This document shows, one piece after another, positions 1-64,000 of a DNA stretch of 64,000 bases. Source of the DNA: Dongia deserti (GTDB taxonomy: Bacteria > Pseudomonadota > Alphaproteobacteria > Dongiales > Dongiaceae); contig NZ_QORW01000001.1 in NCBI RefSeq assembly GCF_003574735.1, forward strand, positions 372,001 to 436,000, in the 5' to 3' direction. The first letter of the stretch is position 1, and each line of letters begins with the position of its first letter. The notes under the pieces were generated by a model. It was given only the letters and a program-made list of their open reading frames with translations, searched no databases and had not been told where the DNA came from. A program made the translations under genes and the position numbers.

Positions 1-333
1 CAAGGTAGGCGCGGAAATCGCGGCATAGCCCCATAGGCCCAGGTCGCGCGGCATGAACTGGTTGCCGAACTCCAGGCCGAAATTGTCTTGGCTCGTGCGG
101 CGCGCCGCCTCCTCGAACAAAGTGATGAAGGACGCCAGGCGCAGCTGAAGTGTGGGCATGCCGGCCATCTCAGGGGCGATGCCGGCATTGCCGAAAATGC
201 TGTCGATGTCGCCATGTAGGCGCTCGATATGACCGACGATGCCGGTGGCGGCGGAAGCGAGGATCGCCGGCTGCGCGCCCCTCGGCGTCGCGGCCGAACC
301 GCCGATGTTGGCAGTTCCAACAATCCCGCTCAT
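1..333 (-). CDS. AraC-family transcriptional regulator, N-terminal part (truncated by window edge)
   Basis: The reverse strand is open from an ATG at 333 to the window edge (111 codons). The visible part resembles the ligand-sensing N-terminal domain of AraC regulators of the arabinose-binding-like class. Tell-tale segments are SIFGNAGIAPEM, LRLASFITLFEEAARRT and FGLEFGNQFMPRDLGLWGYA, the last being the usual motif before the cupin-like core. The C-terminal helix-turn-helix domain lies outside the window. The gene is divergent from the microcompartment operon and separated from it by about 225 bp holding an AraC-style direct repeat, so it is probably the operon's activator. The family is fairly sure; its ligand is inferred only from context. 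Confidence 0.8.
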   Translation of the reverse strand, partial: MSGIVGTANIGGSAATPRGAQPAILASAATGIVGHIERLHGDIDSIFGNAGIAPEMAGMPTLQLRLASFITLFEEAARRTSQDNFGLEFGNQFMPRDLGLWGYAAISAPTL

Positions 334-433
334 GGTCAAAGGCTCCCCTGCTGGAATCCAGCCCAACCCTGCAGACATGTGATCTTCGCATAGGCCCAAC
401 GGCGGGATCAAGGCAGCCTCTGAGCCGGCCTTT

Positions 434-462
434 CTGTCAAGATCGGCCGCTCACCTGTCAAG
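434..462 (+). promoter_or_regulatory. Putative AraC-type operator: direct repeat with 21-bp period
   Basis: CTGTCAAG occurs at 434-441 and again at 455-462, exactly 21 bp apart, which is two helical turns. AraC/XylS regulators commonly bind two direct half-sites with this spacing. The repeat sits in the divergent region between the AraC-type gene and the microcompartment operon. I did not find convincing -35/-10 elements. Confidence 0.5.
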
Positions 463-530
463 CATCGTGCCATTACCACATCTAGCTTGCCTCAATGCGC
501 AGATGCCCCTAGCAGCACGATGCTATGGGG
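461..530. promoter_or_regulatory. Inverted repeats in the leader of the BMC operon
   Basis: AGCATCGTGC at 461-470 is perfectly complementary to GCACGATGCT at 515-524. A second local hairpin pairs CCCCTAGCA (506-514) with TGCTATGGGG (521-530), with one bulged base. The first arm overlaps the second half-site of the AraC-style direct repeat. The two structures share bases and cannot form together. The role is unknown: an extra regulator half-site in inverted orientation or an RNA leader hairpin are both possible. Confidence 0.35.
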
Positions 531-558
531 CGAATCAGGATCATGCGCAGGGGCTGGA

Positions 559-1557
559 ATGAACGGAATATTGACCCACGAGCAATTGCTGCAGGCTGTC
601 GGCCAGGTGGCGGAAGCGGCCCTGCCCTGCTGGGGCCTGGGCGGTGCAACGCTCGAGATGATCAATCATTCCGAAAACACGACCTATCTCGTCACGCCGG
701 CCAATGGTGCACGGCCGGTCATCCTGCGTGTGCATCGCGAAGGCTATCACAGCGTCAATGGCATCAAGAGCGAGCTCGCCTGGATGCATGCCTTGCAAGC
801 GGAAGCGAACGTGCTGACGCCGCAGGCGATCCCCGGCCTCGATGGCGAGGAGATCCAGAGCGTCAGCCATCGCGCTTTGCCGCGCCCACGCAATTGCGTG
901 CTGTTCCACCTGATCGACGGGCAGGAGCCCGCCCAGGAAAACCTGATCGAACCCTTCAAGCAGCTGGGCGAGGTGACGGCACGTACGCACATCCATTCGA
1001 TGGGCTGGAAGCGGCCGCCCTATTTCGAGCGCCTTAGCTGGGACTTCGAGCACTCGCTCGGCCAGCAGGCGAACTGGGGGCCGTGGGAAGAAGGCCCGGA
1101 TATGACTCCCGAGCACCGATCGATCCTGCAGCGCCTGGTCGACACGCTCGAGCGGCGGCTAAACAAGTTCGGCAAGGCACCGGATCGGTTCGGCCTGATC
1201 CATGCGGATTTCCGTCTCGCCAATCTCCTCATCCACAACGGCAATACACGCGTCATCGACTTCGACGATTGCGGCATCGGCTGGTTCCTCTATGACGCCG
1301 GCACCGCCGTCAGCTTCTTCGAGCACAAGCCCGAAGTGCCGGAGCTGATGGAAGCGTGGAAGGAAGGCTATCGCCGCGTCCGCCCGCTCTCCAAGGAAGA
1401 AGAGGACGAGATCTGGACCTTCATCCTGCTCAGGCGGATGTTGCTGCTCGCCTGGATGGGATCGCATCACGAGACCGACCTCGCCAAGCAGGAAGGGCCA
1501 GCCTATTGCGTCGGCTCCTGCGAGATGGCCGAGAAATATCTGAGCAGATACGGCTGA
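559..1557 (+). CDS. APH-fold small-molecule kinase of the BMC operon (probable amino-alcohol kinase)
   Basis: This 332-aa protein has the aminoglycoside/choline kinase fold. The catalytic loop is HADFRLANLL with Asp217 and Asn222, and the metal-binding motif is VIDFDD at about 232-237. Frame-compatible starts exist upstream (487), but ATG 559 lies a few bases after AGGGG and gives the family-like N-terminus. Eleven bases separate its stop from the downstream PLP enzyme, preceded by a GAGGAG ribosome site. In mycobacterial RMM microcompartments the equivalent gene encodes (S)-1-amino-2-propanol kinase, which phosphorylates the hydroxyl before elimination. I infer the same chemistry here (1-amino-2-propanol or a similar amino alcohol). 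A generic resistance role is unlikely given the context. Confidence 0.8.
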   Translation: MNGILTHEQLLQAVGQVAEAALPCWGLGGATLEMINHSENTTYLVTPANGARPVILRVHREGYHSVNGIKSELAWMHALQAEANVLTPQAIPGLDGEEIQSVSHRALPRPRNCVLFHLIDGQEPAQENLIEPFKQLGEVTARTHIHSMGWKRPPYFERLSWDFEHSLGQQANWGPWEEGPDMTPEHRSILQRLVDTLERRLNKFGKAPDRFGLIHADFRLANLLIHNGNTRVIDFDDCGIGWFLYDAGTAVSFFEHKPEVPELMEAWKEGYRRVRPLSKEEEDEIWTFILLRRMLLLAWMGSHHETDLAKQEGPAYCVGSCEMAEKYLSRYG

Positions 1558-1568
1558 GGAGTCGCCCG

Positions 1569-2876
1569 ATGGCCAATCCCGACAACGCCGAGATGCTCGA
1601 GGCCCAGAGCCCCGAGAAGAAGGAGTTCATCCGGAAATCCATCGAGTTCTGGAATCCGGGCAAGACCCAGTTCTGGCAGGATGCCGGCGTCGACTTGGTG
1701 ATCGACCGGCGCGAGGGGTATTTCCTCCATGATATGGATGGCCGCCGCCTGATCGACGTGCATCTCAACGGCGGCACCTACAATATCGGCCATCGCCATC
1801 CGGAGCTGGTCGAGGTGCTGAACCGCGGCACGCAGCGGTTCGACATGGGCAACCATCACTTTCCGGCGCTGGGCCGTACTGCGCTCGCCGAGAAGCTGGC
1901 CAAGAGCTGCGGTGGCGACCTGCACTACACGATCTATGGTTCAGGCGGCGGCGAGGCGATCGACATTGCCATCAAGACCGCGCGTCATGCCAAGCAGAAG
2001 AAAAAGATCGTCTCCATCATCAAGGCCTATCACGGCCACACGGGTTTGGCGGTCGCAGCCGGCGCCGACCGTTTCTCCAAGCTGTTCCTCTCGGAGAAGC
2101 CGGACGAGTTCATCAATGTGCCGTTCAACGATCTCAACGCGATGGAAGACGCGCTGAAGGCCAAGGACGTCGCGGCCGTCATCATGGAGACGATTCCCGC
2201 GACCTACGGCTTCCCCATGCCGCTGCCCGGCTACCTCACCGAAGTGAAAAAACTGTGCGAGCGCTACGACGCGCTCTATATCGCCGACGAAGTGCAGACC
2301 GGCCTGATGCGCACCGGCGAGATGTGGGGCTATCAGCGCTATGGCATCCAGCCCGACATCGTCGTCATTGGCAAGGGCATCTCCGGCGGCATGTATCCGA
2401 TCGCCTGCGTGGTGGTGCGCGAACCCTATGCCGGCTGGCTCAAGCAGGATGGGTTCGGACACATGGCGACCATGGGCGGCGCGGAGCTCGGCTGCCTGGT
2501 TGCCATGAAGACGCTGGAGATCCTCGAGCGGCCGCAGATGAAGCCGATGGTCAACTACATCTCCGAGCTGATGGCGAGCGGCCTAGCCGAGATCATGAAG
2601 CTCTATTCCGACTTCTTCGTCGGCATCCGGCAGTGCGGCGTCGTCCTGGGGCTCGAGTTCGACTACCCCGAAGGGGCCAAGCCAGTGATGAAGCACCTCT
2701 ACGAGAACGGCGTGTGGGCGATCTTCTCCACCCTCGATCCGCGCGTGCTGCAGTTCAAGCCCGGCGTGCTGATGACCGCACCGCTCTGCGAGGAATTGCT
2801 GGAGCGCGTGGAGCGTTCGATTGGCCTGGCGCGTGCCGAATGCAAGGGATCGGGAAAGCGCCGCTACGCCGCATGA
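1569..2876 (+). CDS. Class III PLP enzyme, probable amino-alcohol-phosphate phospho-lyase
   Basis: This 435-aa fold-type I PLP enzyme of the class III aminotransferase family has Asp240 in IADEVQTG to contact the pyridine nitrogen. The Schiff-base lysine is Lys269 in IGKGISGG. The start at 1569 follows the kinase by 11 bp and has a good ribosome site (GAGGAG); frame-open sequence further upstream lies inside the kinase gene. In RMM loci this partner is an (S)-1-amino-2-propanol O-phosphate phospho-lyase that releases propionaldehyde, ammonia and phosphate. Ethanolamine-phosphate phospho-lyases belong to the same family, so the substrate could also be phosphoethanolamine (giving acetaldehyde). 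The lyase role is inferred from the kinase and aldehyde dehydrogenase neighbours. Confidence 0.8.
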   Translation: MANPDNAEMLEAQSPEKKEFIRKSIEFWNPGKTQFWQDAGVDLVIDRREGYFLHDMDGRRLIDVHLNGGTYNIGHRHPELVEVLNRGTQRFDMGNHHFPALGRTALAEKLAKSCGGDLHYTIYGSGGGEAIDIAIKTARHAKQKKKIVSIIKAYHGHTGLAVAAGADRFSKLFLSEKPDEFINVPFNDLNAMEDALKAKDVAAVIMETIPATYGFPMPLPGYLTEVKKLCERYDALYIADEVQTGLMRTGEMWGYQRYGIQPDIVVIGKGISGGMYPIACVVVREPYAGWLKQDGFGHMATMGGAELGCLVAMKTLEILERPQMKPMVNYISELMASGLAEIMKLYSDFFVGIRQCGVVLGLEFDYPEGAKPVMKHLYENGVWAIFSTLDPRVLQFKPGVLMTAPLCEELLERVERSIGLARAECKGSGKRRYAA

Positions 2877-2886
2877 GAGAGCCACG

Positions 2887-4482
2887 ATGAACGCGATCGT
2901 CGAAGAGCTGCTGGCGGGCGAAAAGCGCCAGACCGGCACTGCCGACATGATGCTGCAGCTGGCGGAGTGGGCCGCCGCTTCCTATGCGCACTATGACCGT
3001 GCGGCGGTCGATCGCATCACCAAGGCCGCAGCGGATGCGGCATTCGCCTTGGCGGGTCCGCTGGCCGAGGCGGCGGTCAAGGAAACCGGCTTCGGCGTCG
3101 CGGAGCACAAGAAGATCAAGAACGAGATCTGCTCCCGCGGCATCTACGAGGCCTACAAGAGCGAGGATTTCTGTTCCAAGCGCGTGATCGCTGAGCAGAA
3201 GATCGTGGAAGTGCCGCGCGCCGCTGGTATCGTCTTTGCCCTCACCCCCTCCACCAATCCGGTCTGCACGGTCTTCTTCAAGATCCTGCTGGCGTTGATG
3301 ACGCGCAATGCCATCATCGTCTCGCCCCATCCCTATGCGAAGAAGTGCTCGGCTGAAGGGGTTCTGGCGATGGCCAAGGCGGCCGAGCAGGCCGGCGCGC
3401 CGGCTGGAATCATCCAGATCATCACAGAACCGAACCTGCCGCTTATCAACTACGTCATGCAGTCGCCGCGGGTGAGTGTGATCCTCGCGACCGGCGGGAC
3501 GCCGATGGTGCGGGCAGCCTATTCCTCCGGCAATCCCGCGATCGGCGTCGGACCCGGCAACGCGCCGGCCTTTGTCGATGCCAGTGCTGACTTGAATGTC
3601 GCTGCCAAGCGCATCATCGGCTCCAAGAGCTTCGACAACTCGATCCTGTGCACCAACGAGAGCGTGGTGGTGGCGGAGGAGGCCATCGCGGACAAGCTGT
3701 TGCAGGCGATGGCGAAGACCGGCGCCTATGTGGCAAAGCCCGATGAGGTGGACAACATCCGCGAGTATCTCTTCGGCCTCGGTTCCTTCAATGTCGAGGT
3801 GGTCGGGAAGAGTGCAACCGAGATCGCATCGCGGATCGGCATCAAGGTGCCGTCTTCGACCAAGGTCATCCTCACGCCGATCGATCGCGTCGGGATCGAT
3901 GAAGCGCTGTCCAAGGAGAAACTCTGTCCCGTGCTGGGCTTCGTGCGCGTGCCGCATGTCCATTCGGGCATCTCGACGTCACGTGCGTTGATCCGCATGT
4001 CAGGTGCCGGTCATTCCGCTGCGATCCACAGCAGCAATCCCGCCAATATCCTCCGCTTTGCCAGCGCCGTGAAAGCCCTGCGCGTCGTGGTCAATGCGCC
4101 CTGCAGCCAAGGCGCCGCGGGTTTCGGAACCCACCTTGCGCCCTCCTTCACAATCGGCACCGGCTACTTCGGCCGCTCGTCGGTGGGCGAAAACATTGGC
4201 CCCAAGCATCTCGTGAACTGGACGCGCATCGCCTATAGCGACGAAGCGAACGAGGCGTTCGGCGACTTCTCCGGCCTTGAGACCTGGAACGGCCAGGCGC
4301 CGTTGCCGATCGGTCGCGAAGCACCGATGACCATCGGCCGCCTTCAGGAAGGGGCGGAGCGGGCCGACCAATCGCTGTTCGCGCAAGTCGGTGGCGACGC
4401 GGTCGCCGACGAGATCGCCCTGATGCGGGAGGAGATCCGCCGCATCGTGCTCGAAGAGCTGCGCGCGGCTTTCAGGAAGTGA
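2887..4482 (+). CDS. BMC aldehyde dehydrogenase, CoA-acylating type, with C-terminal encapsulation-like helix
   Basis: This 531-aa protein belongs to the aldehyde dehydrogenase superfamily, EutE/PduP-like branch. The catalytic Cys255 lies in DNSILCTNESVV, preceded by GVGPGNAPAFVD. The start chosen is ATG 2887, 10 bp after the phospho-lyase stop; the upstream in-frame extension overlaps that gene. After the catalytic domain, residues about 509-531 (LMREEIRRIVLEELRAAFRK) form a strongly amphipathic helix behind a linker, as expected of an encapsulation peptide that takes cargo into a shell. It should convert the aldehyde from the phospho-lyase to acyl-CoA with NAD+. The stop is followed after 2 bp by the first BMC-T gene. 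Confidence 0.88.
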   Translation: MNAIVEELLAGEKRQTGTADMMLQLAEWAAASYAHYDRAAVDRITKAAADAAFALAGPLAEAAVKETGFGVAEHKKIKNEICSRGIYEAYKSEDFCSKRVIAEQKIVEVPRAAGIVFALTPSTNPVCTVFFKILLALMTRNAIIVSPHPYAKKCSAEGVLAMAKAAEQAGAPAGIIQIITEPNLPLINYVMQSPRVSVILATGGTPMVRAAYSSGNPAIGVGPGNAPAFVDASADLNVAAKRIIGSKSFDNSILCTNESVVVAEEAIADKLLQAMAKTGAYVAKPDEVDNIREYLFGLGSFNVEVVGKSATEIASRIGIKVPSSTKVILTPIDRVGIDEALSKEKLCPVLGFVRVPHVHSGISTSRALIRMSGAGHSAAIHSSNPANILRFASAVKALRVVVNAPCSQGAAGFGTHLAPSFTIGTGYFGRSSVGENIGPKHLVNWTRIAYSDEANEAFGDFSGLETWNGQAPLPIGREAPMTIGRLQEGAERADQSLFAQVGGDAVADEIALMREEIRRIVLEELRAAFRK

Positions 4483-4484
4483 TC

Positions 4485-5102
4485 ATGGCCGAGTTGCGCT
4501 CCTTCATCTTCATCGACCAGCTGCAACCGCAGACTCTGTGCTACATGGCGACGTGGATGCGCGGAAGGCTGCCGCGCACCAACATGGCGGCGCAGATCAT
4601 CGAGGTGGCGCCGGGTCTCGACATCGAGCCTCTGACCAACGTCGCGCTCAAATACGCCGAGGTCGGCGGCGGCATCCTGGTGGTCGAGCGGCAGTTCGGC
4701 TATCTCGAGTTCCATTCGCGCTCGACCGGGCTGGTCAAGGCAGCAGCTCAGGCCGTCCTCGAATCGCTGGAAGCCGACGAGAGCCAGGCGACGCGGCCGC
4801 AGATTCTCGCCTCCAAGATCGTCACGCGCGTCGATCCGGTGCACGCCTTCCTCATCAACCGGAACAAGCTCGGCTCCATGATCCTCCCCGGCGAATCATT
4901 GTTCGTGCTGGAGATGCAGCCGGCAAGCTACGCCATCCTTGCCGCCAACGAGGCGGAGAAGTATGCCGATATCAAGATCATCGATTATCGCATGGTCGGT
5001 GCCACGGGCCGCGTCTATCTCTCCGGCGAAGAATCATCCGTGCGCAGTGCCGCAGCAGCAGCAGAGGAAGCGCTGCAGAACCTGTCGAGGCTGGCGGCAT
5101 GA
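4485..5102 (+). CDS. BMC-T shell protein (tandem BMC domain) 1
   Basis: This 205-aa protein has two consecutive BMC folds, residues about 1-100 and 105-200, so it should form trimers that look like pseudo-hexagonal shell tiles. Typical BMC segments include AAQIIEVAPGLDIEPLTN, GILVVERQFGYLEFH in the first half and ILAANEAEKY and YRMVGATGRVYLSG in the second. ATG 4485 is preferred over GTG 4479 because AGGA at 4474-4477 is correctly spaced. Its stop overlaps the next start (ATGA), indicating translational coupling. RMM shells of mycobacteria contain two such tandem proteins and this operon also has two. Pore properties cannot be read from the sequence. Confidence 0.9.
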   Translation: MAELRSFIFIDQLQPQTLCYMATWMRGRLPRTNMAAQIIEVAPGLDIEPLTNVALKYAEVGGGILVVERQFGYLEFHSRSTGLVKAAAQAVLESLEADESQATRPQILASKIVTRVDPVHAFLINRNKLGSMILPGESLFVLEMQPASYAILAANEAEKYADIKIIDYRMVGATGRVYLSGEESSVRSAAAAAEEALQNLSRLAA

Positions 5103-5545
5103 TCGACAAGAGCCTCCTGCGCGAGCTGGTCAAGTCGGTGATCGCCGAAGAGGTTGCGGCGATCCGAAAGCCCTCGACCAACGCTGCTCCGCCGCTTTCG
5201 GAAGAACGCGTCACCATCGCAAGCGATGCCGATCTGGTCGCCTTTGCCCGCCGCGTCTTGTCGCTCGCAAGCGATCCCGCCAAAGCGAAGGAGATCGCGG
5301 CGGGGCGCTATCCCTTCCGGCTGGCTCGCCCTGCGACGCAACCTGCTGCAACGCCCGCTCTTCAAGCGACTGCCCCGGTCGCTCAGTCTCACCGCATCGA
5401 CAGCGGTGTTGTCACGGAATCCTCCCTCAACAAACTGCCTCGCGGTCTCTCGCGTCTGGTGCTGGGGCCGGGCGTCACCGTCACGCCCCTGGCCAAGGAT
5501 CGCGCGCGCAGCCTCGGCCTTACGTTCGAAAGGATGAAGCCATGA
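5099..5545 (+). CDS. BMC-associated protein with N-terminal encapsulation-like helix; function unknown
   Basis: This 148-aa protein starts in an ATGA overlap with the BMC-T gene and ends in an ATGA overlap with BMC-P, so it is firmly part of the shell operon. Residues 1-24 (MIDKSLLRELVKSVIAEEVA...) form an amphipathic helix resembling the PduD/PduP-type targeting helices. Residues about 37-75 form a second block with SDADLVAFARRVLSLA and GRYPFRLA. A Pro/Ala/Gln-rich linker follows. The C-terminal block (about 105-148) contains VLGPGVTVTPLAKDRARSLG, which recalls the TP-A-R/D motif I remember near the N-termini of EutT/EutQ-like proteins. No catalytic motif is recognisable. I infer a lumen scaffold or adaptor linking cargo and shell. 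Confidence 0.75.
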   Translation: MIDKSLLRELVKSVIAEEVAAIRKPSTNAAPPLSEERVTIASDADLVAFARRVLSLASDPAKAKEIAAGRYPFRLARPATQPAATPALQATAPVAQSHRIDSGVVTESSLNKLPRGLSRLVLGPGVTVTPLAKDRARSLGLTFERMKP

Positions 5546-5802
5546 TACGCGGTCACGTCATCGGCCGGTACTGGGCCACCAAGCGGATCGATCACATCCC
5601 GTCCGGCGCCTTCCTGGAGGTGGAGACCGAGGGCGGAAGCCGCATCATGGCGCTGGATGTTCTGGGTTGCGGCGAAGGGGAAGAGGTCATGGTGGTGACC
5701 GGCTCCACCGCGGCCGCCTGGCTGGGCGGCGGCAAGATCCCGATCGACGCGCTCATCATCGGCTCGCTGGATCAGCCCAGCGGCGCCAACAAGAAAAAAT
5801 AA
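5542..5802 (+). CDS. BMC-P shell vertex protein (EutN/CcmL family)
   Basis: This 86-aa protein has the single-domain pentamer fold that caps shell vertices. Characteristic features are the N-terminal GHVIGRYWATKR, the strand ALDVLGCGEGEEVMVVTG and SAAAWLGGG-like turn (STAAAWLGGGKIPIDALIIG). The length is normal for the family. The ATG at 5542 overlaps the preceding stop by the ATGA arrangement. Its presence argues for a closed icosahedral-type shell rather than flat sheets or tubes. BMC-H follows 30 bp downstream. Confidence 0.92.
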   Translation: MIRGHVIGRYWATKRIDHIPSGAFLEVETEGGSRIMALDVLGCGEGEEVMVVTGSTAAAWLGGGKIPIDALIIGSLDQPSGANKKK

Positions 5803-5832
5803 CGCAACTCCAACTGAAGAACGGAGAGTGAG

Positions 5833-6114
5833 ATGTCCAACGCAATCGGCATGATCGAAACCAAGGGCTTCGTCGCGGCATTGGCGGCTGCCGACGCCAT
5901 GGTCAAGGCGGCGAACGTCACCATCGTCGGCCGCGAGCAGGTCGGCGACGGCCTGGTCGCCGTCATCATCAACGGCGATGTCGGCGCGGTGAAGGCCGCG
6001 ACCGAGGCCGGGTCGGAAGCGGCGAACAGCGTCGGCACGCTGGTCTCGGTCCACGTGATCCCGCGCCCGCACGCCGATCTTGCCAAGCACTTCACGACGG
6101 TGCCGGGGAAGTAA
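5833..6114 (+). CDS. BMC-H hexameric shell protein
   Basis: This 93-aa protein is a canonical single-domain BMC protein. It has the starting strand [20 protein letters not shown], the [24 protein letters not shown] core and the C-terminal [10 protein letters not shown]. It should form the main hexagonal facets with a central pore near the GDVG/VG turns. A GGAGAG ribosome site lies just upstream of ATG 5833. It is the only BMC-H gene in the window. After its stop a 200-bp C-rich repeat separates it from the second BMC-T gene. Confidence 0.95.
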
Positions 6115-6316
6115 GGGCGTTTGCTTAAGGACTTCGTGGTGGCGCGCCGATTCCTTCGCTCTGCTCTTAGCCCCCTCCTCCGATATGGGGGAGGGTCAGG
6201 GAGGGGTAAGCCGCGCCTCCCTGGCAGGGAATCTTCGCTCGCTTCCCCCGCCCCGGCCCTCCCCCAGCCTGGGGGAAGGGATTCAGGTTGCGTGAGTCCG
6301 CGATGCGGAGCTTTCA
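6115..6316 (+). repeat. C-rich palindromic dispersed repeat inside the BMC operon
   Basis: This spacer holds runs able to pair with each other: CCCCCTCCTCC near 6171-6181, ATGGGGGAGGGTCAGGGAGG near 6184-6203, CCTCCCTGG near 6219, and CCCTCCCCCAGCCTGGGGGA near 6258-6277. Such short GC-rich hairpin elements are scattered between genes in many alphaproteobacterial genomes. A related element lies at 55500-55730 between the zinc transporter genes. Here it divides the BMC-H and second BMC-T genes of one operon and could act as an mRNA processing or attenuation point. No credible protein is encoded. Confidence 0.6.
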
Positions 6317-6952
6317 ATGACTGAGCTTCGTGTCTACCTCCCGATCGAATCGCTGGCGCGGCAGTTCGCGGCCTATATGGCGACGCCCATGCGTGCGCGT
6401 GGCTATCCTCCGATGGAGGGCGAGCACAGCCTGATCATCGAAGTGGCGCCGGCCCTCGCGATCCATCGCATCTGCGATCTGGCGCTGAAGAGCGCGCCGG
6501 ACATGGAGCCGGGTCTACTCTATGTCGAGCGGCAATACGGCCTGATGGAGCTGCATCATTCCGATCTCGACTCGCTTCGCTCGGCGGGGCAGGCAATCCT
6601 GAGCGGCATCGGCCGCAAGCCAACGGATCAGTTTAAGCCGCGCACCTTGTTCGCCGACATCATCGAGAACGTGGCGGACCAGCACGCCATCATCCTCAAC
6701 CGCACGCGCGAAGCGTCCATGCTGCTGCCGGGCAAATCGCTGCTGGTCTACGAGCTGGAGCCGGCGCTGTTCGCCACCGTCGCAGCGAACGAAGCGGAGA
6801 AGGCGGCACCCGGAATCACTTTGGTCGACCTGCAGATGATCGGCGCCAGCGGCCGCCTTTTCATTGCCGGCAGCACGCACGATTGCGAACTGGCGCGCGA
6901 CCGCATCGACGAGGTTCTGGGCGCGATTGAAGGGCGCCAATCCGGACGCTGA
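6317..6952 (+). CDS. BMC-T shell protein (tandem BMC domain) 2
   Basis: This 211-aa protein is a second tandem BMC protein, clearly related to the one at 4485 but divergent. The first domain contains EHSLIIEVAPALAIHRICDL and LLYVERQYGLMELHHSD. The second has LLPGKSLLVYELEPALFATV and VDLQMIGASGRLFIAG. A GGAG ribosome site stands 7 bases before ATG 6317. The C-rich repeat upstream may set its expression apart from the other shell genes. Two tandem shell proteins with different pores would fit separate routes for substrate and cofactors, by analogy with the two BMC-T proteins of mycobacterial RMM shells. Confidence 0.9.
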   Translation: MTELRVYLPIESLARQFAAYMATPMRARGYPPMEGEHSLIIEVAPALAIHRICDLALKSAPDMEPGLLYVERQYGLMELHHSDLDSLRSAGQAILSGIGRKPTDQFKPRTLFADIIENVADQHAIILNRTREASMLLPGKSLLVYELEPALFATVAANEAEKAAPGITLVDLQMIGASGRLFIAGSTHDCELARDRIDEVLGAIEGRQSGR

Positions 6953-7160
6953 TCGAGGCTGCGACGCCTCGCCGCTTGGCGCGTGACTTTTCTGTGATTT
7001 TCCGCGGATTGCAAGGTCTTATTGGGTCACCGGACGGGGCCGCGAGCCATCACATTCCCGCGTGCCCGGCGGCGCCGGGAACTGGCATGTGAAGCCCTGT
7101 GTTTTTCTTGCGTCGCCGGGCGTTGCCTGGCGAGACGTTACACTCAGGAAGGAGCGTCAG

Positions 7161-7754
7161 ATGTTGAAGAAATTCTTCTTGCTCTCGACGGTCGCTTCGC
7201 TTGCCGCATTTCCAGCTCTGGCGCAAGAGGCGACTCAGCCGACGACGATCACGCCGCCGGCCGAGCAAACTACGCCCGCGCAGCCCGCGGACCAGGCGCC
7301 GGCAGGTGACATGACTCAGCAGCAGCCCACCACGGATCCGGCCGCGCCGACAACGGCCGAGACCGAGCAGGCGGCTTCGCCACCACCGAGCGAAGCGGTC
7401 ATTCCGGCACAGGCTGCCGATCAGGTGCGTGCTGAAAAGCTGATCGGCATGGAGGTCTATGACACAAACGGCGACAAGGTTGGCACCGTGAAGGACATCC
7501 TGTTCGACAAGGATGGCAAGGCCACCGGCATGGTCCTCTCTGTTGGCGGCGTGCTCGGAGTCGGCGCGAAGCAGGTAGGCCTACAGTGGAGCGAAGTCGA
7601 CATCCAGTCGGATGCCGAAGTAGCTAAGATCCAGTACAACCAAGACCAGCTGAAGGCGGCCCCAGACTTCAAGACCCAGGAAGCCCAGAAGGCCGAAGCC
7701 GATGCGGCTCAGATGCAGACGCAGCAGGAGAACGCACCGGCTCCGACGCAGTAA
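7161..7754 (+). CDS. Secreted PRC-barrel domain protein
   Basis: This 197-aa protein has a clear Sec signal peptide (about 1-22, ending AFPALAQ), then a low-complexity Pro/Gln/Thr/Ala stretch to about residue 88. A PRC-barrel domain follows at about 90-165 (LIGMEVYDTNGDKVGTVKDI, VGGVLGVGAKQVGL). The C-terminus is Gln/Ala-rich. A strong ribosome site AGGAAGGAG at 7146-7154 fixes ATG 7161; the longer in-frame extension would destroy the signal peptide. Related alphaproteobacterial proteins are envelope-located and of unclear function. The gene stands alone and ends at an intrinsic terminator. Confidence 0.85.
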   Translation: MLKKFFLLSTVASLAAFPALAQEATQPTTITPPAEQTTPAQPADQAPAGDMTQQQPTTDPAAPTTAETEQAASPPPSEAVIPAQAADQVRAEKLIGMEVYDTNGDKVGTVKDILFDKDGKATGMVLSVGGVLGVGAKQVGLQWSEVDIQSDAEVAKIQYNQDQLKAAPDFKTQEAQKAEADAAQMQTQQENAPAPTQ

Positions 7755-7780
7755 GCTGTCGATCGTGACGTGACGCTGCG

Positions 7781-7815
7781 ACGCCCGGCGGATTTGTCCG
7801 CCGGGCGTTTTCTTT
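7781..7815 (+). terminator. Intrinsic terminator after the PRC-barrel gene
   Basis: An 11-bp perfect stem (CGCCCGGCGGA / TCCGCCGGGCG) with a TTTG loop is followed by TTTTCTTTCTTTC. It begins 27 bases after the PRC-barrel stop codon. The same stem could also end transcription arriving from the opposite side, although the T-run favours the plus strand. Confidence 0.85.
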
Positions 7816-7822
7816 CTTTCGA

Positions 7823-7960
7823 TCAGGCGACGCCAAGGACAACGTTGATGTTGCCGCGGGTCGCATGCGAATGAGAGCAGACGATATGCGCCTGTTCGAT
7901 CGGCACTTCGGCGACTGCGCGCGAGGCCCGGCAGGCTGATCCGGCATTGCGCCCTCTCAG
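7823..7960 (-). pseudogene. C-terminal remnant of an organic hydroperoxide resistance gene (Ohr/OsmC)
   Basis: Near the stop at 7823 the reverse strand reads PIEQAHIVCSHSHATRGNIN followed by VVLGVA. This matches the C-terminal signature of Ohr proteins (AH-VCPYSNATRGNIDV-L). The preceding ISLPGLAR, also typical of Ohr, is in another frame, so a frameshift lies near 7920. The peroxidatic cysteine region (VCPYS in functional Ohr) reads VCSHS, keeping the Cys but losing the Pro. The N-terminal two thirds of Ohr are not recognisable upstream. I call it a decayed gene fragment; the surrounding 209-codon open frame is not otherwise protein-like. Confidence 0.6.
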
Positions 7961-8357
7961 GAATGACCTGCTGCGCCTGCGCGATGCGCTGAACAGCACC
8001 GAAACAGTAACGGCCCGGTGAAACCCGAAGGCGTCACCGGGCCGTCTCTTCGGAGTGCTGGCGGTACTCCGGAAGATTCGAGTGGAAGCTTTGGCCGGCG
8101 GCTCACGCCGCCGGCCGCAACACGCCAAGCGGGCCACACCCAGGAGATCAGGAGCCTTGGCCAGCCCACCTGCCGGTGTTTCGAGATCCCAGCCTCCCAT
8201 TGACTTTGAACCTCGCGTTCGGGCCTCAACAAGCAGGAACCGTACCAATGCGCTCCTGCTCGGAATCGTGCGAATTTCTGGGCTTTCATCGTTCTGGATA
8301 GGAACACTGCACAGGCTTTGAGCAGGCGGCTGCCCAGGGAATTGGCGGGCCGGCGCC
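7961..8357. other. Intergenic stretch without a recognisable gene
   Basis: No coding sequence is convincing here. The main structure is a perfect 11-bp inverted repeat, CGGCCCGGTGA at 8011-8021 and TCACCGGGCCG at 8034-8044, followed by TCTCTT, which could be a weak terminator. The stretch may include unrecognisable remains of the Ohr gene whose C-terminal fragment lies just to the left. Confidence 0.5.
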
Positions 8358-9881
8358 TTACCTGCGGGGCCGGCGCAGCGCGCGGTCCGGATCAGGCCGT
8401 GTCGGATCGTAGTTGCGATAATAGGAATCCGCTGCGTCGGTTTTCGGGGCATAGTCCCACGGCGCGATGCGGCCTGTGGTCAAGGCAGCGTGGATCATGC
8501 GCCGCTGCCGCTGGCTCGCGATAACATCCGATCGAAGCCGGCCGAAGTCCCAGTGCTGCTCCGCGGCGCGCAGCAGGTCCGCAACCATGCCCGCATATGC
8601 AGGCTCCAGCGCCAGGTTGCGCAGTTCTACCGGATCGCGCGCGAGATCGTAGAGCTCGGATCCATCGGTGACGGAATGCACGAACTTGTGCGAACCGCGG
8701 CGGACCATCACGACTGGCGCGTCATAGCCCTCCGCCAGATATTCACCGCGAATGTCGACCCGTGCCGCCGCTTCGCCTTTCACAACCGGCGACAAATCAC
8801 GCCCGGCTAGCTCCCTGTGCTCAAGCCTGGCGCCGATAAGGGCAGCGAGGGTCGGCAAGAGATCGAGGTGGGAGACCGCTTCCTTGATCCTCTGGCGCGG
8901 CCTTATTCCTGGCCCGGCGAGCAGCAAGGGCACGCGCACGGCGCGCTCGTAAAACGTCATCTTGTACCACAGCCCGCGCTCGCCCAGCATGTCGCCGTGG
9001 TCGGAGGTCACGATGACCATCGTGTCGTCGCTGATCCCGCCAACCTCCAGCGCCCGCATCAATCGACCAAGCACATCGTCGCAATAGCTCAACATGGCGT
9101 AATAGGCACGGCGCGCCCGGCGAACCTGTGCCGGAGAGATCGGGACCTCGTCGCGGTCGTAGAGCGCGTGCATCCGCCGCTCCACCGGATTCCGATCCTT
9201 GGCACTGCGCCGGGGCAAGTCCGGCATGTCGATCTCGGAATCCTGGTACAGGTCCCAGAACGGCCGCAGCGCCTGGTAGGGATCGTGTGGATGCATGATG
9301 GAGAGGGTCAGCATGAATGGCCTGCCGTCCGGCCGGTCCGCCGCGGCGTGCAGCCAGTGCACGGCCTGCAGGCACGCCTCCTCGTCATATCGCAGCGACA
9401 GCGAATGATCGCACGGCCCCGCCTCCGCCACGGAATGCAGCGTGTGGAACCAGGGTTGGACCGTCTCCGGATGCTCCCAGTCCGGCACCCAGCCGAAGTC
9501 CGATGGCGAAAGATCGGTGGTGAGCCGCTCCTCGTATCCGTGGAGTTGATCGGCGCCGGTGAAATCCATCTTGCCGGAGAGGCAGGTGCGATAGCCCGCA
9601 TTGCGCAGATGATGCAGCAGCGTCGGCACGCCTGCCGGCAGCTCCACCGCATTGTCATAGGCGCCGATCCGGCTGGGCAACCGGCCCGTCAGCATTGCGA
9701 ACCGCGCCGGCGAGCACAGCGGTGATGCGCAATAGGCGTTCGCGAACAGCGTGCCCCGCGCCGCCAGCCGTGTCATATGCGGCGCTCGCACGATGGGATG
9801 CCCGTAGACCGGCAGCGACAAGGCCGCCATCTGGTCGAACATCACGAGGAGAATGTTGGGGCGCTTGTCCGGGCGAGGCAT
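8358..9881 (-). CDS. betC: Choline-sulfatase
   Basis: This 507-aa type I sulfatase carries the formylglycine-generating motif C56-S-P-A-R60 followed by FAMLTGRLPSRIGAYDNA. Metal-site residues lie in VMFDQM near the N-terminus and in TSDHGDMLGERGLWYK. The C-terminal extension with PWDYAP and DSYYRNYDP is characteristic of choline-sulfatases and separates it from aryl-sulfatases. It should hydrolyse choline-O-sulfate to choline and sulfate in the cytoplasm, feeding glycine betaine synthesis or sulfur supply. The usual betI, betA and betB neighbours are absent here. The gene is 64 bp downstream of azoR on the same strand. Confidence 0.85.
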   Translation of the reverse strand: MPRPDKRPNILLVMFDQMAALSLPVYGHPIVRAPHMTRLAARGTLFANAYCASPLCSPARFAMLTGRLPSRIGAYDNAVELPAGVPTLLHHLRNAGYRTCLSGKMDFTGADQLHGYEERLTTDLSPSDFGWVPDWEHPETVQPWFHTLHSVAEAGPCDHSLSLRYDEEACLQAVHWLHAAADRPDGRPFMLTLSIMHPHDPYQALRPFWDLYQDSEIDMPDLPRRSAKDRNPVERRMHALYDRDEVPISPAQVRRARRAYYAMLSYCDDVLGRLMRALEVGGISDDTMVIVTSDHGDMLGERGLWYKMTFYERAVRVPLLLAGPGIRPRQRIKEAVSHLDLLPTLAALIGARLEHRELAGRDLSPVVKGEAAARVDIRGEYLAEGYDAPVVMVRRGSHKFVHSVTDGSELYDLARDPVELRNLALEPAYAGMVADLLRAAEQHWDFGRLRSDVIASQRQRRMIHAALTTGRIAPWDYAPKTDAADSYYRNYDPTRPDPDRALRRPRR

Positions 9882-9945
9882 TGCGGGCTTGGAACAGGGA
9901 GGCAGGCCGGATCATCCTGCCGCCTCGGCCTCCCGGTCAAGTGGG

Positions 9946-10635
9946 TCACGCGGCCTTCCGCTCTCCAACCTCCCTTGACAAACGCTCGACGAGCGCATCG
10001 ACGGCCTGCTCGGCTGCGGCGATCGAGGCTTGCAGCCGTTCATCGGCAAACTCGTCATACTCGATCGCGATGCTGTGGAAATCCGTGACGCCGAGATAGC
10101 CGAAGACGTCACGCACGCCGCCTTCCACATGATTCACGTGAGCCTGCCGCCCGCCGGGATCATAGCCGTGATCCCCGCGCGCGCTGAGCACGACGAGCCG
10201 CTTTTCCAGACCGGCCAGCATCGGCCAGTACGGATCGCCTGGCCGTGACCGGTCGAAGCCGAAGGTGCGTCCGACCCGCACGATGTTGTCGATGTAGGCC
10301 TTGAACTGCGCCGGCATGCCGAAGTTGTACATCGGCACGCCGGCGACGATCAGGTCGGCGGCGAGCAGCTCGTCCACCAGCGCATCGCTCTCAGCCAGTA
10401 CCGCGTGCATCCAGGGCTCGCGCTGGTCTGGCTTGGTGAAGGCCGCGTGGATCCACTTGGCCGTGACCGGACTAGGCGGCGATTGGCCGACATCGCGATA
10501 GGCCACCAAATCGCCCGGCCGGTTCGCCAGCCAACGCCGGACGAAACGGTCGGTGAGGCGACGCGTGTGCGAGCCGTACGGGCTGCGATCCGAGCTGTCG
10601 GGCCGGGCACTGGAAGCAATGTGCAGCAGTTTCAT
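9946..10635 (-). CDS. azoR: FMN-dependent NADH:quinone oxidoreductase / azoreductase
   Basis: This 229-aa flavodoxin-like protein has the N-terminal KLLHIASSARPDSSDRSPYG phosphate-binding region and the family motif PMYNFGMPAQFKAYID at about 101-116. Members reduce quinones and azo compounds by two-electron transfer with FMN. CAGGAG seven bases before ATG 10635 supports the start. It lies 18 bp downstream of the CurA-like reductase and both are divergent from a LysR regulator. The three probably form a regulon for electrophile or quinone detoxification. Confidence 0.88.
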   Translation of the reverse strand: MKLLHIASSARPDSSDRSPYGSHTRRLTDRFVRRWLANRPGDLVAYRDVGQSPPSPVTAKWIHAAFTKPDQREPWMHAVLAESDALVDELLAADLIVAGVPMYNFGMPAQFKAYIDNIVRVGRTFGFDRSRPGDPYWPMLAGLEKRLVVLSARGDHGYDPGGRQAHVNHVEGGVRDVFGYLGVTDFHSIAIEYDEFADERLQASIAAAEQAVDALVERLSREVGERKAA

Positions 10636-10653
10636 AGCGTAGCTCCTGAGTGA

Positions 10654-11679
10654 TTAGCTCTCGGCGACTTTGACCAGCAGTTTTCCGAAGTTCCGGCCCT
10701 CCAAGAGGCCGGCAAGGGCAGCCGGCGCACGCTCGAGGCCGGTCACGATGTCTTCGCGATGTTTGATCTTGCCCTCCCTCACCCAGCGCGCGACCTCGCG
10801 CAGGAAGGCGTCGGTCTGAGAGTCGAAGTCGAGCACGATGAAGCCCTGCACAGTGAGGCGCTTGTAGAGGATCGTGTTCATCATGCCCGGCAAACGATCA
10901 GGGCCTGGCCCGGGGCCTGTGTCGTTGTAATGTGCAATCAGACCGCACACCGGCACGCGCGCGAAGTTGTTGAGGAGCGGGAAGACGGCATCCCAGACAT
11001 GGCCGCCGACATTTTCGAAGTAGATGTCGATTCCGTTCGGTGCTGCCGCCTGGAGCTGTTCGGTAAGATTCGGCGAGCGATGATCCAGCCCCACGTCGAA
11101 GCCCAGCTCCTCGGTGAGATACCGCACCTTGCCGGCACCGCCCGCGATCCCGATGACCCGGCAGCCTTTCAGCTTGGCGATCTGACCGACGATTGAACCG
11201 ACCGCGCCGCTCGCCGCCGCAACCACCACTGTCTCGCCGGCTTTCGGCTTGCCGATGTTGAGCAGGCCGGTGTAGGCGGTCATGCCCGGCATGCCGAGCA
11301 CGCCAAGCGCGGTCGAGATCGGCGCGAGCGTGGGATCGACCTTCCGCAATCCGGTATCGTCTGACACCGCGTAATCCTGCCAGCCGGTATAGCCGAGCAC
11401 GATGTCGCCGACCGCGAGTGCCTTGTTTCGCGACGCGAGGACCTTGCTGACGGTTCCGCCTGGCATCACGTCGCCGATCCCGATCGGCTCCGCATAGGAT
11501 TTTGCATCACTCATGCGCCCGCGCATGTAGGGATCGAGCGACAGCCACAGCGTCTTCAGCAGCACCTCGCCGCCCCTGGGATCTGGAATGTCCTCTTCGA
11601 GCAGACGGAAATTGTCAGATCTTGGCGCGCCGATCGGACGCGAGGCGAGAACGATCCTGCGGCTCTTGAGTTGGGCCAT
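10654..11679 (-). CDS. curA: Zinc-independent MDR-family NADP-dependent alkenal/enone reductase (CurA-like)
   Basis: This 341-aa medium-chain reductase of the leukotriene B4 dehydrogenase/CurA group has LWLSLDPYMRGRMSD near the N-terminus. The Rossmann motif is AASGAVGSIVGQIAKLKGC, and FENVGGHVWDAV and a typical C-terminus follow. No structural zinc cysteine cluster is present, as expected for this subgroup. It should reduce carbon-carbon double bonds of alpha,beta-unsaturated carbonyls with NADPH. It is the first gene of the azoR operon, facing a LysR gene across an 81-bp region with a long palindrome. Confidence 0.88.
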   Translation of the reverse strand: MAQLKSRRIVLASRPIGAPRSDNFRLLEEDIPDPRGGEVLLKTLWLSLDPYMRGRMSDAKSYAEPIGIGDVMPGGTVSKVLASRNKALAVGDIVLGYTGWQDYAVSDDTGLRKVDPTLAPISTALGVLGMPGMTAYTGLLNIGKPKAGETVVVAAASGAVGSIVGQIAKLKGCRVIGIAGGAGKVRYLTEELGFDVGLDHRSPNLTEQLQAAAPNGIDIYFENVGGHVWDAVFPLLNNFARVPVCGLIAHYNDTGPGPGPDRLPGMMNTILYKRLTVQGFIVLDFDSQTDAFLREVARWVREGKIKHREDIVTGLERAPAALAGLLEGRNFGKLLVKVAES

Positions 11680-11690
11680 GATCTCAGTCT

Positions 11691-11722
11691 CTCCATCGTG
11701 ACTGTTTGATCACTAGATGGAG
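11691..11722. promoter_or_regulatory. Palindromic operator candidate between curA and LysR gene
   Basis: CTCCATC (11691-11697) and GATGGAG (11716-11722) are perfect inverted arms. Inside them GTGA (11698-11701) pairs with TCAC (11710-11713), leaving CTGTTTGA in the centre. The palindrome lies in the short divergent promoter region, where LysR-type regulators normally bind. It also overlaps the purine-rich stretch ahead of curA. Binding is inferred, not shown. Confidence 0.45.
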
Positions 11723-11760
11723 GACCCCGCCCACATTGACAAAATCATGCTCTTCAGGGG

Positions 11761-12693
11761 ATGGATGAGTTCAATTCATTCATGAGATCGCCAATGAGAC
11801 GCCTGCCGCCCCTCGCCACCTTACGAGCCTTCGAAGCAGCCGCGCGCCATTCCAGCTTCAAGCGTGCGGCGGAGGAGCTGCACGTCACGCCGACTGCGAT
11901 CAGCCACCAGATTCGGCAGCTGGAACAGGCGATCGGCACGCCCTTGTTCGAGCGGCGAACGCGGCAGGTGGTATTGACGCCAGAGGGGCACGTGCTACTG
12001 CCGGTCCTGACCGACGGATTCGATGCCTTCGCGCGCACCATCGAGGGACTCACGCGCAAGAGCCGGCGCACCACGGTCACGCTCTCGGCAACACCGGCCT
12101 TTGCCGCCAAGTGGCTGGTGCCGCGCATTGCCGCGTTCCGCAAGGCGCGGCCGAACATCGATTTGACCTTATTGGCAACTTTGGATGTCGTGGACGTGAA
12201 AAGCGGCGTCGCGGATCTTGCGCTGCGCTACGGGCGGCGCAGCTCCTACCCCGATCTGATCGCGGAGCCGTTGACCATCGATCGGTTTGCGCCGGTAGCG
12301 AGCCCGCGTCTCGGTCTCAAGAAACCGAGCGACCTGCGCTCAGCGACCTTGATCCACTCGGACTGGCGCCGCAACGATCCCAGGAATCCGACTTGGCGCC
12401 ACTGGCTGAAGATCGCCGGCCTGGACGGCATCGACGCACGCGCGGGGCTGCGCTTCAGTGACGAGACGCACGCGATCCAGGCAGCGGTGGCCGGCAACGG
12501 CGTCGCGCTGCACAGCATGCTGCTGGTGCAGGAGGAGTTGGCGACGCGGACACTCGTTGTGCCGTTCGGGCCGGAGATCGACGGATTCACGCTGCATCTG
12601 GTGCGCGGTCCCGAGCGGCCTCTGACCGAGCCGATCGCAGCAGTGCAAGGTTGGCTGCGTGGCGAGTTCGCCCGAAAGCCTCACCAGCGCTGA
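11761..12693 (+). CDS. LysR-family transcriptional regulator (GcvA-like)
   Basis: The 310-aa frame has the winged HTH segment PLATLRAFEAAARHSSFKRA followed by ELHVTPTAISHQIRQLE, then a periplasmic-binding-like effector domain (WLVPRIAAFRKARPNIDLTL onward). GcvA-type proteins usually begin MRRLPPL, which corresponds to an internal ATG at 11794; ATG 11782 is a third option. No start has a perfect ribosome site, so the first about 11 residues are uncertain. It is divergent from curA-azoR and probably controls them in response to an unsaturated carbonyl or quinone-like signal. Confidence 0.88.
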   Translation: MDEFNSFMRSPMRRLPPLATLRAFEAAARHSSFKRAAEELHVTPTAISHQIRQLEQAIGTPLFERRTRQVVLTPEGHVLLPVLTDGFDAFARTIEGLTRKSRRTTVTLSATPAFAAKWLVPRIAAFRKARPNIDLTLLATLDVVDVKSGVADLALRYGRRSSYPDLIAEPLTIDRFAPVASPRLGLKKPSDLRSATLIHSDWRRNDPRNPTWRHWLKIAGLDGIDARAGLRFSDETHAIQAAVAGNGVALHSMLLVQEELATRTLVVPFGPEIDGFTLHLVRGPERPLTEPIAAVQGWLRGEFARKPHQR

Positions 12694-12702
12694 GATCAGG
12701 CG

Positions 12703-13404
12703 TTATCCGACCGTTACCCGCAACTCCCCTACGCCATCGACGCCGCCATGGAGCACGTCGCCGCGCTTCACAGGCCCGACGCCGGCCGGCGTGCCAGAGA
12801 AGATGAGATCGCCGGCGCGCAATTCGAACAGGCCGGAGAGATAGGCGATCATCTCCGGCACCTTCCAGATGAGCTGGTTGAGATCGCCCTTCTGGCGCAC
12901 CTCGCCGTTGATCTCCAGCCAGACGGCACCTTGCGACGGATGACCGACGACGGAAGCCGGCACGATCTCCGAGCAGGGCGCTGCGGACTCGAACGCCTTG
13001 CCGACTTCCCAGGGACGGCCGAGCTTCTTTGCCTCACCCTGGAGATCGCGCCGCGTCATGTCCAGGCCGACTGCATAGCCGAAGACGTGGGCCAATGCCT
13101 GATCCTGTCGGATGTCCTTGCCGCCGGATTTCAGCGCGACCACCATTTCCAGCTCGTGATGCACATCTTTGGACGCGTCGGGATAAGGGAAGGTCCCGCC
13201 GCTCAGTACCAACGTGTCGGGGTTCTTCTGGAAAAAGAACGGCGCCTCGCGATTGGGATCGTGGCCCATCTCGATGGCATGCTCGGCATAATTCCGCCCG
13301 ACACAATAAATGCGATGCACCGGGAACAGCTTGTCCGAACCGCGGATCGGCAACGTCGGCAGCGAATGCGGCGCGAAGATGTAACGGCTGTTCTCAATAT
13401 TCAT
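12703..13404 (-). CDS. Fumarylacetoacetate hydrolase family protein (fumarylpyruvate hydrolase-like)
   Basis: This 233-aa FAH-fold hydrolase starts close to the motif RIYCVGRNYAEHAIEMGHDP and contains PFFFQKNPDTLV, which favours the fumarylpyruvate/acylpyruvate hydrolase branch. The metal ligands are expected in HHELEMVV and GLDMTRRDLQ. Its start overlaps the stop of the upstream ABC permease (ATGA), so it is the last gene of the transporter operon. It probably cleaves a beta-diketo acid formed from the imported compound. The physiological substrate cannot be read from sequence. Confidence 0.85.
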   Translation of the reverse strand: MNIENSRYIFAPHSLPTLPIRGSDKLFPVHRIYCVGRNYAEHAIEMGHDPNREAPFFFQKNPDTLVLSGGTFPYPDASKDVHHELEMVVALKSGGKDIRQDQALAHVFGYAVGLDMTRRDLQGEAKKLGRPWEVGKAFESAAPCSEIVPASVVGHPSQGAVWLEINGEVRQKGDLNQLIWKVPEMIAYLSGLFELRAGDLIFSGTPAGVGPVKRGDVLHGGVDGVGELRVTVG

Positions 13405-14156
13405 TGTCTCACTCCTGCATAATATTCGATGCGTTTCTCAAGCATGCCGACCAGCTCCGCTACCAGCAGCGCGAAGGCGAACAGCACGATGGTCAGCGCC
13501 CAGAATTCCTCCATCAGGAAGCTGCGCGAATAGAGCTCGAACAGCTCGCCGTAGCCGATGATCGAGACCAGCAACTGACCGATGACCACACCCTTGACCC
13601 CGCGGATGAAGCCGAGGCGGATGCCGGCCAGGATCTCCGGCAGCGCGGCCCACAGGATGATCTTGGCGTAGACGTCGCGCCGTCCGGCGCCGAAGCTGCG
13701 GGCCATGTCGATGAGAGAGGGCGTGATGTGCTTGACCCCCGCCTGCGTGTCGAGCGCGATGATCCAGATCGCGAACAGGAACACGCTGACCACGATGGTC
13801 TTCGCGCCCATGCCGAACAGGATCATGAGCACCGGCACCAGGGCGGACAGTGGCGCGCTGGCGAACACGTTCACCCACATGCCAAGCAGATTCTCGGCTG
13901 CCTTCACCCGCCCCATCAGGACACCGAGGGCAATGCCGCAAACAATCGCCAGCGCCATTCCGATGCAGAACGTCGTCAGCGTGGTCCAGGTGGCAGCGAG
14001 GAACTTCGGGCTCTGCACCAGCTCGACCAGGGCGGCGAGCACACCGCTGAAGGGCGGAAACAGCAACACCAGCTCCAGGCGCCCGACGATCTCCCAGATC
14101 AGGCACCACAGGATGAGCGAGCTCATCATCGGCACGCGGTAGCCGAACAGAGTCAT
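13401..14156 (-). CDS. ABC transporter permease (NitT/TauT type)
   Basis: This 251-aa inner-membrane protein has about six hydrophobic segments. The EAA-type loop is GAGRRDVYAKIILWAALPEI, the part that contacts the ATPase. It lies 9 bp downstream of the ATPase gene and overlaps the FAH-family gene by 4 bp. It is the second permease of the operon, so the channel is probably a heterodimer with the product of 14994-15812. Homology to nitrate/sulfonate/taurine permeases is clear; the substrate is unknown. Confidence 0.88.
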   Translation of the reverse strand: MTLFGYRVPMMSSLILWCLIWEIVGRLELVLLFPPFSGVLAALVELVQSPKFLAATWTTLTTFCIGMALAIVCGIALGVLMGRVKAAENLLGMWVNVFASAPLSALVPVLMILFGMGAKTIVVSVFLFAIWIIALDTQAGVKHITPSLIDMARSFGAGRRDVYAKIILWAALPEILAGIRLGFIRGVKGVVIGQLLVSIIGYGELFELYSRSFLMEEFWALTIVLFAFALLVAELVGMLEKRIEYYAGVRQ

Positions 14157-14165
14157 GGTCCCCCC

Positions 14166-14933
14166 TCAATCCACGAAGTGCCGAAGGCCCTGCCAGATCT
14201 CCTCGACCGTATCGAGATAGGCGCGGTCGCGGCGGATCTCATCGGGCGAGCCGGAGCGGTCGATCTGCGGGGTGATCACTTGCGAGACGCGCCCCGGCCG
14301 GCGCGACAGCAGCACAATGCGATCGGAGAGGTAGACGGCCTCCTCGATGCTGTGCGTGACAAAGATGAAGGTCTTGCGTTCGACCTCGCGCAGGCGCAGC
14401 AAATCTTCCTGGAACTTGCGGCGGGTCTGTTCATCGACCGCGGAGAACGGCTCATCCAGCAGCAGGACGTCGGCATCCACGGCCAGAGCGCGCGCCAAGC
14501 CGACACGCTGACGCATGCCGCCGGACAGCTCATGCGGGTACTTGTCTTCGAAGCCGGCAAGGCCGACCTGCTCGATATAGCGCCGCGCGGTCTCGTGCCG
14601 CTTAGCTTCCGCCACGCCACGCAGCTCCAGGCCGAACCCGACATTGCGCAGCACCGTCGCCCAGGGCATCAGCGCGAAATCCTGGAACACGAAGGCACGT
14701 TCCGGCCCCGGCCCTGTCACCTTACGGCCCTTGACCAGCACATCGCCTGTGCTCGGCTCCAGCAATCCCGCGATGATCTTCAGCAATGTCGTCTTGCCGC
14801 AGCCGCTCGGTCCCAGCAGGCTGGTGAGGGCACCGGCGGAGAAATCGAGGTCTACGTCCTTGAGCGCATGGACCTGGCCCGGATAGATCTTGTTGATGCC
14901 GCGGACCGAGATGATGCTCTCAAGGCTGGCCAT
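14166..14933 (-). CDS. ABC transporter ATP-binding protein (NitT/TauT type)
   Basis: This 255-aa ATPase has Walker A GPSGCGKTTLLK, Q-loop region FQDFALMPWATV, signature LSGGMRQRVGLARAL, Walker B VLLLDEPFSAVDE and the switch His in FVTHSIEEAVYL. ATG 14933 is preferred because GGAGAG stands directly upstream; an in-frame ATG at 14987 would add 18 residues with no family support. It powers uptake together with the flanking permeases and the binding protein upstream. Confidence 0.9.
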   Translation of the reverse strand: MASLESIISVRGINKIYPGQVHALKDVDLDFSAGALTSLLGPSGCGKTTLLKIIAGLLEPSTGDVLVKGRKVTGPGPERAFVFQDFALMPWATVLRNVGFGLELRGVAEAKRHETARRYIEQVGLAGFEDKYPHELSGGMRQRVGLARALAVDADVLLLDEPFSAVDEQTRRKFQEDLLRLREVERKTFIFVTHSIEEAVYLSDRIVLLSRRPGRVSQVITPQIDRSGSPDEIRRDRAYLDTVEEIWQGLRHFVD

Positions 14934-14993
14934 ATTCTCTCCATGCGGGTCGGCGGCGCGTGGGACTTTGCGGGTGACAGCGACCATAATACG

Positions 14994-15812
14994 TCAGGAC
15001 CTCTTCTTTTCCGGCCGGATCCAGCTCTCCTCCACCCATTGGAGCGCGCTCAAGGTGAAAGCGGAGAACACGATGATGGAGGCGGTGGCGGCATACATGT
15101 GCCCGTAGTTCGCGACCGCGCGATGATAGGTGATGAGATCGCCGATCCCGGTCGGTGTGATCAGCAGTTCGGCCAGGATGATACCGACGAAGCCCGCTCC
15201 GATTCCCAGTCTTAGACCCGCGAAGATCACCGGGCTCGCATCCGGCAGGATGATCTTGATGATCTGCTGCCAGCGCGAGCCGAGAAACGAGCTGCACATG
15301 GTGATCAGGGACGGATTGACGTTGGCGACCGCCTTGTAGCTGTTGAGCACGATCACCGGCAGCGCCAGCAGACAGACGGAGATCACCTTCGCCGTCAAGC
15401 CGATGCCATAGACAAAGGTCACCATCGGGATGACCGCCGCCACCGGTGCCGCCTGCAGCACAATGAAGATCGGCGCGGCCATCCATTCGACGCTCTTACG
15501 CAGTCCCATCGCGACGCCGGTCGAGATGCCCAGCACGGCGGAGACGATGAGGCCGATGACGAGCGGCTGCAACGTCAGGCCGTAGGCCTTGAGCATCGTG
15601 CCGTCGGCGACCATTTCGCCGAAAGCCATGATGGTCGAGGAGAAGGTGGGAAAGGCAAGGTTGATGGGCACACGCCCGGCAACCTCCCACGCGCCGCAGA
15701 ACAGAGCGATGGATGCCAGCCGCCACCACAGGATTTGGTGGCGGCTGCGGGCCGCCTCCCCCGGCTGCGCGGCGAGCTGTGCCGCAATGGGATCTTCGAG
15801 CCTGGCATCCAT
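14994..15812 (-). CDS. ABC transporter permease (NitT/TauT type)
   Basis: This 272-aa permease has a cytoplasmic N-terminal stretch and about six membrane segments. The coupling loop is MCSSFLGSRWQQIIKIILPD, followed by GLRLGIGAGFVGIILAELL. It starts 19 bp after the substrate-binding protein stop. The presence of two non-identical permeases in one operon points to a heterodimeric channel, less usual than the homodimers of SsuC/TauC systems. Confidence 0.88.
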   Translation of the reverse strand: MDARLEDPIAAQLAAQPGEAARSRHQILWWRLASIALFCGAWEVAGRVPINLAFPTFSSTIMAFGEMVADGTMLKAYGLTLQPLVIGLIVSAVLGISTGVAMGLRKSVEWMAAPIFIVLQAAPVAAVIPMVTFVYGIGLTAKVISVCLLALPVIVLNSYKAVANVNPSLITMCSSFLGSRWQQIIKIILPDASPVIFAGLRLGIGAGFVGIILAELLITPTGIGDLITYHRAVANYGHMYAATASIIVFSAFTLSALQWVEESWIRPEKKRS

Positions 15813-15831
15813 CGCTTGAAACCTCGCGCGC

Positions 15832-16833
15832 TTACTGCGTGCCGACCTTGGCGAGCGCCTTGTTCAGCGGCTCAAAGGTCCAGAAATCCTCGACCTTCAA
15901 GCTGGCAGGATCGCCTTCGATCTGGCCCGCCAGCGCGTAGAATTCGAAGTCGTCCTTGGCCGCCTGTTCGCTGCCGCCATTGTTGGGGAACGCGCCGGTC
16001 GGCACCGATTCCTCATAGTACGGCACCACCTCGCTTTCGAGATCCGCCGGCAGATCCGCCAGCAGATTGTATTTCTTGCGCAGATCGGCGACGACCTTGG
16101 GATTGGCGTTGATCTCGCGCCAGGTCTTCAGCAGCTCCTCCACCAGGATCTGCACCGCTTCGGCGTTCTCATTCAGGAACTCGGTATTGGCATAGAGCGC
16201 TTCGTCGGTCGCGTTGACGCCCTCCGTCGGCAGGACTGCGAACTTGCCCGGCGCTTTCTCCTCGAGCAGGTTCTTGTTGGTCGAATCGACGATCGAGGCC
16301 TTGATATTGCCCTGCAGCAGCGCGCCGGCGCGCACCTCCGCACCGGGCACGTAGCTGACGTTGCTGTAGGTGATGCCGTGCTTCTGCGCCATCAGCTTCA
16401 TGATGGCTTCAGTGCCGGAGCCGCGCGCATGCACCGCGATCTCCTGCCCGTCGAGGTCCTTCCAGTCCTTATAGAATTCGGTGTTCACGATCGGGAAAAA
16501 GCGCAGCGAACTCATCTGATAGAACAGCCGGATCGGCGCCTTGACCTTCTGGATCAGCGCATAAGGTGTCCCGACACCGATGTCCGCTTCGCCGCCGACG
16601 ACGGCCTGGGCGGCGACATCCTCCGACTTGAAGAAGGTGACCTTGACGTCGACGCCGCGTTCCTTCGCGCGCTCGAGCGCGATCAGGAAGTTGAGCGATT
16701 CCACAGTCGCGATGTCGCCGAACGCGACATGCATCTGCGAGGCCGCCGATGCCAGTCCAGACCAGCCGAGCGACGCCAGCGCAATGGTCGCGGCCGTGAG
16801 CGGGCCACGCAGGCCCTTCATCCACATATTCAT
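15832..16833 (-). CDS. ABC transporter substrate-binding protein (NitT/TauT type)
   Basis: This 333-aa secreted binding protein has a signal peptide ending GLASAAS. The mature part begins QMHVAFGDIATVESLNFLIA and continues with typical NMT1/TauA-like features (GGEADIGVGTPYALIQ, EIAVHARGSGTEAIMKLMAQ). A GGAGGAA ribosome site just ahead of ATG 16833 fixes the start; the longer frame would bury the signal peptide. It heads the operon and is divergent from the FadR-type regulator. The ligand is unknown. The downstream acylpyruvate-hydrolase-like gene hints at an organic acid or an aromatic precursor. Confidence 0.9.
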   Translation of the reverse strand: MNMWMKGLRGPLTAATIALASLGWSGLASAASQMHVAFGDIATVESLNFLIALERAKERGVDVKVTFFKSEDVAAQAVVGGEADIGVGTPYALIQKVKAPIRLFYQMSSLRFFPIVNTEFYKDWKDLDGQEIAVHARGSGTEAIMKLMAQKHGITYSNVSYVPGAEVRAGALLQGNIKASIVDSTNKNLLEEKAPGKFAVLPTEGVNATDEALYANTEFLNENAEAVQILVEELLKTWREINANPKVVADLRKKYNLLADLPADLESEVVPYYEESVPTGAFPNNGGSEQAAKDDFEFYALAGQIEGDPASLKVEDFWTFEPLNKALAKVGTQ

Positions 16834-16916
16834 CCGTTCCTCCCGTTCGCCCGTTGAAGATGAGCCTTTGGGCTCTGGCTTTGTTCTGAAACCAATCTTA
16901 CAATGGTTAAGCTTGG

Positions 16917-16994
16917 TTGCAAGGCTTGATCTTCGACACGCTTGCAATGTCTAATGTTTGCGCAGATATTCTGCAGACCAATTCCGTGATTGGT
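16917..16994. promoter_or_regulatory. Inverted repeats in the transporter/FadR-type divergent promoter
   Basis: Two clean inverted repeats lie in this 168-bp region: TTGCAAG (16917-16923) with CTTGCAA (16941-16947), and ACCAAT (16977-16982) with ATTGGT (16989-16994). The second directly precedes the regulator start at 17002 and fits autorepression. GntR-family operators are usually short palindromes, so the second repeat is the better candidate. No footprint-level statement is possible. Confidence 0.4.
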
Positions 16995-17001
16995 TCTTGC
17001 T

Positions 17002-17739
17002 ATGAACGACGAAATCGCTACTGGGACAGCCCTTGCTCGACTGCGCGCTTATCTCGCGCAGATCGAGATGCCGCTCGACAGCCGCTTGCCGCCCGAACGC
17101 GATCTTGCACAGACGCTGGGCGTCACCCGCGCCGGCCTGCGCAAGGCTTTGGCCGTGCTCGAATCGGAGAATCAGATCTGGCGCCATGTCGGCAAAGGGA
17201 CCTTCATCGGCAGCCGGCCGATCGAGACAATGGCGGATGTCGCGGCGATCACGCGCCGCACCAATCCCACAGAGGTGATGCGCACGCGCCTGGTGCTGGA
17301 GCCGGAAGTGGCGCGGATGGCCGCGCTCAACGCGACCTCCGCTCACATCGCGGAGATGCACCTTTGCATGCAGCGCACCCGTGCCGCGCAGACCTGGCGG
17401 CAGTACGAAGCATGGGACAACCGGCTGCACCGCGTGATCGCTGAGGCGACGCAGAACTCGCTGCTCCTGGCACTGCTCGATACGCTGAACGCCGTGCGCC
17501 GCGCTGTGGTGTGGGGACGGCTGCGCGTAGAGAAGGTGAAGCCGGCACCCAACCATCATTCCTTCGAGGATCACGAGGCAATCGTCGATGCGATCGAGAA
17601 TCGCGATCTCAATCGCGCCGCAGCCGCCATGCGCATGCATCTGGAGAATGTGGAGCGCAATCTGCTGAGGCCGCGCCCTGCGACCGAGGTCGTGATGACG
17701 GAGAAGCGCGAGGCCGCGCCGGCCGGCGCTCGCCTCTAA
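17002..17739 (+). CDS. GntR-family regulator, FadR subfamily (FCD domain)
   Basis: This 245-aa protein has an N-terminal winged HTH (LPPERDLAQTLGVTRAGLRK, ALAVLESENQIWRHVGKGTFI) and an all-helical FCD ligand-binding domain from about residue 90. The FCD domain includes RTRLVLEPEVARMAALNAT, AWDNRLHRVIAEATQNSLLL and a final HEAIVDAIENRDLNRAAAAM helix with metal-coordinating His residues. ATG 17002 is chosen; a TTG four codons upstream is possible. It faces the ABC operon and probably represses it until an organic acid effector binds. Confidence 0.9.
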   Translation: MNDEIATGTALARLRAYLAQIEMPLDSRLPPERDLAQTLGVTRAGLRKALAVLESENQIWRHVGKGTFIGSRPIETMADVAAITRRTNPTEVMRTRLVLEPEVARMAALNATSAHIAEMHLCMQRTRAAQTWRQYEAWDNRLHRVIAEATQNSLLLALLDTLNAVRRAVVWGRLRVEKVKPAPNHHSFEDHEAIVDAIENRDLNRAAAAMRMHLENVERNLLRPRPATEVVMTEKREAAPAGARL

Positions 17740-17802
17740 AGGGCCAGGAACCGATCCGCTTCGTGGCTGTTTCCGGAGCAACGTCCCAATCCGGAGCCGG
17801 CG

Positions 17803-18417
17803 ATGACCGCGCGCCTCTCACTCACCAGCGTCGCCAAGGACGCGAAGACTTGTCAGCGCTGCCCTCTCTATCGCTTCGCGACACAAACTGTGTTCGGCGA
17901 GGGACCTGCACACGCACCGGTCATGATGGTTGGCGAGGTGCCGGGTGATCAGGAAGATCTGCAGGGCCGCCCCTTCGTTGGACCTGCCGGACGGATTCTC
18001 GATCGCGCCTTGGCCGACGCAGGTGTCAAGCGCGACCGTGTCTACGTCACCAATGCGGTCAAGCATTTCAAATTCGAGCCGCGCGGCAAGAGGCGTCTCC
18101 ACAAGAAGCCCAATGCCGGCGAGATCGAAGCCTGCAAATGGTGGCTGAATCTGGAGCTGGATATCATCAAGCCCGCTCTGGCCGTCGCACTCGGCGCAAC
18201 CGCCGCACGGGCCCTCGCAGGACGTACGATCCCCATCGGCACGTCGCGCGGTCACCTCATCCAATTTCAGAATGGCCTGCCGGGCCTCGTGACCATCCAT
18301 CCGTCCTTTCTGCTGCGCATGCCGGATCCGGAGATCAAGGCACAGGAATACAGCCGCTTCGTCGAGGATCTCCGCCTGATCGCACAGCACGTCCCGGCCG
18401 CAAAGCGCGCAGCGTAG
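17803..18417 (+). CDS. udgX: UdgX-like uracil-DNA glycosylase
   Basis: This 204-aa protein of the iron-sulfur uracil-DNA glycosylase superfamily has an N-terminal C17-x-x-C20 pair and motif GEVPGDQEDLQGRPFVGPAG. The insert RGKRRLH ends at His100, and the second active-site motif is TIHPSFLLRMPD. The KRR-I/L-H loop marks UdgX, whose histidine in the Mycobacterium smegmatis enzyme forms a stable covalent bond with the DNA sugar after uracil release. Ordinary family 4 enzymes lack this loop. A further cysteine, Cys111, may complete the cluster. The gene stands alone between the FadR-type regulator and a convergent sensor gene. Confidence 0.85.
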   Translation: MTARLSLTSVAKDAKTCQRCPLYRFATQTVFGEGPAHAPVMMVGEVPGDQEDLQGRPFVGPAGRILDRALADAGVKRDRVYVTNAVKHFKFEPRGKRRLHKKPNAGEIEACKWWLNLELDIIKPALAVALGATAARALAGRTIPIGTSRGHLIQFQNGLPGLVTIHPSFLLRMPDPEIKAQEYSRFVEDLRLIAQHVPAAKRAA

Positions 18418-18418
18418 C

Positions 18419-21400
18419 CTAAGCCGGTTGCGTCTTCAGCACGGCATCGACATCCGGCTCGTCGATCTGTGCCACATCCAGGAATCGGTGCGCATAGTTC
18501 TTCCACACGCCTGAGGTCAGGAAGAGATCGAGCAGGTCCGGGTCCAGATGATGGTCACGCTTCATGTTGGCCATGATCCGGATGGCCTCGCTCAACGTCT
18601 TCGCCTTCTTGTAAGGGCGATCGGCCGCGGTCAGCGCCTCGAACACGTCGGCGATCGCCATCATGCGCGCGACCGGAGACATCTGATCGCGCGTAAGGCG
18701 CTTGGGATAGCCTTTGCCATTCATCTTCTCATGATGGCCGCCTGCGATCTCGGGCACGTTGCGCAGATGACGCGGCAGCGGAAGGCTTTCCAGCATCATG
18801 ATGGTCTGGGTCATGTGGTCATTGATGATGTAGCGCTCCTCGGGCGTGAGGGTGCCGCGTCCAATGCTGAGATTGTAGATCTCACCGCGATTGAACTTGT
18901 ACGTCGGCGTTTCGACGCGAATGCCCCACGGATTCTCCCTGCCGATGATCTCATGCGGTGCGCGGTAGGTGATGTGGTCCTCACGATCCGCCAACAGCTT
19001 CTCTTCGACCGGCAGATCGGAAGCAGCCGAGCGATTTTTGCGCTCCCTCTCCTCGAACGAGACGCCGAGGCGATCATCCAGCGTCCGGCGCCACGTGCGC
19101 GCGGCAATCCGCTTCAGCCGCTCGATCCTCTCGGGATCCATGACCTCGCCGCCCTCATTGCATTCGGCAACGAACGCGAAATCCTCATCGAGCGCACGCA
19201 GCTCCGCTTCCATCCTTTCATGCAGCGCATCCGCGTCACCGCCTTTCGCAACGGTCTGCCAATAGGCGATCTCAACGTCGCGCTTCAGCACCTCGAACCG
19301 CATGCGGATCTCGTGAATGCGGTCATGAATGGTCTCGAGCTTGGTTGCCTTGTCGACCACATATTCGGGCGTCGTCACCTTGCCGCAATCATGCAGCCAG
19401 GATGCAATATCCACCGCTTCCCATTCCTCTTCGGAGAGCTGGAAGTCCTTGAACGGTCCCTCCTTTTGCGCGCAGGCCGCCTCTGCCAGCATGCGGGTCA
19501 GGACCGGCACGCGCTGGCAATGGCCGCCGGTATAGGCCGACTTCGCGTCGATCGCGCCGGCGATCAGTTTGATCAGCGCGTTCATCAGATCCTTCTGGGC
19601 CTGCAGCAATTGGTGGTTCTCGATGGCGATTCCGGCACTGCCGCTGACTGCCCGGATGAGCTCGCGCAGGCGCGGATTCACCGACCAGCGATCATTGACG
19701 CCGAGCGTCTTGATCAGCAACAGGGCCCCTAGCGGCTCCCTCTTGCGATTGAACAGCGGCACTGCGACGAGTCCCACCCGCGCGGCGCCGGTTGCCGTCA
19801 TCCCATAACGCATGCCGAGCGCTTCCAGCTCCGCCTCGGTCAGGTTGCGCTTGGCAACCATGATCTCTCCCTGAGCCAAGGCGGCGACGATCTCCGGCAC
19901 GAGCGCCGGGCTGTTCAGAGAGAGCCGCGGCAGTATGATCTGCTCGTCGAGCATATGCTTGCCCTGCCAACGGGCGATCTCAGGCTCCAGGTGCGCTCCC
20001 TCCTTGTCCACGAGGTAGACCACGCCACCATCGCCGCCAGCCAGCCGCACCGATTCCCGCAGCACGCGCTCAAGCAGGGCGCCGAGGTCGCGTTCCGCTG
20101 ACAAGGCGTTGCCGATGTCCAGGAACTTGCGGATCGTTCCCTTCATCGTATCGAGCGCTTGGCTCAGGTTTTCGACCTCCGTGAGGATGGTCGGGACCTT
20201 GGTATCTCTCCGGAAATCGAAGGAGCGGATGAGCTTGGTCTCCTTGACCAACAGATGCAGCGATCTAGTCAGAAGCCGAGCCCCCCACCAGCCGATGGCG
20301 ATCGCAGCCAGCACGATGACAAGGCCGACAATAGCCTGGCGCTCGACGATCCGGCGCGCGGCGACGAACAGCTCGTCGTCCGGGATCGCCGCCAGCAAGG
20401 TGAAATTGTGCGCCGTGCGGCCCGGAATGGCGGCGCGCATCACCTGCCAACCGCGGCCGTCTATCTCCAGTTCCCCACGCTCCGCACCACCAGCCAAAGC
20501 CGAGAAGGCTCCTGCCAGGACCGGTACGTTCAACTCATCGATGGTCGCCAAGCGCAGGCCGCCGAGCTCATCCGTCACGATCATTTTGGCAGCATCGCGA
20601 TAGCCGATGACGTGTTGTTCCGCATCGATGACGGCGATTTCGGTGGAGGGCGTGATGGCAAGGCCGTCGAGCGCTTCGGCGAGCGACTGCAGGGTGAAGT
20701 CCAGGCCGACCACTGCTCTGCCATCGGCGGATCGGCGCGCCATGGTCGCGCCGACCTTCTGGGTGGTGAAGAAGGGATAGGGGCCGGTCAGGATGGAAGC
20801 GTCATCCCGCCCGACCTCCATGTACCATGGCCTAGTCCGCGGATCGAAGCGGTAGTCGTTCTTGAACGCCGAATCCAGGACGCGGCCGTTCGCGTCGAAG
20901 AACTGATACAGACCGAGCATGACACCGGCCGCATCCTGCGATACCGACTGCACCAGCAACGTACTCTCGGCAGGCGCATCGAAGAACGTGCGCGCCTCCG
21001 CGTTGCGCAACGGGCGGAACAGGATGAACTCGCCGTTCGGATAACCGACGAAGCTGGCATCGATCAGCGTGTTACGCTTGAGCGCTTCGAGAAAGAGCGG
21101 CAACTCCGACAGTCGGTTCGCCAGCGTGCCGGCCGCGGGCAAATCGCTGTGAGCCAGCAATGTTAGCTGGCTTTCCGCCGGTTCGAGAATGCTCTCGACC
21201 TTCTTGCCCAGCGCTTCACTGATGAAGTGGGTCTCTTCCAGCGCGGCCGTACTCAGGATTTCCTGCACGCCCCGATAGGTCTGCCCACCGAGGGCGCCGA
21301 CCGTCACCAACAGCAGGATGGCCACGGACAACGCCGCCAGCACGTGCAGCGGCACGCGCAGCGTCTTGCTTCGTCGCCGCGCTTGTTCCGATTGAGATGA

Positions 21401-21457
21401 GATGCCGGCAGCATCGGAAGAGGATGAAACGGCCGCCGTAATCGCGCTCTGCGACAT
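18419..21457 (-). CDS. Membrane HD-GYP phosphodiesterase with dCache and GAF domains
   Basis: This 1012-aa protein has TM1 at about 35-57 and a large periplasmic dCache-type domain (65-375, with TRPWYMEVGRDD and GPYPFFTTQKVGAT). TM2 is near 377-397, followed by a HAMP-like linker, a GAF domain (about 450-640) and an HD-GYP domain. The HD motif is WLHDCGKVTTPEY and the GYP motif is HHEKMNGKGYPKRL; the metal-binding residues look intact, so cyclic-di-GMP hydrolysis is likely. About 220 residues separate the HD and HHE motifs, against roughly 60 in standard HD-GYP domains, because of a charged helical insertion. An extracytoplasmic ligand probably controls the activity. The gene is monocistronic. 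Confidence 0.9.
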   Translation of the reverse strand: MSQSAITAAVSSSSDAAGISSQSEQARRRSKTLRVPLHVLAALSVAILLLVTVGALGGQTYRGVQEILSTAALEETHFISEALGKKVESILEPAESQLTLLAHSDLPAAGTLANRLSELPLFLEALKRNTLIDASFVGYPNGEFILFRPLRNAEARTFFDAPAESTLLVQSVSQDAAGVMLGLYQFFDANGRVLDSAFKNDYRFDPRTRPWYMEVGRDDASILTGPYPFFTTQKVGATMARRSADGRAVVGLDFTLQSLAEALDGLAITPSTEIAVIDAEQHVIGYRDAAKMIVTDELGGLRLATIDELNVPVLAGAFSALAGGAERGELEIDGRGWQVMRAAIPGRTAHNFTLLAAIPDDELFVAARRIVERQAIVGLVIVLAAIAIGWWGARLLTRSLHLLVKETKLIRSFDFRRDTKVPTILTEVENLSQALDTMKGTIRKFLDIGNALSAERDLGALLERVLRESVRLAGGDGGVVYLVDKEGAHLEPEIARWQGKHMLDEQIILPRLSLNSPALVPEIVAALAQGEIMVAKRNLTEAELEALGMRYGMTATGAARVGLVAVPLFNRKREPLGALLLIKTLGVNDRWSVNPRLRELIRAVSGSAGIAIENHQLLQAQKDLMNALIKLIAGAIDAKSAYTGGHCQRVPVLTRMLAEAACAQKEGPFKDFQLSEEEWEAVDIASWLHDCGKVTTPEYVVDKATKLETIHDRIHEIRMRFEVLKRDVEIAYWQTVAKGGDADALHERMEAELRALDEDFAFVAECNEGGEVMDPERIERLKRIAARTWRRTLDDRLGVSFEERERKNRSAASDLPVEEKLLADREDHITYRAPHEIIGRENPWGIRVETPTYKFNRGEIYNLSIGRGTLTPEERYIINDHMTQTIMMLESLPLPRHLRNVPEIAGGHHEKMNGKGYPKRLTRDQMSPVARMMAIADVFEALTAADRPYKKAKTLSEAIRIMANMKRDHHLDPDLLDLFLTSGVWKNYAHRFLDVAQIDEPDVDAVLKTQPA

Positions 21458-21628
21458 GGCACGCTCCGTCAGTGGCTTATGTGCCGGAGCGTATTCCCAG
21501 CTAACGGTCCGGTCTATCTACGAAGCACGCCACAGTTGCGAAAGGCGCGGCAAAGCAGTGGATGCGGCCCTGACCTTACCTGCCGGTGTATCGACCGGAA
21601 TATTGTCGAACGGGCTTTCGGACGCTGA

Positions 21629-22396
21629 TCAATACAGCCAGTCGCCGCATCCTTGATAGCTTTTCTCATTCACCAGGAGCTGCACGGTCGAGGGGTGGGA
21701 TTCACCGCTCATGCTGTCGATGCACACCTTTCTCTTGATGGTGAGCTGGAGGCGGTCGGCATCGGTGCTCGTGTTATAAGTCACCGTCCCATCCCCAGCC
21801 GTGTCGGCGGACGGCGTCGGCAGGATGAGCGAGGTTGCGCCGTAGTCCAACACCGCCGTGATCTGCTCGCCTTCTTTCAGTTCCACTATCCAGCCCGGTT
21901 CTTGCCCCAGGGCGCGGAAGTCGACGCCGCGGGCGCGTGCGTCCTGCAGGCTCGACGATTCCTGGCGGCGAAACAGGATCTGCTCCGCGCCGTCGGTCGT
22001 CAGCACCAGCGTGCCGTCGGCGCGTCGTTCCACGCGGGTCGCGGCATCCAGCGTGCTGAGATAGCTCTGTTCCAGGCTCATGAGCTCCGGCGCACACGCC
22101 ATCTTGGTGCTGATTGTCGGCCCGAAGGCGATGCTGTCGCCCGTGCGCTTGTATTTGGTCGTGTAGTTGTTGCAGGCGGCGCGGCCGACTGCCCTGCCAT
22201 CGCCGTAAATCGACAGCGTGACACGCGCATCGCTTGGCACCGGCGTGCCTGCAACCTCCTGCGCCGCCCAAAGTCCGACGATGGATGGCGGTGGCTCTGA
22301 CTTCGTGCTGGCGCACCCCGCGAGGACAAGAGCCATCAGGACTGCGCCGCTGCTCCAGGCAGCGGAAACGCGCCGCACATTAAGGTTCCATCGCAT
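21629..22396 (-). CDS. META-domain lipoprotein with C-terminal COG3650-like domain
   Basis: This 255-aa protein has a lipobox (LVLAGC, Cys28) when started at ATG 22396. The 22444 start would give an over-long N-terminus. Residues about 38-140 form a META/HslJ-like domain, with SIYGDGRAVGRAACNNYTTK and STKMACAPELMSLEQSYLST. The C-terminal part contains QEPGWIVELKEGEQITAVLD and MSGESHPSTVQLLVN and matches what I remember of COG3650-type envelope domains. Two cysteine pairs may form disulfides. It is probably an outer-membrane-anchored stress or envelope protein; the function is unknown. Confidence 0.75.
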   Translation of the reverse strand: MRWNLNVRRVSAAWSSGAVLMALVLAGCASTKSEPPPSIVGLWAAQEVAGTPVPSDARVTLSIYGDGRAVGRAACNNYTTKYKRTGDSIAFGPTISTKMACAPELMSLEQSYLSTLDAATRVERRADGTLVLTTDGAEQILFRRQESSSLQDARARGVDFRALGQEPGWIVELKEGEQITAVLDYGATSLILPTPSADTAGDGTVTYNTSTDADRLQLTIKRKVCIDSMSGESHPSTVQLLVNEKSYQGCGDWLY

Positions 22397-22509
22397 CGTT
22401 GCCCCCGCTCGCGAGCCCACAGTCAAGACGACAGGCGCCGACATATCACGTCCCCGCGCGCTCGAGCAATCCGACTAAGCTCTTTGGGCATGCTGGGAGT
22501 GTGGACGGA

Positions 22510-22800
22510 TCAAGTGTGGGCGTTGGTCCCGCGCAGCGGCACCATAGTTACGACCGCCTTCGTCCAATCGATCGCATGCGACGATGCCCACTGGTCGTCG
22601 GCCTTGATCTCGACAAGCTCGCGCGGCGAAGGCGGTCCGTCGCCGTAGCGGCTCTGGACGTATTCGGTCAGCACGCCAGCCGCGCGTAAGACCGTGGCAT
22701 CGATGCTATCGCCTTCAACCTCGCAATCGGGAATGTCCGGGAACAAGGCGCGCCAGCCCCCCGCACTCCGCGGCATCAGCACGCTGATATAGTGGGCCAC
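22510..22800 (-). CDS. HicB-family antitoxin-like protein (orphan)
   Basis: This 96-aa protein has the HicB partial RNase H-like fold signature: GGWRALFPDIPDCEVEGDSI, then a helix ending VLTEYVQ and the GPPSPRELVEI strand. HicB proteins normally neutralise a HicA mRNA interferase encoded next to them. No HicA-like frame is visible on either side. The C-terminus lacks an obvious DNA-binding domain. It may be a solitary regulator or the remains of a toxin-antitoxin pair. Confidence 0.7.
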   Translation of the reverse strand: MAHYISVLMPRSAGGWRALFPDIPDCEVEGDSIDATVLRAAGVLTEYVQSRYGDGPPSPRELVEIKADDQWASSHAIDWTKAVVTMVPLRGTNAHT

Positions 22801-23417
22801 TGAACGTACCTCCCCTCAAGGGAACGCAGGAACACCACACACTTTGCACCCCAAAGTGCGGAGATCCTTGACCGATCCTGATCAACATCGTCGCCCGAAG
22901 CCGGCGGGCGAAGCTGCCGAGCCGTCAGCGGACTCAACCAGCCTTGGTTTCACTGCAATGCACAAACGTTATGACTCTCGCTCATCCTTAGCAATCAAAA
23001 TGACATCACGATCAAGGGACAGCGCGCCCGAGCAGCGATTTCAAGCGACACGCCCCTGGATAGCCCTACAGGTCGCATGCACAAGCAGCGACATTCCTTG
23101 CCGAACTCGACGACGTCGCCGCGTTTTGATTTTCGGCCGAACGCCAACTGTCTGTAGAGCTGGCGCGAACGGGGCAACGGCGCCGCCATCCGGAAGCGGC
23201 TCGCCGAATGGTGGCATGGCGGTCAGAGGCGAAGATGCTCTAATTGCTTCAGCAGAGCGGATTTTTCAAAGCTATACATAGGGCGAGGCATTGCAGAAGT
23301 TGTTCATTTCGGAAAAATTAGGAATCGGGTGGAACCAATCTGGCAAACAGGGGTTGTATCGCTCGAATGTGGCCGCTTGCCCTCAGCGGCCCGGCGGCGA
23401 AGCACTCCCCTTCCCCC
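22801..23417. other. 617-bp stretch without a supported gene
   Basis: Composition here is more mixed and somewhat less GC-rich than in the neighbours. Short frames on both strands (for example 22844-23281 plus, 22995-23189 minus) have no recognisable domain, no good ribosome site and an Arg/Ser/Pro-rich composition typical of chance frames in GC-rich DNA. A lost hicA or other decayed material is possible but not demonstrable. Confidence 0.5.
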
Positions 23418-24494
23418 TCAGTCTTCGCCGCCGCTTTCCTTTTCTTCAACTTTGTTTCCTGGTTGTGAGCCGATGATGCGCTGTTCCGGCTGCTTTGCCT
23501 CGCGCGCCAGATCGTCGCGTACCTCCGCGGCAATGGCGAAGGAGCGCAGACGCGCCGCATGATCGAAGATATGGCCGCTGACGATCAGCTCGTCGGCCTG
23601 GGTTCGATTGATGAAGTCGGCAAGACCTTGCTTCACCGCCTCCGCTCCGCCCACGAAGGAACACGCGAGCGCCTGCCGAAGCTGCGCCTGCTCCACCGGC
23701 GAAGCGAAGCGCTCGAAATCTTCGATCGGTGGCGGTAGCCGGCCGGGCTGGCCACGGCGCAGATTGACGAAGCTCTGCTGCAGCGAGGTGAAAAGACCTG
23801 CGGCTTCTTGGTCGGTCTCGGCGGCGATGATGTTGAGCCCGAGCATCGCATACGGCCGCGCCAGCTCCGCCGACGGTTCGAACCGGCTGCGATAGAGCGC
23901 CAGCGCCTCCATCATCGCGCCTGGCGCGAAGTGCGATGCAAAAGCGAAGGGCAGGCCCAGCATGGCAGCGAGCTGCGCGCTGTAGAGGCTGGAGCCCAGC
24001 AGCCAGATCGGCACCTTCAACCCTTCGCCAGGAACGGCGCGGATCCGCTGTCCCGGAATGGCGGGCGAAAGATAGGCGCGCAGCTCCGCGACATCCTCCG
24101 GGAAGCGATTTCCGCTGTCGCCGAGATCGCGGCGCAGGGCCCGCGCCGTCATCATATCGGTGCCGGGCGCGCGCCCCAGGCCCAGATCGATGCGGCCGGG
24201 GAACAGCGACTCCAGGGTGCCGAACTGCTCCGCAATGACGAGCGGCGCGTGGTTCGGCAGCATGATGCCGCCCGATCCGACCCGAATGGTTTTCGTGCCG
24301 GCCGCGACATACCCGATCACCACGGCGGTCGCCGCGCTCGCAATGCCCGGCATGTTGTGGTGCTCCGCCAGCCAGTATCGCCGATAGCGCAGCTTTTCGG
24401 CATGGCGCGCGAGATCCAGCGTGTTGCGGAGCGCATCGGCTGCCGTTGCGCCTTCCGTGATCGGCGAGAGATCGAGAACGGAAAAAGGAATCAT
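23418..24494 (-). CDS. LLM-class flavin-dependent oxidoreductase (luciferase-like)
   Basis: This 358-aa TIM-barrel protein of the bacterial luciferase family, alkanal monooxygenase-like subgroup, starts [20 protein letters not shown]. It carries [37 protein letters not shown] and [14 protein letters not shown], the standard flavin-site blocks. Proteins of this subgroup (YhbW-like) use FMNH2 and oxygen on unknown substrates. The C-terminal about 20 residues are charged and non-conserved. It is transcribed alone. Confidence 0.88.
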
Positions 24495-24603
24495 CCAAAG
24501 GCCTGCGGTCAGTGGGGCTGTATTCGATATCTATCGAACATAAACCAAATGGTCCGCTGATCGAGCAAGTGCAAGTCTGAAGATCAGGCGGAGTGCGCCG
24601 AGG

Positions 24604-24879
24604 TCAGTCGATCGCAGGCAAGCTCAGGGCGTCGTCGGGGAACGCAGGCATCTCAGCGCCAGCTTGGCCGAGATAGACGGTCTCCGTGGAGCCATCGATC
24701 CCGGAGCAGACAATCCGGGAAGTCTGCGGCATGCGGGGGAACTTCAGTTGCGCGCGGGCGAGGCCGGAGAGGATCGCTCCCTGCTGCAGGCAGCGTTCGG
24801 CCGATATGTAGTCCACGTCTGGCTCGCTGGCGTAGCACAGGATGCCCGCGAAACAGGTCGTCAGTACCAGGTGGAACAT
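24604..24879 (-). CDS. Small secreted protein of unknown function
   Basis: This 91-aa protein has a short hydrophobic N-terminus (FHLVLTTCFAGILCYA) resembling a signal peptide and a mature part with two cysteines (ERCLQQGAILSG, SRIVCSGIDGS) that could form a disulfide. I do not recognise the family. An inverted repeat, TTGCAC (24901-24906) with GTGCAA (24915-24920), lies about 22 bp upstream and could be an operator. It is accepted as a gene because of its coherent secreted architecture and position, with moderate confidence. Confidence 0.55.
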   Translation of the reverse strand: MFHLVLTTCFAGILCYASEPDVDYISAERCLQQGAILSGLARAQLKFPRMPQTSRIVCSGIDGSTETVYLGQAGAEMPAFPDDALSLPAID

Positions 24880-25012
24880 CGCGCGCTACACCTCGGACTT
24901 TTGCACTGTCTAGTGTGCAACTCACAGATTAAGGATTTGTTGCACCGTCAGAAGATTGTAACGCGTTGCGCCGAGTCGTGCATATGATCCTGAACTCGTT
25001 CGGCAATTCTGC

Positions 25013-27229
25013 TCAGGCGAGCAGCTTCTCGAGTCGGATCGGCAGCTCCCGGATGCGCCGGCCCGTCGCGTGGTACACGGCGTTGGCGACTGCGGCATTC
25101 GTGCCGACGTTGCCGAGTTCGCCCAGGCCCTTGATCCCAAGCGGGTTCACCTGCGTATCGCGCTCAGGCACCAGGATCACGGACACGTCTTCGATATCGG
25201 CGTTCACCGGCACCAAATAATCGGCGAAGTTGTCGTTGATGTAGCGCGCGGTCCCCAGGTCCATCTCGGTCGCCTCGTGCAAAGCAGAGGACACGCCCCA
25301 GATCAGACCGCCCATCAGCTGGCTATGCGCCGTCTTGGGATTGACGATGCGACCGGCGGCGAAGGCGCCATGGACGCGCGGCACCCGAATCTCGCGCGTG
25401 CGCGCATGAATTCGCACCTCGACAAACTCCGCACCAAAGGCGTACTGGATGCGGTCCTCCAGCATCGCCCCGCCTTTGAGGGTCGACAGGCCGGCGTAGA
25501 GCTTGTCGATTCCTTCCGGCTTGGCGCCGTGCGGCGCGAACTCGGCATATTCTTGGACCAGGGCAACGCCCAACCGTTCAAACCCGGCCACGCGGATGCC
25601 AGGATCGATCAGCGCAGAGTCATTGACGCCCAGCTTGGCACGAATGGCATCGCAGGCCTTCGCAATGACGGAGGAAACACTGGCCGTGGTGATCGATCCT
25701 CCCGCGACGGGTGACGGTGGCAGATCGGAATCGCCGAGCGCGATCGTCACCTGGCCGACGGGCACGCCCAAGCGCTCGGCCGCCACCTGCGCCAGCGCCG
25801 TATAGGCGCCTGTGCCGAGATCGTGCGCTGCCGTTTCCACCTTCACGCGGCCGTCCTTCCACAGGATCACGCGCGCGGTGGCGGGAGCAAGCGCAGTCGG
25901 ATAGCAGGTGCTGGCGCAGCCCCAGCCGATCAGCCAATCGCCATCGCGCATGGAAGCCGGCGCGGCCGAGCGCCGCGCCCAGCCGAAACTCTCAGCCGCC
26001 TGGTCGAAGCACTCCATCAGAGACCGGCTGGTATAGGGCAGTCCCCCGATCGGTTCCTTCATCGTGTCGTTGCGCCGGCGCAGTTCGATCGGATCCAGTC
26101 CCAGCTTCTCCGCGACCTCGTCGATCGCGCATTCCAGGGGGAAGAGATACGGCACCTCCGGCGGCGAGCGCATGAAGCCAGGCGTGTTGCGATCCACATG
26201 GACCAGGTGCACTTTGGTGAAGACGTTGGGGCACGCATAGAGCCGCGCTGTCGTGTCCGTTCCGGCGACCAGATACGAGTCCGGCCGTGACGTCACCTCC
26301 CACGCCTCATGGGACAGTGCGGTGAACTTTCCGTCGGCATCCGCGCCGAGGCGCAGATGATGGCGCGTTTCGGCGCGATAGGTTGCGACGCTGAAGCCCT
26401 GCTCACGCGTCAGCACCAGCTTGACCGGACGACCGAGGCACCGGGCGGCAATTGCAGCCAAGGCGGTACGCGGCGTGACCGAGGCCTTGGAACCGAACGC
26501 CCCGCCGACGAACGGGCTGACGATCCGGACGTGGTCGGGCGGAATACCAAGCTGCTCCGCCACGCCGTGCTTCAGACCATGGACAATCTGGCTCGGCTCA
26601 TAGACCGTCAGCTTGTCGCCGGTCCACGCACAGGTCGTCGTGAACAGCTCGATCGGATTGTGGTGCTGTGTTGGCGTCGCATAGTCCGCATCCACGGTCG
26701 CCGACGCCGCCGCCAATCCCGCCGCAATGTCGCCGACCGCGGGGTCCTCGTGGCCCTTGGCGTCGGCGGCATCCTCCGTGGTGGCGCCGGCAGAACCGAA
26801 GGTCGCGGCCGGCTGCTCAGCTTGGCATGTGACCTTCACCTTGTACGCCGCTTCGCGCGCGGATTCGTAGCTGTCAGCCAGCACGACGGCGACGATCTGT
26901 CCGTCGTGGAAAATCTCCGGGCCATCCAGCGGGCGAATGGTGGTGCCGGCATAACCACCTCCGGCAAAGAAGGTCGGCTTCTTCACCGCACCACGCATGG
27001 TCTCATAGGTCAGGATGTCGAGCAGCCCCGGCACCTGCCCCGCTGCGGCCATGTCAAATCCGGTGATGCGCCCGCGCGCAATGGAACTGGTCACGAAATA
27101 CGCGTAGGCGGGACGCCCGACTGCAAAGTCCGACGCATACGGCGCAGCGCCGGTCACCTTTGCGCGGCCGTCGATGCGCGAGTGCGGTGGGCCCATGTTC
27201 TTTTGCTGTACCGGGCCGATGATCGCCAT
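25013..27229 (-). CDS. paoC: Molybdopterin-binding subunit of a PaoABC-like periplasmic aldehyde oxidoreductase
   Basis: This 738-aa xanthine dehydrogenase-family large subunit starts with PHSRIDGRAKVTGAAPYASD. It contains the Moco-binding blocks GGAFGSKASVTPRTALAA and TPGFMRSPPEVPYLFPLECA. The catalytic glutamate lies near the C-terminus in IKGLGELGNVGTNAAV. The small size and order (iron-sulfur, FAD, Moco subunits) match E. coli PaoABC (YagTSR). It should oxidise aromatic or other aldehydes to acids with cofactor MCD. Its start abuts the FAD-subunit stop. The PaoD-type maturation chaperone is not adjacent. Confidence 0.88.
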   Translation of the reverse strand: MAIIGPVQQKNMGPPHSRIDGRAKVTGAAPYASDFAVGRPAYAYFVTSSIARGRITGFDMAAAGQVPGLLDILTYETMRGAVKKPTFFAGGGYAGTTIRPLDGPEIFHDGQIVAVVLADSYESAREAAYKVKVTCQAEQPAATFGSAGATTEDAADAKGHEDPAVGDIAAGLAAASATVDADYATPTQHHNPIELFTTTCAWTGDKLTVYEPSQIVHGLKHGVAEQLGIPPDHVRIVSPFVGGAFGSKASVTPRTALAAIAARCLGRPVKLVLTREQGFSVATYRAETRHHLRLGADADGKFTALSHEAWEVTSRPDSYLVAGTDTTARLYACPNVFTKVHLVHVDRNTPGFMRSPPEVPYLFPLECAIDEVAEKLGLDPIELRRRNDTMKEPIGGLPYTSRSLMECFDQAAESFGWARRSAAPASMRDGDWLIGWGCASTCYPTALAPATARVILWKDGRVKVETAAHDLGTGAYTALAQVAAERLGVPVGQVTIALGDSDLPPSPVAGGSITTASVSSVIAKACDAIRAKLGVNDSALIDPGIRVAGFERLGVALVQEYAEFAPHGAKPEGIDKLYAGLSTLKGGAMLEDRIQYAFGAEFVEVRIHARTREIRVPRVHGAFAAGRIVNPKTAHSQLMGGLIWGVSSALHEATEMDLGTARYINDNFADYLVPVNADIEDVSVILVPERDTQVNPLGIKGLGELGNVGTNAAVANAVYHATGRRIRELPIRLEKLLA

Positions 27230-28219
27230 CTATGCCTCCATCGCAGCAGCCTGGAGGAGCGCCCGCGCGACGGTCTGGCGGCCGAGGAGAGGTTTGTAGG
27301 CATTGTGCTCCCGAGGTTGCGCCTTGGCGAAGGCGATGTCCGCTGCCAGCTGGCAGCTCGCCTCATCCAGCACGCGGCCGATCAGCGCTTGCTCGGCTTC
27401 GCGCGCGCGCCACGGCACCGCCGCGACTCCGCCCAAGGCAATGCGCGCCTGTCGCACCGCTCCGCCATCAACCTCGAGCGCAACCGCCGCCGAGGCCAAC
27501 GCGAACTCGTAGGAATCGCGATCCCGGATCTTGAGATAGAGTGATCGGCTCATCCAGGGCTCGATCGGCATCTCGAATCCCAGGATCAGCTCATCCGGCG
27601 CCAGTGTGGTCTCCACTTCCGGCGTCCGGCCGGGCGGAACATGCAGTTTGGCAAACGGAAGCTGTCGCCGCCCTCGGCGTCCCACAACGTCCACAGTGGC
27701 GTCGAGCGCGATCAGCGCCTGCGCGAAATCGCTGGGATAGGTCGCGATGCAGGCATCGCTGGCGCCGAGCACCGCATGCTGCCGGTTGAAGCCCGCCATC
27801 GCCGCGCAACCCGAGCCCGGCAACCTCTTGTTGCAGGCACTCCAGCTGACATCGCGGAAGTAGGGGCAGCGGGTACGCTGCAGCACATTGCCGGCCAAGG
27901 TCGCCATGTGCCGAAGCTGTGTGCTGGCCGCGAGCGCCAGAGACTGGGTCAGCATCGGGACACGGCGGCGCAATTCCTCCTGTGCCTCCGCATCGGCCAT
28001 GCGCACCGACGCGCCGAGCCGCAGTCGGTCTTCGCTGATCTCGATCTCATTGGCACCGAGCGCGTTGATATCGATCACCCGCTCCGGTCGCACGACATCG
28101 AGCTTCATCAAATCGAGAAGTGTCGTGCCGCCGGCGAGGAACGAGGTCGCGCGATCCGCGTGAAAAGCGGCGATCGCGCTCTCTGGAGACGTGGCGCGTT
28201 CAAAGATGAAAGGCCGCAT
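27230..28219 (-). CDS. paoB: FAD-binding subunit of PaoABC-like oxidoreductase with extra 4Fe-4S motif
   Basis: This 329-aa CO dehydrogenase-type flavoprotein subunit has SFLAGGTTLLDLMKLDVVRP and ASTQLRHMATLAGNVLQRTR. It is followed by CPYFRDVSWSACNKRLPGSGC, an insertion with several cysteines. E. coli PaoB has an unusual 4Fe-4S cluster bound by such an insertion, which separates this subgroup from ordinary xanthine dehydrogenases. It transfers electrons between the 2Fe-2S subunit and the outside acceptor. It is encoded directly between the other two subunits with almost no spacing. Confidence 0.88.
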   Translation of the reverse strand: MRPFIFERATSPESAIAAFHADRATSFLAGGTTLLDLMKLDVVRPERVIDINALGANEIEISEDRLRLGASVRMADAEAQEELRRRVPMLTQSLALAASTQLRHMATLAGNVLQRTRCPYFRDVSWSACNKRLPGSGCAAMAGFNRQHAVLGASDACIATYPSDFAQALIALDATVDVVGRRGRRQLPFAKLHVPPGRTPEVETTLAPDELILGFEMPIEPWMSRSLYLKIRDRDSYEFALASAAVALEVDGGAVRQARIALGGVAAVPWRAREAEQALIGRVLDEASCQLAADIAFAKAQPREHNAYKPLLGRQTVARALLQAAAMEA

Positions 28220-28222
28220 GTC

Positions 28223-28876
28223 TCAACTCCGCACTTCGGTCTTTGCCGCGCGAATGGCGGCGACGATGTTGGGATAGGCAGCACAGCGGCAGAGATTGCC
28301 GCTCATATATTCGCGGATCTCCGCATCGCTGCCGGCGCGGTCGCCTTCGACGCACGCCACCGCGGACATGATCTGCCCCGGTGTGCAATAGCCGCATTGG
28401 AACGCGTCATGATCGATGAAGGCCTGCTGCACCGGATGCAAAGCCCCATCCGCCTGCGCCAGCCCTTCGATCGTCGTGACGGCGCGACCTTCAACCGATG
28501 CCACCAGGGTCAGGCAAGACAGGATCGGCTCGCCGTCCAGATGAACCGTGCATGCGCCACATTGTCCGTGGTCACAGCCCTTCTTGGTACCTGTCAGAGC
28601 AAGATGCTCGCGCAGTGCGTCGAGCAAGGTCGTGCGGTTATCAAGGATTAGGCGATGCGTGCGGCCGTTGACGAGGAGCGCGACGGAACTGCTGGGAACC
28701 TGTGTCGGCAGCGCGGCGTCGGTCACTGCTTCGCGAACGCCTGTGGTGCCGAACGACAACGGAAGCACGGCTGATGTCGCGGTGCCGACGAGGAAGTGTC
28801 GCCGGTTGAACACGCCGTCTTCGCGCGCTGTCGCGCCGGATGATGTAGTCGGTTGGGAGGTTGGTGGCCGCTTCAT
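28223..28876 (-). CDS. paoA: 2Fe-2S subunit of PaoABC-like oxidoreductase, Tat-exported
   Basis: This 217-aa subunit has a Tat-type leader (twin arginine in NRRHFLVGTATSAVLPLS) that would carry the folded heterotrimer to the periplasm. The plant-type cluster cysteines are in GCDHGQCGACTVHLDGEPIL. The second cluster cysteines are in CGYCTPGQIMSAVACVEG and MSGNLCRCAAYPNI. It is the first gene of the three-gene operon. The N-terminus before the Tat motif is longer than usual (about 27 residues). Confidence 0.88.
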   Translation of the reverse strand: MKRPPTSQPTTSSGATAREDGVFNRRHFLVGTATSAVLPLSFGTTGVREAVTDAALPTQVPSSSVALLVNGRTHRLILDNRTTLLDALREHLALTGTKKGCDHGQCGACTVHLDGEPILSCLTLVASVEGRAVTTIEGLAQADGALHPVQQAFIDHDAFQCGYCTPGQIMSAVACVEGDRAGSDAEIREYMSGNLCRCAAYPNIVAAIRAAKTEVRS

Positions 28877-28933
28877 CTTGCAGCGCTAACTACTGGCGCT
28901 GCAGTACGTTCCGCCTCAGAACACGCTGGACAG

Positions 28934-29512
28934 TCAGCGGCGCCGCTGGGCGCTCACGATGCCGACGGAGCTCGCCTGCGGTCCCATCGGACCTTCGCTG
29001 ATCGCTTGCGTCACCTGCACCATGGTGCCGACCTTCAGCTCGTCAAAGTTACCGTCCACCATGGCGTTGCGCGTGAAATAGAGTTCGGGACCACCGCCGA
29101 TCTCGATGAAGCCATAGCCCTGCTCGGGGAACAGCCGCACGATACTGCCGGTCTGCCGAGCATTTTCGTGGAACTTGACCTCGCCGCGCTGCCGGTCGCT
29201 GAGATTCTCGAGCTGGCGTTCGACTGCTTCAAAGGCGCGATTGATGGCCGCCAAATGGTCGCCCTTCATGGAGCGCTGCGCCTCCGAATCCTTGGCGACA
29301 ATGCGCGGCCGGTTGGCGACATCGACCTCCACTGAAATGCCCAGCGGCGGATGGTGCCCTTCAGCGCTGCGATGAGTCGCCTCGATCACGACCCGGCAGC
29401 CGATGATGTGGGGATGGAACCGTTCCAGTCGGTCGACGCGCTCCTCGACCAGGTTCCTGACGAAATCCGACGAGTCCAGATCCTTGAAGGCGATCTCCAG
29501 TGGTCTTTGCAT
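28934..29512 (-). CDS. HPF/RaiA-like ribosome-associated domain fused to a cold-shock domain
   Basis: This 192-aa protein combines an N-terminal S30AE/HPF-type domain (about 1-100; LEIAFKDLDSSDFVRNLVEE, RPRIVAKDSEAQRS) with a C-terminal cold-shock OB fold. The latter (about 120-185) contains GSIVRLFPEQGYGFIEI, LYFTRNAM and VTQAISEGPMGPQA. HPF-type domains bind the 30S decoding region and inhibit translation in dormancy; CSDs bind single-stranded RNA. The pairing suggests a ribosome-hibernation or mRNA-protection factor. It is transcribed alone. Confidence 0.88.
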   Translation of the reverse strand: MQRPLEIAFKDLDSSDFVRNLVEERVDRLERFHPHIIGCRVVIEATHRSAEGHHPPLGISVEVDVANRPRIVAKDSEAQRSMKGDHLAAINRAFEAVERQLENLSDRQRGEVKFHENARQTGSIVRLFPEQGYGFIEIGGGPELYFTRNAMVDGNFDELKVGTMVQVTQAISEGPMGPQASSVGIVSAQRRR

Positions 29513-29600
29513 GAGGCCTCACCCTGAGGTAGGAACACTTAAACCTAAAACAGATGCCTCAATGGCATGTTCCCACGTCGGGACTGCGGGAGCAAGGCCC

Positions 29601-30082
29601 ATGGACCAGCTTCTGACCCACGACCAGTTTCATCCACGTCCGGATCATCATTGGAATCGTCACGCTCGCGATCGTGCATTTCCGGTGGTTCGAGTTGGGG
29701 TTGCAGCGTATCGACATCTGGACGTTCGAGATCTACTTCTTCGTCATCTGCCATGCTGCCCTGTTCTTCTTCTTAAGCGCGCTTCTGTTTCCCGATCGCA
29801 TGGATGAATATTCGAGCTTTGCCGAGTATTTCCATTCCCCGACAGAAGTGGTTCTATTTCCTGCTCGGCACGCTTTCTGGCCGACCTCGTCGATACCGCG
29901 ATCGAGGGGTGGATCATTTCAGCGCGTTCGGTGTGTTCTATCCGGTCCGGCAGGGCGTTTTATTCGCTCTATCGATCGCCGCCATCTTCATCGCCGACCG
30001 GCGCTATCACGGCGCCTTCGCGCTGCTGGCGATTGCGGCGGAAATTTATTGGATCGTGAGCCAGTTCGAGGTGCTGGAGTAG
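29601..30082 (+). pseudogene. Frameshifted multi-pass membrane protein of unknown function
   Basis: Segments of one membrane protein lie in successive but different frames: MDQLLTHDQF at 29601, then IHVRIIIGIVTLAIVHFRWF and WTFEIYFFVICHAALFFFLS in another frame. PRQKWFYFLLGTL follows in a third, a short ADLVDTAIEG block in yet another, and DHFSAFGVFYPVRQGVLFAL to the stop at 30082. I recall intact relatives with longer N-terminal halves, so an internal deletion before HFRW is also likely. At least three frame changes make a functional product improbable. Confidence 0.65.
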
Positions 30083-30221
30083 AGCAGCGCGCACAATTGA
30101 CGGCATGCCGTCATCGGCGACGATTGACACGCGCGCGGCGCTTCCCGACACTGCGCGGCGCATTTGCTTGATAGAAGGTATTTCCCTCCATCCGTCGCGG
30201 CTCTGCGACAAGCTTCAAGTC

Positions 30222-31379
30222 ATGACAGGATCGACCTTGTCCACCCGGCACCTCTATCGCGCGGTTCATCGCTTCTGGTACCCTACGGCGATGGCCTTTT
30301 TCATCAACGGTGTGGCGTTCGGCGGATGGGCCGCCTTGGTTCCGCGCGCGATCGCGCGTCTGGATGCGGATGAAGGGACATTCGGCCTGATGCTGCTCGG
30401 CATGGGCATCGGCGCGGTCCTGGCCATGGCCTTCAGCGGGCGGCTGATCGCAAGGTTTGGCGCAAGTCCGCTCATCCGCGTCAGCCTCGCAATCTTTCTT
30501 GCGAGCTACATCGCGGTCTCGATCTCATCGACCTGGGCGCTCTTCGTCCTTGCCCTGTTGTTGTTCGGCGCCGCCGGCGGTCTCATGGATGTGGCGATGA
30601 ACGCTTATGCGTCCGACGTCGAGATGCACATGAACTGGCGCGTCATGGCGTCCTTCCACGGCATGTGGAGTGTCGGCGGATTGGTTGGCGCTGCGGCAGT
30701 CGGTGCCATGCTGGCGGTGGTCAGCGATCTGACCCAGGCGCTGATCCTCTGCGCCTTGCTGGTCATTCTCTTCCTGACCTGTCAGCACGATCTGATCCCG
30801 CTGCGGCACAAAGGCGATGGCAAGGCAGGGCCGAGATTCGCGATCAACCGGATTGCCCTCACCCTCGGCATCCTGGCGGCGATCTGCTTTTCCGCCGAAG
30901 GCGCGGTGCGCGACTGGAGCTCGCTCTTCCTCACCAGTGAAGTCCGGACCAGCATCGATCGTGCAGGCTGGGGCTTCGCTTCATTCTCCGCGACCATGGC
31001 GCTGGGGCGTCTATCCGGAGACTGGCTACGCCTGCGTTTCGGCGAGCAAAGGGTGATCATCACCAGCTGCGTCGTCGCGGTGCTCGGATTCCTCATGGCG
31101 GTCCTGCTGACTGATTATCTGGCGGTCGTGGCCGGTTTTGCGCTCGTCGGCCTTGGCCTTTCCAACATCGTGCCGATCCTGATCAGCGCCGCCGGGCGCA
31201 GCAATACGCCCGGCTCTTCGATCGCCTTCGTGGTCGCGTTCGGCTATGCCGGCTATCTGGCCAGTCCGCCAGCTCTCGGTCTCATCGCCGGCCAAAGTTC
31301 GCTCGGCACCATGTTCCTGGTCGTGGCGGCAAGCTGCGTTGCGATGGCGGTGGGCTGGGTCTTGATCGAGCGCCGCTGA
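30222..31379 (+). CDS. MFS transporter
   Basis: This 385-aa protein has about 12 hydrophobic segments. It carries the N-terminal GVAFGGWAALVPRAIARLDA motif and a SGRLIARFG loop (motif A-like), and resembles the YbjJ group of major facilitators. Started at ATG 30222 it gives a normal N-terminus; the ORF extends upstream to 30105 without family support. A substrate cannot be assigned. It is monocistronic. Confidence 0.82.
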   Translation: MTGSTLSTRHLYRAVHRFWYPTAMAFFINGVAFGGWAALVPRAIARLDADEGTFGLMLLGMGIGAVLAMAFSGRLIARFGASPLIRVSLAIFLASYIAVSISSTWALFVLALLLFGAAGGLMDVAMNAYASDVEMHMNWRVMASFHGMWSVGGLVGAAAVGAMLAVVSDLTQALILCALLVILFLTCQHDLIPLRHKGDGKAGPRFAINRIALTLGILAAICFSAEGAVRDWSSLFLTSEVRTSIDRAGWGFASFSATMALGRLSGDWLRLRFGEQRVIITSCVVAVLGFLMAVLLTDYLAVVAGFALVGLGLSNIVPILISAAGRSNTPGSSIAFVVAFGYAGYLASPPALGLIAGQSSLGTMFLVVAASCVAMAVGWVLIERR

Positions 31380-31459
31380 CAGACGCAGCGCGCCAGAGCC
31401 GCCACTTGCTCCAGGCGCGCATTGACAACACTCCCGCTAGCATCCGTGGCGGTCGTGCA

Positions 31460-31960
31460 TCAGTTCGCAGCCTTCAGTTCAGTGAGCAGCTCTTCGAGCA
31501 GCTTCATGCCCGCGCCCCAGCCCTTGCCCATATTGTCCATTGCGGCCGCGAAGCAGGCGATCTCGGCTTCGCTCGCTTCGTGCGGTGTCCACGTTAGGCG
31601 CATCCGGGTTTGGCTGCGCTCTTCCTCGAAAGTTACGGTGGTCAACAGGATGCGGGGCCAGTCCGGCATCATCGGATTGGGCGCGATGTTCCATCGCGCG
31701 TCGGCATTGGCCATGAGGCAAACGAGCCGTTCCGGCGCGGCGACTTCAGTGAATTGCGTACGCTGATAGCTGGACCTTCCGCCCATTCTCATTTCGTTGA
31801 GCCATAGTCCGCCCGGCCTCACGTCGAGACGATGAATGATCGTCTCGACGTTTGGTCCATACCAGCGGGACAGGAGCTGAGGATCGGTCCAGGCTCTCCA
31901 AACGAGTGCCCGCGGCGCCGCGAATGTCCGCTCCAGCACGTAGCTCGGTAAGTCAGTCAT
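31460..31960 (-). CDS. SRPBCC/AHSA1-domain protein
   Basis: This 166-aa helix-grip protein of the activator-of-Hsp90-ATPase-like group has the typical start YVLERTFAAPRALVWRAWTD and RWYGPN. A hydrophobic cavity for a small ligand is expected. Its start overlaps the stop of the ArsR-type gene by 4 bp. ArsR/SRPBCC pairs are common, the SRPBCC protein often being of unknown ligand specificity. Confidence 0.85.
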   Translation of the reverse strand: MTDLPSYVLERTFAAPRALVWRAWTDPQLLSRWYGPNVETIIHRLDVRPGGLWLNEMRMGGRSSYQRTQFTEVAAPERLVCLMANADARWNIAPNPMMPDWPRILLTTVTFEEERSQTRMRLTWTPHEASEAEIACFAAAMDNMGKGWGAGMKLLEELLTELKAAN

Positions 31961-32310
31961 TCGCGTTTCCCCTCGGCTTGCTTCAATTCTTCCAGAAGGC
32001 CTTCAAGCTGATCGAGGCTGCCTTCCCAGAAGGCGAGGTGACGCTCGAGCCACGCCCGGGCCTGCCGCAATTGCGTCGGCTGAAGCCTGAACATGTGACG
32101 ACGTCCCTCCACATGTCGGGTAATCAATTGCGCCTGCTCCAGCACCCGCAAGTGCTTGGAGATGGTCGGCTGCGAGCTTTCGAACAGGACTCCAAGCTCG
32201 CCCGCCGAGCAGGCACCTTTTCGACTGATCGTTGCCAGCATGCGTCGTCGCGACCCGTCGCCTAGGGCATGAAATGTCCGATCCAGCGCCTCGGTATAAT
32301 GTATAGCCAT
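31957..32310 (-). CDS. ArsR-family transcriptional regulator
   Basis: This 117-aa winged-helix protein has TFHALGDGSRRRMLATISRK, the recognition segment SSQPTISKHLRVLEQAQLI and the wing TRHVEGRRHMFRL. No metal-binding ELCVCDL-type cysteine motif is present, so it is probably not a metal sensor. The start at 32310 (MAIHYTEALD) is preferred over the upstream ATG at 32346. It is translationally coupled to the SRPBCC gene and probably autoregulates the pair. Confidence 0.85.
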   Translation of the reverse strand: MAIHYTEALDRTFHALGDGSRRRMLATISRKGACSAGELGVLFESSQPTISKHLRVLEQAQLITRHVEGRRHMFRLQPTQLRQARAWLERHLAFWEGSLDQLEGLLEELKQAEGKRE

Positions 32311-32449
32311 CTGGCTAACAGTAGCAGTCTCGTTCGCACGACGCAAGAATTGCGCGCCATCGCCGGCAAAGGTCTGCTTATGGCGCTTGTTTTGTCATCA
32401 ATGCACTGGAAGCTAGCTGAAGGGTAATGCGCTGACCGACAGGTTCCGG

Positions 32450-32799
32450 AGGGGTTGGTGGATATGCTACATCTCTCGACACGGTCGTGACCTTCATGCG
32501 CGCGTTCATGGGCTTCGCGACAGGATCAAGCAACCGCGCCTGGGCTGGCGCCGGTTCGCACGACAACAGCGCAATCGCGAACGCCTATCGGGCGCACAAC
32601 GACAGCATCGTCGTCGGTCGGGCAGTCAACACCGCCGCCGGGTGCGACAGCTGATTTCGTTTCGTTCGACGCGGACGGGTTCACGCTCGATTATGCGAAC
32701 GTCGATTCCGCCGCGCGGTGGTTCCCCTACATCGCTATGCAGGTCGCGCAGCCCGCCGGCAGCGCGGGCGGCGGCACCGGCTGGATGTGGGTAGGATAG
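32450..32799 (+). pseudogene. Fragment of a phage structural-type gene, frameshifted
   Basis: The plus strand reads GYATSLDTVVTFMRAFMGFA, then TGSSNRAWAGAGSHDNSAIA up to about 32640. It continues one frame over as ATADFVSFDADGFTLDYANV to a stop at 32799. The DFVSFDADGFTL block recalls small phage head/tail-associated proteins of unknown function that I have seen in prophages. The frame change and the missing start mark it as a remnant. It is the left-most phage-like trace of the region ending at tRNA-Arg. Confidence 0.5.
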
Positions 32800-32975
32800 C
32801 GTGTGCGATGCGATCGGCGGTGACGACCGGTCAATGGCAAAGACCGCCAGCGGCCTCGAGCTCCGCCGGCGGTCAACCCTGGCCGGCTTGAGGAGCATCA
32901 CCAGGGGCGCGCTACGGTCTGTCGCTCGAGGGGTGGTCAAGGTTCATTGCGCGGCCCATGGTGCGGTCAATAGGC

Positions 32976-33686
32976 TTAGTCGGGCAGCACGAGTTCCGAG
33001 GCGAAGTTGGCGATTATCAGCTTGGTTCCCGAAACACACTCTGTGCAAAAGGAGAGAGCGTTCAGGTCAGTGCCTTCGATGTGGAATCGCACCCAGATTT
33101 CGACGCGCGCCTCCACGCCTGGAGTTTCAACCGGCAGCTGCGATTTGGGATCGATTGGCGCGCCGAAGACCGATACACCTTGTCCAAATGTCACGCCTGG
33201 CCCCCAAGACACGCTGTTTCCACGTTGATCGGAAACCACCACGCGCGGTTCGGACTGGATCTTCTGCGGCACCAAGCCCACGTGCTTCTTCGCGGCGAAC
33301 TTTCGAAGCATGGCTATCCAGTTGTTTTGCGGATCGGACAACGGCTGCCACCGTCTGAGCACTTTGGCGAATACCGGATCTTTTTGCTCAACGTCGACAA
33401 GCTTCCATTGACCGAGGGCAGATCGAAAGCTCTGTTCGTCTATCGCGGCTGGAAAATATCCGCGCGGCCTTTCCGAGACCCCGAGCGTCGGCGCTATCCT
33501 GATCTCCCAGGCTAAGTGCATAAGCTGATCGAGTGCGTTCGCGCACTTTTCAATGACCTCGTGCGTCAGGTTCAGCGCTCGAGGCGTAACTTCCAGATCA
33601 TGCAAGCACTTCTCGAATTCCTTCTCTAAGTCCGCGGCTAGCTCACCGGCGCGTTCGACCAGAGTTCCTATCAGGCGAGTTCCCAT
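32976..33686 (-). CDS. Hypothetical protein in phage/island region
   Basis: This 236-aa protein has an acidic helical N-terminus (TLVERAGELAADLEKEFEKC) and a C-terminal half rich in short strands (PGVTFGQGVSVFGAPIDPKS, VEIWVRFHIEGTDLNALSFC). I do not recognise the family. ATG 33686 is preferred because GAGG lies upstream and because it avoids overlap with the next gene; the frame itself is open to 33749. Codon use and composition look like genuine coding sequence. It is probably island cargo. Confidence 0.6.
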   Translation of the reverse strand: MGTRLIGTLVERAGELAADLEKEFEKCLHDLEVTPRALNLTHEVIEKCANALDQLMHLAWEIRIAPTLGVSERPRGYFPAAIDEQSFRSALGQWKLVDVEQKDPVFAKVLRRWQPLSDPQNNWIAMLRKFAAKKHVGLVPQKIQSEPRVVVSDQRGNSVSWGPGVTFGQGVSVFGAPIDPKSQLPVETPGVEARVEIWVRFHIEGTDLNALSFCTECVSGTKLIIANFASELVLPD

Positions 33687-33709
33687 TTGAATTGACCTCA
33701 ATTGCAGAT

Positions 33710-34330
33710 TTAGGCCTGATGCCGGTTCAAATTCACCGCCACCGTGCACGTGCCGGCGCTTCCCGCTGCCATCGAATAGTCGCCGCCCGCCGCCTCCTCA
33801 CCAAACGCAGCATTCACCGTGATGAAGCGCGGGCCCACGACGCCATTCGATGCCGGCGTCTTGCCCGCCAGGGCCTTCTCGAGCTTGCCCTCTCGGTTGA
33901 TGGTTCCCTGGAAGTTGTATTCGGCCTTGCCGCGCCATAGCAGGCCCTTGGCTTCGCCGCCTGTGACGCTGATCTCCATCGCCCATGGCGAGCCGCATCC
34001 GTCGTTTCCGCCTTCGCCGGTCCATTTGCCATCGAATGCGCCGGAGCGCACAGCGCGGGCGGTTGTGATCGAACCCCGGCCCGCGGTTGAGGAACAGTCA
34101 CGCGCCAAGCTGGCCAAATGCATGTTACGCCGATGCAGGGCATCGATCTCGACGCGCTCAGCATCGGACAGATCGAGAGCGAAGAGCGCCGGCCAGAAAA
34201 GCAACACACCGACTGCGCCGATCGCGATATTGGCGTTGCGGTCGGAGTTATCCGAGCCGCCGAATGACCTACCACGGAGCGCGGAGCGCCGCGCCGGCCG
34301 GTCGCCGGCACCATCTGGGAGGAAGTCCAT
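33710..34330 (-). CDS. Hypothetical membrane-anchored protein
   Basis: The frame encodes 206 aa with one transmembrane segment (about 36-52, ANIAIGAVGVLLFWPALFAL), then DLSDAERVEIDALHRRN and a globular secreted-side domain. The domain includes FDGKWTGEGGNDGCGSPWAM and ending AGTCTVAVNLNRHQA. The DLSDAE juxtamembrane motif recalls small rhizobial lipoprotein-like proteins. The first about 30 residues are basic and may not be translated; a downstream start is possible. Function unknown. Confidence 0.55.
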   Translation of the reverse strand: MDFLPDGAGDRPARRSALRGRSFGGSDNSDRNANIAIGAVGVLLFWPALFALDLSDAERVEIDALHRRNMHLASLARDCSSTAGRGSITTARAVRSGAFDGKWTGEGGNDGCGSPWAMEISVTGGEAKGLLWRGKAEYNFQGTINREGKLEKALAGKTPASNGVVGPRFITVNAAFGEEAAGGDYSMAAGSAGTCTVAVNLNRHQA

Positions 34331-34426
34331 GAACACTGTTCAAGACCGCAAACGCACCGAGCACGAGGAACTGGTCCTGACCTTGGTCGAGCTAGATCGG
34401 ATATCGACCCCTACAGCGGCCTCGCG

Positions 34427-35218
34427 TTGCTAACGTCACTCGCCAGCGTGGGCGTATTCGATGCCATCGCCGCCGCGAACGGATTCCGCCAGGCACCGAT
34501 GCGCACCAAGATCGCCGCGACGACGGTGGGCCTCATTGGCGCTGAGCTCGATTTGGGCGAGGTTGTGCCGATCGGCAGCCTCCAGATCGAAGGCGACCAG
34601 CTTGAGCGCCGCAGGGCCAGCGCGATCGTGACCTTCACGCGCGAAATCTTCCGAGCTGCAGGAACGGCTGGACAAACGCTGTTCTCGCTCGAGCTGCGCA
34701 CGGCAGCCGCCCGAGTGGTCGACATGGTCTTTCTCGACTCCATCGTCTCGAGCCAGACAGAGGAGACAACCGTTGCCACGATCCCCGAGGCAATCGCGGC
34801 CGTCTTCGCCACCTTGATGACCTACCAAACCAGCAAGGTGTTCTTGGTCTCCGACCCGGCCACCGCGGCGCTCGCCGCGGGCTTGGTCGGCAGTGCTGGC
34901 ATGATGTTCCCGAACCTGTCGCCCTCAGGTGGTAAGGTCGGCGAGACGCCCTTCCTCGTGAGCGACACGCTCGATTCCGGCGTGTTAATGGCGATCGATG
35001 CCGATCAGATCCTCGCGAGCCAGGGCGCGCTCAGCGTAGATGCAACTGATCAAGCGGACCTGCAGCTTTCGGACGGTCCGTTGGGTGGCGCGCAGAACCT
35101 CACCGGCCTCTGGCAGAGCTCGAGCTCCGCGTTGAAGATCAATCGTGAGTATGGATTCTGGCTGCGCGATCCCGGTGCCGTGTCGCGAGCGATCATCAGC
35201 GGTCTGGCCGGGAGCTGA
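34427..35218 (+). CDS. Phage major capsid protein, HK97 fold, N-terminally truncated
   Basis: The frame gives 263 aa from a TTG. It reads like the E-loop-to-C-terminus part of an HK97-type capsid: TVGLIGAELDLGEVVPIGSL, then an axial-domain-like helix-rich centre and the ending INREYGFWLRDPGAVSRAII. Full capsid proteins of this family are usually 300-400 aa with an N-terminal delta domain, which is missing. The short frame MNTVQDRKRTEHEELVLTLV (34330-34434, plus) ahead of it is in a different register and may be a remnant of a neighbouring gene. No portal, protease or terminase gene is near. Confidence 0.6.
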   Translation: MLTSLASVGVFDAIAAANGFRQAPMRTKIAATTVGLIGAELDLGEVVPIGSLQIEGDQLERRRASAIVTFTREIFRAAGTAGQTLFSLELRTAAARVVDMVFLDSIVSSQTEETTVATIPEAIAAVFATLMTYQTSKVFLVSDPATAALAAGLVGSAGMMFPNLSPSGGKVGETPFLVSDTLDSGVLMAIDADQILASQGALSVDATDQADLQLSDGPLGGAQNLTGLWQSSSSALKINREYGFWLRDPGAVSRAIISGLAGS

Positions 35219-35224
35219 CCCATC

Positions 35225-35437
35225 GTGCCACAGCCACAGAAGCGCGCCAGAGCCCTTTCCCTAGATCCAAAATGGCTCGGCGAGACGATCGGCAGATTGA
35301 TAGTCGACGCGATCGAGCGTCACGCCAATGCGCACAAGCGGGAACACGATCAGCTGCTGATGACTGTGCGCGGAATGATGTCGCGGCTAGACGCGGCTGA
35401 AAGGCGGCTGCGCCAGATCGAGGAGAAAAGCCGATGA
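35225..35437 (+). CDS. Small helical hypothetical protein (phage region)
   Basis: This 70-aa protein is translated from GTG 35225, 6 bp after the capsid stop. It is mostly helical and charged (LGETIGRLIVDAIERHANAH, MMSRLDAAERRLRQIEEKSR) with a C-terminal coiled-coil-like stretch. Its stop overlaps the next start by ATGA. It resembles small prophage proteins of unknown role. Confidence 0.55.
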   Translation: MPQPQKRARALSLDPKWLGETIGRLIVDAIERHANAHKREHDQLLMTVRGMMSRLDAAERRLRQIEEKSR

Positions 35438-35724
35438 GCAAGACCACGCCCTACGACGGGACTGTGAACGCCGCCGTCGAGGCGCTCGCGAACGCGATGC
35501 TGCGCCACTTCGAGAATGTGCTGGCCGATCACGTGGAACGCCTCCAGTGCGCCGGCTATCCACCAAAGGACATCGACGACTTCAAAGCGCGCGCCAAGGC
35601 AAACTTCGACAGGATCTTCGCCGAGACGCTGAAGCAGCATGCTATCAGCCTGCAGAAGCGGCTGCCCTGGCGCCAGCAGCCGGCCGCAGGTGATCTGGGG
35701 CCGCCGGCCGCGACGGGCCAATAG
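35434..35724 (+). CDS. Small hypothetical protein (phage region)
   Basis: This 96-aa protein is coupled to the preceding gene (ATGA overlap at 35434). Its helical core is AAVEALANAMLRHFENVLAD and DDFKARAKANFDRIFAETLK, with a Pro/Ala-rich tail. No family is recognised. The pair follows the capsid fragment and probably belonged to the same phage transcription unit. Confidence 0.55.
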   Translation: MSKTTPYDGTVNAAVEALANAMLRHFENVLADHVERLQCAGYPPKDIDDFKARAKANFDRIFAETLKQHAISLQKRLPWRQQPAAGDLGPPAATGQ

Positions 35725-35770
35725 GCGGCGCCACGGCGGCGGGTCAGGCGCGACCCGCCGCCACACACTG

Positions 35771-36628
35771 CTAATACTGCGTTTCAAGCAGCTCCGCGAT
35801 GGCAGGCCAGGGCTGCGGGACGCTGTTCTGCCAGCGCATAACGGCGACATTCAGGTCGTGCGCGAAGGCATATGCGGTCACCGCTGCGCAGTGCTTTTTG
35901 GGGAATTGATCCCCGATCAAGATGCCGACGAGAGACCGGTGGATATTCACGAAGAAGAATTCGTCTTCTCCGCCTTCGACGATCCATCGGCATTCGCGCT
36001 CCTGGCTCCAGTCCTGGTTCTTGACGAAAAACAGCTCTCGCCAGTGCTGATCGATGTGCGCCTTGGCATAGGCAACCGGCCCAAGCCGCACCACCTCATC
36101 CAGGTTCACCATCAGCGGATCGGGTGCCTTTCGGATGCGTCGACCAACCTCGTATCGCACGCGATCGCTGTGGACTTGACGGCCGAGCGCAGCGGCGGCA
36201 GCTCTGATATCGCGGTCGAGCTGTTGGCGATCGAAGACCAGGCACGCGCCGGCGTAACGATCGCCATAGTGCCACCACATCGCCGGTCGCGAGTGACCGC
36301 GCTCGAAGGGCGCGGCGTCGAGATCTTCGCCGTTGTCTTCTCGCCTTTTTGTCTCGCAAGCCTCGTAGACATCTTCCGAGAAGCATCCGACCCGCCAGCC
36401 ATGCTTGATGTGCTTGTTCAGCAGCGCCCGGACCGGCGGCTCAGCAAAGTCAAGGCTAACCGCGCGGGCGTGATAGTTGAGCGCCCAGTCTTTCGATTCA
36501 CGGGGATCGTTGGTCAGGCGAAAGGGCGAGAATCTCAGCTGTCCTGACGGCAGGATGTGAAGCGCCACGGTCTCCGCTCGCGTATAGTGATAGACGTATC
36601 TGGCGTGATCGGTCAGCGCGTACCACAT
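35771..36628 (-). CDS. DUF2971-domain protein
   Basis: The protein is 285 aa from ATG 36628, which has AAGGGG just upstream; the open frame continues to 36760 but that part is Arg/Cys-rich and not family-like. The hallmark N-terminus is YVYHYTRAETVALHILPSGQ with LRFSPFRLTNDPRESKDW, followed by CFSEDVYEACETKR and MWWHYGDRYAGACLVFD. DUF2971 proteins occur often in phage and defence islands; their activity is not established. The gene is opposite in direction to the phage remnants and is probably cargo. Confidence 0.75.
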   Translation of the reverse strand: MWYALTDHARYVYHYTRAETVALHILPSGQLRFSPFRLTNDPRESKDWALNYHARAVSLDFAEPPVRALLNKHIKHGWRVGCFSEDVYEACETKRREDNGEDLDAAPFERGHSRPAMWWHYGDRYAGACLVFDRQQLDRDIRAAAAALGRQVHSDRVRYEVGRRIRKAPDPLMVNLDEVVRLGPVAYAKAHIDQHWRELFFVKNQDWSQERECRWIVEGGEDEFFFVNIHRSLVGILIGDQFPKKHCAAVTAYAFAHDLNVAVMRWQNSVPQPWPAIAELLETQY

Positions 36629-36947
36629 GCCCCTTAATCCCCAAGAGAACGGCCGCCGCGCGCAACAATCAGCGCAGCAATCCCCAAGTCTGGCGAAGAT
36701 AGTCGGCCGCCTCAGCGCTGGTCCAGGCTGCGTAGTGCGCCGCCGGCCGGCCAGTGGCAATCAGCCCTCATTCCCTCATCCATCAGGCTGCCACCAGGCG
36801 CCCGGCCACAGGCGCCACGACAGCGACCGGCTGGCGCCAACCCCCCTGCCAATTTCGCGACGCTGTAAGCAAAACTGCCCCACCGGTCCCCGATCAAGAG
36901 CGCCGGCGTTTTGAGAGTGCCCCCCACCGGCACTCGCCAATTTTCGC

Positions 36948-37091
36948 TTGGGCGACAATCAGTTCAAGCAGGGTCCGCAAATTTGCGAACCCACTGTCAC
37001 CAGAGAGCAGGCTGCGGAGCTGGCGCACGTCAGCACAGGCTCAGTCAAGGCCGCGCGCGTGCGTGCCGCCCTGCGATCGAGGGATCACTTC
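36948..37091 (+). pseudogene. Fragment of a phage/plasmid ParB-like or methyltransferase-associated HTH protein
   Basis: The plus strand encodes DNQFKQGPQICEPTVTREQA followed by AELAHVSTGSVKAARVRA. This pattern (GAQI-x-x-P-V-T-x-x-x-AA-x-x-x-x-VS-x-x-SV-x-x-A-x-V) matches the HTH linker region of phage ParB-like and adenine-methylase-associated proteins I recall. No start codon context or flanking domains are present, so it is called a remnant. The rest of 36629-37084 holds no recognisable gene. Confidence 0.4.
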
Positions 37092-37339
37092 AGAGTCCAC
37101 TCGTCAGATATTTCCGATCGACGCGCACCGATCGCGAACAGCAGACGGACGGTCTTCTGTTTATCTGACGCGATTCCATGCATCAGCTGCCCAGTTGAGC
37201 GGAATCCTTTGGGAAATTTCGGATCTCTTAACATCTTGCGCAGGCGCTGCTTCAGATGACGTTCGCTGTTCCAGCCCACGAGAACTCCAGTCAGCCATTC
37301 GAGGATGGCCAACACACAATATCGGCCCCATTCTTCCAT
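37085..37339 (-). CDS. Small hypothetical protein, GFRS...EWTL family
   Basis: This 84-aa protein has a hydrophobic N-terminus (VLAILEWLTGVLVGW) and a C-terminal helical domain, FPKGFRSTGQLMHGIASDKQ then TVRLLFAIGARRSEISDEWT. I recall similar small proteins in rhizobial genomes and islands, possibly with an HTH-like fold. Function unknown. Confidence 0.55.
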   Translation of the reverse strand: MEEWGRYCVLAILEWLTGVLVGWNSERHLKQRLRKMLRDPKFPKGFRSTGQLMHGIASDKQKTVRLLFAIGARRSEISDEWTLK

Positions 37340-37400
37340 TGTTCGAATGGTCCCCCTAGCGACTTCCCCTGAGTCATGCTCTCGCGGAGGTTGCGAATAG

Positions 37401-37745
37401 TCAAGCCGCGACAGTCGCGGGCAGTAATCTCACGCGCACCGCGCGGATCGCGACGGCTGGGAGTAGGGCGCCGGCGGCCTCGCCGTACGTGGCGTCATCA
37501 CGCAGCCGTCGCCCAGTGACCTTGGCCACCTGTCGCGCGGCGCCGGTCGGCAGCGGGTCTGTGCAAAGGATCATGTATTCGAGCACTCGCGAGATCCGGA
37601 CCGGCACGCGATCGGTGCCAAAGGCGACTTCAGGCTCTGCCAGTCCGGCCTTCCAGGCCTCGAAGGCGTCAACTGCGGCGAGGAAGCTGTCGCGGATGGC
37701 GCCGTGCGCGTGACCGCCGGTGTCAGGCCGATAGGGCTCGCTCAT
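37401..37745 (-). CDS. Hypothetical protein (island region)
   Basis: This 114-aa protein starts from MSEPYRPDTGG at 37745; the frame is open to 37805. It contains AIRDSFLAAVDAFEAWKAGL and a long mixed C-terminal half. No known domain is recognised. Ribosome-site evidence is weak, and coding status rests on sensible amino-acid composition and spacing. Confidence 0.45.
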   Translation of the reverse strand: MSEPYRPDTGGHAHGAIRDSFLAAVDAFEAWKAGLAEPEVAFGTDRVPVRISRVLEYMILCTDPLPTGAARQVAKVTGRRLRDDATYGEAAGALLPAVAIRAVRVRLLPATVAA

Positions 37746-37853
37746 GCTCATCTCCGCGACGCGCAGCGACCACGCGAACATAGGCAGCATCAGAATCGGG
37801 GGCAAGGAACGCTTTGCAGTTTACTTGGCGCGCTCGCGACCTAAGATTCAAAA

Positions 37854-38303
37854 ATGAAATTGCTCACCGCCTCATGGTTCTCCCAGCTCCCCGAAGGCTC
37901 CATCAAGATCGGCATCTCGCGCGGCGTGCCCAGGCGGCAACCGGCGGGCTATCGCATGCTGCACGAACTACAGCCAGGACCTTGGTTCACCTCGATCGAC
38001 GTCGACCAGTATCGCCGGCGCTATCAGCAGATCCTGGACCAGCTGGACCCCGCGGCGATCGTTGGCAAAATAGAAGAGCTCGCGGCCGGCCGAAGCCCGG
38101 TGCTCTGCTGCTTCGAGCGGCCGGATCATAAATCATGGTGCCACCGCGCATTTGCTGCGGCGTGGCTCGGCGCCTACCTCAAGCGCGTGGTGCCTGAGTT
38201 TGGTTTTGAGCAGCTCCCGCAGGCGGATCATCCGCTGATGCCGCGGCGCTGCGCAGCGCAGGCTACCGCATTGCATGCACAACGAACGCTACAAGTGCGG
38301 TGA
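37854..38303 (+). CDS. DUF488-like protein
   Basis: This 149-aa protein resembles DUF488 proteins in MKLLTASWFSQLPEGSIKIG, RMLHELQPGPWFTSIDVDQY and LCCFERPDHKSWCHRAFAAA. The CFE-x-x-x-x-x-x-C-HR motif is the conserved putative active site of that family. The C-terminal about 15 codons overlap the convergent membrane-protein gene at 38263, suggesting a shifted stop. DUF488 genes are frequent in phages and islands; the biochemical role is not established. Confidence 0.7.
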   Translation: MKLLTASWFSQLPEGSIKIGISRGVPRRQPAGYRMLHELQPGPWFTSIDVDQYRRRYQQILDQLDPAAIVGKIEELAAGRSPVLCCFERPDHKSWCHRAFAAAWLGAYLKRVVPEFGFEQLPQADHPLMPRRCAAQATALHAQRTLQVR

Positions 38304-38814
38304 AGAGGCCGACGGCGCCTGATGCCACGATGTCCCACTGCAGAACCAGCTTTGCGATCGCTGTCGATATAGTCACAAGGGTGATAACCCACTTATACCG
38401 GGCGAAGAACGCGGCCACTACGATCGCCACGACCACGACGGTCCAATAGCAAACTTTCCACCAGGTTGGCCGCATCGACAGGCGCTCGCCGCGCTTGCTC
38501 AGGCGCGCGACCCGCTTGGGTGTGTGTAAGCCGAGGTTGGGCGTATATCGATTTCGATCCAGGCGAGCATCAACTAAGTGAAGCCGCTCGAATCGAGTCA
38601 GCACCCCCTCGAGACACTCATCCAACTTGTTCACGTGCACGGTATTGGCGGGATCATAGGGCACGCCATCAAGGTCGTTCCCTGTCGAGGCGAAGTAGCT
38701 CCTCACCTCTCCCAGCGTGAGTTCCGCTCCGGGCTTCGCCTTCATGGCAGCAGCCACGATGTCGAACCATTCAAGGTAAGCTTTGACCTCGCGACGCAGC
38801 GTGTCCCCGATCAT
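38263..38814 (-). CDS. Hypothetical membrane protein (island region)
   Basis: This 183-aa protein has a soluble helical N-terminal domain (about 1-110) that looks winged-helix-like (ELTLGEVRSYFASTGNDL, DECLEGVLTRFERLHLVDAR). Two or three C-terminal transmembrane segments follow (WWKVCYWTVVVVAIVVAAFF, ASGAVGLFTALVAFVVHAM). The layout of a cytosolic sensor with membrane helices is seen in some phage-exclusion proteins, but no named family is recognised. It is convergent with the DUF488-like gene and overlaps its 3' end by 41 bp. Confidence 0.55.
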   Translation of the reverse strand: MIGDTLRREVKAYLEWFDIVAAAMKAKPGAELTLGEVRSYFASTGNDLDGVPYDPANTVHVNKLDECLEGVLTRFERLHLVDARLDRNRYTPNLGLHTPKRVARLSKRGERLSMRPTWWKVCYWTVVVVAIVVAAFFARYKWVITLVTISTAIAKLVLQWDIVASGAVGLFTALVAFVVHAMR

Positions 38815-38947
38815 GGATCGATGCTCCCGTTCGGCTGCCGCCTACGCGACAGCGAACGACGTTTGCGGTTGCAACAGATTCCGGTTTTCATTGTTTGTTA
38901 GTGGTTTAGAGCGGAGGCTTTATACCTTCCAGCACTGAGAGGCCGGC

Positions 38948-39205
38948 ATGAAAGACGAGCTCGAGCGCATCAGGGACTGGGCCAAGGAAAAGATCCAGGG
39001 CGGGAACGAGCCGCCCTGGAGCTGGTATCAGCACATGAAGCTGATCGAGGCCGCAGAGGCCATCCTGGCTGGGATGGCTACCACGGCAGCGCTACCGGAT
39101 GGGGCCGAACGTCCGGAAAGGCATCTCCGACTAGTGGGGTCAGGCGATCAGCAAGAAACCGCTCAACGCCATCCCACATCCATACCGGTAACTCTGCCCA
39201 TGTGA
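38948..39205 (+). CDS. Small hypothetical protein (phage type)
   Basis: This 85-aa protein has a GAGAGG ribosome site ahead of ATG 38948. The N-terminal half (MKDELERIRDWAKEKIQGGN, EPPWSWYQHMKLIEAAEAIL) looks like a conserved small phage protein. The C-terminal half, from about 39078, overlaps the convergent GIY-YIG-like gene and may be read-through after loss of an earlier stop. Confidence 0.5.
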   Translation: MKDELERIRDWAKEKIQGGNEPPWSWYQHMKLIEAAEAILAGMATTAALPDGAERPERHLRLVGSGDQQETAQRHPTSIPVTLPM

Positions 39206-39425
39206 CGCTGAGGCCGAGCGGCCGATAGGCGGTGACGAGAGGATCCCGCCGATGCGCACTGATGCGATCAGCTATGATCCCTTGTCCAACGCGGACAGTC
39301 CAACTTGGGCTGCCGCGATGCCAGATGATGTAAACACCACCGATCTCGTCCCCGACCGTCTCGAGCTTGAGCCGATCGAAGTCGCACCAGTGATCGCCAC
39401 AATTACGCCATGTGATACTGCTCAA
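39078..39425 (-). CDS. GIY-YIG-like nuclease-fold protein
   Basis: This 115-aa protein has GVYIIWHRGSPSWTVRVGQG with IADRISAHRRDP, WAELPVWMWDGVERFLADRL and the ending PHPVALPW. The GVY-x-I and VGQG-x-I-x-x-R-x-x-x-H spacing is that of a compact GIY-YIG-like domain, with Glu of GVER as the possible metal ligand. Members of this type occur in islands and as stand-alone genes; nuclease activity is not proven. It overlaps the convergent small gene at 38948 by 128 bp. Confidence 0.6.
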   Translation of the reverse strand: MSSITWRNCGDHWCDFDRLKLETVGDEIGGVYIIWHRGSPSWTVRVGQGIIADRISAHRRDPLVTAYRPLGLSVTWAELPVWMWDGVERFLADRLTPLVGDAFPDVRPHPVALPW

Positions 39426-39922
39426 TGGCAGGGCACTCCTATGTTCGGCGGCGCTGCCGCCAAGTGGAGCTACCCCCTATTGACGTGGTCACGGGCGGCC
39501 CGCTAGGGTCCGCCCCGCATCTATTGCCACGGGGGCCAGGGGTAGCACTGTGGCCCTCTGTGTTTCGAGCCGGACGGTCTAGACCCCCGTCCGGCTCGTG
39601 TCTTTTCAGACGCATCGATACCTATCGTAACCCGTTGCGTCGGTCAAGTATTCGCCCGCGCAAAAATCCCCAGTTTTTCAATGAGTTGGGAGTTGTTAAC
39701 TACCAACTTATCCACAAGTAATTGTGTCTTAAGTCAGATCGCTTGTGGACTCGGCGAAATGACGGCACGAGGACTGTATTGGTGGGGTGTGCTTTGGAGC
39801 AAGTAAGCAAACGGCATCCCTGGCCGGGGGCCTGAAAATTCTCACAGATGCACGCTGTTACCCAGGATGTTACCCAGGCTCCGGTTTGACGCTTCTAGAT
39901 GGCAGCTAACATATTGAAATGA
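39426..39922. other. Gene-free junction between island and tRNA-Arg, with tandem 11-bp repeat
   Basis: No coding sequence is supported. Apart from the hairpin at 39566, the notable element is TGTTACCCAGG at 39856-39866 repeated at 39868-39878 with a 12-bp period. It lies 45-67 bp from the tRNA 3' end. Short direct repeats next to a tRNA are what integrase arm-binding sites look like, but no integrase gene is seen. The stretch 39640-39760 is distinctly AT-richer than the surroundings. Confidence 0.4.
39566..39608 (+). terminator. Intrinsic terminator-like hairpin
   Basis: CGAGCCGGACGG (39566-39577) pairs perfectly with CCGTCCGGCTCG (39587-39598) across a 9-base loop and is followed by TGTCTTTTC. 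It lies in the gene-free stretch 39426-39922 between the island cargo and tRNA-Arg. Confidence 0.65.
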
Positions 39923-39999
39923 TGGCGCGCCCGAGAAGATTCGAACTCCTAACCTTCTGATCCGTAGTCAGATGCTCTATCCAATTGAGCTACGGGCGC
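39923..39999 (-). tRNA. tRNA-Arg (anticodon ACG)
   Basis: The reverse strand folds into a full cloverleaf: acceptor GCGCCCG/CGGGCGC with discriminator G and encoded CCA, and D-arm GCTC...GAGC. The anticodon arm is CTGA-CTACGGA-TCAG, giving anticodon ACG, and the T-arm contains TTCGAAT. Length is 77 nt including CCA. The A34 should be converted to inosine by TadA to read CGU, CGC and CGA codons. Its 3' end faces the decayed phage region, the usual side for integration. Confidence 0.97.
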
Positions 40000-40363
40000 G
40001 CATCGGGCCGGTCGGCCGGCCCTGGTTGGCTGCGCCATCGGACGGGCACAAGCCACACTTGCAGCGAAGGGGCCCGGAGGCCGCCTCGTCGCGGGGGCGG
40101 AACCTAGCGGAGAGGGCCGGCACTTGCAAGCGTCAAGCGTGCTGCCTTCTCTATGATCGCAAGGCCTCGCGGCCGATCGCCAAAGCCTTGAATTGGGTAG
40201 CATTCCGCCCTGGTGCAAGCCGCCGAGGCGTGGCTCTTTCGCGCATCCCGCGCGCCGGGACCGGAGGGGCATGCCGGTTGATTCTTGGCGGAAAAACTGC
40301 CAAACGGGTGTCCAATAACACCTGTCCAGGACATGGTTGCCAGCACCGGGGGCCTACCTAAAA
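40000..40363. other. Intergenic stretch between tRNA-Arg and the lipoprotein gene
   Basis: No gene is supported in these 364 bases. They contain a perfect 7-bp hairpin, GGGCCGG (40005-40011) with CCGGCCC (40016-40022), just upstream of the tRNA. The promoters of the tRNA (minus strand) and of the lipoprotein gene (plus strand) must lie here, but I cannot point to convincing consensus boxes. Confidence 0.5.
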
Positions 40364-41422
40364 ATGAAAAAATCCAGAGTTTTCGCCCTATTGGTTGCGG
40401 CCTTGACGCTTGGCGCGTGCGATTTTGTCCAGAAGGGTGTCGCTCCCTCGGTCACTGGCGTCAGCCCTGCCACTCAGCCGGCCCAGATCGTGCCGCTGGA
40501 CGTGTCCAAGCTGGGCACGCCAAGCGCGACACCCGTGGGGGCCCGCATCACCCAGTTCCGTTCGGACCTGGCCCGGCTTCAGCAGGCTGCGGGCGCGCAG
40601 GTCCAGCGCGGCCGGCAGCTGCAGACCGACCTGGAGGCCAATGTTGCCGGTTACCAGATTACCGCCAGCACGATCCAAACCCGCCAGCCGGGCGGCACCG
40701 CAGCGGATGAGTCCATCCCGGCCTGGCAGCAGGCCCAAGGTCAATTGCGCGTCATTTCGGCCAGCCTGGATCAGATGAACGCGTTGTCCAGCGAGGTGGC
40801 GAAGAACATCGCCTATGCGGCCTATTTGCAGCAGTCGATTCGCGCCGCCAGCGCGGACCCTGAAGGCACGAACGAGGACCGTCGCCAGCTGCTCGTGCTC
40901 GAAGACGCCACGACCCAGACCGCCAACAGCCTCGACCAGCTGCTCGATGGGATGCGGCAGCAGGTGCTGCGGGAAAGCCATTTCCTCGGGACGGAGGGCG
41001 CCAAGCTGGCCCAGATGGCGCCGCCCACAATCGGCACCGCAGCCAATGTTGCCCCACCGCTTCAGCAATCGGCAGCCCCGTCGGCGCACATTGCCGGCCC
41101 GGCCGGAGCCGGCCTCGCCAGCGGGCGGCCGTTCGTCGTCATCCGCTTCGACAATCCGGGCGTCGAATACGAACAGCAGCTCTATGAGGCGGTAAGCGCC
41201 GCCCTGGCCCGCTCGCCCAACGTCGCCTTCGACCTCGTGGCGGTCGCACCGGCCGACGGCACTTCGGAAGAACTCGCACGGAATGCCGAGGCCGCGCGCG
41301 CCAGCACCCAAAGGGTCATGCAATCCCTGCTGAACATGGGCTTGCCCGCGGATCGCGTCAGCGTCAGCCAGCTGACGGACCCGAACGTCCAGAGCAACGA
41401 AGTCCGCCTGTACGTCCGCTGA
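40364..41422 (+). CDS. Predicted lipoprotein with coiled-coil centre and OmpA-like C-terminus
   Basis: This 352-aa protein starts at ATG 40364 (MKKSRVFALLVAALTLGACD), giving a proper lipobox with Cys19; the frame extends nine codons upstream. The centre (about 60-230) is Gln/Ala/Leu-rich and helical, suggesting a coiled coil. The C-terminal domain (about 250-352; FVVIRFDNPGVEYEQQLYEA, NAEAARASTQRVMQSLLNMG) resembles an OmpA-like fold with repeat-number residues altered. It is probably an envelope structural protein of unknown role. Confidence 0.75.
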   Translation: MKKSRVFALLVAALTLGACDFVQKGVAPSVTGVSPATQPAQIVPLDVSKLGTPSATPVGARITQFRSDLARLQQAAGAQVQRGRQLQTDLEANVAGYQITASTIQTRQPGGTAADESIPAWQQAQGQLRVISASLDQMNALSSEVAKNIAYAAYLQQSIRAASADPEGTNEDRRQLLVLEDATTQTANSLDQLLDGMRQQVLRESHFLGTEGAKLAQMAPPTIGTAANVAPPLQQSAAPSAHIAGPAGAGLASGRPFVVIRFDNPGVEYEQQLYEAVSAALARSPNVAFDLVAVAPADGTSEELARNAEAARASTQRVMQSLLNMGLPADRVSVSQLTDPNVQSNEVRLYVR

Positions 41423-41543
41423 TCGCCTGGAACCGGGGTTCCGCCGGCTGCATTGCTTCCGCGGCACCAAATCCAGATCGGCCGGCACAGCGTAGAGCCT
41501 GAAGGAGGCGTATGATGCGCCTGCTTCTGCGCGGAGGCCGTCA

Positions 41544-41981
41544 ATGGTCGCTCTTGCCCGCCGATTGACTCTGATCGCCACGATGCTGCTGGCCGGCGGT
41601 GCCCTTGCGACGGCGGGCGAGTCGATCGCTCCGGCCGAGGCCGCCGCCATCCGGCAGGTGATCCGAGGCCAGATGGAGGCCTTCAAGATCGACGATTGGG
41701 CTGCAGCCTTCGCCTATGCCTCGCCCGCGATCCAGAGCAAGTTCCAGAGCCCGCAGATCTTCAGCCAGATGGTGACGCAGGCCTATCAGCCGGTCTATCG
41801 CCCGCGGGGCGTCCAGTTCCGCGGCGTCCAGGCAAGCGAGTTCGGCCCGACCCAGGAAGTGTTCGTTGTCGGGCCCGATGGGCTCTCCTATCTCGCCTAC
41901 TACACCATGGAACGGCAGCGCGACGGCAGCTGGCGAATCAGTGGCTGCTACCTGGTACGGGCGGCGGACGAGAACGTCTGA
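41544..41981 (+). CDS. Secreted DUF4864-domain protein
   Basis: This 145-aa protein has a signal peptide (about 1-24) and a SnoaL/NTF2-like domain of the DUF4864 type: IRQVIRGQMEAFKIDDWAAA, FAYASPAIQSKF and YTMERQRDGSWRISGCYLV. A GGAGG site precedes ATG 41544. Function is unknown. It stands 73 bp ahead of gpt on the same strand. Confidence 0.8.
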   Translation: MVALARRLTLIATMLLAGGALATAGESIAPAEAAAIRQVIRGQMEAFKIDDWAAAFAYASPAIQSKFQSPQIFSQMVTQAYQPVYRPRGVQFRGVQASEFGPTQEVFVVGPDGLSYLAYYTMERQRDGSWRISGCYLVRAADENV

Positions 41982-42054
41982 CTGGCCGCTTGCCGCTGCC
42001 GCGAGGCCGCGCTAAGGGAAGCGCATATTCGATGGCTTCCAAGGACCAGCGCTC

Positions 42055-42549
42055 ATGACCGTCTCCTACCAAAAGACCTTCCCGGTAAGCTGGGAGGAAC
42101 TGCACCGGACCGCGAAGGCCTTGGCTTGGCGCCTGATCGGGCAAGGCCCGACCGGCGGCCAGTGGCAGGGCATAGTCGCCATCACCCGCGGCGGCCTGGT
42201 GCCGGCGGCGATCATCGCGCGCGAGCTCGACATCCGGCTGATCGATACGGTCTGCATGACGTCCTACTCGGACGAGCATCAGCAGGGCGAGATGAAGCTG
42301 CTCAAGGGCGTGGCTGGCGACGGCGCCGGATGGCTCATCATCGACGATCTGGTCGACACGGGTAAGACGGCGAAATACGTGCGCGAGATGCTGCCCAAGG
42401 CGCACTTCGCCACCATCTATGCCAAGCCTGCGGGGCGGCCGCTGGTCGACACGTTCGTCACCGAGGTGAGCCAGGATACCTGGATCTATTTCCCCTGGGA
42501 CATCGAACCGCAATTCATCCAGCCGATCGTGAAATTGAAGGGCCAGTGA
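42055..42549 (+). CDS. gpt: Xanthine-guanine phosphoribosyltransferase
   Basis: This 164-aa type I phosphoribosyltransferase has the PRPP-binding motif [17 protein letters not shown]. It has [16 protein letters not shown] near the N-terminus and the purine-binding IYFPWDIEP close to the C-terminus, which is diagnostic of Gpt. It salvages guanine and xanthine to their nucleotides. AAGGA lies upstream of ATG 42055. It is convergent with the dehydratase-like gene, with only 10 bp between their stops. Confidence 0.95.
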
Positions 42550-42559
42550 GCGCCTCGAC

Positions 42560-43498
42560 CTAGGCAAACTCCCTCAACAAATCCATCCGCACATTCCCGC
42601 CGCACAGAATGGTGGCGACCGGTACCTCGGCGCGCGGCGCGTCCATGATCGCGGCCAGGCCCGCCGCGCCGGAAGGCTCGATCGCCACGCCGGCGTGACG
42701 GAACAGCAGGCGCATCGCTTCCTTCATGCGCGCATCGCTCACCAGCACCACGTCGTCGATGTGGTCGCGCATGAAGGCGACCGCTTCCGGCACCGGCAGG
42801 CGCACGGCAAGGCCGTCGGCAATAGTGTTCGCGCTGTCCGTCGTCACGACGCGCCCCTCGCGCCAGGAAAGCATCATGGAGGGTGCGCCCTCGGGGCAGA
42901 TGCCGATCACCTTGATGTCCGGCGCCTTGGCCTTGATCCAGGCGGCGACGCCGGAGATGAGGGATCCGTTGCCGACCGGCACATAAATCGCCGACGGGCG
43001 GACGGCCGATTGCAGCAGCTCGAGAGCGATGGTGCCCGCGCCTTCGGCGATCGCCTGCTCGCGTCCGTCTTCCAGGAAATAGCCACCGCTCTTGCGCGCC
43101 AGTTCCTGCGCATGCAGCTTGGCCGCGTCGAAATCGTGGCCGTGCAGGATGACCTCCGCACCGAACCGCTTCATCGCCTCCAGCTTCAGCGGATTGGCAT
43201 TGGCCGGCGCCACCACCTGCACCGTGAGCCCGGCGCGCGTACCGCAATAGGCGATGCCTTGCCCGAAGTTCCCCGCCGAAGCGCAGATCACCGCTCGGCC
43301 TTTTTCGGCGAAGCTCTGCGCAAACCATGATGTCCCGCGCCCCTTGAAGGAGCGGATCGGATTGAGCGTCTCGACCTTCAGCAGGACCGGCCGGCCGAGC
43401 TCCGCGCTCAGCCCGTCGCACAAGAACTGCGGCGTCGCCTTGAAGATGGGATCGATCGCGCCAATGGCCGCCGCGATCCGTTCGATCGAGATATTCAT
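42560..43498 (-). CDS. PLP-dependent threonine/serine dehydratase-like enzyme
   Basis: This 312-aa fold-type II PLP enzyme has a Schiff-base lysine in NPIRSFKGRGTSWF, a substrate loop CASAGNFGQGIAY and a phosphate-binding VPVGNGSLISG. There is no C-terminal ACT regulatory domain, as in catabolic-type dehydratases. ATG 43498 is 2 bp after the panC stop, so it is in an operon with panB-panC; the frame extends upstream through panC and is not used. It may deaminate threonine or serine to 2-oxo acids. Confidence 0.85.
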   Translation of the reverse strand: MNISIERIAAAIGAIDPIFKATPQFLCDGLSAELGRPVLLKVETLNPIRSFKGRGTSWFAQSFAEKGRAVICASAGNFGQGIAYCGTRAGLTVQVVAPANANPLKLEAMKRFGAEVILHGHDFDAAKLHAQELARKSGGYFLEDGREQAIAEGAGTIALELLQSAVRPSAIYVPVGNGSLISGVAAWIKAKAPDIKVIGICPEGAPSMMLSWREGRVVTTDSANTIADGLAVRLPVPEAVAFMRDHIDDVVLVSDARMKEAMRLLFRHAGVAIEPSGAAGLAAIMDAPRAEVPVATILCGGNVRMDLLREFA

Positions 43499-43500
43499 GA

Positions 43501-44349
43501 TCAGATGACCGGCCAGTTGTCGATGAGGCGCGTCGCGCCGACATAGGCCGCGACGAACACGCGCGACGGCGTGCGTGCAAGCGGGACCGGTTGCAATGTC
43601 GTCTCGTCGCACAGCTCCAGATAATCCACGCGGTCGAAGCCGGCCTGGTGCAGGCGGCCCTTGGCGCCGGCGAGGATCGGCGCAGCGGCCAGGCCGGTGC
43701 GCAGCTCCGCCACCGTCTCATGCATGATCTGCGGCAGTGCGCTCGCGATCTTGCGTTGCGCGGGCGAGAGGTAGCGGTTGCGCGAGGACATCGCCAATCC
43801 ATCCGCCTCGCGGATGGTGGGGATCGGCACGATCGCCACCGGGATGTTGAGATCGCGCACCATCCGACGCACGACCTGCAGCTGCTGGAAATCCTTCTCG
43901 CCGAAGTAGGCGCGGTCGGGCAGAGCCTGCAGCAGCAGCTTGGTCACCACGGTCGCAACGCCAGTGAAGAAGTGCGGCCTTGAGATGCCTTCCAGATGCT
44001 GCGTCAGCCCGCCGACCAAAATGCTGGTCGAGAATCCATCGGGATACATTTCTCCGACGTCCGGCGTGAACAGCAGGTCCGTGCCGAGCTCCTTCAACAT
44101 CGCCACGTCCGCCGCTTCGTCGCGCGGATAGCGCGCCAGATCCTCGGTCGGGCCGAATTGTTTGGGATTGACGAAGATGGTCGCGATCACCCGCGCATTG
44201 TCGAGCTTGGCCGAGCGCACCAGGGTCAGATGCCCGTCATGCAGCGCACCCATGGTCGGCACCAGCCCGACGCTGGCACCGCTGCGCCGATAGTGCGCCA
44301 CCGCAACGCGCAGATCGGCGACGGTCCGGACAATCTGAAGCTCAGGCAT
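43501..44349 (-). CDS. panC: Pantothenate synthetase
   Basis: This 282-aa protein has the HIGH-like PTMGALHDGHLTLVRSAK, then FVNPKQFGPTEDLARYPRD, FGEKDFQQLQVVRRMV and the KMSKS-like DGLAMSSRNRYLSP. It joins pantoate and beta-alanine with ATP. It follows panB by 18 bp on the same strand, as in many bacteria. Length is normal. Confidence 0.96.
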   Translation of the reverse strand: MPELQIVRTVADLRVAVAHYRRSGASVGLVPTMGALHDGHLTLVRSAKLDNARVIATIFVNPKQFGPTEDLARYPRDEAADVAMLKELGTDLLFTPDVGEMYPDGFSTSILVGGLTQHLEGISRPHFFTGVATVVTKLLLQALPDRAYFGEKDFQQLQVVRRMVRDLNIPVAIVPIPTIREADGLAMSSRNRYLSPAQRKIASALPQIMHETVAELRTGLAAAPILAGAKGRLHQAGFDRVDYLELCDETTLQPVPLARTPSRVFVAAYVGATRLIDNWPVI

Positions 44350-44367
44350 GATCGATGCTAGCGTCCG

Positions 44368-45237
44368 TCAGCTCGATTTCTTGAGGCTGCCGAACACATT
44401 GTCCGGTCCAGGGAAGACGCCGGTGCGCACGTCGGCAGCGTAGCTGGCCGCCGCCGAAGCAATGTCGTCCGCCAACTCCGCATAACGCTTCACGAAGCGC
44501 GGCTTGAAGGCGCCGAACAGGCCCAGCATGTCTTCCGTCACCAGCACCTGGCCGTCGCAATCGACCGAGGCGCCTATGCCGATGGTCGGCACCGGAATGC
44601 GCGCCGTGATGGCCTGCGCCACCTGTTCCAGCACGCCCTCGACAACCACCGAAAACGCGCCCGCCTCCGCGATCGCCACCGCATCGGCCATCACGCCGGC
44701 GGCCTCATCGGTGGCGCGGCCGCGCGCGCGATAGCCGCCGAGCGTGTGCACAGATTGCGGCATCAGCCCCACATGGCCCATCACCGGAATGCCGCGCTTG
44801 ACCAGAAACTCCACGGTCGGCGCCATTTCGCGCCCGCCTTCCAGCTTCACGGCCGAGCAGCCGGTCTCCCGCATCAGCCGCGCGGCGCTGCGGAACGCCT
44901 GCTCGGTGCTTTCCTGATAGGACCCGAACGGCATGTCGACCACCAGGCACGCATGCTCCGACCCGCGCCGGACAGCGGCGCCGTGCATCACCATCATGTC
45001 AAGCGTGACGGGCAGCGTGCTCTCGAACCCATAGATCACCATGCCGAGCGAATCCCCGACCAGCAGCAGATCGACATGCGGATCAAGCGCACGCGCCATC
45101 GGCGTGGTATAGGCGGTGAGGCAGACGATCTTTTCCTTGCCCTTGCGCGCCACGAGATCAGGCACGCTGATCCGTGTCATCTTGGCGCCAGAGGGCTTGG
45201 TCTTACCGCCGGCCGTGCCGCTATCGTGAATGCTCAT
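44368..45237 (-). CDS. panB: 3-methyl-2-oxobutanoate hydroxymethyltransferase
   Basis: This protein is 289 aa from ATG 45237; frame-open codons continue to 45336 but lack family similarity, and ATG 45177 (MTRISVPDL) is an alternative. The catalytic blocks are [36 protein letters not shown] and [20 protein letters not shown]. It makes ketopantoate from 2-oxoisovalerate using methylene-tetrahydrofolate. It is the first gene of panB-panC-dehydratase and is divergent from the gamma-glutamyltransferase gene. Confidence 0.95.
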
Positions 45238-45378
45238 GCCCAGCTCCGCCTGATCTTTCGGAGAGGCGCATCTTCCACCGATTTGCTGCGGTGCACAATA
45301 GGAATCCGGCGGCGTTTGGACCGCTTCCCCTGCCATCAGGAAGCCGCTAAGAACGCCGAGAATCTGGGTAATTGCCGC

Positions 45379-47160
45379 ATGATGACCGACGATCCGCGCG
45401 TATCAAGGACATCCCCAAGCTGGAGCATCCTGGCCTTTGCGCTGCTGGGCTTGCTGGCAGGCGGCTGCGTGTCGGCGCCGGAGCCCCGGCCGACAGAGCC
45501 CCTGGTCGCAACCCAGAGCGGCATTCCGACCGCGCCCGAAGCGGTCGGCGATCACTTCATGGTGGCGACAGCCGATCCGGCCGCGTCCGAAGCAGCGCTC
45601 GCCATCCTCCGCAAGGGCGGCAGCGCCGTGGATGCAGCCGTCGCGGCCCAGGCTGTGCTCGGCCTGGTGGAGCCGCAATCCTCCGGGATCGGTGGCGGCG
45701 CATTCCTGCTGCATTGGGATGGCGTCACGCACAAGCTGAGCGCGCTCGACGGACGCGAGACTGCGCCGAAGAGCGCACGTGCCGACCTCTTCCTGGACAA
45801 GGACGGCAAGCCGCTCGACTTCCTGGATGCGGCGTTGAGCGGCAAATCCGTCGGCGTGCCCGGCGCGTTGCGTGTGCTGGAGCTCGCACACCGGCGCGAA
45901 GGCCGCTTGCCCTGGGCCGATCTGTTCCAACCGGCGATCGACCTGGCCGAGAACGGATTTGCGGTGCCGCCGGCGCTCGCGGCTGCGCTGTCCAAGGACG
46001 CGCATCTTAAGCGCGACCCGGAGGCGCGCGCCTATTTCTATGATTCCGCCGGCAATCCCTGGCCGGCCGGCGCGATCCTGCGCAATCCCGCCTACGCCGA
46101 GACCTTGCGCACGGTGGCGGAGGGCGGTGCCGACGTTTTCTATCGCGGGCCGATCGCGCAGGCGATCCTCGCCGCGGTGAATGAGGACGGTGTTGAGCAC
46201 ATGACGGCGATCGACCTCGTGGAGTATCGCGCCCGCGAGCGCGAAGCTCTGTGCAGGCCCTATCGGGTCTACCAGGTGTGCAGCATGGGTCCGCCAACCT
46301 CCGGCGGGATCGCGCTGCTGCAGATCCTCGGCATCCTGCAGAATTTCGATCTGCCGCCGATGGACCCCAACGGCCCACAAGCCTTTCACCTGATCGCCGA
46401 TGCCAGCCGCCTTGCCTTTGCGGACCGCGACCGCTACGTGGCCGATAGCGATTTCGCACGTGTTCCGGCCGCCAAGATGCTGGACGCCGACTATCTCAAA
46501 GCGCGCGCCGGCCAGATCCGCAGCGATCGCACCATCGGCGAGGCGCAGCCCGGCAGATTCACCGATCCGCTGATCGTGGCGCAAGTCAGCCAGCAGCAAT
46601 TCGAACCGGTTTCCACCTCCCACTTCGTCATCGTGGACAGCGCCGGCGACATCGTCAGCCTGACCAGCAGCGTCGAGATGGCGTTCGGCTCGCACCGCAT
46701 GGTGAAAGGCTTCCTGCTCAACAACCAGCTCACCGATTTTTCCTTCCTGCCGGCCTCCGGCGGCCGGGCCACCGCCAATCGCGTCGAGGCTGGCAAGCGC
46801 CCGCGCAGCTCCATGACGCCGACGATCGTCTTCGACAGGGACGGCAGGCCCGCCTTCGCCCTCGGCTCTCCCGGTGGACCCAACATCATCGGCTATGTCG
46901 CGCAAGCGCTGATCGAGATGATCGACTGGGGCCGCTCACCCGGCGCTGCTGCGGCCGCGCCGCACATTCTCAATCGCAATGGTCCGACCTTGCTCGAGGC
47001 GGGAACCAATGCACTCGAGCTGCGCGATTCGCTTCAAGCGCTTGGCCACGAGGTCGAGGAGCGCGAGCTGAGGAGCGGCCTCAATATCGTGCAATTCAAG
47101 GACGGCCGAATGATCGGCGCCAGCGATCGCAGGCGGGACGGCATCGCGCTCGGCGAATAG
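45379..47160 (+). CDS. ggt: Gamma-glutamyltransferase, predicted lipoprotein
   Basis: This 593-aa Ntn-hydrolase precursor has a lipobox near the N-terminus ([13 protein letters not shown]). The large-subunit motifs are [20 protein letters not shown] and [18 protein letters not shown]. The autoprocessing nucleophile is Thr413 in [19 protein letters not shown], and the small subunit has [12 protein letters not shown]. Most homologues have TTH where this has TSH. It would cleave gamma-glutamyl bonds such as that of glutathione in the periplasm. The N-terminal segment is antisense to nothing functional; the 45379 start is chosen over a long upstream extension into panB. Confidence 0.9.
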
Positions 47161-47169
47161 GAACACGAC

Positions 47170-48360
47170 ATGAGCAATGATAGGCCGCGCGTGAAATTGC
47201 AGCCGGGTGGCGACAAGCGCGCCATGCTGGGCCACCCCTGGATCTTCTCCAATGAGCTGGTGATGGACGCGGCGGCCAAGGCGCTGCCGCCGGGCCAGAT
47301 CGTGACACTCGTCCGTGCCGATGGAAGACCGCTCGGCGCGGCCTTCTTCAACGCCCATTCGCTGATCGCCGCACGCCTGCTGACCCGCGACGCCGACCGC
47401 GCGATCGACGAGACCTTCCTGCATCGGCGGCTGGAGCGCGCGCTGAGATTGCGCGAGCGGCTGATCGGTGCACCATACTATCGCTTGGTGCACGCCGAGG
47501 CGGACGGCATTCCGGGCTGCGTCATCGACCGGTTCGGCGACGTGGTCGTGGTGGAGCCGAACGCGGCCGGTGCCGATCGCTTGATCGAGCCGCTGATCGC
47601 ATCCCTCGATCGGTTGCTGAAGCCGCGTGCGATCGTGATCTCCGGCGACGGGCCGGCGCGTGCCCTGGAAGGACTGACGCCGGTGCATCGCCTTGCCAAG
47701 GGCACGCTCGACGGCGCGATCGAGCTGCGGGAGCACGGCGCGCGGTTCCTTGCCGATCTTGCCGAAGGACAGAAGACTGGCTGGTTCTATGATCAGCGGG
47801 ACAATCGCCTGCTCGCCGCGCGCTTCGCCAAGGACGCCGATGTGCTTGACCTCTACGCCTACAGCGGCGGGTTCGGCGTGCAGGCGGCGCGCCACGGCGC
47901 CAAGTCGGTGCTCAGCGTCGATCGGTCCCAGCCAGCATTGGATCTCGCGCATCGCGCCGCCGCCCTCAATGAGGTCGGCGACCGGCTCACCACGGAGACG
48001 GGGGAGGCATTCGATTTCCTCGAGCAAGCCGGCGCTGCGCATCACACGTTCGATCTGGTGATGGCCGATCCGCCGGCCTTCGTGAAATCGCGGAAGGATT
48101 TCCACCAGGGCGCCCGCGCCTATCGCAAGCTCGCGCGCCTTTGCGCAAGCCGGCTCAGGAACAGTGGCTTCCTGTTCCTCGCGTCCTGCTCGTATCACAT
48201 GCCGCCAGACGAATTTCGCGCCCAGGTCGCGCGTGGCCTGCACGAAGCCGGCCGCGCCGGGCGCATCCTGCACGCGACCGGCGCAGCGCCGGACCATCCG
48301 GTTCATCCCATGCTGCCGGAAAGCGGCTATCTCAAGGGGCTGCTGCTACAAGTCGACTAG
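47170..48360 (+). CDS. rlmI: Class I SAM-dependent 23S rRNA m5C methyltransferase (RlmI family)
   Basis: This 396-aa protein has an N-terminal PUA domain (KRAMLGHPWIFSNELVMD), then EGQKTGWFYDQRDNRLLAAR, the SAM site VLDLYAYSGGFGVQAARHGA and the motif IV-like MADPPAFVKSRKDF. The catalytic cysteine lies in LASCSYHMPPDEF. RlmI methylates C1962 of 23S rRNA in E. coli. AGGA at the correct distance precedes ATG 47170, 9 bp after the ggt stop. Confidence 0.92.
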   Translation: MSNDRPRVKLQPGGDKRAMLGHPWIFSNELVMDAAAKALPPGQIVTLVRADGRPLGAAFFNAHSLIAARLLTRDADRAIDETFLHRRLERALRLRERLIGAPYYRLVHAEADGIPGCVIDRFGDVVVVEPNAAGADRLIEPLIASLDRLLKPRAIVISGDGPARALEGLTPVHRLAKGTLDGAIELREHGARFLADLAEGQKTGWFYDQRDNRLLAARFAKDADVLDLYAYSGGFGVQAARHGAKSVLSVDRSQPALDLAHRAAALNEVGDRLTTETGEAFDFLEQAGAAHHTFDLVMADPPAFVKSRKDFHQGARAYRKLARLCASRLRNSGFLFLASCSYHMPPDEFRAQVARGLHEAGRAGRILHATGAAPDHPVHPMLPESGYLKGLLLQVD

Positions 48361-48447
48361 AGCCCACGCGTTGCAGGGGGAACCATTCAGTCCTTCGTTT
48401 CGTTGCTGAGAAGTAGTGCGGGCACCTACCAGCACATGAGAAGCGAC

Positions 48448-48906
48448 ATGGGGATGGAGCTCCCGCTTGAAGATCTAGCATTGCGGCTGGGCGCAGCCTC
48501 GCTGGCCGGCATGATCATCGGCGTCGAGCGCGAATGGCGCCAGAAGCCCGCCGGTCTGCGCACGCATATGCTGGTCTCGCTCGCAGCGGCCGCCTTCACG
48601 ATCATTTCCTTCGAGCTGTTCCGGACCAGTCTTGAGATATCGCCAGGTTCGAGCGGCGATCCGATCCGCGTCATAGAGGGCGTCGTAGCGGGCGTCGCAT
48701 TTCTGGGCGCCGGCGTGATCATCCAGGCGCGCGGCGACGTCAGGAACCTCACCACGGGCGCCACTATCTGGATGAGCGGCGCTACAGGCCTGGCTTGCGG
48801 CGGCGGGTTCTTCATCGTTGCTGGGCTCTTGGTCGCGCTCTCGCTCGTCATCCTGGTGCTGCTTGGCCTCCTGGAAGGAAAAGGCGTGGGAGAGCGGAAG
48901 GATTGA
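48448..48906 (+). CDS. MgtC/SapB-family membrane protein
   Basis: This protein is 152 aa from ATG 48448, with GAGAAG just upstream; ATG 48403 and 48454 are alternatives. The family signature GMIIGVEREWRQKPAGLRTH is present, followed by four or five membrane segments, with VAFLGAGVIIQARGDVRNLT and TGATIWMSGATGLACGGGF. MgtC proteins help growth in low magnesium and modulate ATP synthase in enterics. The C-terminal soluble domain of MgtC is absent, as in SapB-like versions. Confidence 0.88.
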   Translation: MGMELPLEDLALRLGAASLAGMIIGVEREWRQKPAGLRTHMLVSLAAAAFTIISFELFRTSLEISPGSSGDPIRVIEGVVAGVAFLGAGVIIQARGDVRNLTTGATIWMSGATGLACGGGFFIVAGLLVALSLVILVLLGLLEGKGVGERKD

Positions 48907-48915
48907 GCTTTCGCC

Positions 48916-49521
48916 TTAGAGCCCTATTCTGCGTATGAAGCTGAGCTGCTTCGAGACGCCGCCGGTCGCGGTGTAGTCAGGCTTCGGCAGCGAATGCACG
49001 TGCGCGTCCTCGGCGCCACAGCGGCGCAGGATTTCGAGTGCCTTGCGCTCGTGCGCCTCGTCTGGCGTGTGGACCCAGAGCAGGAGGCCACCCTTGTCCA
49101 GATGCTCCTGCAGGGCATGCGCGTGATGCTTCTCCAGGAAACGGCCAAGCATGATACCGATCACCCCGCCCGCGCCGCCGCCGGCCGCGACGCCGAGAAC
49201 AAGGGCCGCGACCGTTCCGCCGGACGCCACCACCATGCCGGCCGCCGCCACCGCACCGATATAGAACAGGCCGCCGACCAGGACGCCCTTGCCCTCAGTG
49301 CGCGAATCGCTGTCGACGAACGCCTGGAAGGCCACGCTCGGATCATCCTCGAGATCGGCAACGCGTTCGAACTTGTGGCCGAGGCGAGTCTCAATCGCCC
49401 GGTCCGCCGCCAGCAGCGACAGATCGGCATGGTTGAAGCCGTTGATCAGCAGTTCGTCAGCAGCGTCGTGCAGCGCTTTTTCATCGTGAAAGAGGCCAAC
49501 GGCCTCGCGCGTCTCGCCCAT
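48916..49521 (-). CDS. General-stress-type protein with glycine-rich membrane segment
   Basis: This 201-aa protein has an N-terminal fold typical of YflT/general stress proteins (AVGLFHDEKALHDAADELLI, NGFNHADLSLL). It has a hydrophobic Gly/Ala-rich stretch (about 80-127, GGTVAALVLGVAAGGGAGGV) and a C-terminal LLWVHTPDEAHERKALEIL. The hydrophobic part may insert in the membrane or form a glycine-zipper. It is convergent with the MgtC-type gene (9-bp gap). Function unknown. Confidence 0.8.
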   Translation of the reverse strand: MGETREAVGLFHDEKALHDAADELLINGFNHADLSLLAADRAIETRLGHKFERVADLEDDPSVAFQAFVDSDSRTEGKGVLVGGLFYIGAVAAAGMVVASGGTVAALVLGVAAGGGAGGVIGIMLGRFLEKHHAHALQEHLDKGGLLLWVHTPDEAHERKALEILRRCGAEDAHVHSLPKPDYTATGGVSKQLSFIRRIGL

Positions 49522-49661
49522 CCTCGCCTCCTTGACCAGGGCCGGACTGGCGAAGGGGCGCGATCAATGGATGGTCACGCCGCGATCGCTTGATACAAGC
49601 GATCCTAGCACTGTTTGGGATGGGCCCAAACCGTCAAAAGGACAGGGAGCAGCGGCTGGGT

Positions 49662-49853
49662 TCAGTGATGGTCGGACTGCCGGCCGTTGGTCAGTTCGGC
49701 GACGGCGTAGAAGGCCAGCAGAATGCAGACGATGAAGAAGCTGAGGCCGCCCCAGTATTGGAAATTGTCGTGCCCGCCCGCCGCCACGACCAGCGACAGA
49801 ACGGCAAAAAGTCCCAGCAGAAAGACGATCCCAACCTTCGAAATCATTTCCAT
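49662..49853 (-). CDS. Small membrane protein of two helices
   Basis: This 63-aa protein has two transmembrane segments (VGIVFLLGLFAVLSLVVAAG, GGLSFFIVCILLAFYAVAEL) and short polar ends. No family name is recognised. The clean two-helix topology in GC-rich DNA supports a real gene. Its neighbours are the stress-type gene and the histidine kinase, both on the same strand. Confidence 0.65.
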   Translation of the reverse strand: MEMISKVGIVFLLGLFAVLSLVVAAGGHDNFQYWGGLSFFIVCILLAFYAVAELTNGRQSDHH

Positions 49854-49940
49854 GACACCCGCTTGGCAGCTTCAAGTCGCGCGAAAATAGGGGGCGCGCC
49901 GCCGTGAAGCAAGCCCGCCTTTGGGCTAATTGCAGGGCCG

Positions 49941-51347
49941 CTAGGCGGATTGGCGGTCGGGCAGCTCCAGCAGGAACGTGGCGCCCTTGGCATCGTTGGC
50001 GGCGAGCTTGAGGTCACCGCCCTGAACGCGCATCAGTTCCCGCGCGATGGCGAGGCCGAGGCCGGTGCCGCCTGACCGGGCAGACCCTTTGAACGGCGCA
50101 AACAGGTTCTGCAGCGCCTTTGGCGGCAGGCCAGGTCCGTCATCAGCGACCTCGATCTCCACCTTGCCGTCGGCCCGGCGCGCGCGGATCGCGACGTTGT
50201 GCGCTCCCATCTGCAGCGCGTTCTCCGCCAGGTTGTGGATCACGCGGTAGAGCTGTGCGCGGTCGGCCGTCAAGGTGAAGTCCTGCGCGAAATCGGCTTG
50301 GAGGACGACCGCGCCGTTCAGATACTTGCCAAGGCTCTCGCCCACTTCACCGTGCAGCTCGGCCAGCGGGAAGCGGGAATATTCCGGCTTGGTCGGTCCC
50401 TCGCGCGTGAAGTTGAGCGTATCGGTGCAAAGCGAAATGGCGCGGTCGAGGGAGCGCACCAAGGATGGCGCCATCTTCTTCACCTCCGGATTGTCGCTGT
50501 GCGCCAGGCGGTCGGCCACCAGCTGCGCCGTTGCAAGCACGCCGCGCAGATCGTGGTTGATCTTGCTGACCGCGGTGCCGAGCGCGGCGAGGCGCTCGCG
50601 CTGCTTCAACGCCTTGCGGATCTGTTTCTGGAGCTGCAGGAGCTCGCGCTCCGCGACACCGATCTCGTCGCTTCGACGCGCCGCCGCATCGTCGCGCGAC
50701 ATGTCCTCCGGATTGGCGCGGAAATCGACCATGCGCTGGGTCAGGTTGCGCATCGGCCGGATCAGCAGCCATTGCAGCGCCGCGAAGATGAGCGCGGCGG
50801 TCACCAGCGAGATGACAATGCTGAGGCCGACGATGCGCCACGAATAGGAGATCATGGCCTGATGCAACGGCGTGTCGTCCAGCACGACGTCGATCCAGGC
50901 ATCGCCCGCTTGCGGCGTCTGCCCCCTCACGCGCAGTAGCCGGCCCCCGCCGGAAGACAGCTGCTCGAACGCGTCCTTGATCAGGGTCGTCGGCATCTGG
51001 TCGCTCAGATCGATCTGACGGCTGATGATGATGTTGGCCGGCGTCGATCCCCGCATGATCAGGTTCTTTCCGTCCGGCGTGCGCAAGGCGATCAGGCGCG
51101 CGCCTGCATTCTCGAGCAGCTCGATCTCGAGCTGCGGATCGATCATGTAGTCCGGAGTCGCCTCGAGCGCGAGGATCGCGAGATAGGCGGTGGCAAGGCG
51201 TTCGCTGAGCCAGTCGTCGCGGAAGCGTGCGATCGAAGGCACGTAGATCAGCACCTCGCTCACCATCACGAAGCAGATGGTCAGCGCCAGCAGCCGGGCT
51301 GACAGGCCTCGGCCGAAACCGGGAAGCGCGGCCTTCTCTTCCGACAT
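49941..51347 (-). CDS. Membrane sensor histidine kinase
   Basis: This 468-aa kinase has TM1 (about 14-38) and a periplasmic sensor (40-165). TM2 (about 170-193) is followed by a HAMP domain (195-240) and a HisKA domain with phospho-acceptor His265 (SKINHDLRGVLA). The HATPase has N-box HNLAENALQMGA, DDGPGLPPKALQNL and GGTGLGLAIARELM. The H-box NHDLRG differs from the usual SHELRTP. No response regulator is adjacent, so its partner is unknown. Confidence 0.9.
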   Translation of the reverse strand: MSEEKAALPGFGRGLSARLLALTICFVMVSEVLIYVPSIARFRDDWLSERLATAYLAILALEATPDYMIDPQLEIELLENAGARLIALRTPDGKNLIMRGSTPANIIISRQIDLSDQMPTTLIKDAFEQLSSGGGRLLRVRGQTPQAGDAWIDVVLDDTPLHQAMISYSWRIVGLSIVISLVTAALIFAALQWLLIRPMRNLTQRMVDFRANPEDMSRDDAAARRSDEIGVAERELLQLQKQIRKALKQRERLAALGTAVSKINHDLRGVLATAQLVADRLAHSDNPEVKKMAPSLVRSLDRAISLCTDTLNFTREGPTKPEYSRFPLAELHGEVGESLGKYLNGAVVLQADFAQDFTLTADRAQLYRVIHNLAENALQMGAHNVAIRARRADGKVEIEVADDGPGLPPKALQNLFAPFKGSARSGGTGLGLAIARELMRVQGGDLKLAANDAKGATFLLELPDRQSA

Positions 51348-51392
51348 CCTAGCCGTTAGCTGAAGGTCTACACATGGATTTGTGATAGCTGC

Positions 51393-52820
51393 TCACCCGA
51401 ACCAGCGCAAGACGCGCACAAGCCTGCGGATGGCCGGCGAAAACAGCTTGGCAGCATAGAACTGGCCCGCTGCGCGCTTGCTGAGCTCGGACAAAGTCGG
51501 ATAGGGCAACATCGGCCCTGCCAACGCCGAAAGCTTGAGATTCCGCGCCATCGCCAAGCACCAGGGCGCCAGCAGCTCGCCGGCCTGCGCGCCGACAATG
51601 GTGACGCCGAGGATGCGGCCGCTTTGGTCGGAGATGACCTTCAGGAATCCATCCTCATGCCGCTCCGTCCGCGCACGGTCATTTCCGACGGCGGGCTGGC
51701 GCGTGACGACGATGTCTGCGCGGTCGCGCCGCGCTGCTTCCTCGGTCAGGCCGATCTGCGCCAGCTCCGGATCGCTATAGGTCACCCAAGGCAAGGCGCG
51801 TGCATCGAACCTGACCGGCAGACGGAACAAGGTGCTGCGGATGACCAGGCCCGCCTGATGCCCAGCGACATGGGTAAAGGCCGGTCCGCCGGTGCAGTCG
51901 CCGATCGCATAGACACGGCGATTGGTGGTCCGCAGGCGCGCGTCGACCCGCACGCCCTTGGGCGTGGCGGCGATTCCGGCGTGTTCCAGGCCCATGTTCT
52001 CCACGCGTGGTTTACGCCCGACCGCGACCAGCAGATGCGCCCCCTCCAACCATTGCGTTTGGCCATCGGCACCGCGCAGGGCGATGCGGATGTGGTCGCC
52101 AACGCGCTGCACCGCGCTCGCTGTGCTGCCCTCGTGCAGGGCGACACCGTCGCGGACCAGGGACGCGCGCACCAGTTCGACCGCTTCGGCGTCGTCGCGC
52201 GGCAGAAGGCGCGCCATCTCCACCAGCTGCACCTTGGCGCCGAGGCGCGCGAAGCCTTGCGCGAGCTCCACGCCGATCGGTCCACCGCCAAGCACGATCA
52301 GGTCGCGAATCTCCGCGACACGTTCGAACACCGTCTCGTTGGTGAGATAGGGCACCTGATCCAGGCCCGGGACCGGCGGAATGAAAGCGGAGGATCCGGT
52401 CGCCAGCACAAAGCGTCGCGCCTGGATGCGCGCGTCGCCCGCTTCGAGAGTTCTATCATCGACAAACTTGGCCCAGCTTCTGAGAACCGTCACGCCCAGG
52501 CCTTCGAAGCGTTCCACTGAATCATGCGGCGCTATGGCGGCGATCACCTCCTCGATATGCGCCTGGACGCGCGAGAGATCAATGCGCGGCGGCGCGAACT
52601 CCACGCCAAAGCCGCCGGAATGACGGTGCTGCATCGCGGCCTTCGCGGCAGCCAGCAAAGCCTTCGAGGGGACGCAGCCGTAGTTCAGGCAATCGCCGCC
52701 CATCTTGCCGGCTTCGATGAGAACGGTCTCAGCACCAAGCTGCGCCGCGCCGGCGGCCACCGACAAGCCCGCCGAGCCCGCGCCGATCACGCAGATGTCC
52801 GGTTTCAGCAGCCGCATCAT
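51393..52820 (-). CDS. FAD-dependent pyridine nucleotide-disulfide oxidoreductase (mercuric reductase-like)
   Basis: This 475-aa class I flavoprotein disulfide reductase has the FAD-binding CVIGAGSAGLSVAAGAAQLG and the redox disulfide GGDCLNYGCVPSKALL. It also has the NAD(P) Rossmann motif IVLGGGPIGVELAQGFARLG and FAD contact YAIGDC. No N-terminal metal-binding domain or C-terminal vicinal cysteines are present, so true mercuric reductase activity is unlikely. It overlaps the TVP38-type gene by 4 bp; these two gene types are commonly paired. Confidence 0.88.
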   Translation of the reverse strand: MMRLLKPDICVIGAGSAGLSVAAGAAQLGAETVLIEAGKMGGDCLNYGCVPSKALLAAAKAAMQHRHSGGFGVEFAPPRIDLSRVQAHIEEVIAAIAPHDSVERFEGLGVTVLRSWAKFVDDRTLEAGDARIQARRFVLATGSSAFIPPVPGLDQVPYLTNETVFERVAEIRDLIVLGGGPIGVELAQGFARLGAKVQLVEMARLLPRDDAEAVELVRASLVRDGVALHEGSTASAVQRVGDHIRIALRGADGQTQWLEGAHLLVAVGRKPRVENMGLEHAGIAATPKGVRVDARLRTTNRRVYAIGDCTGGPAFTHVAGHQAGLVIRSTLFRLPVRFDARALPWVTYSDPELAQIGLTEEAARRDRADIVVTRQPAVGNDRARTERHEDGFLKVISDQSGRILGVTIVGAQAGELLAPWCLAMARNLKLSALAGPMLPYPTLSELSKRAAGQFYAAKLFSPAIRRLVRVLRWFG

Positions 52821-53605
52821 CGATCCCGCGCGGCACGACGACGGCGGAGATACTTCACGGCGATCGGCGCGGCAGCCAATATCGCCAGCCCGACCAGCCC
52901 GCCTTCAACCTCCGGCGTCATGAGGCTGTGCAGGCTGAGATCTGCGCTGGTCTTCAGCACGCTGCCCAATCCCGCGCCTACGGTTGCGAAGATCGCCGTC
53001 GCCGGAATGATGCCGACGAACGTGGTGATGATGAAAACCGGCAGCGGCACACCGAGAAAGGCCGGCACGAGATTGGCGATGAAGAACGGGATTACCGGGA
53101 ACAGCCGCATCATCAGCAGGTAGCTCCATTGATTGTCGGCAAAACCGCGTTCGACCTTCGCCAGCCACGGACCGGCATGGGTATGGAGATAGTCGCCGAG
53201 CGATGTCTTGGCCGCCAGGAACAGCAGCGTTGCGCCAGTGGTAGCCGCGATCACCGCCAGGATCGCGCCGACCATCGCGCCGAACAGGAACCCGGCCGCG
53301 ACCGTCAGCCAAATCGCGCCAGGCAGCGACAAGGCGACGAACGACACGTAGAGCAGCAGGTAGCAGATCAGAGCCTCGACGTAGTGCGCCGCCACGAACT
53401 CGGCGAGGAGCTGGTGATGCGCCCTCAAATGCTGGAAGCTCGCGAACCGATCGAGGTCGAAGGCGAAGACCAGGATCAGGCCGAGCGCGATGACGCCGAG
53501 CGGCAGCCAGCGGCGCCACGCTGCGCGGCGTGGTTGCTGGCTTCCGTCGTTGGGTATGAGTTCGTGCGGTCCGACCATGGCCCCTGCTGATTTGCTGGCT
53601 GGCAT
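52817..53605 (-). CDS. TVP38/TMEM64-family membrane protein
   Basis: This protein is 262 aa from ATG 53605, with a GC-rich purine stretch ahead; a TTG at 53629 and an ATG at 53578 are alternatives. It has six or so membrane segments and the family signature FLFGAMVGAILAVIAATTGA followed by TLLFLAAKTSLGD. It also has RLFPVIPFFIANLVPAFLG. These DedA-superfamily proteins are thought to move lipids or act in membrane homeostasis. It is upstream of, and coupled to, the flavin disulfide reductase. Confidence 0.88.
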   Translation of the reverse strand: MPASKSAGAMVGPHELIPNDGSQQPRRAAWRRWLPLGVIALGLILVFAFDLDRFASFQHLRAHHQLLAEFVAAHYVEALICYLLLYVSFVALSLPGAIWLTVAAGFLFGAMVGAILAVIAATTGATLLFLAAKTSLGDYLHTHAGPWLAKVERGFADNQWSYLLMMRLFPVIPFFIANLVPAFLGVPLPVFIITTFVGIIPATAIFATVGAGLGSVLKTSADLSLHSLMTPEVEGGLVGLAILAAAPIAVKYLRRRRAARDR

Positions 53606-53637
53606 GGTCCCCCGCAGCCGAGCCTTCAACCAGCATG

Positions 53638-54453
53638 TTAGCCGTCACGCGCCCGCTCGCCACTCACTAAGTGTTGAGTGAATTCATGCCCCAAAGGCAT
53701 GAGAGACGCCGGGTCAGGCCGCCCTGCCCTCGCGGCCTCCTGCACCAAGGCGGCCCAGCGCTGGGTCACGACGCGGCAGAAGTTGGCAGCCCGGCCGCCA
53801 TAGCGTGCGATCTCGTCACGGGCGCGGTCGAGCACCTCTCGTCCGGTCTGCTCTTCGAAGCGTTTGACGATGGTATGGCCCCACTGGTCGAACCATTGTT
53901 TGGCGAGATCCACCGACACTTCGAAATGGCACTGGAAGCCGTAGGTCGTGCGACCGAAACGGAAGGCCTGGTTGCGGCACGCGGCGCCCGTCATCAGGTG
54001 CGCGGCGCCCTCCGGCATGTCGAAGGTATCCTCATGCCACTGCAAAATGCGCTGGCGCGGTGCCAGGCCGGTGAGCAGCGGATCCTCCTTGCCGTCCTCG
54101 GTGATCTCGATCGGCGGATAGCCGACCTCGAATTCTTCGTTGCGCCGCACCTTCTCCCCGAAGGCGCGGGCGAGCAGCTGGCTACCAAGGCACAAGCCCA
54201 GCAGCGGCTTCGCCTGCTCATGGAACGCGTGCAGCAGATCCAGCATGGGCGGAAACGCCGGGTAGTTCGCATCGTCCCCGGCGTGCTGCGGTCCCCCGAG
54301 AATGATAGCGGCATCGTAGCCCTGCGGAGTCTTCGGCAGTGCATCGCCATGATGCGGCAGGATGGTGGCAAGCTTGGCGCCAGCCGCGACCAGGTAGTCG
54401 CCGACCAAGGAGACCGGCGTCTGCGGATTATTTTGAATGACTAGGACGTTCAT
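53638..54453 (-). CDS. Class I glutamine amidotransferase-like protein
   Basis: This 271-aa protein has a GATase1 domain with nucleophile cysteine in LLGLCLGSQLLARAFG, the oxyanion segment IILGGPQHAGDDAN and the catalytic histidine in YGFQCHFEV with Glu two residues on. The C-terminal about 80 residues are extra helices. Stand-alone proteins of this kind often act on gamma-glutamyl compounds or serve unknown acceptors. No synthase partner is encoded nearby. Confidence 0.85.
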   Translation of the reverse strand: MNVLVIQNNPQTPVSLVGDYLVAAGAKLATILPHHGDALPKTPQGYDAAIILGGPQHAGDDANYPAFPPMLDLLHAFHEQAKPLLGLCLGSQLLARAFGEKVRRNEEFEVGYPPIEITEDGKEDPLLTGLAPRQRILQWHEDTFDMPEGAAHLMTGAACRNQAFRFGRTTYGFQCHFEVSVDLAKQWFDQWGHTIVKRFEEQTGREVLDRARDEIARYGGRAANFCRVVTQRWAALVQEAARAGRPDPASLMPLGHEFTQHLVSGERARDG

Positions 54454-54515
54454 GGCCTCTCACCCTCCAAGAAGCCGCATGATGTCGCAGCAGCCCGCGC
54501 CATGCAACGACCCCA

Positions 54516-55391
54516 TCAGTGCTCCAGATGGGGCCGCCTGATGTAGCGGCGCAGCAACCCGCCATTGCTGCCGACTGCGAGGGATAGGAGGTAGAGCAAG
54601 CCGGCGGACAGGATCACCGCCGGGCCGGAGGGCAGATTGGCATAGTAGGAAAAGATGAGCCCGGCAACCGATGAGAGCACGGCCACCAGGACGGCAACGC
54701 CGATCATGCGGCCAATCGAGATGGTCCAGAGGCGCGCAGAGGTGGCCGGTAGCATCATCAGCCCGATCGCCATCAACGTGCCCAGCGCCTGCATCGCCGC
54801 CACCATGTTGAGCACCACCAGAGCCAGAAAGGTGGCGTGGGCAAGGCCGCCCCGGCCACCGACCGCGCGCAGGAAGCCGGGATCAAAGCACTCGAGAATC
54901 AGCGTGCGATAGATGAGTGCCAGCACCAGAACAGTGATGGTCGATGCGCCGGCGATCAGCACCAGCGCGCTGTTCGATACGGCCAGCAGTGTCCCGAACA
55001 GAATATGCAGCAAGTCGACCGAGCTGCCTTTCACGGAAACCAGCAACACGCCCAGCGCCAGCGAAATCAGGAAAAAGCCGGCGAGCGCCGCGTCTTCCTT
55101 CAGGGGCGTGATGCGGCTCATGACGCCGGCCGCCAGCGCCACGATCAAGGCGACGATCAGGCCGCCCAGGCTCATCGCCCAGAGCGACAAGCCCGCCACC
55201 AGGAACCCGATCGCGGCCCCGGGCAGGATCGCGTGGGACATCGCATCGCCCATCAGGGCCATGCGACGCAGCACCAGGAACACGCCGATCGGCCCGGCGC
55301 TGATCGACAAGGCAAGGCACGCCACCAGCGCCCGGCGCATGAAGCCGAACTCGATAAAAGGCTGAAACAGGAAATCGAAGAGCAGCTGCAT
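54516..55391 (-). CDS. znuB: Zinc/manganese-type ABC transporter permease
   Basis: This 291-aa ABC-3 family permease starts at ATG 55391 (MQLLFDFLFQPFIEFGFMRR). Eight or so transmembrane helices are expected. Diagnostic segments are LVLRRMALMGDAMSHAILPG and MQALGTLMAIGLMMLPATSA. The frame is open to 55619 but that part is repeat sequence. A 400-bp repeat-rich gap separates it from the ATPase gene upstream, which is unusual for this operon. Confidence 0.9.
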   Translation of the reverse strand: MQLLFDFLFQPFIEFGFMRRALVACLALSISAGPIGVFLVLRRMALMGDAMSHAILPGAAIGFLVAGLSLWAMSLGGLIVALIVALAAGVMSRITPLKEDAALAGFFLISLALGVLLVSVKGSSVDLLHILFGTLLAVSNSALVLIAGASTITVLVLALIYRTLILECFDPGFLRAVGGRGGLAHATFLALVVLNMVAAMQALGTLMAIGLMMLPATSARLWTISIGRMIGVAVLVAVLSSVAGLIFSYYANLPSGPAVILSAGLLYLLSLAVGSNGGLLRRYIRRPHLEH

Positions 55392-55792
55392 CACTCTGCA
55401 GGCCAATCGCAGTAACGGAAGGAGCCATGAAACGAACCCCTGCTTCCCTTGCGGTGCCGGGGGCTCGCACTTGGAATGCAAGAGTGCGCGACGTCGCGCG
55501 ACGAGCCCCTTCCCCCCTTGTAGGGGAAGGTTGGGATGGGGGGTGATGCCGCGCTGCGGCCCAGACGAATTGCGCTCTTGCGAGCGCGCACGGCACTCGC
55601 CGCGCCGCCTTCCATCCACCCCCGGGCTCTTGCGAGCCGGGGGTCGCTAACGCGCACTAAGGCTCCGCATCCTTCCCCAACAAGGGGGGAAGGGGAGTTC
55701 TGTTTGCACCAATCGCGCATATGCCATGCCCTTCTCCGGCAAGGGGAGAGCGATGCATTTTGCGATTGCTCGTTCGTACAGTTGCCCATCAT
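55392..55792. repeat. Repeat-rich spacer between zinc ATPase and permease genes
   Basis: The spacer contains several C- and G-rich arms: CCCCTTCCCCCCTTGTAGGG near 55505-55524, GGTTGGGATGGGGGGTGATG near 55528, CCCCCGGGCTC (55620-55630) opposite GAGCCGGGGG, and TTCCCCAACAAGGGGGGAAG near 55673-55692. It resembles the element at 6115-6316 in composition and motif. No gene is present. It could terminate or process the znuC-znuB transcript. Confidence 0.55.
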
Positions 55793-56620
55793 TTAGCGTG
55801 CGCAGATTGCTGCAGCGGGATCGGTCCAGCTGGCGGCGAGATGGCGGGCGCGTTCCAGGTTCTCATCGCTCAGGGTCTGGCGTGCGGGGCCCCAGGCCAC
55901 CAGTTCGCGCGCCATCAGCAGGGCATCGGGAAAATCGCGCCTCACCTGCTCCAGGTCGTGCAAGGCCGCGACGACCGTGCGCCCCTCAGTTTGCCAGTCG
56001 CGCACGACATTCATGAGGTCCGCCGCGGTCTTCTGATCGATGGCGTTGAACGGCTCGTCGAGCAGGATGAGTGCCGCTTCCTGCACCATCAGCCGCGCGA
56101 ACAGTACGCGCTGGAACTGGCCGACGGAAAGCTTGCCGATCGGTTGGTGCTCGAGACCCGCGAGCCCGACCGACGCGATCGCTGCGACGCTGACCGCGCG
56201 ATCTTCTCCGCTCAACCGGCGCAGCGCGCCGACCTTGCGCCAATGACCGAAATCCACCACGTCGACCACGCGCAGTGGGAAGCTGCGATCGACATCCACG
56301 ACTTGCGGCAGATAGGCGACAGCGCCCCGGTCGATGCCAAATCGAATCGCGCCGGCCGTGACTGGCAGCAAGCCGGCGATCGCCTTCAGCAGCGTGCTCT
56401 TGCCGGCACCATTGGGACCGACCAGAGCCGTCAGGCTGCCTCCCTCGAACGCGCCGCTGATGTGATGCACGACCGGGTGGCGATCATAGGCGATGGTGAC
56501 ATCGTCAAGGCGGAGCACGTCCACCGGTTGTGCCTGCGATGCGGGCCACGGGCGGCTTTCGTGCGGGGCGGCCCGGGACAGGGCCGCTTCTATTGGATTG
56601 CCCACCAAACCGCGACCCAT
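55793..56620 (-). CDS. znuC: Zinc/manganese-type ABC transporter ATP-binding protein
   Basis: The protein is about 275 aa from ATG 56620; the start is not certain because the first 35 residues are not conserved. Walker A is LVGPNGAGKSTLLKAIAGLL, the signature is LSVGQFQRVLFARLM, Walker B is ALILLDEPFNAID and the switch His is in VVAALHDLEQ. This is the ABC-3 metal-uptake type. The gene overlaps the end of the 38-aa microprotein gene by 31 bp. The third component, ZnuA, is not encoded within the window. Confidence 0.85.
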   Translation of the reverse strand: MGRGLVGNPIEAALSRAAPHESRPWPASQAQPVDVLRLDDVTIAYDRHPVVHHISGAFEGGSLTALVGPNGAGKSTLLKAIAGLLPVTAGAIRFGIDRGAVAYLPQVVDVDRSFPLRVVDVVDFGHWRKVGALRRLSGEDRAVSVAAIASVGLAGLEHQPIGKLSVGQFQRVLFARLMVQEAALILLDEPFNAIDQKTAADLMNVVRDWQTEGRTVVAALHDLEQVRRDFPDALLMARELVAWGPARQTLSDENLERARHLAASWTDPAAAICAR

Positions 56621-56706
56621 AGCAACAGCACTCCCAGGCCCGCGATCGCCAGTCTGCGTGCGGCGCTCCAATTGAGCGTTGTCTCGGCGGGGTGAAGATG
56701 ATGCAT
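56590..56706 (-). CDS. 38-aa single-pass membrane microprotein of the zinc operon
   Basis: ATG 56706 opens a 38-codon frame ending at TAG 56590: a His-containing N-terminus (MHHLHPAETTLNWS), a basic AARR, and one hydrophobic helix, LAIAGLGVLLLWVAVWWAI. It is the first frame downstream of the Zur-box-like palindrome and overlaps the ATPase gene, so it would be translated as the operon leader. I do not recognise a family, and the ribosome site is weak (AGG). The three histidines at the N-terminus could touch zinc; this is inference. Confidence 0.5.
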   Translation of the reverse strand: MHHLHPAETTLNWSAARRLAIAGLGVLLLWVAVWWAIQ

Positions 56707-56732
56707 GGCCTGACCGTGATTGGTTCAGCGGC

Positions 56733-56745
56733 GTTATAACATAAC
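56733..56745. promoter_or_regulatory. Zur-box-like palindrome
   Basis: GTTATAACATAAC is a perfect palindrome of GTTAT and ATAAC arms around AAC, inside an AT-rich island of otherwise GC-rich sequence. It agrees with the GTTATAnnATAAC-like core of proteobacterial Zur operators. It is 27 bp upstream of the microprotein start and within about 110 bp of znuC. This argues that the operon is repressed by Zur in zinc-replete cells. Confidence 0.6.
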
Positions 56746-56779
56746 AACAACGCGCCGAGAACCCACAGATAAGAGGCTT

Positions 56780-57866
56780 GTTCCAAGGACTTAGGCGAAG
56801 CGGCCAAACTGTCCGGAGGCCATCCGGGGGAACCGAGCCGCCGGGAAGCCGGAGGATGGCCGTGGTGCCCTGCTCGACTGCGCGTTTCCACGTGGAGCGT
56901 GCCGCCGTGACGCTCCATCAGCTTCCGGGTGAGCGGCAGGCCAAGGCCGGCGCCATTGCGGCTGAGCCCATTCTCGACTTGGTGGAAAGGCTGGAACACC
57001 TGTTCGAGCTGGTCTGGCGGGTTGCCGCAGCCGGCATGCGCGTCCGGACCTCGATGCTTCCCCATCCGTCACTTCGGCGGCGAGGGTGACCTCACAGCCG
57101 GGCGCGAATTTGATGGCGTTGGCGAGCAGGTTGACCACGCGCTGGCGCAGCGCCATTCGTCGCCCTTCATAGCGACCGCGCGCCGGCGGCAAGTGCAGGA
57201 TCACGCCGCCTCCGCCTGCACGCGCACCAGCCGCAATCCGTCATGCAGGAACTGGCGCAGATCGAAGATCGTCTCGCTGAGCGGCAGGTGATCCGCTTCG
57301 AGCTTCGAGTAGTCGAGGATGTCGTTGATGAGTGCCAAGAGATGCGCGCCGGAGTTCCGGATGTCGGTGATGTAGCCCCGGCGTTGCTTCGCTCCCATCT
57401 GCTCGACGTCGCGCATGCGGGGGCTCCGCGAACCTGATGACGGCGTTGAGCGGCGTGCGCCGCTCGTGGCTCATGATGGCGAGCAAGCGACTTTTGCCTC
57501 GCTCGCGATCTCCGCCTTGCGATGCGCTCCCTCGAACTCCACGGCGCGACGATGGGTGAGGTCGACCGCCTTCTCCAGCAAGGCCGTCATGGTGCCGACG
57601 CCGAGATAGCGACCCTGCTCCGCGATCGCGAGGCCGGTCGACATCGCTGGGGATACCGGAAGGCGATCAGCTCCTTCACGCCTTCGATCGGCGTCGAGCG
57701 ACCTTGCCCTCGCCCTCCACCACCGCGAAGCTCGGATCGCCGGATGGGACGCACGGAGATCGTCGATCGTCGGCGCAGGTCCGCCAAGGTCGCGCGCCAG
57801 TATCTGATTGCGCGACGCGCCAAGCGCACAGGGCTGACGGCCTGAGCGGGTGAGAACGCGAAACAT
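56780..57866 (-). pseudogene. Frameshifted sensor histidine kinase
   Basis: Kinase pieces are spread over different frames on the minus strand. A CBS-like input with EQGRYLGVGTMTALLEKAVD lies near 57530-57640, followed by LAIMSHERRTPLN near 57450-57486. GYITDIRNSGAHLLALINDI is near 57330-57370, VVNLLANAIKFAPGCEVTLA near 57090-57150, and EQVFQPFHQVENGLSRNGAG near 56950-57000. The pieces are in the correct order, but at least three frame changes separate them, and the H-box has lost its LR (ERRTP). A working kinase is very unlikely unless sequencing errors are involved. Confidence 0.8.
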
Positions 57867-58033
57867 ACGGAACCGGCCTTTCTCGCGGCTTTTAGGACAA
57901 ATCGAACGTGCCGCGACGGTAATCTCTGCGGCCGCGCGCCGGCACCAGAAAAGCTTCGGCCTGCGCCGACAGGGGAGTCGACGCAGGCCTTTCGAGGAGA
58001 GAGGTCAATTTGCAGCGATGCTGCGGCCGCCTC

Positions 58034-58741
58034 TCAACGGCCGTAGCGATAAAGATCGGTTCCGTTCTCTTCCAGCCAAACGCGCGCGCTCTGCACGCTG
58101 CGGCAGATCTCACTGCACAGCCTCCAGAAACGCGGGCCGTGATTCATTTCCCTGAGATGCGCGACCTCGTGCGCGACCACGTAGTCCAGCACGTGGCGCG
58201 GCGCGAGGACCAGGCGCCAGGAAAAAGACAAGACGCCATCCGTCGTGCAGCTGCCCCACCGGCTCTTGGTGTCGCGCAGGATGACACGCTTCACCTGCTT
58301 GCCGAGCTGCTCGGCCTTGGCACGCGCGCGCGCTTCGATCTCGCGCCGCGCTTCGAGCTTCAGCCAGTCGGAAACCCGGCGTGCAACATGGTCCTCGTGG
58401 CCGGCGACGTGGATCTCCTGCTCTTCGCACCACACGACCCCGCGAGCATTGGCGCGATGACGGATGCGATGGGGAATGCCGAGGAATGGAATCACGCTGC
58501 CATGCGCAAACGCGACGGTCTCCGGCAATTGATCCAATCTTTCTTCGATCCAGTCGCGATTCTGCAACGCGAATCGCTTACCCTCATGACGCGTCGTGCG
58601 TTTTGGTAGCACCACCACGATGCGCGAAGCGCCGTAGTCGAGTCTGAGGATGATGCGCCGTGCGCGCCGGTTCTCCTGGAACACCAGAGGCACCGAACGA
58701 CGCTCGAAATCCATGAGGTGAAGATCGGCCGCTTCCGCCAT
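58034..58741 (-). CDS. YgjP-like zinc metallopeptidase (DUF45/M48-like)
   Basis: This protein is 235 aa from ATG 58741; the frame is open to 58831. It has the zinc motif YVVAHEVAHLREMNHGPRFW (HExxH plus a downstream His) and the family blocks RDTKSRWGSCTTDGVLSFSW and LAPRHVLDYV. YgjP-like proteins are cytoplasmic metalloproteins whose substrate is debated. The gene is preceded by a kinase pseudogene and followed by a short intergenic region. Confidence 0.9.
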   Translation of the reverse strand: MAEAADLHLMDFERRSVPLVFQENRRARRIILRLDYGASRIVVVLPKRTTRHEGKRFALQNRDWIEERLDQLPETVAFAHGSVIPFLGIPHRIRHRANARGVVWCEEQEIHVAGHEDHVARRVSDWLKLEARREIEARARAKAEQLGKQVKRVILRDTKSRWGSCTTDGVLSFSWRLVLAPRHVLDYVVAHEVAHLREMNHGPRFWRLCSEICRSVQSARVWLEENGTDLYRYGR

Positions 58742-58885
58742 GCGACGCCGCGTCGCCGAACCTTTGGGGCGCGGCGCTTTTCTTATTTTTCCCCGGTTTT
58801 CCAAGGCTTTCGGCATGACCACCCAAGGCAAACGACGCGCTCTCGGAGGTCAGAATAGAGCCCCGGCTTCGCCGGTTTCAACCAC

Positions 58886-59761
58886 TTACGCCTTTTTTCT
58901 GGCGCGAGCCTCGGAGTTGTCCGAACGCGACTTTTCCGCCGCGATAAGAGCCTGTTTTCGCTTAATTCCCCAAGCGTAGCCGCCGAGATTTCCGTTATTA
59001 CGCAAAACGCGGTGGCACGGGATGGCGATCGCAACCGGGTTGTTGGCACAGGCATTGCCTACGGCGCGGACAGCTGCCGGATGGCCGATGGCGGCGGCCA
59101 CCTGGGCATAGCTCCGGGTCTCGCCGACCGGGATCCGCCGCAATTCTTCCCATACCCGACGCTGGAAAGCGGTGGCCCGAATGTCCAGCGGCAGGTCCTC
59201 GTGCGGCGCCTGGCCCTCCAGCCGGCGCAGGATCTCCTCGAGATAGGGCTCCAGCGCCTCGTCGTCGCGATCGATCTCCGCCTCGGCGAATTCCGACTTG
59301 AGCAGCTGGATCATCGCCGCATCGCTTGCACCCAGCTGCACGCGGCAGATGCCGCGCAATGTCGCCGCCACCAGCACGAGGCCGAGCGCGCAGGGCGCAA
59401 TGCCATAGCGAATCTGCTGTCCCTTCCCACCCTTCGCGTAGCTGGCAGGGGTCATGCCGAGCGCCGAAGCCGCGCGCTCATAGACGCGGCTGGATGAACC
59501 ATAGCCCGCCTCGAAGGTGGCGCCGGCGACACCGACGCCGCTCTTCAGCCCCTTGCGCAAGCGCTTCATGCGCAGCGCGTCGTCGTACTGGCGCGGGCTG
59601 ACACCCAGCACGCGCTTGAACTGGCGCTGCAAGTGCCAGGGGCTGACGCCCGTATGGTCGCTGAGTTCCTTCAGGCTGACCGGACCGTCTGCTTCCGCAT
59701 CGGCGCGCTGCTCGATATAGGCGGCGGCATCGCGGACGGCACCCACCATGGCTTCGGACAT
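58886..59761 (-). CDS. Ada-like protein lacking the phosphotriester domain
   Basis: This protein is 291 aa from ATG 59761, which has GAGAGAG just upstream. Residues about 20-115 are an AraC-type HTH (LKELSDHTGVSPWHLQRQFK, GVSPRQYDDALRMKRLRKGL). Residues about 125-290 are an O6-methylguanine-DNA methyltransferase with the acceptor cysteine in AIPCHRVLRNNGNLGGYAWG. The N-terminal AdaA zinc domain that senses phosphotriester damage in E. coli Ada is missing, so control of the HTH must differ. It should repair alkylated guanine directly. Confidence 0.88.
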   Translation of the reverse strand: MSEAMVGAVRDAAAYIEQRADAEADGPVSLKELSDHTGVSPWHLQRQFKRVLGVSPRQYDDALRMKRLRKGLKSGVGVAGATFEAGYGSSSRVYERAASALGMTPASYAKGGKGQQIRYGIAPCALGLVLVAATLRGICRVQLGASDAAMIQLLKSEFAEAEIDRDDEALEPYLEEILRRLEGQAPHEDLPLDIRATAFQRRVWEELRRIPVGETRSYAQVAAAIGHPAAVRAVGNACANNPVAIAIPCHRVLRNNGNLGGYAWGIKRKQALIAAEKSRSDNSEARARKKA

Positions 59762-59858
59762 GTCGCTCTCTCGTCTTTTGCGAATGGACATGGCCGATAC
59801 CTAGGGTTTCAAAGGCCTTTCAGCTATCCGAGGCTTGCGCACAAAAAGCCGTGCCTTT

Positions 59859-60344
59859 TCAGCGTCTTGCTGCCCGCCGATGGGGCTGCGGCGGAGCCCA
59901 ATCGACGATGTGGTCCTCAAGATCGCCGGCCTCCGTTTCCGAGATCGCGCGGCCCCGCGCCGAGATGCCGGCGCGATGCACCGCATTGCGGTCGCCGCAT
60001 TTCAGATGGTGCCAGTCGTAGAGGTCCTGGCCCTCCGCCACCAGGCGATAGGCACAGGTGTCGGGCAGCCAGCGGATCTTCTTCACGTTGCGCGGCGTCA
60101 GGCGCACGCAATCCTTCACGTATTTGAAGCGGTCCTTGTAGCGCGTGCATTGGCAGCTCTTGGTGTCGAGCAGCTTGCAGGCGACGTTGGTGAAATGGAG
60201 CTCGTTGTTATCCGTGTCGATGAGCTTGTTGAGGCAGCACTTGCCGCAGCCGTCGCACAGGCTCTCCCACTCCGCCTGCGTCATCTGGCTCATCTTCTTG
60301 GTCTTCCAGAACGGCTGCTCGCCATCCGCCATCGCTGTGTCCAT
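59859..60344 (-). CDS. YcgN/UPF0260 cysteine-cluster protein
   Basis: This 161-aa protein has PFWKTKKMSQMTQAEWESLC, then CDGCGKCCLNKLIDTDN, then further cysteines in CKLLDTKSCQCTRYKDRF and DCVRLTP. The pattern is that of UPF0260/YcgN, which probably binds an iron-sulfur cluster or zinc. ATG 60344 and ATG 60332 are both possible; the latter starts nearer to conserved sequence. Function unknown. Confidence 0.88.
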   Translation of the reverse strand: MDTAMADGEQPFWKTKKMSQMTQAEWESLCDGCGKCCLNKLIDTDNNELHFTNVACKLLDTKSCQCTRYKDRFKYVKDCVRLTPRNVKKIRWLPDTCAYRLVAEGQDLYDWHHLKCGDRNAVHRAGISARGRAISETEAGDLEDHIVDWAPPQPHRRAARR

Positions 60345-60397
60345 ATGTGCTGTCGATGGCCGCACTATAGCGGCTCTCGCCGCCGATGGCGAAGGGG

Positions 60398-60886
60398 CTA
60401 GGCCGGTCCAAACGGCTTGATCGGCGCGCCCAGTTCGTAGAACTCCGTGCCGCCGGCGCTGCCGACCAGGAGGTAGCGCTTGCCAAGGGCCGGGTAATCG
60501 AGCACATCGAGCGGTCTATCTTCTCCGCCCATCAGATAGACCAGCTCCTCCTCGAACGGGTTCTTCAGAAGATGCGGGACCGAGGGCGTGGCAAAGCCCA
60601 TGAAATTGCCGGGCCCGACCTCGTGGCTCTCGCCATCGATCTCCGCAACGCCGCGACCGGAGATGATGTAGATCCATTCCTCCTCCATCATGTGGGCGTG
60701 ATAGGCGAAGGAGTCCTTGCCGGCCGGCAGGCGCGCGAGGGTGACGTGGGCGCGGCTCATGCCGGCCATGCGAGAGAGTCCAGCCCCGATGAATTCCGAA
60801 TTGGGATTGAGCCGCTGCTTGAAAGGCTTGCCGCGGGCGGCGATCTCGTCCGCCGTCCACAGCACTTTGCGGGGTGCATCACTCAT
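60398..60886 (-). CDS. Cupin-domain protein
   Basis: This 162-aa protein has a single cupin with metal ligands in FAYHAHMMEEEWIYIISGRG and VPHLLKNPF. Family members bind small molecules or metals, often in quality control of metabolites. Its start overlaps the stop of the glycolipid-binding-like gene by 4 bp. Substrate unknown. Confidence 0.85.
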   Translation of the reverse strand: MSDAPRKVLWTADEIAARGKPFKQRLNPNSEFIGAGLSRMAGMSRAHVTLARLPAGKDSFAYHAHMMEEEWIYIISGRGVAEIDGESHEVGPGNFMGFATPSVPHLLKNPFEEELVYLMGGEDRPLDVLDYPALGKRYLLVGSAGGTEFYELGAPIKPFGPA

Positions 60887-61476
60887 GATTCATCTCCATG
60901 CCAATCGGCAATGCGCAGCCAGATGCGCTCATAGGAAACAGGCAAGGCCAGCTCATCGACCGTGACGATCGCCGTGAAGCCGCTGGCGACGTTGGTGTAG
61001 CGATACTCGCGATCCGCCAGACGCTCATAGCGCTGGAGCGACGGCTCGACCGAGAGTGCGGGAAACTTGACCCAGGCACAAAGGATCTCCGCCGATTGCC
61101 AGATCGCGAGATCGAGGCGCCGGATGGCAAGTGCGTTTGTGGATGGCGTCAGGCCCAGGTCCGGCTCCATGCAGCCATCGAGCTGCGCGTCGCGCACGCC
61201 ATTGACCAGCCAACCTTCACCTGCGCGTTCCAGCAGCAGATGCCGGGACGTATCATTGAAAGCCTGTTCGATGTCGATGGCTTGCGCCGACCAGTGTTGA
61301 TCGCAGTGAATCTCATACCAGGCGCTGAGCGGTTCGCCTTCCTGCGCGGCGATGATGCGGCCGCCAATCGCGAAGCGGCCGAGCGAGGTCGCGGTCTCGC
61401 ACTCTTCGAACGACTGATCATCCAGAATGCGCCGCCACACGACCCGGCGGAGCGTCTTTTGCGCAGGGTTTGTCAT
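60883..61476 (-). CDS. Putative glycolipid-binding family protein
   Basis: This 197-aa protein has the start RRVVWRRILDDQSFEECETA, then WYEIHCDQHWSAQAIDIEQA and DLGLTPSTNALAIRRLDL, which are the conserved blocks of the Glycolipid_bind family. It would form an antiparallel beta barrel-like fold. Biological role is not established. It is coupled to the cupin gene. Confidence 0.8.
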   Translation of the reverse strand: MTNPAQKTLRRVVWRRILDDQSFEECETATSLGRFAIGGRIIAAQEGEPLSAWYEIHCDQHWSAQAIDIEQAFNDTSRHLLLERAGEGWLVNGVRDAQLDGCMEPDLGLTPSTNALAIRRLDLAIWQSAEILCAWVKFPALSVEPSLQRYERLADREYRYTNVASGFTAIVTVDELALPVSYERIWLRIADWHGDES

Positions 61477-61529
61477 TTCATCGTCCTACTGCGAAGCCGA
61501 GGCTGCGACTTGGCGAAAATTGCGGACCG

Positions 61530-61946
61530 CTATTCCGGCAGGCCGCCCCGCTTCGCCTCCTCGGGCCACTCTGCCGGCAGTTTGACCCAGGGATGGCGGC
61601 AGGAATCCCACACGGCCGAGGTCGGCGCGGGAAAGCTGGGGTCCGCGAAATTGCCCGGCGCGACCCCGATCTCGTCCGGTGCGAACTCTGCGTACCAGTA
61701 CATTGTGCTCCCGCAGATCGGGCAGAAGTAGCTCTCGACCCATCGCCCGGAATCGGAAGAACGGCGCCAACTCTTCACCTGCCCATCAATGGAGACGCAA
61801 GCGCTCTTGGGCCAATAGGCCGAGACCCCGAACACGCTACCGGTCGATTTCTGGCATTCGAAGCAGTGACAGACCGTCACCTCGGTCGGGTCGCCTTCCA
61901 TGGTCAATTTCAGCTGGCCGCAGGAACAGGATGCAATGCGGGACAT
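61530..61946 (-). CDS. GFA-family (CENP-V/GFA) zinc protein
   Basis: This 138-aa protein has the zinc cysteines of the glutathione-dependent formaldehyde-activating-like fold: SCSCGQLKLTM, CHCFECQKSTGSVFGVSAYW and FCPICGSTMYWY. Formaldehyde activation by this family is disputed, so the exact role is open. It stands alone. Confidence 0.9.
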   Translation of the reverse strand: MSRIASCSCGQLKLTMEGDPTEVTVCHCFECQKSTGSVFGVSAYWPKSACVSIDGQVKSWRRSSDSGRWVESYFCPICGSTMYWYAEFAPDEIGVAPGNFADPSFPAPTSAVWDSCRHPWVKLPAEWPEEAKRGGLPE

Positions 61947-62173
61947 TGTTTCCTTCCGGATTGGAGCCGCTTCGATACTTTAACCGATTCACTTCCATCC
62001 TTGGAGAGGGCCCAGCAACGATGGGCCTTGAACATGCCGGCACATCATCCTAACGTCAGTAGGCCTCATCGATCTCGGACACGCTCCCAGCGGGGGCAAA
62101 GCGGGGCTCGCATGCGGATCGTTCACCGGGCTCGTCCCGAGGCGCCGGCCTGCGCGTCACGGTCGTTTGCGTC

Positions 62174-64000
62174 ATGGCCACAATCATAGCCGGCAAACAG
62201 ACAGCCGAGACCGAGAAGTCGACGGCCCTTTTTGCCGCGACCGCATTGCTGGTCGTCTATGTGCTGGCGAGCGGTGCGCTGCTGGCGATGGGGCCGCGCG
62301 ACTATCCCACGCTTCACACAATTGTCGATACCGCCATCGGCCTGACCGCCGGTGTGCTGGCGCTGCTGCTGTGGGTGATGGGCCGGCATGTCGAGCGGCC
62401 GTTCCTCACCTGGCTGGCGATTGGCTTTGCCGTCACGTCGCTGCTTGAGCTCATCCATCTCCTCGCAATCGTGGATTGGCCGGGCAGTGCGCCTGCCCTG
62501 CCGGCATCGGCGGACGCGCTGCGCGCCGCGACCTGGGGGCCGGCGGCGCACCTGCTGCCCATCGCGGTTGGCGGATCTCTCTGGCTATCGGGCCGCAACG
62601 CGCCATCGACTCTGGGCTTTGCGGCGATCATCGTGGCGCTGACGGCCGGATTGCTAGCCGCCTTCCAGTGGCTGCCCAGCTATACGGCGCCGGCCCATTT
62701 CGGCGTCACGCGCCCGGTCTTGTTCGTGGCGCCGCTCTTGTGGCTCGGCATCGGGGTCCATTGCTGGCGCAATCGCGCGGACGACCGCCTGGTGCGCGCG
62801 CTCGCTTGGACATCTCCCGCTCTGCTGCTCGCCGGCCTGGTCATGCTGTTCTCGCAGCGCGAGAACGACACCCAGGCCATCGTCGCCCATCTTGGCACGC
62901 TGGTCGGTTATCTCGTCCTCCTGGTGCTGCTGCTGAAGCTAGCCTCGCTCGAGATGACCGAGCGCGTGCGGGCGGAAAGCCAGCTGGCGCAACTGATCGA
63001 CGAGCAGGAACGCCGGGTGCGCGAGCGCACCGCAGACCTGGAATCGGAAGTCGCGGTGCGGCGCGAAGCGGAGCAGAATGCGCAAGTCCAGTTGCGGCGC
63101 CTCAACCTGCTGCATGAGATAACCCGCGCGATCGGCAACCGGCAGGATCTCCACAGCATCTACCAAATCGTGGTCCGCAGCCTGGAAGAGCAGGTGCCGG
63201 TCGACCTGTCGTGCCTCTGCCTTTATGACGGCAGCAGCAACGTGCTGACCGTTTCCAAGGTCGGACCGCGCTGCGCCAGGCTCGCGCGGCAGCTCGGCTT
63301 GTCCGAGCGCGTGCGCCTGCCGATCGACAGCGATGCCCTGACGCACGCCATCCGCGGCACGCAGGTTTCCGAACCGGACACCGGCTTGGTCGCCTCACCC
63401 CTGTCACAGCGGCTTGCGGAGGCTGGTCTGCGCTCGCTGGTCGTTTCGCCGCTGAAGATCGAGGACCGCGTATTCGGCGTGCTGATCGTCGCACGGCGGC
63501 AGGCCAAGGGCTTCAGCACCGGCAAGTGCAAGTTCCTGCGCCAGCTCTGCGAGCATGTTGCGCTGGCGGCCCATCAGGCAGAGCTCTACGAAGCGGTGCA
63601 GCAGGCCTATCAGGATCTGCAGCAGACGCAGCACGCGGTGCTGCAGCAGGAGCGGCTGCGCGCCTTGGGACAAATGGCGAGCGGCATCGGCCACGATATC
63701 AACAATGCCCTGTCGCCGATCGCGCTGCATACCGAGGCGCTGCTGGAAAGCGGGGCCGACCTCAGCCCACGCGTGCGGGACTCGCTCCTCACGATTCAGC
63801 GCGCCATCGACAACATCGCCCAGACGGTCGTGCGCATGCGCGAGTTCTACCGCCCGCGCGCCGCGGAATCGGAGCAAGCGCCCGTGCAGCTCAATCCCGT
63901 CGCGTTGCAGGCGATCGACCTGACGCGGGCGCGCTGGCACGACATGCCGCAGCGGCGCGGCCATATCATCACCGTGAAGACCGACCTGGCGGCAGAGCTG
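62174..64000 (+). CDS. Membrane sensor histidine kinase with GAF domain, truncated by window end
   Basis: The frame runs without a stop from ATG 62174 to the last base (609 codons). Residues about 15-260 hold seven or so hydrophobic segments of a MASE-like integral sensor, with HTIVDTAIGLTAGVLALLLW. A coiled coil with ERRVRERTADLESEVAVRRE follows, then a GAF domain (about 330-470) and a HisKA-like dimerisation helix with His507 in MASGIGHDINNALSPI. The catalytic HATPase domain lies beyond the window. An upstream short frame from ATG 62112 is in another register. Confidence 0.88.
   Translation, partial: MATIIAGKQTAETEKSTALFAATALLVVYVLASGALLAMGPRDYPTLHTIVDTAIGLTAGVLALLLWVMGRHVERPFLTWLAIGFAVTSLLELIHLLAIVDWPGSAPALPASADALRAATWGPAAHLLPIAVGGSLWLSGRNAPSTLGFAAIIVALTAGLLAAFQWLPSYTAPAHFGVTRPVLFVAPLLWLGIGVHCWRNRADDRLVRALAWTSPALLLAGLVMLFSQRENDTQAIVAHLGTLVGYLVLLVLLLKLASLEMTERVRAESQLAQLIDEQERRVRERTADLESEVAVRREAEQNAQVQLRRLNLLHEITRAIGNRQDLHSIYQIVVRSLEEQVPVDLSCLCLYDGSSNVLTVSKVGPRCARLARQLGLSERVRLPIDSDALTHAIRGTQVSEPDTGLVASPLSQRLAEAGLRSLVVSPLKIEDRVFGVLIVARRQAKGFSTGKCKFLRQLCEHVALAAHQAELYEAVQQAYQDLQQTQHAVLQQERLRALGQMASGIGHDINNALSPIALHTEALLESGADLSPRVRDSLLTIQRAIDNIAQTVVRMREFYRPRAAESEQAPVQLNPVALQAIDLTRARWHDMPQRRGHIITVKTDLAAEL

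Follow-up and report, generated by a model that had tools for sequence, protein, structure and literature searches.

The coupling of cargo to shell is a central unsolved step in metabolosome assembly, and two proteins, EutQ and PduM, have been studied in this context. EutQ requires residues 9-41 (helices H1/H2) for shell association and residues 62-99 (H3/H4) for cargo, such that a protein without 62-99 stays with the shells and one without H1/H2 goes with the cargo (PMC12487888). EutQ interacts with EutM and EutL and is found inside Eut BMCs, and its Gram-positive counterpart lacks the first three helices, which Salmonella assembly needs (PMC12487888). Removal of the first 100 residues of EutQ led to the loss of EutM in pull-downs, and EutM K53 and D57, on what is presumed to be its cytosolic face, matter for EutQ binding (PMC4827028).

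Loss of PduM leaves core and shell partly separated (PMC9132943, PMC12108088), with some of the resulting MCPs exceeding 200 nm (PMC12108088). PduM residues 1-23 send GFP to the Pdu core and are required for PduM function (PMC12108088), and in the absence of PduB1-37, PduM tracked the cargo and not the shell (PMC9132943). A 2025 paper reported no known homology of PduM outside Pdu MCPs and left its mechanism open (PMC12108088). In the main text of the BMC catalogue from 2021, neither PduM nor hypothetical RMM genes appear (PMC8217296). RMM loci, which take their name from Mycobacterium and Rhodococcus jostii, have been tied to amino-2-propanol (PMC4207490).

Here, we analyzed a 64,000-nucleotide window of alphaproteobacterial DNA with a microcompartment locus of the RMM (amino-alcohol) type, and we focused on a gene lying between two shell genes and encoding a 148-residue protein, hereafter X148. 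We propose, with a probability of roughly 0.7, that X148 serves the RMM metabolosome as a bivalent linker of the PduM type, with its helix in the cargo core and its C-terminal module on the shell.

Results

The locus and the X148 gene

BMC-T, BMC-P and BMC-H identities were assigned via Pfam and NCBIfam. The features of the locus and of X148 are as follows.

559..1557 (+), APH-family kinase (PF01636, 1.3e-27)
1566..2876 (+), class III aminotransferase / PLP lyase (PF00202, 2e-73)
2887..4482 (+), CoA-acylating aldehyde dehydrogenase, cargo (NCBIfam acylating AldDH matches)
4423..4479 (+), conserved encapsulation peptide at the C-terminus of the aldehyde dehydrogenase, MREEIRRIVLEELRAAFRK (comparison across loci)
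4485..5102 (+), BMC-T (CcmP-like) shell protein (NF053796, 3e-62)
5099..5102 (+), ATGA overlap of the BMC-T stop codon and the X148 start (window sequence; same overlap in R. jostii RHA1)
5099..5545 (+), X148, putative 148-aa RMM adaptor protein (ORF and family alignment)
5108..5167 (+), predicted N-terminal encapsulation-type helix of X148, residues 4-23, LLRELVKSVIAEEVAAIRK (AF2 helix, HMM, dN)
5204..5326 (+), conserved middle block of residues 36-76 (SDADL...GRYPFRL), with a beta-alpha-alpha-beta prediction and restricted to RMM-type relatives
5327..5386 (+), variable linker, residues 77-96, low-confidence; site of a SnoaL_2 insertion in G185, G279 and G357
5387..5542 (+), TPLA module at the C-terminus (residues 97-148), a predicted docking domain for the shell (isolated AF2 model, HMM, hhalign)
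5542..5545 (+), ATGA overlap of the X148 end and the BMC-P start codon (window sequence; same overlap in RHA1)
5542..5802 (+), BMC-P vertex protein (PF03319, 4.5e-16)
5833..6114 (+), BMC-H shell hexamer (PF00936, 5e-28)
6317..6952 (+), second BMC-T (CcmP-like) shell protein, BMC-T2 (NF053796, 1.4e-52)

A single cluster thus combines the core content of an RMM-type locus: APH kinase, class III aminotransferase, acylating aldehyde dehydrogenase, CcmP-like BMC-T, BMC-H and BMC-P. The alignment places K54 and E58 of the window BMC-H at the positions of EutM K53 and D57, the lysine and an acidic residue being kept. A first-pass annotation of this DNA had described X148 as locked by ATGA overlaps, and the four-base overlaps with BMC-T upstream and BMC-P downstream are indeed both present. 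Its statement that the protein has no enzyme motif also holds, since zero Pfam families match X148 at E ≤ 5.

X148 is truly coding, because its differences from the L003 copy fall mostly in third codon positions (28/14/73 by position) and dN is 0.14 against a dS of 1.22. Divergence is unevenly spread over the protein, in which freely varying linkers separate three parts under constraint: an N-terminal helix (dN 0.10, dS 1.08), a block of 40 residues and a C-terminal domain of ~50 residues (dN 0.07). The linkers display dN values of 0.58 and 0.45 in the same comparison. The middle block, noted at first sight only as conserved-looking, has a dN of 0.05. The AlphaFold model of whole X148 is of low confidence (pTM 0.31).

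Relatives and gene order

X148 is a real, conserved gene. A first scan of species genomes gave five X148 loci, two of them actinobacterial, and profile searches added ten alphaproteobacterial members and seven in Mycobacteriales; the family now counts 24 sequences from two phyla, all of which align end to end. The absence of homologues from other BMC loci had been named beforehand as refuting the reading of X148 as a scaffold between cargo and shell; the profile searches found them, always in the same slot, flanked by BMC-T and BMC-P in 22 loci as well as in RHA1 and the window, with members from both Alphaproteobacteria and Actinomycetota. According to tblastn maps, the order aldehyde dehydrogenase, BMC-T, X148, BMC-P, BMC-H, BMC-T2 is kept in nearly all loci, and most also have the aminotransferase upstream. 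L048, in which X148 was detected by profile, has an arrangement of its own; this locus also carries a second BMC-H/BMC-T set. R. jostii RHA1, a founding RMM strain, encodes X148 twice, annotated as 'hypothetical protein', with both four-base overlaps the same as in the window. The shell cassette of RHA1 (BMC-T, X148, BMC-P, BMC-H) is duplicated at L086:8372-13861, with identical protein accessions.

Among 385 alphaproteobacterial genomes, X148 occurs in 11, all of which (11/11) have BMC genes. Four other BMC-positive genomes are without X148: two (G143 and G251) are marginal single matches, and two (G131 and G316) are clear BMC loci with tandem BMC-H. G131 is a confirmed alpha-carboxysome, with RuBisCO, CsoS2 and CsoSCA, and G316 looks like a carboxysome by the same layout. 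BMC genes were found in 15 of 250 Mycobacteriales, with X148 in 8/15 and a malate dehydrogenase form of its C-terminal module in 3/15. The remaining genomes comprise one Pdu locus with a PduM-like protein, one alpha-carboxysome (G471) and two with another BMC type (G570 and G586), in which the module HMM had no match. A 961-aa ORF of G455 that reached E 6e-5 was discarded as an X148 relative, its surrounding genes being unrelated to the X148 locus.

The C-terminal module and its homologues

The first-pass annotation had likened the C-terminal motif to the start of EutT and EutQ. Profile searches and hhalign bear out this resemblance, yet the closest relatives, PduM and TIGR02536, had been missed; they carry the same domain at the same end as X148 and beside BMC-P. 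The profile comparisons make the X148 C-module homologous to domains of four families: it recurs C-terminally in PduM and TIGR02536 and N-terminally in EutQ and EutT. It also occurs as an N-terminal tag on a malate dehydrogenase of other BMC loci.

When 13 X148 members were scanned against NCBIfam, sub-threshold matches to TIGR02536 were obtained for 12 (best 2.5e-5) and to PduM (TIGR04493) for six (best 1.8e-5), mainly over the last ~45 residues. For direct comparison, sequences of PduM, TIGR02536, EutQ and EutT were taken from annotated records. Among 1640 six-frame ORFs, an HMM built from X148 C-modules only retrieved, first after the RMM copies, the Listeria TIGR02536 (2.6e-8), along with PduM of E. 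coli (9e-5), Salmonella (8e-4) and Klebsiella (2.7e-3) and, at 0.039, the C. difficile TIGR02536. Once PduM and TIGR02536 were included in the HMM, the next matches among 3763 ORFs were EutT and EutQ N-termini (1.5e-4, 8e-4, 3e-3, 5e-3 and 0.035), and the first unrelated match was HisC, at 0.07. Local hhalign comparisons of the X148 module, whose E-values are pairwise and not database values, gave 5.7e-6 for PduM, 1.9e-6 for TIGR02536, 3.4e-6 for EutQ and 2.1e-5 for EutT, in one register throughout, and reversed templates gave at least 0.2 (0.21 for PduM). The EutQ segment aligned to the module spans residues 1-47, i.e. H1/H2. A 17-sequence module profile run on 299 Pseudomonadota genomes had no matches below 1e-3 other than X148 in two genomes and EutQ/EutT pairs in three eut loci.

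Predicted alone for six sequences with AlphaFold, the module forms a beta-alpha-beta-alpha-beta unit (pLDDT 90.7, pTM 0.67). Sequence searches of the PDB with the family and module profiles found no credible relative, Foldseek returned nothing at E ≤ 0.001 for the whole model or the module, and a viral library search gave no match. Recurrent, non-significant Foldseek matches of the module to the N-terminal domain of Cas1 (best E 0.07, TM 0.72) are kept as a fold resemblance only. An E3_binding (peripheral-subunit-binding) identity, considered from a TPxAR motif, was rejected, as matches were weak and the predicted fold is alpha/beta; the E3_binding domain has a helical fold.

PduM (TIGR04493 / PF15953) resembles X148 in having the module at its extreme C-terminus, in lacking an enzyme motif and in the position of its gene directly before BMC-P; its signal-type helix at the N-terminus may have a counterpart in the predicted X148 helix, but its middle region and BMC type differ. 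TIGR02536, an ethanolamine utilisation protein of Gram-positive eut loci, likewise carries the C-terminal module and has a gene directly before BMC-P; it begins with a helix of encapsulation type and has a larger middle domain. X148 is not a member of either family because it falls below their curated cut-offs, the best-scoring family members reaching 24.7 of 50 bits for TIGR04493 (the PF15953 cut-off being 27 bits, with no Pfam match for the window protein) and 24 of 152.6 bits for TIGR02536; it probably works like them.

EutQ shares a homologous module and, on the linker reading, a two-ended shell-cargo logic with X148, but in a different order: the module comes first, then EP-binding helices and then a cupin domain (PF06249 / NF012001), for which X148 has no Pfam match. 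In EutT, the homologous segment of ~47 residues is attached to an adenosyltransferase, and the cited literature reports no role for it. The carboxysome linkers CcmN and CsoS2 join cargo to shell (PMC12487888) and are likened to X148 by role; the module was not found in the alpha-carboxysome loci examined.

The N-terminal helix and cargo peptides

The first-pass annotation had also given X148 an amphipathic N-terminal helix like cargo-targeting peptides. Residues 4-23 are helical in the AlphaFold model, with modest confidence, and the top outside match of the family HMM of this helix is the PduD N-terminal signal sequence, although weakly so (E 0.022-0.05; 0.05 among 3763 ORFs). Amphipathicity is moderate: the best 18-mer ranks in the top 8% among 18-mers of the other proteins of the locus, but the one at residues 5-22 does not exceed shuffles of the same composition.

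The aldehyde dehydrogenase ends in a conserved helix of the LREEIRRIVLEEL type in each locus read, and the aminotransferases of RHA1 and L048 carry a C-terminal helix of this same LREEIRRIVLEEL type; in the window aminotransferase, no encapsulation helix was seen. By eye, the X148 helix resembles the dehydrogenase tail. Shared ancestry is left unclaimed because the X148 helix HMM misses this tail and the tail HMM gives X148 no better than E 0.084.

Discussion

A dedicated scaffold between cargo and shell, as first suggested from the sequence, appears to be the best-supported reading: homologues occur in BMC loci, in the same slot, and the two ends of X148 correspond to elements of PduM and EutQ with published roles. 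We propose a two-ended clip because the X148 C-module is homologous to EutQ H1/H2, the EutM pull-down needs the EutQ N-terminus, and the window BMC-H keeps K54/E58. The N-terminal helix of X148 would join the bundle of encapsulation peptides in the cargo core, which the aldehyde dehydrogenase would enter through its own C-terminal helix. The C-terminal domain of ~50 residues would bind the lattice of the shell, a BMC-H or BMC-T tile being the likeliest site, as has been reported for EutQ with EutM/EutL. The flexible linker, together with the middle block peculiar to RMM relatives, would keep the two ends apart. Translational coupling between two shell proteins would make X148 available while facets and vertices form. 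We infer the shell and cargo contacts of X148, as well as the role of the middle block.

Several points speak against the linker reading, chief among them that PduM followed cargo and not shell in the absence of PduB1-37 (PMC9132943). Others are the weak match of the helix to signal sequences (E 0.05) and its moderate amphipathicity, and the departures from the related proteins, X148 lacking the middle domain seen in PduM and TIGR02536 and carrying last the module that stands first in EutQ. In addition, EutQ binding has been argued for the cytosolic, not the luminal, face of EutM (PMC4827028). This last point could instead suggest that X148 works on the outer face as an assembly hub that seeds or spaces compartments and does not link cargo; K53/D57 of EutM have their counterparts in the window BMC-H, but EutQ resides inside Eut BMCs (PMC12487888) and X148 has a predicted encapsulation-type helix, and we regard such a hub as very improbable.

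The behavior of PduM without PduB1-37, co-localized with cargo and not shell (PMC9132943), would also suit an organizer internal to the core, in which both ends of X148 bind cargo, the C-module docks enzymes devoid of an encapsulation peptide and a shell protein makes the contact to the shell. The window aminotransferase, with no encapsulation helix seen where those of RHA1 and L048 have a C-terminal one, would be a candidate client. EutQ argues the other way, as it follows cargo without H1/H2 and shell without H3/H4 (PMC12487888), and so does the presence of the module on enzymes (EutT and malate dehydrogenase), which is more simply read as an address to the shell or lattice; we consider a core-internal organizer unlikely. 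Because PduM stayed with cargo in that background, the C-module need not bind the shell in every family; its binding could be weak in isolation or directed at another partner in Pdu.

That the X148, PduM and TIGR02536 genes each directly precede BMC-P, and that some PduM-less MCPs are larger than 200 nm (PMC12108088), raises the idea of a vertex or size-control factor, with the module acting on BMC-P to aid shell closure and the helix only retaining X148 in the compartment. This is improbable, given that the module-bearing eutQ and eutT do not precede eutN in E. coli, that the malate dehydrogenase form follows BMC-T and that EutQ interacts with EutM and EutL (PMC12487888).

If X148 is a cargo-shell linker, an unannotated gene that is present in each RMM locus examined gains a likely function. 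We further favor, if narrowly, the view that several kinds of metabolosome, but not the alpha-carboxysomes examined, use the C-module (on X148, PduM, TIGR02536, EutQ, EutT and malate dehydrogenase) as a portable 'shell address', a domain so far undescribed. Such a domain, common to RMM, Pdu and Eut proteins, would link two gaps, explaining both how PduM acts and how Gram-positive Eut compartments assemble without the EutQ N-terminus. A shell-side domain in several BMC proteins would suggest that these organelles are assembled on a common principle, and a fusion tag as small as ~50 residues would be expected to reach shells.

Module-bearing proteins in other BMC loci

In three Gram-positive loci, EutQ (L058:11303-12004, L091:15989-16432 and L092:17926-18393) starts with a helix resembling encapsulation peptides and is devoid of the module, which in the same loci is carried by TIGR02536, a distribution complementary to that of Gram-negative EutQ. 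The N-terminus of a hypothetical protein in the cut locus of Enterococcus raffinosus (L090:11896-12462), missed by the HMM, reads like the EutT module (YITEQEL...RLTPGAKQFL).

The X148 relatives of G185, G279 and G357 have a SnoaL_2 domain (2.5e-19) inserted in the linker (loci L039:7317-8180, L040 and L041). An RMM-type aminotransferase was not found in these three loci, and their substrate may therefore differ. A flavoprotein domain (4.9e-9) lies between an N-terminal encapsulation-type helix and the C-terminal module in a protein of G503 retrieved by the module HMM, whose gene adjoins BMC-P; this architecture is that of the PduM-like protein of an actinobacterial pdu locus (L101:12335-13180, minus strand). 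In G426, G455 and G469 (Mycobacteriales), a malate dehydrogenase bears the module at its N-terminus, followed by a Pro/Ala-rich linker, and its gene adjoins BMC-T (L096:13508-14806, L097:8711-10057 and L098:8883-10268); this slot directly after BMC-T is that of X148 in RMM loci.
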